A stretch of 64,000 bases of DNA from Nephromyces sp. MM_2019 (lineage: Eukaryota > Apicomplexa > Aconoidasida > Nephromycida), in the NCBI GenBank assembly GCA_015657535.1, contig JADHZB010001619.1, positions 1-64,000 on the forward strand. The letters are read 5' to 3'. Below, in pieces: positions 1-64,000 of the stretch. The translations under genes were made by a program, and so were the position numbers. The notes under the pieces are model-generated. The model did not search any database and was not told the DNA's origin. It worked only from the letters and a program-made list of their open reading frames with translations. Position 1 is the first letter of the stretch, and every line of letters starts with the position of its first letter.

Positions 1-343
1 GGGGGGAGGTTAGGGGATAGAATGAGGTGCTAAATGAGGTGACAATTAGAAGCTTTTTTCTTGCTGAGATTCAGGCTTTACACACGAAAATAAGCCACAA
101 ATCTAAGCAGCATACAAACTAAATTCTTCCCTTTAGTGACGAGAAAAAGAGCTAAATTTGAAGAATTTGCAGGGTAAGAACGCAGCAGCAAGCCACTCAT
201 GTAGTAACAGCATTTATTAGCTCTATAACCAGCCTAAATGCTGTGATTTTCGGAATGATAGCCCTTTCTCTGTTAATTTTTTTGCAAACTCTTTGTGTAG
301 AGTCTCCACAAAGAGCATTACAATCATATGCAGGCATGCAAAG

Positions 344-525
344 CAAGGGAAGAATCTGTAGCTAAGAAAAGGGGATTTCACACACAAAAGAAGAAAAACT
401 GTTTCTAGCTGAAAAAACTAGAGTTCACACTCAAGGGAAGAAGCTGTAGCTAAGAAACATAGATCCCATACACAAAAGAGTAAAACCTGTCTCTCACTGA
501 GCAAACTAGATTCCACACACAAAAG
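344..525. repeat. Imperfect tandem duplication of about 88 bp
   Basis: Copy one starts caagggaagaatctgtagct at 344 and copy two starts caagggaagaagctgtagct at 432. Both continue through a cacacaaaagag-like stretch and an aaactaga stretch. They are clearly related but diverged. No coding potential was seen on either strand. Confidence 0.7.
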
Positions 526-1808
526 AGTAAAAAGCACCTCTTACCAAGAAACCTATATCTCTCAAAATTCTAACCACAATAGGATCTTCGTTAACACTTC
601 CACAAGCCAACAAAAAACGTATAAAAAAAAAAGAGGATAATATGCGTTGTAAACGGCACACACACACAGCTCCACAAACACAGACACACCTATAAGTCAT
701 CAATGTAAACGAAGCCTTATCTTCAAAGGCGCTTTTGAAGAGTATCATACTCACTATTTCGAAGCTCCTTTTCATGTAAAAATTCCTAAAAATACATTAG
801 TATTCTACCTATACACTGGAGTTAATCAGCATCCTTACATGCTCAATCTTGTGATAAGGAAAGCGTCTCAAACCAGTTTTTCTTTCAAATCCACAATTTT
901 CTATTATTTTTCAGTGAAAATATTCATAAACACAATCAACTACCAAATGCTACAAAGTTCTAATATGAGAAGCATCTTCAGCAGAAGTAATGAGTTCTCA
1001 ACCGAGAAACATCTCCAAGAGAACTATCAAATACTCAACTAACCACCATCTTCAGCAAAACTGCCAAGCACTCAACCAATCACCTTCTTCAAGATAAACC
1101 ACCCCCCTCCAAGAATATGATCCAACAACACAGCTAAAACATCAGCAATGCTCTTCCAACCCAGGTCCCAGTCACGCCCATACATGCCCCTCCCCCACAA
1201 CTCCCACACACACACCAATCACACACAAACCCCAACTCAAAGAGCAACCTCACCTCACATCCAAGACTTCATCTTCAAGCCTTTTCCACGAGAGACAAAT
1301 AGCCTGCCGGCTACAACCTATGAAACGCGTGACACACACGGGCTGAAAGCCCCCACCTTTATGCCTACACGCTATTTCGCTAAAACTCTCTGAGCGGATT
1401 CGTCGAAACAAATTCGAGGAACCGAAAAAGTCCCGAAGCCCAGCAAATATCAGCGATTCTCTAATCTAAAAAGAGCCCAAAGTCCACAAAAAATCAGCAA
1501 ATAGTATATCCCAAACACTCCTCCTATAAAGTACGAACGTGTAAAAGGGAAAAATGAAAATACTCCCCGGAGAGAGAGTAAATCGACGCAAGGCCTTCAC
1601 CCATTCACTACCTCATCCACTTTTATAACCTCAAAAATGAGGTTCTTCCTGCTTAGCAGACTAAAAATGACGTAAAAAACATCAAATTATTACGTGGTTC
1701 ATGAAAAAAAATTGCAAAAGAGACGTAAAGATACTCTTCTTTTAAAGGATTTTATCTCTGGTTTTATCAGGGAATAAATGAAGGCTTTTATAGTTGAAAG
1801 TATCAGTT

Positions 1809-2226
1809 TGGTATTGAGAATTGTAAAGGGTTTTATGTGTGTGTGTGTGTGCTGGAGTGCTGGGAGTAGTTGCTGGGACTTGTTTAATATCTATTTACAC
1901 GAACATTTTAAATGTGTGTTTGGGTGTCTATACATGATAGTGCCGCGTATGTCACAACACACAGCAGTATGCTACTTGATGTATGTAGCTGGCGGCTTGT
2001 TTCATGCAAGAGAAATTGAAACAGACAGACACAAGGAAATGCAGAAACACACGAAGAATTTTAAACAGAAGCAGGCCCAGAAAGTTACAAAGAGTCTCAC
2101 AAAATCACAGATAAAGGCTCAGATACACACACAGACAATCAAAATCACACGAATACAATCACAGTCACACAATTACACACGCAATCTTAATCACATAATG
2201 ACACATCATCACATACACACACAAAC
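1809..2226. repeat. TG/CA-rich simple-sequence region
   Basis: A TG run (about 1835-1850) is followed by a long interrupted CA-rich stretch (about 2030-2226) with many cacacaca pieces. A 164-codon frame crosses it but is made mostly of the repeat (Thr/His/Gln/Lys-rich) and is not called as a gene. Similar CA/TG tracts occur in introns of the CBM-PP2C gene near 61 and 62.5 kb. Confidence 0.7.
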
Positions 2227-2561
2227 ACGAACTAGCTGCTGCTGCGGGTTTGCAGGCTTCCAAGTCACGTAAGCCTTTCTGAAAAATTGAGCCATTTGGA
2301 CTTATATATCATATCAAGAGAGAACCATCAAAATGAGGGGAAGACACTGCTTTATTAGGAGTTGCATGAAGAGGGTGCACAGGGATGAATGAGGGCCCAC
2401 GAGATTTGGTGGAGTGAAAAAGAACCTTTTTCTTGCTTTGTTGAGGAAGTCCCGATGTAAAACATGCAAACTGCTGGGCAACCGGGTCTCGCATAAGATA
2501 GAGAACTTATCGAAAGCAGTTCGTTTGAAGAAAAGATGATGAGTAGCAGCACACGGAGCGC

Positions 2562-2646
2562 ATTGTAATCATTGTCTTGTGAAATATTGCAATTATCACC
2601 TTGTGAAGTATTCTAATCATCTTACAAAGTATTGCAATCATCTTGG
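2562..2646. repeat. Short minisatellite with units of about 21-24 bp
   Basis: Four imperfect units in a row, each starting att(g/c)(t/c)aat(c/t)at and containing a cttgtgaa or cttacaaa core: attgtaatcattgtc, attgcaattatcacc, attctaatcatctta, attgcaatcatcttgg. It is intergenic, with no gene nearby. Confidence 0.6.
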
Positions 2647-5600
2647 TACGACTATGTGCACACACCTACACACCTTACAAGTTACAATCGCAGAAAAAGG
2701 TACAAACCGGAAGATTCTTAATCTTCGTATTACCCTATGAGTACGCATGTGCGAGATCAGCCATAATTCTCGTTCTGTAGCATTCCTCTGGGAAAATTCG
2801 GGAAATACATTAACCTGCCAGCCTCTACTCACCCTCTTATAATCTGAGAATAGCAACCTAAATAATTCGCTTTTAAATCTCTGGTTTGCATGAGAACTAG
2901 AAAAACTTGCTATAATCGGAGAGCTCTTTCCGTTCAGAAAAACATTTAATTAACCAAACTGTATTTGATGCAGCAGCAGAGAAAAAAGGTACTACTTTGT
3001 TGGTCCTAGAATGTGCTGTCTTCGATGGTATTTCGAATGATGGATGGGAGATAAAGCTTAAATTCCAGGCATCATTCCTTTGGATTTAGTTTAAGCTTCA
3101 GGTACGAGAATAACCGCCTCCTTCTCTCTAATACGAAATTGCTGAAACCCATGAATTTGTTTTCTAGTGGTCTGCATGACAATGCTACGAATTCCGCTAG
3201 TTGATACCTTGGTATCCTCAATGCCATTTGACTTCAAGCCATCATTTCGATGACTAGGCACCTAGATGTCTTTGAGTTCTACTCGTTTTCTTAAAGGTCA
3301 AAAATTCAAAGTCTAGGAAGCGTGCATGAGCGTGAAGATCATGACTACTTATTTGCTAAGTGTTTCGGGATGGAAACTGACACCGTCAGGCATTGTCACG
3401 TGTGTACTGCCTTTTTTTTCGTACCTCTGCTCTTTCTATGTCTGATCAGTGGAATTCTGCGCTTATCTGGAAGCAGTTTATGCACCACCAGAGGATTCTC
3501 GCGTTATTTCAGAATAATTTTTATTTGATTATTCGTGCTGATGTGTTTTTCGCGAACTGTGCTCTTTCAAGAAACTTTGAAGCAGTAACCGAAGCGTTCG
3601 GAAGAAATACATCAAAACTTGGCACTTTTTAAAAGGACTGAAATTTTTACGATGTTCAGCAGCTGTTCAATTGAAGCAAAGACTTGCTTCGATTCCGCAC
3701 TCCTTCCTGTTTACCTTTTTATTCGATTCTGTGAACTGCTCTGCTTAGCATGGGTCATACTTTCCGATGTTCAATGTTCACCTGCAAAACGTACTCTTTG
3801 CCGAGCTACGCTTTCATTCTATCTGATAATCAATAAGCTATGCTGAATTGGCGGGATTTTCTGATGAGTTCAACCTATTGCTCGTGCCGTTTGTTGATTT
3901 TTCTCAATCTTGAGTGTTCTTGAGATTGGAATATTTCCTTTTATGAAATCTTTTTTTTCATTGGCATATAATCCATTTTATTCTGCGAGAGCAATGCGAA
4001 ACAAGTGTGTGTTGATGCTACCCTACACTTGAGCGTTTTCCTTGTTTCGATTTATATCTTTACAATAATTTCAAATCTTGGATAGTTATTGCTAAGCTCT
4101 GCAATTTTCAAAGCGTTTCTTAGGTGTAAGTGTGTCAGGCCAAATTTTTAGGTCTTTTCGCAACCCCTATAGGGATAGCTTGATACTTTTCTGTGCATTT
4201 TCTGCAATTTTTATCTCTCTGATTAGTTTAAGTCAGTTATCATATATACCGGCCAATTAGTTAAGGCGATACGAGTTCGATTTTTTGTTATGTCTCTAAA
4301 GTGGACCTTTTTTTGACAATCTGGCGTCAAGTTCTGCAAGCAACAGCACTCCGGTATAACTCTCCTTGTTTACATGTCCGCCTAGAGTCCTTTTTTTATA
4401 TAGTATTAACGCGTCTGTAGTACTTAGTTCTCGTATACACAATGATTCCTCTGTATTGCCAAACTTTTGACTTTTTTACTAACTCGTTTAATTTCGATAG
4501 TCGCAGAGTTGTTTAAGTACACGATTTAATTTATAGCTGCCGATTACATGGTTGCAACTGAAGCTTCTTAGAGAGATAAATATATATAGGTAGCTATATC
4601 CAAGCATAGCTAAAGCATTTTGGAAGCTGTGGCTTACACCTAGCTTTTTTCTCAGTTTTACAAATTCGCCAGATACATTTCATTTCACTTGAAAGTGCGC
4701 ACAGGTCCGGTTACAGCATGAATTACCGCGATAAAATACTATTGCTATGTCATTACCTTTACTATTTACAAGGAATTATCATGCTTTACCATTTTTATGC
4801 TAATTCCTCTTTTATAATTGCAGAATATTTTATCAGAACATGCTTGTTCGCGTACTGCGCTTGCATTGGGTTTGGAAAAGGTGGCATTATTCATCATAAG
4901 CGGTGGTATTGAAAGATTGTAGTTGCAGCAATGACTGCCTGTTTTAAACTTTTCTGACATTGAAAACTTATTTTGCCTTACCATCATACTTATCGGACTA
5001 TATTTTTTTTAGAAAAAAAAAGGAACAAGCACAGTCTAGTCTTAAAATAGTACACGGGTGCCACAAAGTTGTTCTTTAACCTGGTAAGTTACCACTGGTA
5101 TATTGGGTTACTAAATCCAAGTAACTATGATGCTTAAGCTGTGCCATGTCTATGCCTTTTAAAAGATAGATTTTGCTTATTTTTACACTCTACCACATTA
5201 CCTATAGCCTTCAAGTTCTGAAGTTAAGTTAATGAAATGGTTTGCCCTCCTAGCGGAAAGTACCGTGTATCTGATACTCATGAGGCCACGATGAAACGAA
5301 ATCCTGTACCGTGAAATAAAATTAGTACTAAATAAGACTTGAGTTATACACAAGTAAAGTAGCACTTTGACAAGATTAGCAAAGACCATTTCATTGACAG
5401 TGTTAGAGCAACGCAAACCTCGGAAGATATGACACGAATGAGCAAGGAATGCAAAAAAAATGCTGTAAGCCAAGCATAAAGCGCAGGAAAATTGCAGCTG
5501 GGCCTGCAATTACGGGCAACTAATTCTCAGCCGATTTAACGAGCAGTTAGTGTTTACCTGTTGTGCAACGAGGAATACCGACAATTCTCCCAGTCCAGCT

Positions 5601-8026
5601 TATGAACTCGATTATACAAGACTAGAAAGATGATGAGGTTAATCACCTGTGATATGAGTTAGTATCTTCTGTTCTATCTTACCCTCAATCGATACGGCCC
5701 GCGATCATTTTGATTTTGTGCGCTCTGAGCCTCACGTATGCTGATTTACCTGCGTTAACACCGGCATTCGCGCTGAATTCACGGATAAAATCTTTCTCCT
5801 CATCTTATGGGAACTTATTGAAAAAAACACAGGAAAAACAGGATGAAGGAGCTTATTTGGAGTCCTTCTGACAATTGCCGCGTTCCTTTATAGGTATCTT
5901 ATGCTGGTTAGCGCAAACCCTAAAGGCGACTTCTATTGTTACGGTAATCTTGCCGAGCGCTGAAAATCATTTGTCGTTGTCATTAAGTAAATGCCCTATC
6001 TCTTCACGACACACGCCAAATTTTCTTCATATTTTGTATGGCGCCGCGATGCTACGATATATTTCATTGGTAGCTCTGGTATGCTGGAAAGTTTTTTAAA
6101 ATATTCTTTCTAATGCCAAACATTAGTTGGCTAAACGATACATTTCATCACGCGTGCTACATTGTGCATGAACCGCTTTCAAGTCTAGACATATGTAAAA
6201 TTCACTGAATTTTCCTCTATCAAAATTTCTGGGAGTATAAGCCAAGGTTAAGCGTTAGCACTGCTATCGAGGTACTTTTGACTAACCCTAAATTAGATGG
6301 TTGTTGAAGCTTCCGAATTTAAGAAAGATGTCGGAAGTGATGATTTTATTCTACTGTAGATGATGATGCCACTTTTCAAACTTTTCTATAGTGACAGCGC
6401 AATCAAATGATCACGACGTAGAACGAGCACCAAAAGAAGTTTTATTGTGCCTGAAAAATCGAGCTAAAGTCGTGAGCTAAAGTCTGCACTCGATATTTAG
6501 TAGAATGGTTTCAGGAATACAAATGACGTGGTGTTTGGGTGAGGTCTGCAAATCCGCGTATTTTTCCTGGTAGGTTTATTGTGTGTCGAATGGACAGAAA
6601 TAGCCTATTAGAGCTGAATTTGCTATTCTAGATATAATCGATCGCATTAATATAGCAGCGTGATGTATTTTACCATCCACTTTCGAGTGCGTGTCAAAAA
6701 GCTAATGCGCTTGTCGTGGGCATTCAGAAATATTTTTCCGGTACTATTCGGAGACATGAAAGGGAAAAGTTTATACCTTTGATGCATAATGGCAGGGGCT
6801 TAAAGTACCACTGGGCTTTAGGAAACCAGAATCTCAGGGAATCAATGCTGCCACAGCCCCATTCAATGTAAGTATGCAAGCACACGCTTAAACTACTTAC
6901 TCAAGCACTGAAGCATCCAGAGACTTCTAGTTTGGATGACAGCTTATAAAAAACAATCAGCTTTAAGATAGCCTACTAAACATTTCCAACATCATCCTTA
7001 CCATTTCTGTCAAAAAGGATGTGATATAAACGTCTAATTAATATTTCTTTGTTACCGGGTTCCTCCAATCATTACCATGGCCATCAATTTCTTAATCCGA
7101 ATAAGCATTCTGCATATGCACCTCGGCACGTTCAATGAATGCACGGTTTAAGGCCACTAAAACTTATCATTAATGGTTAGAAATGATTTGTTTAACTGGG
7201 CATCAACCGTTTGAAGGTTGCATGCACTAGACATGTACTAAGTGTTTTCTCCGGCACTTTTTCGTGTAAGGTGAAAGCTGTTGTTTTTATATGCGCCCAA
7301 TACTTAGACAATGTAGAGCAGAAAATCCTTACGCAAATCCCATGCATTAAGCTTTTTGGTTATGAAAAATTTTGTGGGAAAAAGTCGAAAGTTGACAACC
7401 TAGGATGTGAGAAAAATCTCTTAAGTCTTATGTTGCATACGATATGGGAATAAGACGCTAACTTTTTTCTGAGTCGGCAATATGCTGAAAGGGCTGCTTT
7501 TCACTTAATTTACGGAAATTTAGTGACGTTTCTGGCATTTACCCGCTCTACAATATTTTAAGGGCCTATATTTACTGCACAGCCACGTTCATTTATGGTC
7601 ACGTTATTAAGGCAAAAAATTTTGTACAAACTAAAAAATGGGGATCCAGAGAAGCTAGCGTGCACGAACGTTTCACTCTACCCTTTGTTGGCCTCAGGAA
7701 GTTGCCAAATCCGATCTATTTCTATAATGATGAAATTTCTTCACACCCTTTAATAAGTCACTCATGTCTATTACTATTATTTGTCTTCTTTATATTTGCC
7801 TATTTAATAATTTCCAATACGATGGCGTTAAGCTCATATTTTGTGTGTTTACCAACAAAATTGTTACAGATCTGACTCCTATCCTTTTTACTAGTGTTTG
7901 TTGCCTATGTGGTTCTTCACAGAGCACTATAAAAGCAGCAATGAAATAAAGCTAGTGCGGTAAACGTAACACGTAGGCAATCGGAGAAGGAGCATAAAAT
8001 AATGAAGAATGAATACTCGCAACCCT

Positions 8027-11000
8027 ATGGAATTATCTTTGAAAAGTGCAGTTTTGAGATTCGCTTGGAGTTTTATTTTAGTGGCTATTCTGCCGGCACT
8101 TCCAGGTCAGAGTTCCTTTCGTGTGTGCTACATCACCATATACCGACTTACTTTTTATTCAACTTATTTGTTTTTGTCTTGAGTAAGCCCTTGGAGTTTA
8201 CCATGTATGCTCGTAGCAAAGCCTGAGTATAGTGTTTTAAGTGCACACGACTGCTGGCGTACTCGTGTTGTTAGAGTACCAAGCCTCAACTCTGTATTCT
8301 TAACTTTAGTTCTAAGTAGCACACTGGAGGTTGAACTGCACAATACCACAAGTTGATGGTATCATAGATACTCTGTGCAACTGCTCATACCTAGCATTTT
8401 CATCGCAAACAAAATATTTTTTTGGGGATGTTGAGGTTACAAGTAATGCCGAAGGCAGATAGTTTGCACCGTGAATCCTGAGGTATGATCACGCAGTTGT
8501 AGTTGCTTTCGTATCCTGCATGCTACGAAAGCAAGCTCAGGACACTTGGCATGACGCTTCGCTAGTATTTCAGTTTGAAAAGCATATTCAGGTACCTTTC
8601 TTAGCTATCTGAACTAATATCTAAAGTACTTTCAGCCAGTGAATGGGAATCGAAATTGCTCTAGACTGCGAGGAACTCTATCATATTCATGAAGAGTATA
8701 TGCGGGGGAGCATGAGCACGAGCACAGTCATGAAGCAATGCACATACTCAATCGCAGTTGGCTCAACGAACACTGTACTGATTATTTTTTGCAACCACTT
8801 AGTTTTTCCGGTTATAGCTCTCTGCGGTGCACTTTACAGTGTTACACCGCTTTTGCCTTAAATGCTAATCACGAGTAAATGAAAAATTTGTTTTGATGGC
8901 TAATATATGGAATGACATACTGAGGCCATGCTGAAGTACACATGCAAGTTTGCTCAAAACGCCCTACCAAATATTCTTTGCCGGAGATGTAATTGCAAAG
9001 CAACTTAATACCAGCTTGTGCTCGCACCATGAGGTCTGGCTCATAGGAGTACCAAGTTTTCCTCTGGGAACTGCAGAATGTACTATTTCCATTACATCTA
9101 ACTATTTAGAGAAATAAAAAGGCGTTTCCTCTTAAAAAACTATTCATGCAGCATGTGCCTATCACAGCAAAACAAATTATGCTTGTAGTAACTTTTCCTA
9201 GTCTGCCTGTCAGCTCTTTGAACCAGATAGCCAATGGTCTGCTGCCTGCGCACATATAGTTGTAAAAGCTGCCTTCGTCTCATGCTTCGGTAGGGGGGGT
9301 AGCAACTTTAACATTTACGGCACATGGAAGATATTACGAGAAAATACAAGTCCCTACGGGCGCTGCTGGCTTTCGCTTGAATTGTTTGTCCCTTTTCATG
9401 GCGTATTTATACATGAGGGTCGGGCTTCTGGAAGTTAACCTCAAGCTTTCGGGAAGTAGAGTAAGTGCATAATGGCTAGTGAATGAAAATCTATTAGCAA
9501 GTAAATTAGCTTTCTAGGTAGCGCATGATATGCAGACACTACTCACTTAGGAATATTAGATTATGTCGAATTTGATGGCTGCTCCCATTGAAAGATAGTA
9601 GGTAACTTCCCGACAACCCTAACTGTTATACCGCTGACACTCACTTTTTCGAGCGAAAAAAATAGACAGCAAAAACTATCTCCTACCACAAGCATATTTC
9701 ATTCCGTTGTATGCACATATTGAATCCTCCGAATGCCGCAGCATGCGCAGATACCACTGAAACCTCAACTCCCCCGGTGGAAATCGGGGGCGCGGCTACG
9801 GAAAATGCTCGGGCCAGCGGATGCATAATTAGCAACTGGTCCGATTGGAGCCCCTGTCAACAATCTTGCAAACCTACAGAGGATAGCATTTCGTATAAAT
9901 ATAGAACGAGGTATATTATTCTACCTCCATCTGCCGAAGAGACTTGCCCAGAATCGGAGCCTGAGGAAGGAGAATTCGAAATTGAGAAGCTCCGTGGGTT
10001 AGGCAACTCGACATTTTCTACCGGCCTTGCAGATTATAAGCTTTGTGAGGACATCCAAAGTTGCAGCGACGAAGATGTAGTCTCTGAGTGGAGCGAGTGG
10101 TCTGGATGCACACAGGAAGTTATCAATCTACGGGGGGATTCAGCTCGATTGGAGTCCCGCAGAAAGTATTTTTATTCAATATCAACCGCTAATATGAAGT
10201 ATATGCAGAAGCAGCTTCCTGGGAAAGGACATAAATTCGCCCAATATAGAATTTGCCGAGGTGATAGCTCTGGGGATAAAACAGAGGCGGGAGCCACGAA
10301 TGATGGGGATGCCACGGACGGTGGGGCTGCAGACGGCGATAAAGCTGAGGTGACCGCTGCTACACCAGGGGTCTCGGCCGTCGCCCAATCAGAAGGTATT
10401 CCCAATGTTTTTGAATCAGGGTAGCATTGACTGCAATTTAGCCATGAAACAGGCGGTATATGTTAGCGTGGGCGAATAGGAAGGCAGCTTATGATATTCG
10501 TACGACTAGGGTTTTAGAGATAATGCTAAATTGGATCGCATTTTTAATTTGGTAGATTAGCCAGCTGACCTGCAACATTAAGTGTTTGAATGATTCGTGG
10601 TGTGCATTAGCAGGCGGAATAAGTTAGATATGACGGGAGAGCACGGTTTGAATAGAGATATTAGAATAAGAAAAGTAGCTCATAGACTGCCTAGTCTTGC
10701 TTGTCATTATTGATTGACTGCGTGACCCACGCCTGCCAAGTACGTGCAAATTGTGCGATTTGTTTCATGATATGTTTTATACCAATCCATACGCTTACTA
10801 GACTCAGTGCTTGAATAGCACAGCATGCTCCCATCTTATGCGATGTAGCAAGTACATTTCATAGTAGTATCTCGGTTTAGGTCCTTTTCCAGTATAGCTG
10901 CTAATTAGCTGCCGCTAGCATACTGAGTAGCATCCTAATTTTATAGCAAAAACTAACTTCAGCACTCACGTACTTAATGGCATGCTTTTCCCGTCCTGCG

Positions 11001-14000
11001 TATACATGAAAATACTGTACAAAGATTTGCCAAGTAATGCCGTTGGGCTGTATCTTTCAGCTTTTTAGCATGGCCATCCTTTGATAAAAAATTGCTGAGA
11101 TATCCCCAATTTTCTTCAAGAAGACTTTTTTGGTGCTTTTCATTCGTTACAGACGCAGTGAAAGCTACTTGTTTGCGAAAAAATGAGCATGTAATGCCAA
11201 AGCTTATGACCATTTGCCATCAACACAATGCTAGCAAGCGCTGTATTGTTAAAGTTATTACTCGTGCTATGTTTTTTAACAAGGTTCATATATATTGCTA
11301 TGCTATTGGTGTTTTATTCATAACAGTACCCAAAAATATTGCATCGGATGATGCCTTCTACGCTTTTAAATGTAGTTTCCGTAGCAGAAACATACTCAGT
11401 AATAATGGCCCTAGGGGCACCTTAAGGGATAAATTCTTCGATGATAGTGGATGCTTAAAAATTTTGCAACGGTGGGAAAAAAAAATTCTTGAGATACTTA
11501 TGGTGATAACGCCATTAGAAAATGTAAACTTGGTAAAAGCAGAAGCTCAAAGATAGCACACTCTCCTTCTTTCCTTGGCCCCATAGATTATGCTTGAGGC
11601 ATGTATAGTATTTTTCATTGCAATGTAGTTAGTACGCATTAGCTTGCTATTTTTTTCAGGGCACAAATTTTATGTAAAAGTCTAAATGGTAGTATAAGAT
11701 TATCGAAATGGTTGCATATAGAGGATGAAAGCTTCCTGACTTGTTTTTCTCTTTTTTATTGTGGTATAAATTAAAATGATATTCTTGGACTAGATTCTTT
11801 ATAGCCGGCGTTTTAGGATATCTAAATATTTCACCTTTGTTTCTAATTCAATTTCGTAGAGAGGACAGCCATTTTGAGAGAAACTGATAATCACACTGCA
11901 ATAGAAATATCCAATGAAATCGAGTTGGGAACCACTTGCGACTCACTAGGGGAATGGACAGACTGCGATGCACCGTAAGGGCTAAAATATAAAATAAAGG
12001 CAAAAAAGGGATCTAAAGGAGTTTTAAAAGCTCTGGCGGTCAAACAAAAATTTAGTATAAAACTTTTCTAAAGATAACTGTGCTTGATTTGCTTATACTA
12101 CTCTACAAATAGTGAGCTGGTTTGGTAGCATGTTAGAAGAATGCAATATAAAACCAAAATATAGAAGCGTAAATGCAAAAGAATACATTTTTATAACCAA
12201 AAGAGTCAGCAAATTCTCTGTTTATCACCGCGCACACGTAGGTGCTTACAAGATGACGGTACCATCCCTATGAGGTACCGGGCAAGATTCTCAAAAAAAA
12301 CTGGAGAGTATTGTGGTGAGAAAATGGAGGATCGGAAGAAGCTGCACGATGATATATACTTTATCTATAAAGAAAATTGAAAGTTTATAACTCTCACCAT
12401 GTAGGCAAAAAAAAGCTGCAATATTTAGCAAGTGATTCCTCAGCAAAATTGTTGAAGTTTTAAGGCACGATAGAGCTGGCAGCATGTAGTGTTTAAGAAG
12501 CATCTAAATGCGCAAATTTCTACCCACTACTGCAGATTTCGTTGAGGCAAATCCATTTCACAAAAACTATTTTTATTGCATAAGCTAGGATAGAATAGCC
12601 GTTCCAATTACAAGGTTAAATCGAAACTGAGGCCTTTTTATCTTGCAGGAAAACTAGAATCTGAAAAATGTCCCTTAACGCTAAGAAAATGCCCAGATTC
12701 AAAAATAGGTGGGAAATATTTATTCTTCAGTTCGTGTGATTGTATTAGGATTAAGTAAGCAGTAGTAAAAAAATCGTTATTGTACGTAGATGGTGACTAC
12801 TTGTATTAAACTCTTTAATATTTACTCATTGTACCGCCGATATTTACTATGCACTAAAATCTGTGACGCCTGATAAGACATTCATTAGGTGCTGGTGGTT
12901 TTGTTCAAATGATTTTATGCGTAACCCTACGTTGCGATGAATTATTTATTTGAAAGTGAAACTATACAGCTTAAAGATTACGGGAGCAAATTATGAAAAA
13001 ATGAAAGCTCGTATGTTATATATAGACTGCAGCTTTGCCAAAGCTATCTACGATGATGGAACTCAGGATTTGGACTGCCAAAAAAGATGTGAAGAAGCCC
13101 AAGAGGCATGCATTAAAACCGAAAAAAATCCAAGTTTACAGTATCAATGCATTAATGCGCATCGCATATTTAAATCTACGGTAAAATTCTTCGAGCGATG
13201 CACTCTCAGTTATAAAGGTTCGCTAAAAAGAAGTGTTTACTAATTATATTTTTTTCATTAGGATAAAGCTTACACGGCGCTCACTATAGTAGTGCTTCTA
13301 ATGCCCAACGCAGCTTGATCACCTAGCCTTCCATGGAAATATTTACAGACTAATAAGTCTACTAGTAGAGGTTTAGATGTGGTTACTTAAGAATAAAAAA
13401 GAGCCTGCAAAACCGTTCTGACAAAAAAAACAGGGGTTACGCTCTCACCAGTGCGGCTATGCTACGTCAATAATTGATATTTTGATCATACTGCGCTAGT
13501 GAAGAAAATAGGGTTTATTTGCTCCTACTGCGCACTTTGGGTGGCAATATATGCACTTGGCCTAGCGCTGTATTGCAAGTACATTCCTATAGGAAAAAGC
13601 AAAAAAAGTTTCAGCTTGTTTTATTTGATTGCTCAATACAATTTCTTTTTAAGGGAAAATAGCAGCGATCGCCAACCTGCGCTTTGGATAGCTGCGTTTA
13701 CTCAAACCGTAATATCCTTATCTTACGTCCTGATTAGAAGTCATTAGTTCACTTGATTTGTGCATTTTGGGGTATTAAAATGGCATCTCACAGCCCTTAA
13801 GATACTGGGTAAACTAGTGGAATATGAAAAAGAGATGTACTTGTGGCTCCGATATGCGATTGTAATATTTAGCAAAATGCCTAGCAGTTTATTTTCCTGC
13901 AAACAAGCTTTACCTGTCTTATAAAAATGTAAAGATACACTTGTCTTCCGGAATGACTGTTTAGGCAACTTCAACTCATGCTTCTTGTCATGGTCTAAGC

Positions 14001-17000
14001 GACATCCCTCTGAAAATTCTTGGAAGCACTCAGAAGTATCTGGGGATTGCAGTTGTGCAGAGGAAAATGCAGTCCCATGCACTAGTGAGGAAGTGTACTA
14101 TCACGCAGCGACAACGCAACAAATAAATGAATATTGCAAGCTCGCGGAAAAGCCTACAGCTGGTAAAACTCCGGCTTTTTTAGCTACCAGCCACTTTGGA
14201 AGAATAAACTGCCCTATCCATACAGGGAAGCCAACCTACGGAACTTTCATGTCAAAATATGAAGTGTCCCGTTACTGCCAATTTGGAACTGTAGGTTTAG
14301 TTGCTGAAGATGTATTAAAGCGTTATCATGGAGGTAATACAGCTGCACGGTAAACATTATCTGGCATTATAGATGATGCTTATGCATTTGTTAACCAGAA
14401 TTTTTTTCTGTTTTGTTTTTAAGTTACGGTGCAGATATTATTATTAGAATTATTAGTATTATTATTAATAATCTGAGACTGCTTTTTCCGATTTTCCTTC
14501 TACCTTGATGAACTGCACTTCAAAAAAATATGTAATAAGGGTTAAATTGAAATATTTCTACGTTTATTAGGTAATGCTGTCATTGCTTCAAAGAGTTGTC
14601 TTAGCATAGGCTACGAAGTAGCGCCACTAGGAGAAAACAATAAACAATGTTTTTTAAGTTAAGTGAGATAATTACCCGGTAAGCCGTTTTAGACCTGTTA
14701 AATTTTGTATGTATTTTCTATTTGTTGGTTAACTGAAACGGAATGTATAGTAGGCTGGGAACAGAGAAGCAAAAAAACTCAAGTAAAGGAAACACAAATC
14801 GAGGCTGAATAAATTAAATATAAAGAAATAAAAACCTAAAGAGGCGTTAGCAAAGCTTTACTATAAGAGTTAACACAAATCCTTACTTGCTATAAAAATA
14901 TTTTTACCTGGAAACTCTAAATGATTATGAATCTTTTGAAAACTCATGAGATGATAAGTCCGCAAAAAAATTTACAGGATGACTAGTGGAAATATTAGAA
15001 GCTGCGTTATGACTGCATGTTATTTACAGACGCCTTTAGATATTCTTGCCGTGCGGGAGCGCCTTCAGCCGACGATCCTCTTGTTGTCAAGAGATGCGAT
15101 GCACTTTGTGCGAAGATAGAGCAGTTTTGTGCTACAGAGGACCAATCCTTTAGCAAATGCGTTAACAACTACATAGGTTTAACCGAGGAATCCGACGCAA
15201 CTTTCTTTGGAGCATCTTGCATCTATGAAAAAAGTACGATAAATACCGTCGCTATTCTCTAGGCTTTTTACAAGCTTTCTCCGGGCTATTTGAAATAGCT
15301 GTTATATGCTGTTCTTTTGATTATTTAATATTTTTTTTGCATTTCAACGATGATTTTAGGCTTTTGCACATTTGTTGCTTTTTCCTGCTCTATGCATTTG
15401 TTCATTACTTCTATTCTCGTAAAAATTTCCAGTGCTGGCTGTGTTATAATAGTGAGAACTAATGCCGAAACAACTAAATTTTATTTTGAACAACCAAAAA
15501 CTTCGTAGAATATATTTTTGGACAATTAAAAGTACCGATAAAAACGAATTTTTATATAGGATGATTTTTTATTCTATTTTGGCCAAGGTTTTCTACTAGC
15601 AATGAAGTTTCAACGCATTGCGCATAAAATTTCGCGGTCAATCACTATGCTTTTGGAGACATAATGTGAAATGGCTAGTATGCTAATCTGAGAATTCGTC
15701 ATCTTTTTTGGCTTTTTATAATATTTTTGTGTAAAATACAGGAGAGAGATCTCCAGAAGATATTGAACAAGCCTTTTTTTACGCTCTTTTCGTTAAAAAT
15801 TGAAACTCCAATTTATTAGAGCGCACATGTAGAGCTTTGAAAAAACTAATACTTCACAAAAAATTAAATACGCCATTTCGAAGTGATGCCTCACAAAAGA
15901 ATAATTAGGTCATTTCAAAACAATAGCACACGAAATAGCAACATTACGGAAACACGAAAACTGAAAATAAAGACCGAAATGTGGCCACAATACTTGATTC
16001 TTGCTAGTTTGTAAAGATTGGCGAAGTTATAATTACATGATTGATGTGCTTAAATTTTCAAAAACAAAACTGAGAATTTTACTTTTCAGCACCTAATATC
16101 GGAAAGGGATTGACTTTTTGTAAACGTAAGTCTCCAAAATGTTCTTTTGTAGTCATTGTTCTCATTAGCTTAGATGTATGCGTATTTTCCCTAAATATAT
16201 ATTGCCGTAGTATGCAATTTAATAAGCAAGATGTGATGGCAAACTAGTGAATGCCGCAATATTGAATGCTTTAAAGTATGCAGTCGTGGAATCTCTAAAA
16301 ATTATTTGCTCATATATACATGCAATATAAACTTTTTTGTACTACTTTTATTTTAGGTATTTTTATGTAAATTTTGCTAATAAGTATAGGAGAGCTTGAG
16401 TTTTCTAAATAAGGTTGAGAAAAATATATGTTCAAAATATTACCTAATCTATTACAGCATTAAACACTTGAAATTAAGAATTTTTTCAAGAATAAGCCGT
16501 GCTTCTTTTTCAAAGCATAATGTAGCTCAGCTGAACTTTCTTCTTTTCCATAATTTCAAACTATTAAAAATACTTCTACTGAAAATTTGCATTTTGGAAG
16601 TTAAAATAAAAGCTTTGCCGATAAAAAAAATATTGTAGACTCCCTTATAAGATGCTTTTTTGATTTTCAGTAAAGGAGCAACCCTGCAAATTTGCAGAGT
16701 GGAGCGAATGGAGTGAATGTACAGCAAGGTAGCAGCAAAAACAAAACTACAGGGGGGAATGACGCAGAGGAAATAGTAAAAGGAATATCATATTTTTTTT
16801 AACAAAAAGCATAAGACAAAACATCCCATTCGGTTATACTCAGTTTTTTTTTTAATTTAGGAGCAAAATTTTTATATCATTCAGTACTGTAGTATTTTTT
16901 CTGAAATTTGCTTTACTTTTTTTTTCATAATTTTTAATAATGCAGCTATTTGGGTTATAATAACACACTTTTTGGCTATAAAAAGTGATAAAGAAGCTTT

Positions 17001-20000
17001 GTTTAAGATTTAAATGAAAGAATTTTTGGGTTAAAATATTTTTTTATGTTAATAATCAGCATCAGGTTATAATTCTAACTTAAAATGCTTATGCGCAGGC
17101 TTGTTTTATGCGTCTGTATTGCTTCATGATAAAAGCTTACAAAATTCAATGTAGCAATAGCCATCTCGGGTTTATTTTTGTATAAAGAATTACGGGTTTT
17201 TGCATTGCTGCAATCCTTTGAGAGTTACTATGCAATAATATTTGCAAATAGTACAGCATTTCTGCCTTTTTTTGCTTTTTTTTTATAAATTTTTCAGTTG
17301 CTTGAGAAATAAATTTGAGTATCCCCAACGTTCGCGCCACCGTAAGCTGATTCAAGGTGCAATTAACGGAGCCATACCATGTGGTCAAACATATGATGAA
17401 GGTACCAAAAAGGCTTGTCAAAAGAAGCATTTACTAGCTCCTCAATGCTTCTTTCTCTTTAGAATAATCTGTTAGCTGGTACTAGTCAGGATGCTAGTTT
17501 ATTTTTCTGCTTTTATTACCGTCATGGGCACTTTTTATCAGTTTCAAAATAGTTGGAAATTTATCATTTTCAAGCATTTCCACAAGAATATTTTCAGTAT
17601 GATAATTATTCTCAACTGATGATTCTAAAACCTTAGATTTTTTTTTAAGCTAAATTTTGCTTTGTGAATTTTTGATTTCCCGGTTTTTAGATCTATCCTC
17701 TTATTAAATTCACAATAAGTAATGCTAATATGTAAATTTGCATGTTTAAATAGACAATTTAAATTTCCAAATTTCTTGTATTCTTGTGCTAATTAAAATG
17801 AATTTTGCGTGTATAAACTAGTGTAGAATGGTATTTTTAAATTGCTACGTATTTAAAGAATTTTAAACATGTTAATGCAGCAATTTTTTTACTTTTCTTT
17901 TAATAGCGTCTTGAAGCGATTTTTGATTTTTTTTTGCAGTAATGTGCTTGTTTTGTGCGATGAACGTTCTTCTTAATCTGAAAAAGTGAAATTTTCTTAC
18001 GGTTTCTCAATTTATTATACTATGCTATGAAATTTTTACAGAAAAATCAAAGTGAAAAGAGCGATTTAAAATTTTTCAGTATTTTTCCTATTTTTTACTC
18101 AAATTTTTATCAGAAGAAATATTCGGACTTAAAATATAAATTTCAAGTCATTATTAACATGTTCTAATACTTTGTATTTCTCTTTTAAGTATTAATAAAA
18201 CTTTTAAATAATTTTTTTTTCACTTTTCAGGAGGAACTCTTCATCAACAGCTTTGCAGCTGGTTACCATCGTGTGGTAGGTTGAATATATTCACCAAATC
18301 TTGGGATCCGTTTGAAATTAATCTGCAGATGCTAGTCACCTCTTTTTTTATTATTTCATCTTGCTTAAATATGCTCCTTCGGGATCACTTTTTTCGTCGC
18401 TTAACTGCGGTATGTACTCTGAAGCTTCCTCTATTTTTTCTGCTCTGCAATTGCAGCTTATTTCGCAGCTAAAATTGGTAGCTATTTCGATACCTAACTG
18501 AAAATTGTGCATAAGTCGCATAAAAATTTTATTTCAACTTGGAAGATTTGTTGAATCTTTCTGTTTTACTCGCAAAGACATAATAAACTTCCTCCTGCTT
18601 AAAAATATTTTTTTTTGCGCTTGCAGATGCTTCAGAATCTTCAAATGCGGATAATTTTGTTTCTTCAGGAGAAGATGAAAATGAGGTAAACAAGAGCCCA
18701 GTTGAAGTGGCCACTTTGCAGAAACTAGGGAAAAGCTTCGCAAGCCATGAGGCTTCTTCGGATGAAAATGTTGCCAAGGAAGATTCCTGCGAGATAGTCT
18801 ATTCTGGAGACTTTCCCACTCAAGAGAAAAGCTATGATAGAGAGGTTCGAACTGTGCAAAGTGGTATATGAAAAAGTTTTGCACCATCTTTTTGGATTCT
18901 GCTTTGAGCTTAAATCTTCTTTAAATATTTTTCAAAGTTGAAGCAGCTTGCTGCGTTGTAAACAATACCTAATTAGAACACTCGTTGCTTATGAGAGCTG
19001 GTTTTTTGCGTATGAAAAAAGCCTTGAAAAAGTTTTTTGCACGGTGATTAGGCGAGCTTTTGCGCTTATTTTTAGAATTTTTACGCCCCTGAAAGTTTTT
19101 GTGCTGCCAATTTTTTTTGTTCATTTTCAAAAAATTCAGTCTGCCTAGCCATATTTCTTGCTTTTTTGCCGCGGGAATGTCACATTTTATAGTTTTTATT
19201 GCTGTGTGAAGGTTACATACGTGTATAATTGCTTACACATAGTCTAGTCAATACTTACAGAGCAACTCATGTTCTTGTCCACAATCTAGAAGAGTGTGCA
19301 ACATTGAAGATGCCCGAAAATCAATGGTAAGTGTTAGCGGCTGGTTCTTGGGCTTTTTTGCTAGAGAAAATAAGATCAGTTTGCAAGGCTTGTTCAAATA
19401 GTTAATATGAACTATGTCTCCCAGTGAGAATATAAAGTTTATTTTATTGTTTCTTGTGAGGAAACCTAAAGATGAAACTACAAATCGAGAGAAATACCGC
19501 GAAAATTCTCGACCGGCAATGAAATTAAATAATTTGGGGTTAGAATACTTAACGTAGTCTTCCATATTCATTTAAAGATCTTCCAGAAAAACCAAAAATT
19601 TCACTGTTCTCAAAATAATCTTTTGTTTTTTTTATCTTCAAATTTATCAACTTCATCATAGAAGATATTTACAAAGAAAAAGAAGCTGTTTTAATGATAT
19701 TTTGCTTTAAACGCAACCATCTAAACAAACAGTTTAATATCTTTTACAAAATATTCATATCACATGATACGAAATTACTCAATCTAATATTTAATCATAC
19801 AGCATTAACTTTTGTTTTTTAATAGAGTCTGATTACTGCTAAATGTTCATATGTTTTCTTTTAGGCGGACTGGATAAAGCATATGAAAAGTATTTGCGAT
19901 AGCAACCCACATAACGTGATTTACGCTGAAGACTTTGGGATCTTTTCGTGTGGCTCATTAGACTTTCTTCCCTACAAGAAACCCCCTGATGCCTTTTCGC

Positions 20001-21154
20001 CACAGAAGGGGTGCGAAACTCAAAAATACTACAACTTTTGCTCTAGTAAGTGCCCAATTATATATTTGAAGATAAAATAGTCCGCCGCGCTTTTTTTTCT
20101 TTATTCTTAGAAAAAAGCACTCCTTTTTTAATTGAGAAATTTCTGCCTTTTAATAAAAAAAATGAATTTATACCCTCTATTTTTTTCTCTTGTACTTGCA
20201 TTAGTCTATATAAAAACTCATTAAAGGTCTTGTATGCAATATATATTTTTGTGTTCTTCAAAGGCTCTAGTCTAATTCCTTTCTTGCCAGCTGAAAATGA
20301 AATATTCTGAACAATATACTTAACTTGCATCTTCTTTTAGTAGTAACTGCTTAAATCACTGCCAATTTTTACTGATGGGCGAGCAACGAGTACTAGTTAT
20401 TCCCGAAATTTCTTATCTTTTCTGGTAATATTTGGGCTTACAGTATTACCGAATAGTTTCTCTAGTTGTAAATAGCCTTATTTTTAGCTTACTAAGGCCT
20501 TCTTGAAAACTGCATGATATCACTTAAGATTTACGAAACTTTATTTTGAGAAGGACTACAGAAATTCTTGGCGCGAACAATGAATTTCTGCCTATATTAT
20601 TTTTAATAAAGCACTTATTTTACTACAAAGGAAGTAAATAAGGCAAAATCAGTGGCATCTTCATATGACTCCAGTACTATTTGAGCCAATAATAAATGAC
20701 TATGTATTTACAAAAATATCTAAAAAAAATTATAAATTTTTCCGGGCTTTTTACTTTTTTGATCATAAATAGTTGATGCCCACTGTTTTAACCTTGAAAA
20801 CCTGCGGCCATTTGCTTTTTGTGTTTTGTTGGATCTTCTGCATGCCATGTGAATTCCTCTAGTGGAATCACGTTATTTTAAGAGTCCGAATTTTGTGCCT
20901 AAAGGGTACTAAGCAATTTTATCGTTAGCTTAAATTATTGCGCACTTTTTTGGTTTTAAACAGTTAAGAAGGAAGATATGCATGGAAACGCGGAGGGAAA
21001 CTTTTATCTGGCACTTTCCATCATCAGTGGTTGCCTCTCTGCAATAGTGCTTACATTCCTTCTTATCCAGTATAATGAAGATCTTCAAATTTTGTTAGCT
21101 CTGAAAACAGCTGCCTCTGATGTGGATAGCGAGGTGCACGAGAAATACGATTGA
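8027..21154 (+). CDS. TSP1 and cysteine-module type I membrane protein (multi-exon)
   Basis: Probable secretory or surface adhesin of about 903 residues. Exons joined by matching GT-AG sites and phase: 8027-8105, 9742-10395, 11860-11974, 12242-12315, 12649-12754, 12970-13217, 13965-14333, 15030-15233, 16671-16728, 17298-17401, 18231-18275, 18627-18844, 19261-19326, 19865-20045, 20964-21154. Most junctions are phase 1, usual for shuffled extracellular modules. Exon 1 gives a signal peptide (basic start, then FAWSFILVAILPALPG). TSP1 cores are WSDWSPC (about residue 59), SEWSEWSGC (about 140, degenerate), GEWTDC (about 276) and AEWSEWSEC (about 625). Cysteine-rich modules lie between and after them. 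A 24-residue membrane span (about 854-877, FYLALSIISGCLSAIV) is followed by a 26-residue acidic tail ending HEKYD. TSP1 proteins of this layout act in adhesion, motility or invasion in Apicomplexa; the role here is inferred. Least certain are the exon 1 to 2 link, the 9742 acceptor (9751 also fits) and the 18844 donor. I do not recognise a named orthologue. Confidence 0.82.
11153..11398 (+). CDS. Possible extra cassette exon of the TSP1 protein
   Basis: A stretch open for 154 codons in the intron between exons 2 and 3 has a pyrimidine-rich acceptor (ttcattcgttacag) and a donor (A|GTAATA). Both ends are phase 1, so 82 residues could be included or skipped without changing the frame. The peptide has five cysteines. 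The spacing around ICHQHNASKRC and IYC roughly matches the cysteine module at 15030-15233 (QFC...SKC...ASC), but the second cysteine of that module is missing and the peptide is more hydrophobic. It is either a diverged third module copy or a chance open frame. Confidence 0.4.
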
Positions 21155-24100
21155 AGTTCCATTTTTAACACGAAGCTCTATCCTGAGGCGATTAAAGCGT
21201 CACAATGGAACCCTAGAAATTAATTGTATAAATGCCTTAATGCCCTTTTTTTGAGATTGATTTGAATTTCGCTACTGTATAGTTGGATATTACTTTTTAT
21301 TTAGTATTTTCGCCCTCATCAGGATCCGCAGTCTTTTATTTGAAAAAAATATGCTTTATATTATAATGCTAAATCGCAGAGGATTGATTTTACTAGAGAT
21401 ATGCTAAGTTGAATAAGAAAATTTATTGAATTTTTTTTGGGAAATGTTGAAATACAATAGTATTGCTTCTTCCGACTCATTAGACAACATTGTTTACTTA
21501 TATGTCTGAAAGGAAAATTATAATTTATTATAAAAAGCCATTACACGACTTTACTTCAAAAACTAATAAAAATTCTGTAAGCTGCACCATGGATTTTATT
21601 ATTTTGAGGCTATTTTTCGCGTAAAATGCGGTGCAAAAATGTGCATTGATCGGTAAAAATCCTTTTTAATAGGAGAGTAAATTTGGTATACTACTGACGA
21701 ATTTTAGCAAGGGAGATTGTCAGAATCACTCAACGACAGCTTATGAAAAGTGCTAACTGAGTTTAAAGCTTAAATTACCTGTTAATAGTTGACATACACT
21801 AAAATTGCGGTAGCTAAGTCTTACATACCGTGGTAAATATGGAGTTTTAATGAAAGCGTACACGTGGGGCTTAGAAGCAGAACTAGAATTTTAAGGATTG
21901 AGCTCAGGTAGATAATGGTTTATTTTGCATGTAGAAATGTTCAACTTTCGCCCGCATACTGTAATGAGTGAAATATTAAAAAATTATAGTCTGGCAAAGT
22001 ATCAGTGAACTTTATCATTCTTACGGTTAAGTCACCTTCAAGTTTTTGAAAGTGAAAATTTTAGACAAGAAATCAGTCTGCTTGAAATCGGTCCTTGCTA
22101 GACGTTGATAAGCTTTAAAAATAATGCTATTTCGCATTCCAAGTATCTTGGGCTTTTCTGGTAAAAAAATGATACCGTACCCACCTACTATATAGAAAAA
22201 TAATAGCAGCTGAGATATAGATAGTAAATTGTATAAAAATTACTGAAACTCCGATTTTCAAACTTAGCTTACTTTTGAGCTCGAGTTGCAGCATTCATCC
22301 TAGCTATTTAATACATAAATAAATCCGAACTACATGTAGAAACTACGGTGAGCGCATAACCACGAAAATACGCTAGGGTTTTAAGGTAAAGGTATTTCAG
22401 CCCACACACGGCAATCTGGAAAATTTCCCCAAGCTAATGCAAGTAGAGCAACTGGATTGCAAACGCTGTAAAAAAACACAAGATTACCGCTACCAGCTAT
22501 TCCCCCAAAACTGATAAATTTAGGTGGTGCAAACATAATTATAAGGTAATGCTTGTTTCTACTATTTATTTCTCATTATTACTGCATCTACAAGCTTTAC
22601 TAGCTGCCCAAAAAAGGTATTGCTAATAATACCAAGGCATATTCTTGTTTGGTCCGACGGATGTGGTTTCAAATTCTATGGCTAGAACGCTTCACTTCTA
22701 TATCTCTATCTTCAGCCTTAACGATGCAAACGCAATTTTGCGGTTACCAGCATTTGTTTTAATTTTTTTCTATTTTTTAATTCAATACGAATTCTAGCTT
22801 AAGCGATTTTCTTTTATTAGGAAATGCTGCTTTTATAAAATATGAAAAGATTATGTGCTACTCTTATTATTGTTGCGACGAATTCATGGAATTAGACTGG
22901 TTTTCTTTACTTAGATTGTGTGTGACACGCAGGAAAGTGACATCAGTGACTATGAGAGCTTTAAGAATTGGCTCAAGACGCCGTCTCTTCTTTCACAGTA
23001 GCACATGTTCTTGTCAGCATGCTCATGCCACAAGTTGAAGTTCCCCCTGGACAAAGAGCTTCTCAGCTCCACTAATTTTGGGGTTGACAACTATCATTAG
23101 ACATTGCTGAAGCCGTAAGAAGCTGCTAATATGGATATCCCCTACTTTCAAAAAATACCGATGCGGATTGCTACCTGCTCATGGAACATTTGTTTGAGGG
23201 CAAGTGGCTCATTAGACATCTATGTACAGTTTGTTTGCTGCGCTGCATCTCATGGGTAGACTAAAAAACACTGAGTCAGGAAATGCTACCATATATGTTA
23301 AGATGGCTTATAAAATGGTATTATGTTTGCGAAGCTGTAAAGTGAACTATAAGCAATAAGGAAGGCTTGTGTAAATGTCGAGACTTGGCATGAAAAGTGA
23401 ATAACCCCAAGTCAAATGCCACTATCAAAGCAGCAAATGGCCAAACTTATTTATTGGGTTGACATAATGTAGTCTTTGCGCTGGGCTGGGCACTTGTAGG
23501 CAACGTTAAGTGATTTCGTTCTAATACACTTTTAAAGTTATCTGGATTTATGACAATCGAAAAAGCGTAATCAAAGTTGTCTTTATTCAATAAAGAGAGA
23601 AAAAGGCAATACTTTGAGAAAGGACTCAAAAAAAAATATTTGATCTTAAAAATTTTGAAAAATTATCCTCTAAAATTACTTTAAAACAAGTTTATTTTGC
23701 TTGGGAATTTGAATCAAAAAAAGAATGTTATTGTGCCCAAAGAAAACTTTGATGATCGTAGAATATATTAATGGATTTTCATAACCATTAAATGGTTACC
23801 GGAACATGTTATGGCACCCTCGCATATCGGGAAAGTTACCCGATAGTGGACATTCTCTACCTTTTTATGAGGGATCTTCCATTCGAATTCCTTTCTTATT
23901 TACTGCTTCACCATGATTAGAGGCTCTTTCATATTTTTGGGACTTAATTCTTAGTGTAAATAGCTTATTACTCACAGCATAAATTAGAAGCCGTAACGTT
24001 GTTTCACTGGATACTGTGGAAGTATGCTTTCAGACAGCTTATGTCTATTGTGTCTCGCATGGCAGCAGCTCGAACTTACGCCTTTTATCAATATTGAGCT

Positions 24101-25740
24101 GGTGATGCGTATTTGAAATGGCGGAATCTGCTGCCGAGATGCTTTTTACGCCTGGAGAAAAAACGTTTAATGCTTTCATAGTTCTTCGAGTTAAAGGCAT
24201 ATCAGTCTCTGCTCATAATCTTGCCTACAAATTATGTTTAGTAAACCTCCAAAGCCACCATCAAAGCACAAAATATAAGGAAAACCGTTATTTGCAATGG
24301 GAATCTGGTGCACGTGTGCATTTTATAGTGGAATTTTGGTATATAATTATGGGACTACATGATAGTTTCCCCTAGTTTCAGTGAAGCTACAATAGTAAGT
24401 ATCGAGCAGACAATTTATGAATCTCAGCGGCAGCAAGAGCTGGCCACATACTGGGTCTTAGTGAGCCATAAAAAGGTAAAGAGTAATATCATATTTCTGT
24501 CCGGAAATACATGATTTTTATCTTGTGTTTACCAGTATTTTCGCGCTTCCGTGTGTATTGTAATCATAATATAGCAACAACTTCACAAACGACCACTTTG
24601 ATATGGAAGGTCTATCATCCACAGCTATCATAACTCCAGTCTAGCGCCTCTCATTTCTAAGGGTACATTAAAAAAGATCAGGACCTGCAGAAAATGAACC
24701 TGTTATGTTGCGTAATCGCTAGTTAATGGGTTTACTTCCAAGTGCGTCATGAACTACGTATCAAGCTAACTTCATCAGTTTGTTTTTCCTGTTACCATTG
24801 CTGTGGTTTGTTTACCCTTTTGGGATACCACGGACATTATTAATTGAAACCGATTAATAAGCAGGTACCACTAGTATAAAAATAATCACACGGGCTTTCT
24901 GGTAATTTCTATTTTATTAGTGCACTAAACAGAAAATATTCAATTGATACTAGCTCGAATATTCAATGCCGGCAATATCACCTACGACCCAGATACTAGC
25001 CACGTCTCCGTGCGTACTCAGTTGAACAGTATTTACCACCATTGCATATGCATTTAAGAAGACTTCACAATTCCACAAAAGGTTTACCTTCTAATACTTG
25101 TGTTTGATTTCAAAATGTAAATCGTGCCTTTGGCTTTGGCAAACTCTCTGCTACTTTCACGTCGAAGCTACTCCGTGGTCCTTTCTTGTAGAATACCCAA
25201 ATGCCGTGAATACTACTGGCCTTGTTATGAGCGCTCTGCATTCTTATTCATTGGCGTATATGTTATACCCAACGCACGGAAGCGCTAGATTGCCACCGTA
25301 ACTGTAACTAGCATTTTGAACGCCCAATCATCCTGTGCTCACTCCACTCCCTCTAGCAACTACTGCACCGGTGTGTAGGCCCGATACACTCGGCAATTAT
25401 TACGCCTTTTCCCTCATCATAAGCGTACATCGAAAAGCCAGATGCTACGCATCCAATCCTATGTCCGTCGTCAATTGTCCTACAAAAATTCGAAGTTTCT
25501 ACAAAGTTACTTGTCAACTTTGGTCGTGGCCAAGACTAACGCTTATGTCCTCCATTTTGCTCCTTGATTTTTGCTATTTTATAGTTCATTTCATTCCAAT
25601 GTCCCGTGCTTGCCCTTTCGGATGTGCTTCTTCCTAATAGTTATGCTCCTAAGCTATCCGCTCGATTGCATATATCTTCAATTTCCTCGATATTCCTGGT
25701 TACGCAGGCAGTTCTTATATCCCATCCCAAGTGTCTAGGA
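21155..25740. other. Gap between the TSP1 gene and RPB8 without a recognised gene
   Basis: The first 3 kb is AT-rich and looks like a 3' flank. From about 24.6 kb the DNA becomes more balanced and pyrimidine-rich up to the RPB8 start. An 85-codon frame at 24118-24375 (+) begins MAESAAEMLFTPGEKTF and looks moderately protein-like, but has no recognised domain, partner exon or clear donor. Nothing else could be supported. Confidence 0.5.
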
Positions 25741-27691
25741 ATGTTAGGGGAAACGAGTTATCTTTTCGAATCATCTTTTTTGATTCATGAAACAAATAGC
25801 TTCAAATTTGAGAGAGTTCTTCGACTAAGTGGCAAGAGCACGGATGCGGGAGGAGCGAGAGGCTCAGGCCCGGAGATTACCCTAGATGTTAATTCGGAAT
25901 TGTTCCCTGTAATGAAGCACCAGGTTTGCCTATTTTTGTGTTTTGCTATGGTATGTTGTGGTTGTATAGCTGCATTTAGAATCCCTGCGAATATGTCTTT
26001 CTTTCTTTCCAGCGCGCTAAATGGAGTGTTACGGAATTTTCGTTGAGCTTGCTAGAAAATGAAACTTTTGCGGCTGAAAGATCTTTGAAAGTATCGGAGT
26101 ATGATACCAAAGTTTGTAAAGACATGTAATAGGTGTTATTTTCGTTATGGCCTGCGTTTGTGACATTTTAATTAACATTTTCATATTAACCTTTGGAGGT
26201 TGATACTCTTTGCTCGAGTAGTCGTTTATGATATGGACGTATACGGTTGTTAGTTACTTCTGGTAAGAAGTAAACAACTTTTGCTTGTATGCTTCCTGAG
26301 CAACTACGCTCGCGGTACTGCGTAATATTCGTAATTTTAGCCGTTGAGGCTATTGATTCATGTTCTGTTGTAGAATAAAGGTGAAGTTCCTCCGCTATGT
26401 TTTGCCCTTGGGTGAATGTTAAGGTTGGGCAAACCAGACTGACCCTAGTTTCACGAGGTATCTCACTTTTTTCAAAAACTTGGCAGCTATAATATGCCTT
26501 GCTTCAACAAATAAGATAGTTAGGCATGGTTACTCTTAACATTCAAGCTTGAACCCCTCCGAGAACCTTTGTGAAACTTTCTTTCTCTCCTATTATGCTG
26601 TCAAGCTGTGTAGGAATTGTGCTACTCAGTCTTGGAGATTCTCGTATATACAGTTAGTTTGCCTGATTAAGCAACATACGATTGTGTAATTTTGATGACT
26701 GCGTCGCAGAAGCTTCAGGTGAAGATATCTAGGGAGAGGCAGACAGATGATTTCTTCAAAGTTTGCGACTACGCCATGTATGGAAAAATTTTTAAGAAAG
26801 AAGAGCATTCGTCAGAGAAAAGGTAGGTATACTCTTCAATGTTGGGCATTGGTCAACCTCTTCGATTGTCTACGTTTTGTTGTATTTATCTTCTCGGGAT
26901 TGCATGCTTTGTACGTAATGAATGGGGATCTTTTTTTGCACATGTTATTAATTATTTCTTGCCTAAACTTTGCTTTCAATGAAGGATTCTATATGCAGCA
27001 TTCATTTTTTTCCCTTTGTGGTGAAAGATATGAGAACGACTTCACATTGCTTTTCTTATGTTATATTATGCATATGGCTTAAGTAAGCTTGAACTCATCG
27101 GAAGGTAACGTATCAGCAATACTCGCGCTCATTCCCTCGAAAAATTTGTTGGCTTCGAGTTATTCCCACTCTACAGTATCCTGCTGATGAAATTTGCCGT
27201 TTTTTAAGCCTACTTGTTTGAATAATTTGAGTAAATTTTCCTGTGATGAATTATTTTCTGATCGCCCTTTAGTCAGCACAAGGTATGCAAATATGCCTCA
27301 TGAAGTGTATTAGACTTCACGGAGCTTTATATTGATTCCTTTCTATTTTCTACTATAATTTGATATGAGCATTCGACTAGTATAAAGAGAGCTTACTTCC
27401 AGTCTCCCATCTTCTCTCATTCAGTGTATAGTGCTGAATTTATGGGGCGAGAAGTTTCAGCTTCAAGTTAATTTTTCCTCTTTGCTCATTGCCTGCTTAT
27501 TTTCGGTCCCGCCATGTATATTTCCCCTTCTTTGTTGATTACTTCACAGATCAGTGTATGCGTCTTTTGGCGGTCTCATGATGGCTTTAACTGCAGATAA
27601 GCAAGTACTTGCTGACTTAGAGATAAACATGAGGATTTGTATCATGGCAAGCATCCAGGCCTCACTTTCTTCGGCTCCCTTTCCATTGTAG
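25741..27691 (+). CDS. RPB8: DNA-directed RNA polymerases I/II/III subunit RPABC3 (RPB8)
   Basis: Small OB-fold subunit shared by the three nuclear RNA polymerases. Exons 25741-25923, 26013-26111, 26710-26822 and 27550-27691 join in phases 0, 0 and 2 to give 178 residues, against about 146-150 in animals and yeast. Family landmarks in order: N-terminal YLFESSF (family LFED-F), KFERVLRLSG (family FDRVSRL), the strand ITLDVNSELFPV (family LILDVNIQIYPV), CDYAMYGKIFKKEE (family FEYVMYGKVYRIE) and near the C-terminus SVYASFGGLMMAL (family AYVSYGGLLMRL). A Gly/Ser/Ala-rich insert (GKSTDAGGARGSGP) and a 14-15 residue C-terminal extension explain the extra length. The start is the ATG directly before the conserved N-terminal strand; the upstream frame is open but has no family similarity. 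It points towards the minus-strand genes, so their 3' ends converge near 28 kb. Confidence 0.92.
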
Positions 27692-28355
27692 TTTAATTTT
27701 TCCATTGGGCACGATACGAATTAGGGAGCTAATAAGCCCCTTAGCCTGGAATTTTTTCCAAAAAATGGAGAAACTTGAGCCTGGGGGCCATTAAAAGATG
27801 TCCGTTGGTTTTTTAATAGCAGAAATTACACGTCTATACGTATGCTGCGTTCATGGCATCTTTGAATTGTAAAAAATGCAACGATGCATTGAGGTTCTTG
27901 TACTATACCTCTAGCAAGCAGATGCATTGCTATCGTAGTAAGCTTGCTTCAAGCTGACCTTGCATAACTGACAAAGTGCGTATGTTATTCTTCCTTTTTG
28001 GGCATGGGTGAAAATATGAGCGTTTAAAAACACTTCTATCAGCCTGATTTTCAATGATATTCTTTTGCTACTTGGGTTTATAAGCAGGGGAATACTGGAT
28101 GACTGAAACAGAAGTGCTAATGAGCTTCGTCGCATTCACTGGGTATTATTTCTAGTGTTTTGTTTGGTTTTGATTCAAAATTTTATGATCTCAAATTATA
28201 GTCTACTCTCGGTTCTTCACTTAATCAACGCTTTGGTTTTAAACCGTTTTCTAAGTATCCTTTCCTTTGAGCCAACCGCTTTTGTTGCCCCTTTTTTAGT
28301 AGTGTAAAATTTCAGCGCATGCTTTACTATATTTCCCCAGATGAACTTGCATGTT

Positions 28356-28901
28356 TTACTTAGATAACAGCTGTGATTTTGAACTTGTAACGCAGTGTTT
28401 GCTTCTTTTATGACGCAAAATGCGGCGTAGAGTACGCCGTAATGTGTATTTCAATGTGGTAGAGGTAGCATATAGATATTTAGTCGATTTTATTATACAC
28501 TCAACGCCTTGGCAGTTATATAAGGATAACTTGCTTTTTACCGAGGTGGTGGACGGATGCTTCTTTATCTTTTTCATGAAATGCTTGCATACAAAATAAT
28601 AGCAGGTTTTTGTTTTTGGTTTTTTGCGGATATTTTCCATTACCTCGGCCGTGTGGCATGCCGTAATTTTACTGCGTATGCTTCCTTTGCTTTTTAGTGT
28701 GAGAGTATATTCACGGAACACTATGCTTTTCATAGTACCCAATTTTTTTCTTTCTGTTTTAAACTTGATCTGAAAACTTTTGAGTGAATTCGTATTCTTT
28801 GTTAAGGAGTCGTATGGCGAATACGCGCCAAAATATAACTTCCCACTTGTTTGAGAACTCACTAGTCGTTTATGAGCATCGTTCATTCGATGTCCTTGCA
28901 T
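28356..28901 (-). CDS. Lysine-rich open frame of unknown status
   Basis: A 181-codon frame starting at an ATG. It is strikingly basic (runs such as RKKPKTKTC, MKKIKKH and TLRRTLRRILRHKR) and has no recognised domain, signal peptide or membrane span. It lies between the RPB8 3' end and the unidentified minus-strand exons, so it could be a terminal exon of that gene. No acceptor was matched to it. This length is unusual for chance in AT-rich DNA but not impossible over 64 kb. Confidence 0.22.
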   Translation of the reverse strand: MQGHRMNDAHKRLVSSQTSGKLYFGAYSPYDSLTKNTNSLKSFQIKFKTERKKLGTMKSIVFREYTLTLKSKGSIRSKITACHTAEVMENIRKKPKTKTCYYFVCKHFMKKIKKHPSTTSVKSKLSLYNCQGVECIIKSTKYLYATSTTLKYTLRRTLRRILRHKRSKHCVTSSKSQLLSK

Positions 28902-29805
28902 CGATTAGGAGGCTAATTATTTTGTTACAATGATGCTAGAACCTTACCTGGAATCCTTTTGCTACAGCTTCGAACGCAAAAGATAAGCAATTTTGTAGTC
29001 TAATAGCTCTTTCAATCTGCAGCGCTGCATTGCAGCTCAGAAAAGAGATACTTTTACGACGCGGCATGCGCTGGAATTAATTTTATGTTCCTTAGGGAGC
29101 ACCAGATTGTTTTGCTGCGCAAGAGCGTGTATTAGGTTAGCTAGGTCACAACTTTGCTATGAGACTACCCTTCGTTGCACGGGTGTAATAATAGGAATTG
29201 GTGAAGATACTCTCTTTGCTACCTCTGATATCATTAGCACGTTGTTTTTATTTTTTTGTGGTCACAATGTTGTGGTCAACCCAAATGTAAGCGAAAAATT
29301 CTTGCCGTAATTTGAGTCATTTCAAACTTGTGCTATCTAATATAACTTTTATCTATAGGGGGAATCGTGATGAGCTTCTAGCTATAGATGTTATATTATG
29401 GATTGTGCTTGATGTATCTTCTTTCCAGTTAGCTGTCAGTGCTTTGCTGCCTAGCTGATAGATCTTAAATATGGAATACGCTGCTTAATTGTTTTTATAT
29501 ATTATTCATGTGGATACTCTGCTTGGCTGGGCGTTTTCTCGCAGCCAAGCAATGAGCATAGCAAATTAATCTATACTTGATTCCCACCACGAAAAAAGTT
29601 TTAAACTTTGCGCATTTAGTCAATATTGTATATATCCTTGCCAGTTTTTTGGTGATCATTGTATATGCTGTATCAATATATTGGTATAGTCATTCACCAG
29701 GTTTAATGTTTTTTTCTTGAAGAATATGACCATTCTGCCACCTTTATAGGCTTAAATTTGTTACGCAGCTCTTGCCTTAGCAAGATTGGGACATCTGCAG
29801 CTCAC

Positions 29806-31482
29806 CCCTGAAAGCTCAAGAAGTGCTGTACACATTAGCTTAATTATCCCTCTTGTGCTGTCGTTTTTGTCTCTAAGGGATTTGTTGCTTTTATTGTAGA
29901 CCTTTCGGCTACTTCTTTCTTCAAATTTTCCCACTGATGGGCAACTTCCATGAGTAGCTCCTTCAAAATCTGTGTTAGCAAGCATGGGGGTGAACTAAGA
30001 TGTAGTTACTTCTTGTAAAAAAGAATGAACAAAAAGTCAGAAACAAAAAGAGATATTATTCCACAAAGCTTTTCATATGATATATTCATGCTTTTGCCGC
30101 TAGAAAATTCGTTCATTTTTAACTCTGAAACAACATTTTTGTTATTTTCGCACACATAAAAGTGCTAGAAAAGTTTGTTATCACTAAGCTAGCTAAGCCA
30201 CTGGGTCAAGAATAGATTAAGAAACGCACTACTTCCTAATAATTTTTCATAGGATGATCAAGCTATAGGAGTTAATTGCCAGTCCGAAACCCTGCTGGTG
30301 TGATGGCTACTTATCACCACGTTAATATAGGCGTGGTGGTGCAGAAAGTCACGCCTAAACTATTGCCCGCTTTTTCGAAATGATAGACAGGATTTGGCAT
30401 TCGGAAGTAAGCAGCTTTCGATTATGTTCCATCAAGTCACCTGCCAATCCTTGGGATCCATTGAGTCCATTAGACACTGCTTTGTCTTTTTCAGAATTCT
30501 TAGGAATGCCTGTAATTTAGACCGCAATAAACGCTGAAATATTATCTCATGCACCCATCCATGCAAACTCATATTTATGACGAGGCCAATTGTACTGCTA
30601 CTGCTTTTAAAATGACTAATGTGATTTAACGCTGTCAGTTTTTTTCTTATTGCAAGCCTTTTAGCTTTTTGCTTAAAGCTTGATGTGCTGACATCAGAAG
30701 AAGCAAAACATGCAGCCGATACAGCCAGCTGTAGGTGTCAAATATGAACCTTTCCACTAACCGCTCTGCGTACATCACAATGAGATTGTTTTAGCAATAT
30801 ATTGGAGTAATTTATTACCTTGACTGGTAGCAAGTCTTGCTGTAAGATTAACTCTTCCAAAGCTTGCACGATTAGGGGGTCATGTGATCTTAGCAGTGGC
30901 GACTGGGAAAATGCAGTAAAAAACACGTGATCGATTATTCAACGCATTCAACCAGCTGCAGGTGGAATAATTAATGTGCTAGTCGGAGTGCCCTTTTGTA
31001 TTATTGATTGTTTGGTGCATATGTAATGTTTCTCGAAGTTTCGTATGGACTGCTTCTCGCAGTTTTGTATTGGATATAGTGAATTTCCAATCGCCGCCAT
31101 AAACGATTTGACGGTGTACAAAGTGAAAATTTTGCCTATCAGAGTCGGCGCAACCATATTTCATAAGACTTACTATGTCCCTAATCTCCGAGAGTAGTAC
31201 GAGAATTTCATTTGCCCGTTGTACCATCATCAAATAGCGGCCTTCCACAAATTCCGTTGGAGGCTTCGGTTCCTTTTTCTCTGATTTGTCATCTAGAATG
31301 GCTGCAACCTCGGTTCCATTGGCAAAGTTTTGAAAGCTCTTAAGCTTTTGGATCAATACGTCATTTACTTGTATCAACAGACTACTTTTAGTCACGGAAT
31401 CTTCTGGGTCCCATCCCCGCAATATTATGTGCTCTTCTTCCTTGTCACTAAAGCCCTTGCCGCTTAAGGCTAGAAAGTCTCT
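29806..31482 (-). CDS. Unidentified helical protein exons, perhaps continuing the dynein tail gene
   Basis: Four minus-strand exons, all phase 0 at both ends: 31482-31174, 30902-30819, 30728-30441 and 29994-29806. They encode about 212 codons. The donor ATA|GTAAGT after exon 1 is strong and the acceptors are pyrimidine-rich. Exon 1 is mostly helical (VEGRYLMMVQRANEILVLL) with a charged stretch (DDKSEKKEPKPP). Exon 3 contains MSLHGWVHEIIFQRLL and ends DSMDPKDWQ. Nothing resembles the dynein linker or an AAA module (no GxxGxGKT). Because exon 1 is phase 0 it could splice from the 32713 donor of the dynein tail gene, making these a C-terminal extension; it could equally be a separate gene whose start I did not find. 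No terminal stop-bearing exon is assigned. Confidence 0.4.
30315..30338. repeat. Short inverted repeat (hairpin)
   Basis: CACCACG (30315-30321) and CGTGGTG (30332-30338) form a perfect 7-bp stem with a 10-nt loop. It lies between two of the unidentified minus-strand exons, so it is probably intronic. Confidence 0.6.
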
Positions 31483-32697
31483 CTGTATGGGTTAAATCAA
31501 CAATAAAATAAATTACGTATCTCAAATTGGACTCAGTAAATAGAGTAGATGTTTATGATTTCAATTTTGTGCCAACGGGCCTGCAACCATTGGCGTTGTG
31601 AAGTCCCTAAATTGCTGAAGCAGGTTAGAGATGCACTGTCGAGCTCAAATTTATCCGAACTGTATTGTATAATGCAGATGTGAAATAATCCTTACATAAA
31701 AGACTTATGTTCGGGTACAAGCTTTTTTCTGCAGTGGAATGAGCTCAGTGGTGTATTAAAACTCTAAAGGTTATCCAGGAAGAAAGATTCTTAAACTGGC
31801 GTAACTAAGCAATCAATTATTTCAGGCTAAGGCTGAGTGGCTGGTAGCTTTGGTTGCCTAATTGAGAGGTGATTAACTCGAGATATAAGCCTTATGAAGC
31901 TGACAGTTTGCATTAACTATCGCTCGAAACTACTCGCTCTATTTTATAGACGCCATATCTAACGAAACTAAGGTGTCCTATTAGTTTTTCATTCTCTTAT
32001 TATTGTTAGAGTACTTCTTGATAACTTTTTCTGAACCTTTAAAAGTACCCAAATGAAATTCTCTAGCCACCTTGGTGACATGGCCAAAACCTTGAAAGTA
32101 AGCCTAGCACAAAAAATAGTAGTAGCATATAAAATGTATCAAATCGTATTTGAAGGAGATATACTTGGTTGAAGATAATTCCTAAATGTTCATGCATTGT
32201 GAAAAATCCTGTTGACCTAGGAAGCGGACACGAAAAAATGAAAATTATTGGATGTTTATGAACGCTCATTCTGCTTTTATGGCTAATTTATTGTCGAGCT
32301 TTCATTTCCTGTCCGAGGAACAGGTTTTGCTTTGTCCATAACTCCTGGTAGTGCATTCTATCACGGTACCTTATATGACCCTAAACGATGAAACTGAGTG
32401 GCTCACTCCTCCATTTTCTAACCCTGCTGAGAGATGCTAATTGACAAGCATTAAGCGGAAACGTAACTAGGTGATGCTACTGATTTATGAGTTAGCTCAG
32501 TCATTTTTGCGGACGAAAAAAGAATGACTCGTCATTCGAAGTAGCTGCAGAGGCTTCTATCTTTTTACTGCCCTCTGCGATGTTATTGCTTTCCACCTCA
32601 GTACCCTATCCTTTGATTGTTTCATTTGTGTAGTAATATCGTCTGCATTCTGAATTTTTTATTCAAAAATTAATATATTTAATAAATTTGCATGCTC

Positions 32698-35600
32698 TTA
32701 TGCTGTGCTTACAATTTCTTTGAGTATGTTTATTTCATTTGAAATAATCCATTTTAAGTCATCAAGGTTTTCGGTGGTTTCTATGAACTTCAAAAGATCT
32801 TGCTTCTTGCTAGTTTCATAGTTTAGCTGTAAAAATGTTTTTATTTGGTTAGAGAACTCTGTTGTGGCTTCCACATTGGCAAGGAAGCTTGTTTGCAATC
32901 TATCCCAGATAAGTTTCTTTGCAGTCTCTATTTGCTCTACAATTGCAGCTATAACAGGAGTTCCATCCAGTATAAAGGTGCTAATACTCTTTTTTTTGGG
33001 ACACGTCCTCTGGATTTTTTGCAGCTGCTTGTCTAACTCTTTCTCCACCTTTAATATCCTGTCTATATTCGGAATCTGAATTGCAAGATATGATACAAGT
33101 AAGAAAGGTTAAGTATAACGAATTATAGCGTGAAATCATAAAAGCCAACTATTTAACTATTGATAGCTTAGACGTTGGAATGAACTTACTGCGCACTTGT
33201 GAAACAAACTCGCGTCATCTCATTAGCTATTTCATTGTATGTTAGGTCATTCCAGCGCTTTAATGCATTTTAGAGTAAAGGTAATGCAGGTATGAAAATA
33301 TTAGTTATAAAGATGCCACGCTCAGAGGACAAAACGGAAATTGAATTGGCTCCTTCTTTGTGGGGATAAAAATTAGCTGCACTAAGTTTAGCTTTTTCTG
33401 CTAATAGCAAAAATGACAGTCTTGGAACGCTTAGGATCGTAAAAGGTTATATGATTCGCCTAACTTTCACCAAAGCAATCGACTGCATGACGGTCGGTGA
33501 TTCTCAAATAGAGTTGGGAGAAGCATATTGAAAGCTTAATAACTATAAGGAAGGATTGAACATCTTGGAAATAGCAGGGAAGCTTTATTATATACTGAAA
33601 ATCGTAAAACATTGATTAAAAGTTCTAGAGGTGGCTGAATAGACAGTGTATTTAAAGCTTATCACAGTAGAAAAAAATTAATGCCATTTAACTGTTTTTG
33701 GACAAAAATTGATGTGCTTAACTTGGTGTAACGAATCTCATTACTTTTTCTAGTATGCTTGTTTAAAATTTATGCCATACTCGGCTATACTTATTATAGC
33801 TTCGAAATGCAACAACCGGCATTATATTTTTCATTAATCTTTTGGTAGTCTGTTTAGATGTAGCTATGCATTTAATAGCATTTTAGTGGCTGAGTGGCTT
33901 CACCATAAAATAAATCACTATTAAAATGAAAATTCATCGACTAAAGAGCGCATTCATATTTTTTTCCAGCATGTATATTACGATCCACTGCATTTTCATG
34001 TGAAAAAAAGAAAAAGCGTGTATACTATTGTTTCATTAGCCCGAAAAGTTTAGGCATTTTGTTAATTTTTGGCATGTTCGCCAAGGAAACTAAGCTCAGT
34101 TAAAAATTTCTTTATCATTGTGCTTAAGAATAGTTAAGTGACAAACCGTTGTGAGACTAGCAGCATAGTTTGCCAAAAATGGTGGGTTTGACTTAGCCAG
34201 CGCATTTTTTTGCCATCTCTTTTCGTCACATTCACTCGAATATATTTTTTGTTTTATATCCTCTAGAAAATTTTGATCGTTTATGTATACATAGTCATCA
34301 AAAGTTTTTATCTCAGTACCAATGGTGACTCTAATAACTTCCAATCTTTCGTAGATATTTTTCTCCGCCACCTAATAAAAGACAAGCGTAATTTTTGCGT
34401 TTGCTACTTACCTATGAAAATGGAAGATTTTGCGATTATAAGAAATAGAAGGAAAATCCTCTTTAAAAAAATTTTGAGCGTTTCTCTCCTCTGATTATGC
34501 ATTTTTGTGGCTAGGAATATGTTCACTATATTATTTGTAGATTATTCTAAAATTTATTGGATACTGAAAGTGTTGAACGAATGAGTTCATCAATGCACAC
34601 AAATTTTATGAATTTAAAGCATTCGCAAGGAACTAGTGGATATTTTTAGACAAGCACCTGAATCACTCGGATTTTGTATGGAAAAATGCATTAGATCTCA
34701 TAACTTGAAAGACTTTTTGCTGTCACCTGGATATCCTCCAAAAATATGGCGGAGCAATAGGTTTCGTTTATTATTCGTCCTAATTTAGGAATATTTTTGA
34801 AATAGTTGAGAGTTTGGTTCATAATAGTCGCAATGATATCCCCAAAACCATTTTGGCTGTAGGAAAGGCATTCGTGTAGAACCTTATTGTTGAAGCATTA
34901 ACTAAAACTTTTCTAACTATCTCAGTATAAGTTACTTGCAATTATTTTAAGTTTCGAAAGCTTTGCTACTTTTTAATTAAAGTGAATTTCGTACTATATT
35001 TAGTTTTTGCTAAAAGGACAATGTAGCTTTTTAAGTTCTTGGTTTGATAAATGCAAACGGGCAGCTCAATTCAGTAAAAAAGATATGGTAGCCTTAAAAG
35101 CCATTTGCCTGTTTGAAGAACTAGGCTTAATAATAAGCTAGATTCTAACTAAAGAAAAATCATCAAGCGCTTGCAAACATGCTAAACATAAAACAATTCT
35201 CTAATCTTCGATATAAGTTTTTTGAAGCTAAAAAATAAGCATTTTGTTTAACACTTATGAAGGCAATTATTCTGACCTAGCAAGACCTTCAAATTCAGGA
35301 GCCAACCTTATTTTACTATATTCGCAAAATATCTTGAAATGCCATATTTCCCTTTGCTTTCCATGAAAGTTTTTGAAAAAGGGTTCTGCTAGTTGTAGAG
35401 TGAAAAAAAAATTATTTTATCACTAAGACAACTATAGATTAAAGCTATAAGTGCGCTTTAAAAATTAAATTCTGCAAAAAAATATGGAAAGACGTAAGAA
35501 CCGTTGAAAAAAGGCTACCTTTATAGCTGGCACTATCCGAAGTTACAAAAAAATCCCCCATTTTTTGACTAATAGCAATTTGCGTATTAAGCAAAAAAAA

Positions 35601-38600
35601 TCTGAATCAAAATAAAGATACAATTAATTTATCTTTCTGCTAAATCCGATTTTCTTTATAGCCACCGTAATTCTGAAACAGTTTTTGACTCAATTAATAT
35701 TACTTAAAAAGTGCTTATTCCTTCGTTTACCATTACCAGTCAAACCCCTATTAAATATGTATTAAACCTCTCCCAAACAATGAACCGCTATATCATTACT
35801 AGGACCTTTAGAAAATTTTTTTAAAACCTTGTAAAATTAGAAACACTACATGAAGCAAGCGCTATTCTTTATTAAAGTTACTAGAAATTCAAAAAGCAAG
35901 AAAGCACAATTTAACCGTCAATTTTTCCGCCTCCAAAATACACCAAGACATTTTTCAGCCATGTGAGGACGCAGCAACGCAGAACTTGGACCAGCTCCTG
36001 CTCTATAAGTTCAACAAATTTGCTCCAGTTCTTCAACTCTGATATGCGCAATAAAACATTGTATTAGTATTGATGCAAAAGCAGAAAACTGCAGATTTCA
36101 ATGCGCATGGTTCTTATTTCAAAAATCAAAAAATATGACTCGCATTCCGATTCTTCTCCAGTTACGAAAAGCACTAATCCACAATGCGGTAGGGCTGCAA
36201 CTCAAAGGCAAGCCATATACTTTAAAGATTATCTTGGATGTGCTAAGAAAAAACATTTCCTGGAGAAATCTCCAGAATATGATATTATTTTTATGGTAAA
36301 GTCTTCTATTGTACAAGACTGCTCGCTCAAAAAAATTTAAAGCTACTTTGCATAACTCCTTTATTACCCATGCATTAGTATATGTTTCGTAAAAAGGGGA
36401 AAGGTAAGCACTGTAGTCGCTAATTTCAGTTAAATAGTCCCGTCAGGCGAGTACCTTCCAGCTATTTTTACTGTAATTCTTTAATTAGCTAAATTATATA
36501 GGATCAAATTTTCGTGCGATAGTATCATTAAAAAACAAAAAGTTTGTAAAGATGGGTTTGCATTTTTTACCATTAAAAATGGTTACTTCATTTCTTTCAA
36601 AATAATAAGGGAATCCATTAATGAAGCACAAACAAAATTATCAGGCTAAATACACTACTATTAAATAAAAAAGGTGTAAACCTATAAAACTTTATTATCA
36701 TATACCTGCTTTTACAAGGTCTATTTGGGCTTCTGAAGCACACTCTAAAACCATATTAAAAATAATGTCCCACGAGGCATTAGATTCCAACTCCCATTTT
36801 TGAAACTCTTCAAAATAAATCTCAGCTATACGATTAGGACTATCCTTGTTTGACTGTATGTTACAAAGCTCAGGAACCGGTTTCCACTTGCTGATTAAAT
36901 CTGCATATTTAAATCACTTAAAGTTGTAACCAGTGTTTTTTTTGGTAAATTTTTTTTCAAATTTTGTTGATCTAGGCGTTGATAAGAAAAGCAGCTACAA
37001 AGCTGAATATTTAAAAAATAATAATTAAATTTCCATGCATCCGTGGGGATCAGTATTTATATGATATACAGTTTTTCTGGCCAATCAGTTTTTAACCTCT
37101 ACTTTCTTTCTCTTTCAACACAATTTTATGGAAACCCTTCGGGTATTGACTTTAAACATGCAAGTACAGCATAAAAAATCTTATAGAGTTAAAGCAAACA
37201 ACGCCATTAGACTAAGTGGTGCAGCAATATAAACATTTTAAAACCACGCATCATGCTGTTGAAACTGTTTACTACAAACTTACTTGAGGCCTTTTGTTTT
37301 AAATATTTCAAAAATTTATTTTCTGTAGATTTTCATTATTTTTTTTCGTGCATGGATTTACTTTTGTGTAAGCGTCAAACTTGAGATTGAGTTAATTTTA
37401 GAGAAAAACCTCCTTTTAAGCTATTTTTTCAATTGAAAATTCTTGGAGTAAAGGTGGCATATGAGACCTCTTGCTGTGTTGAAGCACACTATTATAAAAA
37501 TGTAAAACCCTAAAAAAGTTTTGGGAAAATGCTTTTGATTGCAAAATTACAAGGGAAAAACTAAAAAAATCTAAGAAATATTCAGATAAAGAGCAATAAC
37601 CTAAGGTACTGGCCTTTCCCGTGGGTACCTTTTATTTTGGAGAATTTTTCTTGAATACATAATATCCTTTTTTGGTGCTCTAAAACTTGGTCTAAAGCCA
37701 CAGTAATTTCTTCTTCTATCCTTTCATTATTCCAAAAAAATTTCAATAGTTTCTCGTGTATATTCTGATTTATATTCTGGGATGCTTCTTCAAGTATGAT
37801 CATTTCAGGACATTCCAAGCTTGTCTGCATCTAAATTATGTGCGTTTTAAATGCGCATGTTAGTTTCTTTGATATTTAAGCAAGCTCTTTTGAATTGCAA
37901 TTTTTTGAAATTATTTGATATTACATTAATGTTCCATTGGTGATCTCTATTTAGTCATTCAAAGTATGCGTTTTGGAGTTTCATCTAGAAGGGACAATAC
38001 AAAAAATTATTATACAGATCTGCAATATATGTTTAATTTTGTATCTTAAAATTAAAGCAAATCTACCTCTGGTCATTTTTTTGAGTGTTTTAACTTACAT
38101 ATAACTTGCTGTTGTTTAAAAAAATTGCAAGGAAATCAAAAATTGAAATTTCTATAACAGAATTTTTGGTGCAATTTTGAGTCTTTTTTCTTTGAATAGA
38201 TTTGATATGAAAATTCTGAAGGCTATATCCAATTTAAAGAGCATGCTTAAAATGCCAATTACATAATTACCCTAGTTTAATATTTTCTAACATATTTTTT
38301 TCATCCTATGTACTGCAGTCGAGTCACTGATAATGCAATGTTTTCCTGCTATACCTTGGTAAAAGCGGTTAAAAAATTTTCAATCATCGCCGCCGTGTTT
38401 GTCAATTTGTTTACTTTTTGCAGAAATTCTTTGCTAATGCCCAAATTATGCTCCTCTGAAATATTTGTAGCTCCACGTAAATTCAATAGCGAAAAAAGCT
38501 TTGGAGTAATAATTTGATAGTTCACGGACAAAAGTTTGGGATTTTTTGCTTTATAAAAAACTTTCTGCTGTAGAGCCTTTTCGAAATTACTTTCTAAGCA

Positions 38601-41600
38601 TTGCTGGCAACTTTTCACCTGCGAAGATTAGTTTTAATGAAGCTTTGTCAAAAAAATTTTGCCGATTTAATTTTCTCAATAGCAAATTAAGCATCGTATG
38701 CAATATAAATTCTAATGGCACTTATGAATAAAAATTAAGGGTAAAACCATTCAGCCAAAAGCTAGAAGCTATCCAATTTTGTTTATCCGCTTAGGCCAAA
38801 CTAGTGAAAATTGATTCAATTGATACTGTTTTCTTGTATTAAAAGGTTACTAAAAAAATGCATCACAGTGATTAAAAGGCTTCCAAGCTAAAAGAATATT
38901 GGAAAATTGCGTTTTTTGGTTAATTTCACGCAAAGAAGTAAAATTGTGCTTCATAATCTTAGGCTTTAATTTAATAAAAACATCTGATAAATGGAAATTT
39001 TTTTTCTGTTACTCATTCCCATAGGTTTGGAAAAAAATTATAGCTTTGTAACCTTAAAGAAGTACATTATAAACTCAAAGATGAAAAAAATTTTTCATAA
39101 GCTTATTCTAAAAAAGTCGTATCCCTGAAGTGCTACGCTGATGGATTCATCAATTTTTGTCAAAAGCAAATATTTTTCTCGAAATGGCTTTTATACTACG
39201 TTTTGGTAGCACTGTGATAAAATCAGATACTACTCTACACTTCAGCTGCGTATGTTGAACCCTTTGCATGTGTAGTTATTATTTCAATTTTTGAAAACAA
39301 AAATTTTAACAAATTAAAAAAAATTGACTTACGCAATCTACTTTTAGGCTGATAAGCTTATTAGACAACTCTTTGCTTGCTGCAAAAATATTTTCAGAGT
39401 TTTCTGTACTATTAAGGTTATGTCTCTGCATGTGACTTTCAATATCGTTTAGCTTATCAAATGGGATGTCCGTTTTCGATACAGCAAAATCAATCCATTG
39501 CAGCAATGCAATAATTTTTTCTTCTCTTTCTTTAATATTCATGGTAGTATTTGACTCATTAAGTATAGTGTCTAATTTTTTTTTAACTCCAATTTGTAAT
39601 TTTTGTAGATGTTCTTTTAACTCATTAAGCAACGAGTGATAAGCTCCCTCAATAATTTGTTTGATTGCTGGATAATCGAGGAAAACAGTTAATTTTTCTA
39701 GTAAGTAGAGCTTTTGATTTATTGGCAGACAAGTCCTTACTGCCACATTAATTGTATACTCCAGTTGTCCTTCTAAGGCACTCTTCAGCTCCCTGCATTT
39801 TTTAATATAATACTCAATATACTATAAAGGCAACAGGAGCGCAATTTTTTGTTGTTGAAGCAACGCGAAAAGTTATTTAAAAGTAATTTAAAGCGTTAGC
39901 TATAATATTGAGCTATGAAAAATCACTTTGAAAAAAGAATGCTTCATTGGCAGGATGAGAAAAAACATATATAAGTTGTTCTTGCAAAAATTTTGAAGTC
40001 TATTAATTTTTTTAATTGATAAATGCCACATTAAAAGTGGCATAGAAATACTTCTCAATTCTTTTAATAATATTGAAGCGCTTGACTTGCATGCAAATGC
40101 TTTTGGTAGTTTGGCGCACAAAATTATTTTTTTTCTATTTTGTAGTTTTAAGCATTATCAAATATAATGCAATATTCCAAACTGCTTCAGGTCCAAATTC
40201 AACAAACCTTGAATAAAATTTGCTCAAGGTTTTTAAGCTATCAAACTATTTGTATCACACAACCAAAGTTTAAGATTTAAGATTTTGACATTGTTTTTTG
40301 TAGTACTTTTTAAAACCATGTTTCTAGCCCTAGTAGGAATAGCTAATAAGCCAAGATTTTGGAAGATTATTCATAAGTTTAGGTTTAAATATTAACCTGA
40401 AGCCCCATTTGAAGCTAGCCATTTGCCCTTGAGGACTGTCAAAAATTTTTGCGCAGCTAGACTCAACTTCTTGAGGCGCGCTTTCAATTTTGTTCAGAAT
40501 TACTTCTAACATACTTCGCACACTTGAACCTGAGATAAAGAAAAATTTATAACATATATAGGGTTCAGAACAGAAATAAAAAAACTTAGTCCCAGAGAAT
40601 TTGGGATCATTTAGAGATCATAGCTTGCTTCTTTTCGCTACTTTATCATTATATTGTGAAATATTCTGTATTTTTTTAAAAACAGTTCAAGCGGATTTTT
40701 TGGAAACAATTGATAGACATTCAATAGAAACGTATTCTCTAACCACATCTTCCTTCAAAATAAAGCTGCTTGCTTTCTTCCAAATGAACCATAAATTTAA
40801 TGTACTGCTGCATTGCCTCGCTTAGCTCAATAAATCTTTTGAGACTAGAGACCCCTGAATCAATTATATTTTCCATGGTATCTACTTCCTTTTCAACAGT
40901 CAGTGGATCAATAGATATCTTTCCAAATTCTTCTTCAATAAAAAGAATAAGTTTCTTCGCCATCTAAATTTAAAGAAAATACATCCGGTAGTATTATAAA
41001 ATGCTTGGCCTTATTTTGAAGGCCGATTTAGCATAACTATAATTTCGTACTAGTACTGAAATTTTATGGAAATACACAACACTTTTTACGGTAGGAAATA
41101 TGTATAATATAAGCATACATTTTTTGAAAAAGAAAGTAATATAGCTTTTAATTGTTTGGCCTTATTTTTTAAGGCGCATTTTTATTGCCTAAAAGTATTT
41201 TAATAATTATTCAAGTAGTTTCACACCTTAAAATACTTTTTTTTTTAGTTGAATCATGTTACGTATGTATAAACGATGTTGCAAAAAAAAAGGTAATAAT
41301 ATCGCAATAAATCAACGACCCACCCCGTAAACAAATTACCTGTATCGAATACTCTATTCTACAAAGCACTTCTTGGTAGTCCTTTTTCAATATCATAGTG
41401 AAGCTTACTTCTTCAAAAATAAAGCCTTTAATTCTCTCTAATAATATACCCATAATCGCCCGAAATAGCGGTATTAGCCTACAAGTTTTTCTGTATTCTT
41501 TTGAATTAGCCCAAGCTTTTGCAAGCAGTTGAATGATATTTTCGAAAACATCCGGTGTTTTTAAAAACTCAAAGCTCTTATCAAGAATAGCTTCAAGCCT

Positions 41601-44197
41601 GAAATAATTTTATATACCTTCTGTTAGTGCTTCTATAAAAGGCAAGGATTTTCTAGCTTCACATCGCTTGCAATTTTGAAAAAAGTATCAAAGTTCTGAA
41701 TTATCAAAAAAGGATCATTGTAAGTATCATAAAATTCATATTAAATTATTTACCATGGGCGCAAAGGATCAAGATTTAAAACAATATTGCTTGTCTCTTT
41801 GTGAACTGCCGTTGTAAAGTCCTTTAGCATTTCGATGGAATGCGTACAAGGATTCCCCTCAAAAGCTAGACCTGCTTCTAAGGAGCGTATATCGTTATTT
41901 TCCAACCGCTCTTTCAAAACAGTTAAACATTTTTGCTTAAATTTCCAATACTTGATCTCTATTAGTGGGTTTTTCCAAAAATTTTCTGATAAAATTTCAG
42001 AGTCACGCAGAATAATTTGGATATAATAGATTAATCAATAATGAAATTAATAAAATCATATTCAAGATTATTGGAAATAGTAGTTAGGCGAGCAAATTAG
42101 TATGCCCTACTAAGCTGCTTTTAGTTAATTTTGATAATAAAAACTCAAATTTCCATGTGAAACAGTTTAAAATTGCTACTAAGCCTATTTTCCGCTTAAA
42201 CTTTTACAAAAACTCTTGGCGACAATTAAAATTTTGATTACAAAAATAAAGACCTTGTTAACTATTTGCCTATGCTTCAGCTGTTGCTAGCACTAGTCCA
42301 TAAGTTCAGAGAACATAAAAACATATCTAGACCAAATTACTAATGTCCATTTACTAAAAGCATCATAATTAGCATCCTGAAATACATAAAAAAAATTTCA
42401 ACATCATTGAATCTTATGTCATCTATCTGGTAAAAAATTTCAGGAGCAGTAACGCAGCTATGCAGATACCATCATCTTTTGGGCGAAACCAAAAATTTTC
42501 TCTGATCGCTTCGTTCGAATATTTAATCCACTTGTACACAATTTCTTCTAGCAATTCTTTCTTCTTTATAGGCTGCAAATCTTCATCGAAAATTTTTCCG
42601 GGAAAATCAGCATCAATTTTATTTTCTAAAAAGTTGTTTATATTTTGTAGGATCACAGCCAACATACAATGCTTAACTGAAAATTCATCCTTTAAGACCC
42701 CAGGGAAGGCCTAAAATATCAAAAAGAGTAAGGATAAATTCCTAGCATTCCCTGAGATCACCTTCACACTTTAGTTCTGTCTAGTAAAGATTATTTATGC
42801 AGTGACAAAGCGCTTTACCAGCAAAACACCAATGAAAAGTTTGGTAGTGTTTTTAGTTAGCTGTAAGAAATCTAGATAAAAATTATTAGTTTGAATACAA
42901 CGTAGCCAATATTGGCCTCTTAATATTACATTGAAGCATTTAAATATTAAGTCTCAGCAAAATTCTTTTAGAACATAAGAAGTAAACAAGAAAAATCTCA
43001 GTCTAATTTTTTTGAGGTACTGTGGGTTTTCACAAATAGCAGGCCTGTTAATGCCAAGCACTCAAACACTCTGAATTGGCAGAAAGTTTCAGCAGCCAAC
43101 AAAATTTCGAGAAATTATCAAAGGGCACACCGCCACTAGATATAAATAAAATATGCCTTAACAGCACGCTTCCTTGAAAAATTAAAATGAAAACTTATAT
43201 TTAATGTTTTATGCAAGAACGGGAGCCTAATTTCAAGACTTAGGAACTATAAACTGTATGATTACCTGCTTAATCATTCCCTTAGGAATATCAGCGTACA
43301 CGTCACGTATCAAAGTAGACAAAAATTTCAATAGATCTCCGCACACTTTGACTCCAAATAATTGATTTTCAAGGCTCTCCTAACGAAGGAAAAAAACACA
43401 ACAGTAAGCATGAGGCCTGCATCTACGTAAAAAGCTATTTTCCAAGCAGTTAGGACATTGAATGCTCAAATCTGCCTTTTTCACTAACCTGTTGTAAATC
43501 CCCATCGAAAAGCTTATAAATGAAACAACTTCTTGAAAGATTTAATTCCTTAGGCTCTAAATCCAAAAAATTATAGTCAAACTTCAAGTCATTTGATGCT
43601 TGAGATGAGCATTTTTGTACTTTAATAACCGTTTTTCCTTTAGAGGAATAGCAAAAATCAACTATTGCTTGCCTGAAAATTCAAATATATAATATATATA
43701 TGATTGCTCCTGTAATTATTTGCTACCGCATTGCGTTGACATTATAGAGAAAAAACAGAAGTAAACTCGCTTCCCTTGTTTTTAATGCTCCAGATACCGT
43801 GAAGCGCAGTCAGAACTTAAGTGTGAATTTTTATCGCATTTTTTAAATGCGTAAAGATCGATACAATATGTAGTATATATTCAAAATATTTATATTTTAG
43901 GTATATAGAAGTCAATATCTCCATGCATAAAACAAATTCTACAAAACAGGAAAAGGTACTACTACGTAATTTTGGTGGTAATAAAATAGGAGTTCATGGT
44001 TTAATATGGCTTGTTTCTGCCTTCTGCAAGTTCAATATCACTGAAATAAGTTGAGCATATTGTTTCTCTTACTTGTTCTTCGTACTTTGCATTACTTTTT
44101 CAAATGTTTGCCCATCTTGAAGGGGTGCATCAAGCAGCCTCGCTGCATAATTTATAAATTTTTCAGCCAAATCAAAGTTTTCTGCTTGAGTGTCCAT
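32698..44197 (-). CDS. Dynein heavy chain tail protein (DHC_N1), no motor seen
   Basis: Minus-strand exons, high to low: 44197-44073, 43672-43489, 43379-43266, 42710-42470, 41985-41754, 41598-41340, 40963-40744, 40529-40397, 39792-39333, 38618-38355, 37830-37629, 36900-36706, 36038-35916, 34934-34883, 34856-34727, 34371-34147, 33075-32698. Phases match throughout, giving about 1178 residues. Dynein DHC_N1 landmarks in order: CFIYKLFDGD then LIRDVYADIP, EEIVYKWIKYSNEAIRE, the hallmark NPLIEIKYWKFKQKC (family GPLxEIxFW), LLAKAWANSKEYRKT, LYLLEKLTVFLDYPAIKQI and TFDDYVYIND. The start ATG at 44197 follows an in-frame stop. Family members use this tail for dimerisation and for binding intermediate and light chains. 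Normally a linker and six AAA modules follow; here the last exon reads into a stop at 32698, with AATAAA-like sequence beyond. A donor at 32713 (ATT|GTAAGC) could instead continue into exon 31482. The short exon 34934-34883 (AAG acceptor) and the 34147 donor are weakest. Confidence 0.75.
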
Positions 44198-46884
44198 TTT
44201 GTTAATTAAATCCGATTTCGTTAATCAACCTGCAATTTAGCAAGTTTTTCATTTAATTGAACCACGATTCCCGAGAGCATTACTAAAGTCTATAGACATC
44301 TGCTTTGCCCAATAGCATTTCAGCCAGCCATTGAGCGCGCAGTGAACTTAATGACGAATCAGCTTCTCAATTTCTACGAAAATCTAGGAGAATCCCTTAA
44401 ATATTCTTAAATATGTTGAATAATGTTTAAAAAATTGAAATTCCTGTTCCCACAAGCGTAGGAATGGAAAGGCTAAATGGCTTTTCAAACTCAACTTTCA
44501 GAGGGTCGATTGACGCCATTATTCCTAAAGTTTTAAAGGATGAATTGAACCTACATGCAATTTAGAACTAGGCCTAGACGAAGTGGCACCCGTGATATAA
44601 CACCTGGGTGCAGGGCAGTCCGAACAACAGGGGGGAGTACTCTTTGCAATAATGAGGTTACGCTATTTTCCATGCCACATGCATAGCGATCTTGGTCCTG
44701 ATGCCCACATCTGATCAGTTTTTTTATTTTCTGTTGTAGATAAATGAGTCACTATTTACCCCAAGGCCTTTTTCAGCGGACACTTTTCCTGGATATGGAA
44801 GGAAAGCAACTGATGCAATACGCTGAAAATGTGGCTAAACTTTGTGAGACGTAGCCCTTGTTGCAGCAAATGAATCGCTTCTTATACTTTCTTGTGACTA
44901 CATTGTTTAGAACGCTAATTTGCTCATTCTGTATTGTTATGGCCTGAAACTAGTCCTCAAACAAGTAAACGTGAGCGATTTCCTTAAAGTTCCACCTATA
45001 TCAAAAAAAGATTGAAGACTTACTACACGCGCTACACAGTATGGAATAGCACTCCTTTAACTCCCTGAAAATTATACAACGCAACAAACTCTGGTACAGC
45101 TACAGTATATGCATTGCGTTTCAAGAAGCGCTATGTGCTGTGTACTATTCTTTAGTCAACGTTCATAAGCAAGCAGCTACTGGAGGATCTATTACCTCCA
45201 CGAATTAGCTGATTAGAATAGATATAAAGATTAATCACAGATTTGGCAAAACAAGATCAAAACCGCTGCAAAGACAGTCTATACTTGATTTAATATCTTG
45301 ATTGAGTACAGTGTCGTCGAGCTTAATTGTTTCAAACTATATATAATTCACGGACAAATTGAATGAGGTGCTTTTTTAGCCTTTGAATCATGCTTTCAAA
45401 CGATCAGCAATGTAGTAGAAATTTAGCGCGCGACGGTTCAGCGCATATTTCGCATGTCATGGAAGTGGTCAAGATAAAGCAAAGCGAAGCAGTAACCTGC
45501 AGAAGATAAAAGGCGTGATGCCATGAAGTAACGCATTTAGAATATTGTCATAAAGCTCATACATCGTGATTATATTCCGATATAATGACTAGTAATAATG
45601 GAATTTCCTTAAAAACTAATGAAAACGATGACGCAGTTATAGCCGCATACTTATAATATAATTGTTCAAGTAATTCTTCCAAAAAATAGCTGAACCGAAT
45701 GTAGAGCGCCGCAACTTACTTTAATGCAGTTTGCATAAAAACCCTTTCCCATGCGTATACATTGCATTTGCCATAGTAGGCTGAGAACTTGTAGTGTTTT
45801 CACACATTGTAATCCTGCGATGAAGTTTTTTTCGGCGAGAAAATTGAAGTGCCCCAAAAGCCTTACAAACAAGCGGTAGATTAATTTGCTATAATAAAAA
45901 AGGCTAGCCTACGCTATGCTCTGGATAACCTGGGAATTTTACGTGAATCAGGCAAGATGCCTACAGGTAAGAAGATGATCACTCGAGAGAATGTTACTAT
46001 ACACACGGTTGTATAAGCGAGAGTCTAGCATACTCATATTTATCTTTTCCTCATCAGTACCCCTATATTGCGCTGTATCATCTATTCGAAGCCACCACGG
46101 TGTTCTCTCATTCAGTACCTTTCTGGCAGCAAAGCACAGTACTACTAATGTAGCCGCCGTAGCGCCTTCAGCCAACACCGATAGCACTCAATTGCGTAAT
46201 ATTGTATATATTGGAGCTTATGTGGTGCAACTTTTGGCATAACTATTCATACGCAAAAAACCGCAGTAGGCTTCACTTAGCTTTCTGTAAATGGAACTAC
46301 GTGGGGTGTTGACCAAGTTATATCTGTAATCCATAAAATTGTTACTAGTTCTACTGCGTATGAATGAAGCAAGTGCATATACTGGTAGAAAAACCTAGGT
46401 AGCCGATTTTGAATCACTCTAAAAGTTCAGGAGCGCACACTGGCGCTATTTGTAAACGTGTGTGGATCTTGTAAAGCAGTATAGGTCTGCTATTCCTGAG
46501 ATAGCTGAAAGTTCCGTTCATTATTATTTTCTGTAGCCGCCGATAATTTAATAAAATAATTACCGGGGGTATGACGCAATGTAAAATATCAAAGTAAGAT
46601 GTTTTTCTCCTATCCCCTTACTTTCACCTTTAAGGTATATTTTAGAGTGCCATTTAACCAGTTGCTTGATTCTCTTGCTTTTCTTGTAGGCGGAAATTCT
46701 AGTTATTTATCATCTGAGGTACAAGGGGGCCTTAAACCGCGTTCGTCCTGTCGGCCCCACATGTGAATAGCTATAAATTGTCAGCCACAGTCTCCACTAA
46801 TTACACGCTGCAACCGGAAGGGTATCCAATGTCCTACTATGGGATTCGTACTTCTGTGCCATTTGATACATTTATTCTTCGAAG

Positions 46885-46920
46885 TCGGGGGGTAGGACTT
46901 ATCTCCTCTAAGTCCCCCGA
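46885..46920. repeat. Competing inverted repeats
   Basis: TCGGGGG (46885-46891) pairs with CCCCCGA (46914-46920), and GGACTT (46895-46900) pairs with AAGTCC (46910-46915). The two stems share the C bases at 46914-46915, so they overlap or would fold with a bulge. There is no gene context to suggest a function. Confidence 0.5.
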
Positions 46921-47942
46921 AAAGCTGCACAAGTGTGGCTCGTTCTTTCGCGCACGCGGAGCTTTGAAGGAATCACGTTGAGTATATCAAAGGAGTCGAG
47001 TTGGCAATTTGCAATATTATCGAAAAAGTTAGTTTCACTGTATTCGAATATTAGGATAAGATAATTCAGTACAGAGCCTATACCTTCAACTTTTACATGA
47101 TATGGCTGCTGCAACAAAAGCACTGAATCTTATGAAGTAATGAAAGATCCAACTATTGTAGGATCATTGTCTGTGCACGACGGCGCAGTTATCTTACTGC
47201 CTAGTAGGTCTAAAATTGCGAGGCACAAGAATAAGTTAGCGAATAATGAAGCTCAAGCTCAGCTACAAAGAATACCACACTTCACCACTGGGCACAAAAG
47301 ATCAGAGCTACTCTATTTTTTCATTTCAACCGTGATATTGCAATTAAACTCGCTCAATGTTGACAAAAATACTACGTAATAACTAGCGGCAGCAGATAAC
47401 TTAGCTGTATAGAAGAACCACCATGGCTCTACTCGGTTTCGACAGCAGATCACGCGGTCTTACACCCATACTCAAACGCAAAAAAATGCATTGGCATTGA
47501 GGGGTTGAAAATAGCTAAGTTTGTAGTCTGGCGCACTTTTTGAGCCAACTGGTCTGAAAATCAGGACATACGGTATAAATACCTTATATATATTTTCTTC
47601 GCTGCTGGATATCCTAAATCTTCCTATAGGGCAATAAAGTTTCTATAAAGTATTTCGCATAACATGCACCTTTATTTCTTATAGCCTTCGGCCACAAAGC
47701 ACCTTCTCCTAAAAATTGTGCAGGTAAAAATTTTGTGAATCAAATTTTTTTGAAAGCAAAGCAAATAAAAGCGCCTGAATTATCTTTTGTTTTTCCGAGG
47801 TAACTGTAGCGTTTTACATCTGTTTGGTAGCTTATGCCCTATAGTTATATTGTTGCAGAACGCACATCTTATTGGTCACGCGAATTTAAGATTCGAAGTT
47901 TCATGTTAATTTTTGCTAACGATAACAGCGGAAAACAGCAGT

Positions 47943-48732
47943 TTATTTACCAAAGACTGCGTTAGACTGGGGGAAGAGTTTCGATGGTATTAACAAACGG
48001 ATTGTCACTTCTGGCAACTCACAAAAATTCCGCCTTGCTCCCAGAGTTCGTATAAATCGAGTATAGAGAATTTGGCCTCGAGATTGCAATATAAGCGTAT
48101 CCCAACTTACAAAGTCCTTCAACGCTGGCTTACTAGTTGAAAAAAGGAAGTTTTGGTTTTGTTGGTACTCCGCTTTTAGGCGTATATATTGAGATCGTTT
48201 TAAAGCCCTATTGTTTTGAAAGCATGTAGAATAGATACTGCCTAATTTATGCTGCCAAAAAAATATATGAAAATTGAAAGCTAAGCGTAAGTACCCTAAA
48301 CTTTCTCTAACTAATCGCATGCATTTCAGACACAGGCTTGAAAATTTAATTACAACTATCTACAATTTTTGAGCTGCCATCCAGTTATATTCACATTCAC
48401 TCATGAAACTTCAGGGCTGTAGCATACCCGTACGCATTTAGAGTTTATGCTATCATTTTTGCGGTCATACTCGAAAAGCAAGGTAGCGTTCACTTGTTTT
48501 AGTGGAGGAAGGCCCTTGAATTTCAACAATGCATTTTACGCAAATTAAAAAATTCATTGCGAACCAGTAAATAAGTTTTTCTTTTTGGCAATATTTCACG
48601 AGAGGCGTGGACACGCTTGAAGAAATCATTCATTGGCAAACTCACGACATGGATCCATGCCGCGCTACGCTTCTTTTCATTATTGGTCGCCCAATGACCA
48701 TCAGCGAATATACCAGAATACTCTTTCTCCAT
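47943..48732 (-). CDS. Candidate two-exon hypothetical protein
   Basis: Exon one would run from the ATG at 48732 (MEKEYSGIFADGHWATN...) to a donor in TTG C|GTAAAA, phase 1. An AG after a T-rich stretch near 48250 (ATAAATTAG) gives a matching phase-1 exon (SIYSTCFQNNRALKRSQ...) ending in a stop at 47943. The joined product would be about 165 residues, basic and of normal composition, with no recognised family. Splice sites are mediocre, so this is a hypothesis. Confidence 0.25.
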
Positions 48733-50782
48733 TTTAGATCACTATAAAAAGATAGAGCTACTGAGTTAAAATCTTTTTCTATGAAAGTACTCTTGTTGGT
48801 TAGCATATATTGAAGTAGCTCTCGTAATTAATGCAGAGCAGCAATTTAGGTAAGTAAATATTTCGCTTTTATTTTCCGGTCATAGCATGGCATTAAAATA
48901 ATTTTGGCGCAGTGAGTAAAAAATTTTGCAGGGCACCTTCACCATAATGGTCTCTTCCATCGATATACAATTGAAGGAATAGAAGCTATGTATTTTGGGA
49001 ATATCATTGAAAAGGGCATTGAAAGTACTGCAGGCTGTATAATTCCTGTCATCAGAAAAACTTCACTGCGCGAGCAGGACCCCGATTTTCACTTTCACCT
49101 TGAAATACATCTGGAGAATGTGCAATAGGTATTGCCCTCAATAACGCGTAGCAATAACGGAAACATCGGGAAAGAAGTTAAAAATAAAAAATTCCTGTAA
49201 CAATCTTGTATAATGGGAGGCCAATATAACGACAGGATGTGTACTAGTAGTTTTTCTTCAACAAGTTCTTTCAATATTTCAATAATGGATTATTTCTCTG
49301 CGTTTATTACAATCTCAGTATACACTTAACTTCAGTAGCACTTCACAGCTGTCTATAAAAGCAAATTTTAATCCATTATAGCTAGCGCTCTAGTTGCAAA
49401 GGCTTGATCGTCCAGGATGGGCTTTAGCCGCAGGGGTAGGTCGGAAGAACGCACTGACTTCTGGTATCGTGCTATAAAGTAGGTTTCAGCTATTGCTGCT
49501 TCCAATGGTCTAGTAGCCCTACCCTAAGATTAATGATTTGGTAAAAAAAAATTTTACAATATAACAAAACATGTTAAATGCTGTATACTTGCACATTTGC
49601 ATATGTGCATAGGGATATACATTCCTCGAGATATCACTCCTTTTATACAAGTTATGAAGGACCGAAGTGAGCAACGCAAAATGGTGAACGCGGAATACCG
49701 ACAAAACGACGGCAGCAATGGTTGATCAGATGATGAAGCCAGGAAGCAAAAGGGACCGGTCTGAAAGTGTAAAGGCAAAGGCTACGCCGCTAGAAAAGAA
49801 AAGTACGTGGCTGCAGAATACTGTAATCCTAAGATTTTTTCTTTGGACTAATTAAATTTAATATTCTTGCCAGAAGTAAAACCATAACGCCTTAGTGCTC
49901 AGCTGCACTACTTGAGAATAGGCGCTGAAGTTTATTGAGCAGCTCTACGCTCATGGCTTCTTTTTTTCGCTCCTGTTTGAAGCTTACCAGGCTTTTCGCA
50001 GTAGTTTATAAAGCAAGAATAACTCACCACGTTCCATTGGTTGCTCATGTACCCTCAAGAGAGCTACCGGCTTGAAGCTAGGGTGAGTATGTCTCTCTGT
50101 CTTTGGCTGCTACAAATAGCTGCTTCATATCCTTCAAGTAATGTAATGCTTCCTGATGATTCGTAGCTGCCGTGTATCGTCTTAAGTAGCAGTGCCCAAG
50201 AATTTCTCGGTGCTCACAAATTTATTAGGCATACTAACGAGAATGGGAAGCATTTTACAGGTAAAAAACAGGCAAGATCTAGTCAGTTACTGATAGATTA
50301 ACTGCCCGTAACACAGTGTTATTTAGAGAATATTACGAAATAGCTGACGCGTTTTGAGCTACCAAGAGCAAGGCTGCTGAATTTTCCTGCTAGCAAAATT
50401 AAAATGAGTTTAGATATGATAGCTTAACCTCAAAGGCACCGGCAGAGCTAAAAAAAGCATACCATAACGAACGTACTTCGTAATATTTTTTTGCAGCCCA
50501 GTTTTTGCTCCCCAAAGAGGTATTACAACCCTCTACATCAGGTAGATGTGTTACAGATATAAATATTCGATTCTGTAATTAAGGCAGCCGAATAATTCTG
50601 AGCAGCTACCAGGATACGCAATATATTTACAACGGCGAATGCTATGCAAAGTAGCATGTTTATTTAGTACGCAAAGCTAACTCCTGGAAATAATGAACTT
50701 TCGTTTCTTTCTCGAATGAAGACACTGCCATTTCGTGTTGTACTTGACTAAATTCAAATTGGCTTGTGCTCCCTGCACCCTT

Positions 50783-51121
50783 TCAAAAGGTGCTTAAAGC
50801 TGCAATATACCCTCGCCACTTGCTTTGCATAGCATCCGCCGATCGATAGCAACCTTTTTGAATTTCGTGTGAAGTATGAGAAATATTTCTTAAATAACTT
50901 TTTTCAATGACTTGATATGCAATATTTTGATGCTCTAAGGGGAGCCTTTTTAAAAAAGGAATTTTATGGTGAAATCTACCAGGTTTGTTTAAACGGTAAA
51001 ACAGCGAGTTGCTGATTTTCACGAATTCAAAAAAAACGTCAAAATGGTGTCTGCGTAAGCATAATTCTACTACTAACTCCTTGTAGCTCCGTGCGACATG
51101 AACGGAGATTATCAAGTTCAA
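50783..51121 (-). CDS. Orphan open frame, 112 codons
   Basis: It encodes a mixed, slightly basic sequence (ELCLRRHHFDVFFEFVKI, then LEHQNIAYQVIEKSY) that looks more like protein than most chance frames here, but begins with TTG. No acceptor, start ATG or recognised domain was found. It may be an internal exon of an unrecognised minus-strand gene. Confidence 0.22.
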   Translation of the reverse strand: MNLIISVHVARSYKELVVELCLRRHHFDVFFEFVKISNSLFYRLNKPGRFHHKIPFLKRLPLEHQNIAYQVIEKSYLRNISHTSHEIQKGCYRSADAMQSKWRGYIAALSTF

Positions 51122-51265
51122 AATAATTGGACTTCATGAGGTATGAATTTCGATCACTTTACCTGCAGTTAGCTTGCTGTCCTAAGGATATCCTTCGATG
51201 GAATACTAGATGGCTCAAATGATTCACTTTTTTCATCGTGGAAGATTCTAATATTAATTTTTGAT

Positions 51266-51535
51266 ATGGGGAGGCTAGAATTTTCTAGTATAGAGTTGCA
51301 AAGAGATCTAAATTCAGGAAGCATTACAGACTATAGCTTTGATTCTTTCTCATGCACCCACGATAGTGCATTCCGTTTTCCACATGAGGCCCTGTTTTCG
51401 CACTATTTCAATGATACTCTGCTGTCAATAAGATTGAGAAACAAAAGCATGATAAAGGGAATTGCAGGTAAAATTATGAGAAGTGGCAGGGCCCACTGCG
51501 GTATTAGTGAACAAAAAACTCCATTATGTAAGTGA
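51266..51535 (+). CDS. Candidate first exon of an unknown gene
   Basis: An ATG-started 89-codon frame (MGRLEFSSIELQRDLNSG...) holds an internal donor (GCAG|GTAAAA) and a strong one (TTAT|GTAAGT) just before its stop. Composition is protein-like (FSCTHDSAFRFPHEALFSHY). No following exon with matching phase was identified and no family is recognised. Confidence 0.25.
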   Translation: MGRLEFSSIELQRDLNSGSITDYSFDSFSCTHDSAFRFPHEALFSHYFNDTLLSIRLRNKSMIKGIAGKIMRSGRAHCGISEQKTPLCK

Positions 51536-53064
51536 CTTCTCATACGAGATGCGTGATACCACCCAGTGTGGAAACTCTCCCGATTTAAGGTTAGAATATG
51601 GATAGTGCAGAGTAATCTCCCTCAGCATTTTCCTTTTTTTTGTTGCTGCGCACGCGCTATTTGTTAATTATAACGCGTCCTCAATGTCGTTGTGTGTGCT
51701 TTTACCTAGTTTATTAATTTCTTTTTGACCGCTAGCTCCCTTCTGCCGAGTTCTTTGCGCTGCTTTTTGCAATGAATTTATTCTCTCTAACTACCTGAAA
51801 CTAACTTCTACCCGATGCCAAAGTTTGAACTAGGTCAACGGAGGCCTTCAGCACTCAGCACGATTAGAACCGTGCTCTACATTCGGCAGTGCAGTAGAAT
51901 TCATCTCGGATGAGATTGGTAATGCTTTAAGAAACTCGCAAAAAGTTAGCCAAGGAGACTGTGTTTATTCATTTTCTATGCGCTTGTGAAGTCACACCAT
52001 AGATGTAGACATGAGAGCACTGTGCGCTTAGAATATTTCTCAAAACGGTAGAATATCATCCCAATTGTGATCTCGTTCTTATGCTATTCTGTGATTTCTT
52101 GTGGCCGTCCTAACTTGAGCTTGTATTTACAGTCTTCGCATACCTGTATTCAATGATTTTTTTTTAAAAAGAAGTAGCTGCAAAGCATTCACATAGTTTA
52201 AGACTTGATGGATTGGGGCGTTGCAGCCAATATATTAATTTTTTTGATTCCCATTCAAGTTTCAGCAGAATTCTCAATAAGCTCTTTTAATTTCTCATTT
52301 CATGGCCGTATTCCTTATCGCAGGATGAGCTGCAAGTCGTTAGTAGCTTCATCCTAAAATCGAATCGATGTGAATCTTAGGAGGGATGCAATTACTCAAT
52401 TTGTATATAACAAATGATACCATATCTTTTTAATGAATTTTTTGAGTATAAAGACATACTGGTATCACTTTTCCTTGCTACTCGTTATACATGCTAGAGA
52501 ATTTACAATACAAATAAGTATGGCAGCATGAAAACAATGCTATAAATAGAATTTTTTTACGCTGTTACCTACTTGGAAAAGCGAGTGCTGTGCGATATGT
52601 TTATTTCCGTAAATTGATAAAAATACTTCTCGTAGCTCATGCTTAAAAAGAGTACTCTAGAAAATTGTTGCATACCTTTTTCGCCAGCCTGGAAAAAACG
52701 CTTCGGCGCTAAGATACGCTTTTAATATTCTGATTGAAGAGCCTCTTCGACGCCAGACTCATATCTTCTGCTGCTTTCCTATGCTGAATCTATTTATATC
52801 AGACGCTGCTTTGGGACTGAACTCTCTCCCTTGAACTTAGAGGACCCAGAAGCCCATTCCCGAGAAGAATGACAGCCAGGGGGCATGTACTTGTTCTACC
52901 CACGTCATGATACTGGCTTCCACAGTGTACCTAAGCACCTTACCTACCAGAAGACGTTAGAGTTCACTTCCATTTCCCATGGGGGTAGCAATGCTTCCTC
53001 ATTGATACTTAACTGCATTAGTTGAAGCGATGCAATGTGCATGTCACGCTGGCATGCCCCCATT

Positions 53065-53581
53065 TCACTTGACCGCTAAAATGATTGGAGTACCAATAGA
53101 AAGCCCTGACGTGACCCTGATGTGGTAAGCAAGCGAATGGCTTGTGTTGCCACGTGCCATTCTTGCATCATGTTTTGTAATACGCCGTATCCCCCCTTTC
53201 CCATGCGCTTTGGTCCTTCGCCTTGTGATTTCTTCCCTTCAGTAGGCCCTTTTCAATGTACAAATGCACTCACATGGTAGCGAACGTACCAGTGTTACCA
53301 GTAATTTTTGGAGGCCCCGTTTCCTTTTACATGCAACAGAGCCCAAACCCAAAGATTTCCGCACCTCAATGGCCGCTAAGCGTGTAGCACATGCTTCCTA
53401 ACCTACAACTGATCCCGCAATGCGAGCCATTGAAAGACCGTAGCCACGAACATTTTTTCTAAGAGCATAATCTACAAGATTTGCTTTCATATCATCGCGC
53501 AACACCCTCAGTGTGAGGCAAAGCCACCCCCTGCCACGGCATATGCTAAACGCTGTTGCAGCTGCTCTTCTATGGATAACC
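53065..53581 (-). pseudogene. Broken reading frame in a GC-richer island
   Basis: On the minus strand three adjacent blocks of 60, 52 and 57 open codons lie in one frame, separated only by single stops (TAG at 53400, TGA at 53241, TGA at 53067). The DNA (about 52.8-53.8 kb) is visibly richer in G and C than its surroundings. Peptides include ANLVDYALRKNVRGYGLSMA before the first stop and EACATRLAAIEVRKSLGLG after it. No family was recognised. The pattern fits a decayed coding sequence or transposable element remnant; chance is not excluded. Confidence 0.35.
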
Positions 53582-55853
53582 TATTAATCCAATGAAACTA
53601 ATATTTGTGCGGCCTAACTCAAGTGAAGCCTAGGAAAGTGCAATGGGGTCGGATTCCCATGCTGGCAACGCACATACCACAGCTCTACGTGAGTCTACGG
53701 TGAATGACGAGTACGTGAAGGGTTGGCAGTCTATGCAGGGAGAAGGATGATGGGCATTCAACAGCTGTCTGCCCCACCACCAAATTTGCGCAATCTAGCT
53801 ATAATACGGCATAGCACTGCACAAGGTTAAAACTTTGCTATATCCAAACTCTTTAGAAAGCCAAACATCAAAAAAGACTACTAGGATTTACCAAAACAGG
53901 CTCCAAACTCAGACGAACACTTATGCGCCGAAACGACAGCAGAGCACACTTGCATAATGTAAGAGAAATTAATCATTGTCAACGCCAACGAATAAAAACA
54001 CTAGTTCTCACGATACCCAGCCCCAAAAATATTGACAGCGTCGTAACTTGCGACTATTCACACTAGCAATGCTGGAAGTATTCAGCAGCAAGCAAAGCAC
54101 CCTCCATGCCCAAAGCAAGTGCAGAGCACAAGAAAGTTGAACCATTACAAATGCGAACGATATTCTATCGTGGATAGCCACTGCCACGGCAGAAGGAGGG
54201 GTATAAGGATCGCTGGCCGCCAAGTTATTGACATTATTCTAAGGAGCGCACATACTCAACGTTACAACTTGAGAGCTAAAAAAAAGTACCAGTTTAACTT
54301 CCTGCACCAGCAGCAGGCGCAACACGCACGTGGTATCTGCAATATGAACATGTTCAGTATCTATTACCAGTGATAGGGCTTGAACCTAAGACCCTAGCGC
54401 TGCTTTCATTTAAAGCTTTTTTCACTCAGTAGCGATCAACAGCCGCACCACTAAGCAATACGAGCAAATAATAAATAAGAAAAAAAATGGATAACTCCAA
54501 AGAATTACCCGTAATTACGAACATTGTTGCCAGTGGTAGCACAAAGCCAAGACCACGTACGACATTTTCCAATGTAGCATATTTTCTAAATAGCCGCATG
54601 AGTTTACACACTTTTTACAAGTTTTTTGTCCTACCAGGCAGAGCTGACTATATTAACTTTATTATTAAAAGAAAGGTGCACTGTGCACTAACCTACAGTG
54701 CTACGTTCCAATGATATAAGCTATCGTCAGAACTTTTCTACCATCCCATATTTTACACCTGCATGCATGGCGATGCATGCAATTAAACAACACTATACGC
54801 TAACGTAGTTCTACCTTTTATTCGTGCTAAAATTCTTGGGGCTATCACCACAAGATACTATAGCAACTCCATAAATCAATGCACAGGTGCACCATAAATC
54901 ACTTTTGAAATGTTAAGCATGGAAAGTGATTCACAACAATTTTATAAACGCAAGAGCAGCAGCGATAAATGCATAATCCGGTAAGTAAATCGGATACTTC
55001 TTCAACTAAAATTGAACTTTTGAAAAACATAGTAATCATGACGCAGTACACGATATTCACATTAAGATGTTTGGAGTACAGCTATTATCAAGAAAAAGCT
55101 TGCGACGCTGGTAGCTGAGCAATTTATGCAATATTTCCTCCGGTCATACGAGAGCACCTCACTCGCAGGCGCTGAATTCAATACGCATTACTGCATACCA
55201 AAGATACATATTACAGCAAATTCAATAACATACGCAAAAAGAACGCCTCTCCTCATAATGCCATAGTATCGATAGTGTGAGCAGAGCACTACAATTTCAG
55301 AAAACTCTTTGCCCATAAATTAGCAACGGAAAGGCCATATAAAACCATAAAAACCAAAGACGAGACATGCGAAAACATATAGTTTGAGTAAATAACAAGC
55401 TTGGCAACAATTTTGGACACTTTGCATGTCCAGAAAACGAATGCATGCAACATTGACAAGCTATACACGCCTATAAATGGCATTAAACTCACGAAATTAC
55501 TGCTCGTTATCATGCAGAAGAGAAGGGATAAAAACATGTGCAAGAAAGTTTCACTATTACAGCATTCCGCGGAGCTACAAAATTGCAACGGCTTTTTTAA
55601 GAAATACATTATCTCGTAACAGAACAACTACCTTTGGAGGCATATTATTAAAACAGAAATATCATTACATGAATAGTATCTAAAAATAAGCATCGCTGAT
55701 TGGCAAAAAATTAAAAAAAAGCAGTAAACAGCAAATTTGAGACATAAAAGAATTTCAAAGAGAAGAAACTCCAATCGGATGCAAGAAAAAAATGCTTAAT
55801 GTGCTGAAAGTTGCGTCTGTACTCACGGAAATAGTAAACCTAAGCTTGCACTA

Positions 55854-58800
55854 TTATCCACTGTGTGGCGGAGTGTTTCCACGAGTTACCCAACATGCCA
55901 CTACTGTGATATCGTCCATTTTACCCCCGATATAATGGAAGCCTGAGCATCTTGCGTGCTTCATAAAAGGAGTCTTTGCATGGGGATCCTTACTGAAGGA
56001 AAAAGAGTTTAGATGAAAAATGCAAGTCTCAAAGGGAGAAGTTCGAGGAGAGCAATCTAGAAGCAAACCAAAAAATGCTGTATTTCTCGCGTGAAATTGG
56101 CATCTTAATTTTTCTCCAAATTTCCGATATTTTTTAGAAAAATGAGGCACTCAAGTGGAAGTAAATGAAGCTATATCGTGGGGTTAGCAAAACCGCAGCA
56201 GGAAAAGAATTTGAAAAGTGCCTTTAATTAACGAGTAAAAAAAAAAGGTTTAGAATATGCATCCAATGCAATATTTAGGCTTTTTTGATTCTACATAGAG
56301 CAAACAAACGGAACAAATTTTACTCTGTCGAGTGTTGCTAGAAAAATTATTTTTAAGAAACAAAAAGAGTTGCACACAGAATAAACTGAAACTTTGTAAG
56401 CAATAAGCAAAGCCCAAGTGTTAGATAACACACAGAAAAAGATAGAAGAAGATGAGTTGCATTGACAGACAAATTACGGCGTCAAATAAAGCAAAATGAA
56501 GAGATTATTATGTGCAGTTTTCTTTGATAAAACCAAGATATGACGCGAAACTTCAGCGGGAGCAAAGCACAGGCAAACCCAGCTGGGTTTAGCAGATGGA
56601 AAAAAGCAGCAAATTCTATAGTGGTGGTCATGGATATCAAAGTATCCTCCCAAGTGCAAAATCTTCAGGATCCCACAAACTTCCCCAAATCACATCATCC
56701 TCCCCAACCATTAAAATCCTACAAACTTTAGAAAACCAAAAACCACTGGGTGTCTTACCTCCTGTACGCAGCAGCCTCAGCTATCGCTGTTGCAACCGTA
56801 GTAGCTGGGGTAACTAGATTGGCGTTGTGAAGAAGCAAGGCTTCATAGGGAGAAAGAGCCAGGTTGGCTAGATCACATATTTCGTAGTCAAAGAGGTTGT
56901 CAAAAACTCCATCAGTACCAAATATTATGAGATCCCCTTCCTGTATATCTACAGTGCTGCAGGAAGCTTCATCAGGGGTGTCTCGAGGTATTATGGTAGA
57001 GCTTTGCAACACACAGATTAAAGTGCCCTTTCCCTCTTCAATTAGCGCCGGATATTCCTCCGGCGTAGGGAGTCGGCAAAGCTGGAAAGGGCAGTTGAAC
57101 TGGTGCTGTTGCTCTACTGTCCTGCACAGTACCAAGTAGGAGAAAAAGACAATGATTCTGAGAGAAATGTATAAGATTAAATGGTTATCAAATATGCAGT
57201 CATACGTTAGCAGAGCATACTCAAAATCAAGAGACAAGATTTAGAACTGCTCGCAGTAGCAGAGAATTCCGTAAATCTTCATGAGAGCATTGTCCAGTAT
57301 AAACAAGCAATGGACATCACGGCGATAGAACGTAAATCTTCGTGAGAGCATTGTCCAGTAAAAACAAGCAATGAACATCACGGCGATAGAAAAGGTAGCA
57401 TCTTCACAGCAAGACAAAGAATAGGGCACCTGTGAGCCACAGTCATTGCATAAACTCGCTGCCTCCTCAGGCACATCATCGTCGAATCTCCTAAATTGGC
57501 AATTCCGAGTCTTTCTCCGGCATCATCTAAGCAAGCAACTAGAGCAGTAGAAGATCCGACACTACGAGCCTCCTTATAACCAAGATGAAGCAGGGACTGT
57601 GGTCTTTTCTCGATAGCCTCATCCCCTGCACACAGTAAAATTGTTTACAAGGCTTAAAATCTAAAATGCCACCAAAAGTATGAAAAAAACCCATTAAAAG
57701 CATGCAAGTTGCTGCTTTATACGTGTTTTTGAGCTTTTTCTATAGCAATCTTCACTATTATGTGTTGTATAGCAGCTTATACCAACAGAAAAAACCAAAG
57801 TCTGAACTGCAGAATGACTATTAATTTCCGGCTATAAATCATCAAATTGAATACTCTCATTTCGCATATGGGCTACATAAAAAGGGCAAATTTTATCTAC
57901 TTGTGCTTTTGTTTTTGAAGAAAAAAATCCAAAGTAGCTACTCAATTCAAAAAGTACTTCTTCTTCCTCTTCTATAAAGATAATGTGGCAAACCTTCAAA
58001 GTCAAGCAAGAAAAACAGAGTGCAAACTTACTATAGGCCAAACTTTTATAGGCATCCATGCAGCCCTGCATCAATTCTTCAGCAAACATCCTAGGGTTCA
58101 TTCCAAAGCTATCCCACTCTCCAACTCCATCAGCAATGCCCACACAAACTGCATCAAATTGAGAAGCATTGAAACACACACAAAGATTATTAGCAAGCAA
58201 TGTTCGTGCAGTTCAAAAAAACTTCATATCAACACACGAGGCTGAGTGTAATCTACCTGCAACTCAGGATTTCAACCAAAATTATCAGAAACTAGACCTC
58301 TACAGTGTGTGGGCAGTCTAAAACATTCATCTTCACCTACCCCCATGAGAGTTATCGCTGTGTGCGATAAAATATGCGTCCGCTCCCTTGCAATCAGCCT
58401 TGTCTGGGTTAGGTATCATATATGCTCCACACTGAAGAGTAAGGCCCGTTTTCACCTTCGCATCGATTGGAACATTTAGCTTCAGTAGGGTTTCGGGTTG
58501 ATGAAGCAGCTCAGTAACTGATGCAGGCCAAGCTCCTACGGACATACTAGCAACTCTTCGCATAGGATCAATTTCAAGGTCATCATTCATGCTGCTGGCA
58601 TAGGCAGAATTGCAGCGGTTGAGGGGACTGCTTGGTACGTCTGCTTCCCTCTCTCCCCCCTGATGATAAGGAGGAACGTACGGCCCCCCAATCATCTGAG
58701 GGGGGTGAGCAGCTGGAGGGACATCCCCCCAAGTATATGAGCCTTCACCAGTTCCCACTTCATTGGAAGCGTAAGAAGGGCGGTTTTCTTGTGAAAAGTG

Positions 58801-61800
58801 AGGTGGGTAAGCAGTAGTGGCGTCAAAGTTACTTCTTGACTTCATCGAAGAAGGCCTTCCCGACATATTTTGGCGATGCGGTGAGTTTACGATTGTGGGT
58901 ACAAGCGCTCCCGTTCCACCCTCATTACCAGCACCTCCACCAAGTCGAGGATTCTGCAAGTAATTCTCAGCATGCCGTTGTTCAGCCAGCGTTAGATGTT
59001 GTGCGTGCCTCTCCATCCCCCTTCTATGAGACACTTGCTGCTCATTTGCGAGCATACTGCTAGAAATCGAGTTGATTCCAACTCCCCTAGGATGATGGTT
59101 ACCGTTGGGGATACGGTTATGCCCCTTTGGTACCATGCCCGAGTTCGTAGTACTCACTACTACTTCTGAGCCCCAATAAGAGCTAGAGACGATAGAAGGA
59201 TTGCAGACCTCGCTCCCGTCTCTAGATCCTCCCCGATCTCCCCTTAATGAACTCCGTTGCTCTTGTACTGCAGAGCTCCAAGTCAAGTTCCCGGTAGCTG
59301 CACATCGCTTCAGTCCAGAAGATGAGGCTGGGGGCAATAAATGACTAGGACCTTTAGTACTACCAGTATCCATGCGTGGTAGGGAGGGGGGGTCGTTGCT
59401 TGCTACATTAGAAGCTTTAGGAAGGTTAGCATCCCCACCTGAGGCAGAGCTAGTAATGATCCTCACTCCATTGGCTCCCCCCCGGCAGGGTGGGAGAGAA
59501 TACCCCCCCCCCCAGCAGCATTAGTTCGGTGATGCGAATGATGCCGAACTGCTAGTTGCTGCTCTAGAAAGGCCTCAGCAGATAGAGGAGACATTGAGTG
59601 AGCTGAAGACCCCGGCTGCAGCGAATGAGCAGGTACTTGAACGTAGGGTTGCTCGCTGGTAGGTACCAAGGCCTGCTGAAGGGACGGAGTAGACCGCGAT
59701 GACCAGACTGCAGAATTTGGGGAAGCCACTTCGTATTCCGAAGGATACAGTATGCCTCTATCCGCAGGAAACACCGACGAATGCACTAAGGAAGGGAAAG
59801 AAGCATTCTGCTTCTCATGCTGTCGAAACCTTCTGGCCGAGGTCTTCCTCATAATACCTTCCGGAAACATCACTACCACGTTATTTAAGTTGTGATTTCC
59901 GTCCTGCAAGAGAGACAGAGTGAAGATTTCAGGCGGGCTGTTAGGAAGCAATCAAAGTCGCCTTAGCTGATATAATAAAAGAGATCAAAAGCGTAGGGCC
60001 AATCATATATATTTATGGATGAGAGCTATTATATATGTGGATTCTACCCATGTCTTTGAGCATTTATGGGCATAGTAAATAGCAGACAATGCCAGCTTTT
60101 TCTTGGGATATTGAGTATGGAGGCCAGCTAAACTCCAAGATATAATACACTTTTTATTGAGAAAAAAGAAGACAATTTAGGCATAAATGAGAGATCTTCA
60201 AGGGGGAAGAGAAGAGAAAAAACCTTGAAGATTCTGGAATACCCCAAAAATGGAAACTCGAAAACTTGCTCATAACAAAAAATTAAGAAACTTACATCAC
60301 ACATTGGAAGCGACGGGTTACACACCCACTGGCCGTCAATAATGTATTTAAATTGATGATGTCCACCCTTTGACGTTATTGAAGAAGATAGCGCCTCATG
60401 TACGTCCATCCAGTGAAACTTGAAGCGTGGGCACCACTTCAGAGGATAACGCTTTTCCCAGGGAGGATCGCTGAATGTTCCTGCAATCTGAAAAAAAAAA
60501 AAGGGAGAAACGAGAAATCTAACTGTGTGTTCGAGAGGAAGCATCATAAGAAGCACAACTTGAGTGTGTGTGCGCATATACATATTAAATTAAATACACA
60601 AGTTCATCTACGCTAAATGGATGGGTATTCTTGGAGAACAAAAAAGTATCAGGAGAAAACACGAGAATCTAAAGGAAGCATAATATGGAAGAAGAGAAAA
60701 AGTAGTGATTAGCTTGGTCCTCGTCATGGAAAGAGAGAAAAAAGCAGAGAATGGCTGACCCCCCCAGTCTATAGGGAAAATATTCCCTCTTTAACCCCAG
60801 TCTAGGAAGAATCTTTTTGCTACACTGAAAAGAGTGTGAAGATGAAAATCCTAAAGGCTAATGGAATGCAACAATCCTTAAAGTACAAAGCATCAAGAAT
60901 TATACGCCTTTTATGAAGAAATTCGAGTTTATAAGTGGAGACTTAAGCTAATCATATGATGTCGAGTTGGTGCGTGTGCATATTATGTGTGTGTGTGTGT
61001 GTTTGGCTCCATCATACAGGTTACTATCCAACAGTAGACCCTATCCAACAGTAAGCAGAGAAATGAGAAAAATACACTGAAAATTACCACAATTTCCCAC
61101 CAAAATGTTTAGAGCTTACCTCCACGTAAAATGCATTCGGAAAGGTCCACTTTAGTATAAGGTGATGTGTTTCTCCTTGAAAAGAGAGCTCCTTAACTTC
61201 AGGCTTCAAACCAGTCGGAGACTCTCCAGGAAGCATATCATCCTACAAGAAAAAGTGCACAAGAATTAACTGTATAACTATTTCATCACAGGAATTTAAC
61301 CTGCAAAAACAGTGAGTAACGCGTTCTTTATATCATGAAAAAGAATCACAGGAGAGAAATACGATGCATTGCCTCAAGAAGATCATAAAAAGTAGATTTC
61401 GGATATAATGATATGCATTGAAGGTTTTTTTGGTGATTTTCCTCCCAATACTGGATTTTCAGATATCTTCATAGTTCCCGACAATAATTACACATTTCTT
61501 CTCTAGAAACACTAGCTATACCTCCCGAATATATTGATAGCTACCAATCAACTGAATCCCTACCCTTTAACCACACCAAAAATTGCAGTAAAACCACTAC
61601 ACACTCACCAAATAAAAAGATGACGGAATCACTTCTTTCTCCGGAATTCGCACTTGATTCTCAGATAATACGAGAGGAGCCGCCTGCGTAGCAGCTAGAG
61701 CATCACCAAATCTTGAAGGTTCAATTTCGTCCGATAGCTTTTTCAAGTCGCCATTATTGCCTGGGGTGAAAACAAAGGCCTGATTCAAAGGGATATGCTC

Positions 61801-64000
61801 CATAGAATCCGCAGGAGGTAACTTAAATCGACAGGGATCGCAAGATTGGTCTTTACTCTGAGCTTCTTCCTTCTCTATCAAGCCATTCCCGGTTATTTCA
61901 GGTGCAGGAGTCTTCAAAAAAGTATCAGTATTCTGATTGGCAATATTCGCTGGCCTTTCAGGAGAATTTGCCGTCGTAGATGAGCCAGGCATACCATTCG
62001 AGAAAGCACCGGAAAAAGCGAAACTACTCGTCTTCGCAGCCTCTCGGACTTTAGCCTGAGCAGAAAATTCCGAGAAAACTTTGCAAATTGAAAAGGCTTA
62101 CAAATGAACATCAAAGAAGTCATAAAATTCCAAAAAAATCATCAAAATCGGCGTAAAAGTCAGCGAATCGCAGAAAAACGACTAAAAAACAGAATTGCAC
62201 ACACCACACCAGAATCAGACAAGGCAAAAAATACCTCTTCAAGTTGCTTTCTGATTAAGGCTGCACGGTCTGGGTGAATCAAAGAGGTTATTCGTTGACC
62301 TTGCCCTGCAAGAAGCTTCTTATGCTGACGCCTCATAAAACTGCAAAAAAATAAAGTGAATACTTGAAGAAATCAAGCTAGCACACAGGAGTCACGGGGA
62401 GTGCGTGTGTATGTGTGAAATTCAAGTTAAAAGCAGCTGTATGGAGCTACGAGGGCGTGTGTTTGCAAAATAATGGACTTTATAAAAATTCCTTCTCATT
62501 AAACCACAGCAGATTGATTCATTCACACACACACAGGCTCGAAGTTCATATGTTACATCTCACAATACTAGGCATAAAAAAACACGCAATGGCGGTGTAC
62601 GTACACTCGATTTCAATTGTATGAAATCGCACACACTTTCCATTGCAATGCACACACACGCTTTCTAGAGCATTGTACATACAAATCATGCAAGAGAAGG
62701 AAGCTCTCCAAAGCAGAAAAAATCGTATACTAAACCCCCTGAGAAAAAAAAACAATTCTGAAGATCCATCTAGAGAAAAAATCGGTAGAACCAAGTAAAA
62801 TTTGCGTCTTCAGCAACAAGTGAACTTCATCAAAACCTTAGTTTAACCCTTTCCACCTACTTCAAGAAATCCATAGCATGATTTGTAATCCTCAAGTCTT
62901 CCTTTGCTTCATCCAAAGAAGAGCTACTCAAGGTATTGGCTAAATCTTCCAAGCTAGGTTCCAGCTCATTAAAAGTTTTTGCGTATTCCAACGTCTGCTT
63001 TAACCCTTCAGCCTGAAGTTTAACTCCGCTAGTGGTCTGGAAGCTCCCGTTTTCCATATTCGGAATGGCTTCTTGCTTAGTTTCAGCAAGAGTCTCCTCA
63101 CATCTTGAAAAGCTCCGAGCCAAATGACTCACGGTATTAGGTATGGAGTTCTTAAGCCTTTCAATAGAGTTGCTTGCACCTGCAAAGGTTGCTTCGGCTT
63201 CAGGCTCTGCGTTGTTATCTTTCCCACCTACAGGGGCTACCGACACATTACCACTTGGAACCGCATACTCAATGCTAGGCTGGTAACCCGATACTAACTG
63301 TTTCGCCAGCATATTCTGAGGAAGAACCCAATCTTTAGAGATACTAACGCTGCCCTCCGGAGAATTTGGTGATGCCAATGAATGCTCTGAGGCATTTGGC
63401 TTATCACACAAATCCGTTGAAACCTTCTGTGGCGCCGAGTCCTCTTTAGATTCCGGAGACTTCAATGATTTCAAATCAGAATATCTCTCGGTAACTTCAT
63501 TGCTTGAGACTGGGAGGTAAGAAGGGCTTTTCATCCTCACATCAACGGCAATCTGCTCTTTATCCAGATGGAGACCTTTTAAATCCTCATTTACTTGAAG
63601 ATTCTCAACCACATGCTTCTGCTCATCCAACAAACTCCGATTGTGTAGCTCATTCTCCCTCATAAATCCTCTGTTGCACTGTGCAACAGCGGTTGCATCT
63701 TCCGGTGGTGTAAAGCTAGTATCAACAGTTTTCACTTTTACATCCTCACGGAAAACGCCAACCACACCATTCGGGTCTGAAGAAAGAGCTACATTACAGG
63801 ACATCTTCATGCTACCGGAGCATTTCTGCCCATCAGCCACATTAAACTCATGAATACCTGGGGATCTCGATGGCTTCGAAGGTATAGCAGGTTGTGTGTG
63901 ACTCCCAATCGATTGATCCCTCCCTGATGGGGATACTATAGGTTTAGATGCGTGAATGCTGCTGAAGCATGCAGCAGCAACGCTCCCGCTCTCGTTCCTA
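55854..64000 (-). CDS. PPTC7-like PP2C phosphatase with glycogen-binding CBM48 (5' partial)
   Basis: Minus-strand exons: beyond 64000-62861, 62340-62235, 62055-61609, 61242-61120, 60487-60296, 59903-58341, 58148-58032, 57625-57430, 57121-56759, 55992-55854; all phases agree, with a stop at 55854. More than 1460 residues. The N-terminal part is Ser/Glu-rich and probably disordered. The CBM48/AMPK-beta-like domain (61242-59850) has LKWTFPNAFYVEIAGTFSD, the sugar-contacting tryptophans of PPWEKRYPL and DGQWVCNP, and DGNHNLNNVV. A long Ser/Pro/Gly linker follows. The PP2C domain has GADAYFIAHSDN, GIADGVGEWDSFGM, SSTALVA, IANLGDS, HQFNCPFQL, GTDGVFDNLF and GGKMDDITVV, keeping the metal-binding aspartates. 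The expected activity is Ser/Thr dephosphorylation, probably at storage polysaccharide; this is inferred from the fusion. The exon at 59903-58341 needs one extra base near the G tracts to stay open. The 5' end, start codon and any targeting signal lie outside the window. Confidence 0.9.
57271..57392. repeat. Tandem duplication of a 61-bp unit inside a PP2C intron
   Basis: Two head-to-tail copies, 57271-57331 and 57332-57392, differ at only a few positions. Each begins gtaaatctt and ends ggcgatagaa. They lie wholly in the intron between the exons at 57625-57430 and 57121-56759, so the protein is unaffected. The near identity suggests a recent duplication. Confidence 0.9.
59466..59513 (-). other. 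Apparent one-base frameshift at G homopolymers in the CBM-PP2C gene
   Basis: On the coding strand an 11-G run (59513-59503) and a 7-G run (59483-59477) lie just before a TGA at 59463. The frame carrying the CBM stops there. The frame leading to the PP2C domain is open across both runs and continues for about 370 codons. One added G in either run restores a single frame and also gives the phase needed at the 58341 donor. No intron with suitable phase was found. A homopolymer miscount in the assembly is the simplest explanation; a real frameshift or slippage site is possible. Confidence 0.75.

What the first reader, a model, noticed from the sequence alone, without database searches (positions are those of the whole stretch)
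8027..21154. Unrecognised TSP1/cysteine-module type I membrane protein
Fifteen exons, matched by splice site and phase, build one protein with a signal peptide, four TSP1 repeats, repeated cysteine modules, a single membrane span and a short acidic tail. I recognise no named apicomplexan protein with this order. No single open frame reveals it, so an automated gene call could easily miss or fragment it.
Basis: partly seen in the sequence, partly recalled or inferred. Interest (0 to 1): 0.8.

Follow-up and report, generated by a model that had tools for sequence, protein, structure and literature searches.

The report
Apicomplexan TSP1 surface protein gene
A real 15-exon gene, backed by a second copy elsewhere in the same assembly, encodes a thrombospondin-repeat surface protein of an apicomplexan close to the tunicate parasite Cardiosporidium; it looks like a lineage-specific version of a well-known kind of contact protein, with its exact role unknown.

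Summary
The gene is real. All 14 introns are GT-AG and phase-consistent. A second, diverged copy on contig C404 has the same exons in the same order: 13 of 14 window introns have a same-phase counterpart, and 10 of 15 exon peptides match in place beyond shuffled controls. Exon 2 passes the Pfam TSP1_spondin cut-off; a second TSP1 is degenerate, and two more are split by introns at the same places. Two cysteine modules recur, without credible Pfam or PDB matches. One membrane span and an acidic 28-residue tail follow.

RPC2 of this assembly is nearest to Cardiosporidium cionae (77%), so the source is a nephromycid, probably Nephromyces, in a mixed-species assembly. The tail lacks the TRAP-family tryptophan. 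Most likely it is a micronemal-type contact protein; organelle, ligand and shedding are inferred. "Unrecognised" stands only weakly: my protein searches were insensitive and a coccidian orthologue is not excluded. Lineage-specific variant of a known kind; moderate to low interest.

The parts
8027..8105 (+). exon 1: start codon and signal peptide; intron 1 phase 1
   Evidence: hydropathy 1.94 over 19 residues; C404 has a signal exon at the same place, but sequence similarity is no better than shuffles (102 of 200)
9742..10395 (+). exon 2: TSP1 repeat 1 (complete) and TSP1 repeat 2 (degenerate), then a low-complexity linker
   Evidence: Pfam TSP1_spondin 46.1 bits, cut-off 41; 0 of 200 shuffles reach its C404 match
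11860..11974 (+). exon 3: linker and first part of TSP1 repeat 3
   Evidence: 0 of 200 shuffles
12242..12315 (+). exon 4: middle of TSP1 repeat 3
   Evidence: position and phase only; no similarity hit in place
12649..12708 (+). exon 5: end of TSP1 repeat 3; donor chosen by comparison with C404 exon 5
   Evidence: position and phase only; no similarity hit in place
13026..13217 (+). exon 6: six-cysteine module A, first copy
   Evidence: alignment A7, six invariant cysteines in 4 of 4 sequences; 0 of 200 shuffles
13965..14333 (+). exon 7: CxC cysteine module B, first copy (seven cysteines)
   Evidence: 43% identical to C404 exon 7; 0 of 200 shuffles; no Pfam hit
15030..15233 (+). exon 8: six-cysteine module A, second copy
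   Evidence: alignment A7; 0 of 200 shuffles
16671..16728 (+). exon 9: first part of TSP1 repeat 4 (WxxWxxC)
   Evidence: 0 of 200 shuffles
17298..17401 (+). exon 10: middle of TSP1 repeat 4
   Evidence: position and phase only; 189 of 200 shuffles score as well
18231..18275 (+). exon 11: end of TSP1 repeat 4
   Evidence: 1 of 200 shuffles
18627..18844 (+). exon 12: acidic and serine-rich linker, start of module B copy 2
   Evidence: position and phase only; 181 of 200 shuffles
19261..19326 (+). exon 13: CxC part of module B copy 2
   Evidence: 0 of 200 shuffles
19865..20045 (+). exon 14: rest of module B copy 2
   Evidence: 50% identical to C404; 0 of 200 shuffles
20964..21154 (+). exon 15: membrane span, 28-residue acidic tail, stop codon
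   Evidence: hydropathy 2.45 over 19 residues, 7 acidic and 2 basic tail residues; 0 of 200 shuffles

Best explanation
A gene of a nephromycid apicomplexan encodes a type I membrane protein: signal peptide, two TSP1 repeats, a third TSP1 followed by cysteine modules A-B-A, a fourth TSP1 followed by cysteine module B, one membrane span and a short acidic tail. The protein enters the secretory route, is probably stored in micronemes or another apical compartment, is displayed on the zoite surface, binds host glycans or a partner protein through the TSP1 and cysteine modules, and is probably shed by cleavage within the membrane. Shown: gene structure, its conservation in a second copy, the domains named (with the reservations given). 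Inferred from known TSP1 membrane proteins: organelle, binding and shedding.
For: Gene and exon order. TSP1. TSP1 repeats 3 and 4 are each cut by a phase 2 and then a phase 1 intron; the phase 2 intron falls in the codon just before the second cysteine of CxxxC, in both repeats and both copies, so they look like duplicates of one three-exon unit. Cysteine modules. Conserved membrane span and QYxxD[LI]...LxLK tail followed by acidic residues. The C404 span holds GGIAG, like the small-residue rhomboid motif of Toxoplasma MIC proteins (motif recalled, from no call). Other invasion-type genes are kept in this assembly: an AMA-1 match of 25.7 bits over part of the profile, and VWA and TSP1 matches together on C923, C540, C1010 and C269.
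Against: No expression, localisation or binding data. The tail lacks the sub-terminal tryptophan that is the TRAP-family hallmark. The window copy's membrane span has no clear GGIAG-like motif. If the source is Nephromyces, it is reported to complete its whole life cycle inside the renal sac (PMC6320678, passages) and to have become mostly extracellular (PMC7737231, passages), so a host-cell-entry role is not a given.
Confidence: 0.55

Rival explanations
1. It is a partner of the CRMP complex (as MIC15/RDF1 or TGGT1_277910 are in Toxoplasma), sensing contact and licensing rhoptry discharge rather than sticking to the host.
For: In Toxoplasma two single-span TSP1 proteins are CRMP partners needed for invasion (PMC9815656, passages); MIC14/MIC15 also carry N-terminal cysteine-rich repeats (PMC9218915, section 26).
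Against: Size (869 against 2909 residues for MIC15), tail (28 against 97 and 180) and TSP1 placement differ from MIC14/MIC15; TGGT1_277910 has one TSP1 only. CRMP genes were not looked for here.
Confidence: 0.2
2. It is a surface protein of gametes, zygotes or the oocyst, used between parasite cells rather than against the host.
For: Four of nine uncharacterised Toxoplasma TSP1 proteins have transcripts highest in enteroepithelial stages (PMC9218915 Table 1).
Against: Nothing in the sequence points to a stage.
Confidence: 0.15
3. It is a TRAP/MIC2-family motility adhesin.
For: TSP1 repeats, single span, acidic tail.
Against: No tryptophan in either tail, the stated hallmark (PMC9019593, passage); none of the assembly's 15 VWA matches lies in this gene, while four other contigs hold both VWA and TSP1 matches.
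Confidence: 0.05
4. The exons belong to two or more genes, or to a decaying gene.
For: Introns up to 1.6 kb; five of 15 exons lack significant similarity to C404.
Against: Same order, strand and phases in two diverged copies; no exon holds an internal stop.
Confidence: 0.05

Closest known systems
Toxoplasma gondii MIC14/MIC15 (RDF2/RDF1)
   Same: Single-span TSP1 proteins with cysteine-rich repeats; MIC15 is likewise split into many exons (42)
   Different: Much larger, TSP1s in the C-terminal half, tails of 97 and 180 residues, H-type lectin in MIC15
Toxoplasma gondii TGME49_209060
   Same: 876 residues, leader peptide, multiple TSP1, one membrane span
   Different: Seven TSP1 and no other domain listed; here about four TSP1 with cysteine modules between. 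Sequences not compared
TRAP/MIC2 family
   Same: TSP1, type I, short acidic tail
   Different: No sub-terminal tryptophan, no vWA found
Porospora PgTSP-1 and PgTSP_EGF-1
   Same: TSP1, signal peptide, one span, short acidic tail (PMC9250747 passages)
   Different: One or two TSP1; PgTSP_EGF-1 has EGF-type domains rather than these cysteine modules
Cysteine repeat modular proteins (CRMPs)
   Same: Cysteine-rich modules
   Different: The two Toxoplasma CRMPs have nine membrane spans; here one

Membership tests
TSP1-domain proteins | At least one TSP1 domain over a curated cut-off | tested here: met
   PF19028 46.1 bits against 41 in exon 2; PF00090 itself is below its cut-off, 10.4 against 21.6. 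In the six-frame search of the assembly the same stretch scores 38.7, below the cut-off
   Repeat 1 supported; repeat 2 lacks the second cysteine; repeats 3 and 4 lie across introns and were judged by motif spacing only
Type I membrane protein | N-terminal signal and one C-terminal span | tested here: met
   Hydropathy over 19 residues 1.94 (e1) and 2.45 (e15); the 11 other exons long enough and scanned reach at most 0.93. SignalP and TMHMM were not available
TRAP family | Acidic cytoplasmic tail | tested here: met
   7 acidic, 2 basic of 28; C404 15 acidic, 4 basic of 37
TRAP family | Sub-terminal tryptophan in the tail | tested here: not met
   No tryptophan in either tail
TRAP family | vWA domain (usual, not obligatory) | tested here: not met
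   No VWA match on C835 among 15; none in 10 of 15 exons scanned
MIC14/MIC15 | TSP1s in the C-terminal half and tail of 97-180 residues | tested here: not met
   Three of four TSP1 lie in the first half; tail 28 residues
MIC14/MIC15 | Two tandem cysteine-rich repeats of about 300 residues, homologous to theirs | not testable with these tools
TGGT1_277910 (CRMP partner) | A single TSP1 repeat | tested here: not met
   More than one TSP1-like repeat by motif (description); only one is Pfam-supported
CRMP | Nine membrane spans | tested here: not met
   One span

The most novel reading that the evidence does not exclude
Cysteine modules A and B are two undescribed domain types, duplicated together with TSP1, in a receptor found only in nephromycids: an invasion-type contact protein turned into a colonisation receptor in an apicomplexan lineage described as mutualist and mostly extracellular in its tunicate host.
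Probability: 0.15. Interest if true: 0.6.

Novelty: new variant of a known kind. Interest (0 to 1): 0.33.

Why it matters
If the source is Nephromyces, this is a candidate surface protein for how an apicomplexan described as a mutualist contacts its host, and two diverged copies give a cross-checked gene model. The cysteine modules scanned hit no Pfam family (exons 6, 7, 8 and 14) and could be defined from these copies. Beyond that it adds one more lineage-specific protein to a large known kind.

Tried and rejected
Protein homologues: exon 7 (padded with X to 701 letters) gave 23 candidates, none at E<=1; exon 2 gave 188 candidates, none at E<=1. The database does hold apicomplexans (RPC2 control), but the search needs shared 5-letter words and bounds length, so these blanks are weak. 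Pfam: 10 of 15 exons scanned; besides exon 2 only chance matches below cut-off (exons 10, 12, 15). PDB: exon 2 gave five sequences at E<=1, four of them TSP1-type and one thioredoxin (best 0.23, MIC2); exon 7, two module B profiles and the module A profile gave nothing credible. Structure of exon 7 alone: mean pLDDT 32.5, unusable, so no fold search. Copies elsewhere in the assembly: exon 7 finds only C404 and a chance match on C687 with a stop inside (E 0.04); exon 8 finds only itself, not even its C404 counterpart, which shows how weak that search is. In my exon-against-contig comparison the C687 control stretch, fetched because of that match, gave one hit under E 0.01 (exon 7, 9.6e-5, stop inside). 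The extra C404 cysteine exon has no clear counterpart in the window (best E 1.7; exon 7 at E 7.4). C404 flanks share no genes with the window (75 open stretches from three pieces of C404 tested, two chance hits); C835 beyond the window was not tested. In one search shuffles were listed only up to E 10, which can understate them for weak exons but not for the ten that pass. Third apicoplast-like rpoB (L020): its identity was not measured, my script read it in a wrong frame. The SSU rRNA search did not complete. Rejected: TRAP family (tail), CRMP (one span), separate genes (colinear copy).

Papers: no held paper has both Nephromyces and thrombospondin. Sections 24 and 26 and passages of PMC9218915 were read; of PMC9815656, PMC9250747, PMC7737231, PMC6320678, PMC9019593, PMC9670195 and PMC13095730 passages only; the last two gave nothing I rely on.

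Full report
What is there. The window is contig C835 of an unnamed 48.3 Mb assembly of 1,127 contigs. Reading 8027-21154 exon by exon gives 15 exons with GT-AG introns, consistent phase at 14 of 14 junctions and no internal stop. Exons 2-14 hold 48 cysteines. The hydropathy of exon 1 and exon 15 fits a signal peptide and one membrane span; SignalP and TMHMM could not be run.

Is it more than chance? Borders picked to fit are no proof, so I looked for an independent copy. Exon 7 and exon 2 each find contig C404 (E 6e-14 and 7e-4), and the exon 13-14 counterpart from C404 finds the window back. C404 has a full set of exons with GT-AG borders (also picked by reading), and same-phase counterparts for 13 of 14 window introns; window intron 13 is absent there, and C404 has one extra cysteine exon after its signal exon. 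Against 200 shuffles each, 10 of 15 window exons match the expected C404 place (at most 1 of 200 as good); e1, e4, e5, e10 and e12 do not. The best hits of those ten lie in strictly the same order; one control stretch gave a single hit under E 0.01, for exon 7, with a stop inside. The C404 counterpart of exon 5 ends where the window reads ATAG|GTGGGA, so exon 5 most likely ends at 12708 and the product is 869 residues.

Domains. Exon 2 passes the TSP1_spondin cut-off, but not that of PF00090. Its second repeat keeps WSEWSGC but lacks the next cysteine, in both copies. Repeats 3 and 4 are each cut into three exons, by a phase 2 intron in the codon before the second cysteine of CxxxC and a phase 1 intron before the last cysteines, in both copies. 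This shared cutting suggests that repeats 3 and 4 are duplicates. Module A (exons 6 and 8) has six cysteines invariant in 4 of 4 sequences. Module B (exon 7; exons 13-14; the extra C404 exon) shares a CxC...C...C pattern. Formal profile support for both repeats is weak (probability 22% and 5%, E 0.001 and 0.007), so 'repeated modules' rests mainly on cysteine spacing. None of the four module exons scanned (6, 7, 8, 14) hit Pfam, and nothing credible came from the PDB.

Whose gene is it? An RNA polymerase III RPC2 gene of the same assembly is 77% identical to Cardiosporidium cionae and 71% to Cystoisospora, Besnoitia and Toxoplasma. A Nephromyces assembly is described as 1,176 contigs over 5 kb, averaging 36 kb, with long reads from 150 pooled renal sacs (PMC6320678, passages). 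So a nephromycid, probably Nephromyces, is my inference; the contig counts do not match exactly. The Cardiosporidium assembly (2,213 contigs, 57 Mb; PMC7737231, passages) fits less well. Three contigs carry rpoB-like genes with in-frame TGA, as in apicoplasts that read TGA as tryptophan; the two compared are 64% identical. With a 10 kb stretch of C404 at 29.6% G+C against 37.3% for the window, this suggests several species in one assembly. C404 may therefore be another species' orthologue; shared flanking genes were not found within the window, so a paralogue is not excluded.

How it most likely works. Single-span TSP1 proteins of Apicomplexa act in contact with the host, in motility or in rhoptry discharge, from micronemes or, as PMC9218915 argues for MIC14/MIC15, from another apical compartment (PMC9218915, PMC9815656, PMC9019593; passages or sections). 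This assembly keeps an AMA-1 match and contigs with both VWA and TSP1 matches (C923, C540, C1010, C269). The motility-adhesin slot thus seems filled by others. The present protein shows no vWA and no tail tryptophan, so I read it as a contact or sensor protein rather than a motor-linked adhesin. Organelle, ligand and shedding are inference.

Known or new. Table 1 of PMC9218915 lists nine uncharacterised Toxoplasma TSP1 proteins, seven of them with a single C-terminal span. Nearest in size and plan is TGME49_209060 (876 residues, leader, seven TSP1, one span). No cysteine modules are listed for it, and I could not compare sequences. In the held library no paper holds both Nephromyces and thrombospondin. 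I call it a new variant of a known kind, with the reservation that a coccidian orthologue may exist.

Limits. No RNA evidence; each exon was examined on its own; 3 of 3 protein searches are spent, one of them on the RPC2 control; genome searches ignore introns.

Noticed in passing
G000:C1112:7536-8735, C318:4468-5667, C1009:24436-25629 (L018-L020): Three rpoB-like genes with in-frame TGA in loci of 16-18% G+C; the two compared are 64% identical: apparently several apicoplast genomes in one assembly.
   Followed up: partly
G000:C923, C540, C1010, C269: VWA and TSP1 matches close together on the same contigs, on C923, C540 and C269 apparently in one open frame (same frame length reported): TRAP/MIC2-type genes in a nephromycid.
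   Followed up: no
G000:C941:22868-23080 (L029): AMA-1 family match of 25.7 bits over part of the profile: a moving-junction component may be kept.
   Followed up: no
window 17402-17475: Exon 10's frame stays open 24 codons past its donor and adds three cysteines before a stop; read by eye, the C404 copy shows no cysteine there. Possibly chance, possibly an alternative end.
   Followed up: partly
L014:8003-8377 (C404): Extra cysteine exon with a CxC pattern directly after the signal exon, without clear counterpart in the window copy: a module gained or lost between the copies.
   Followed up: partly
window 58333-59520, minus strand: Longest open stretch of the window (395 codons), in its most G+C-rich part; not identified.
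   Followed up: no
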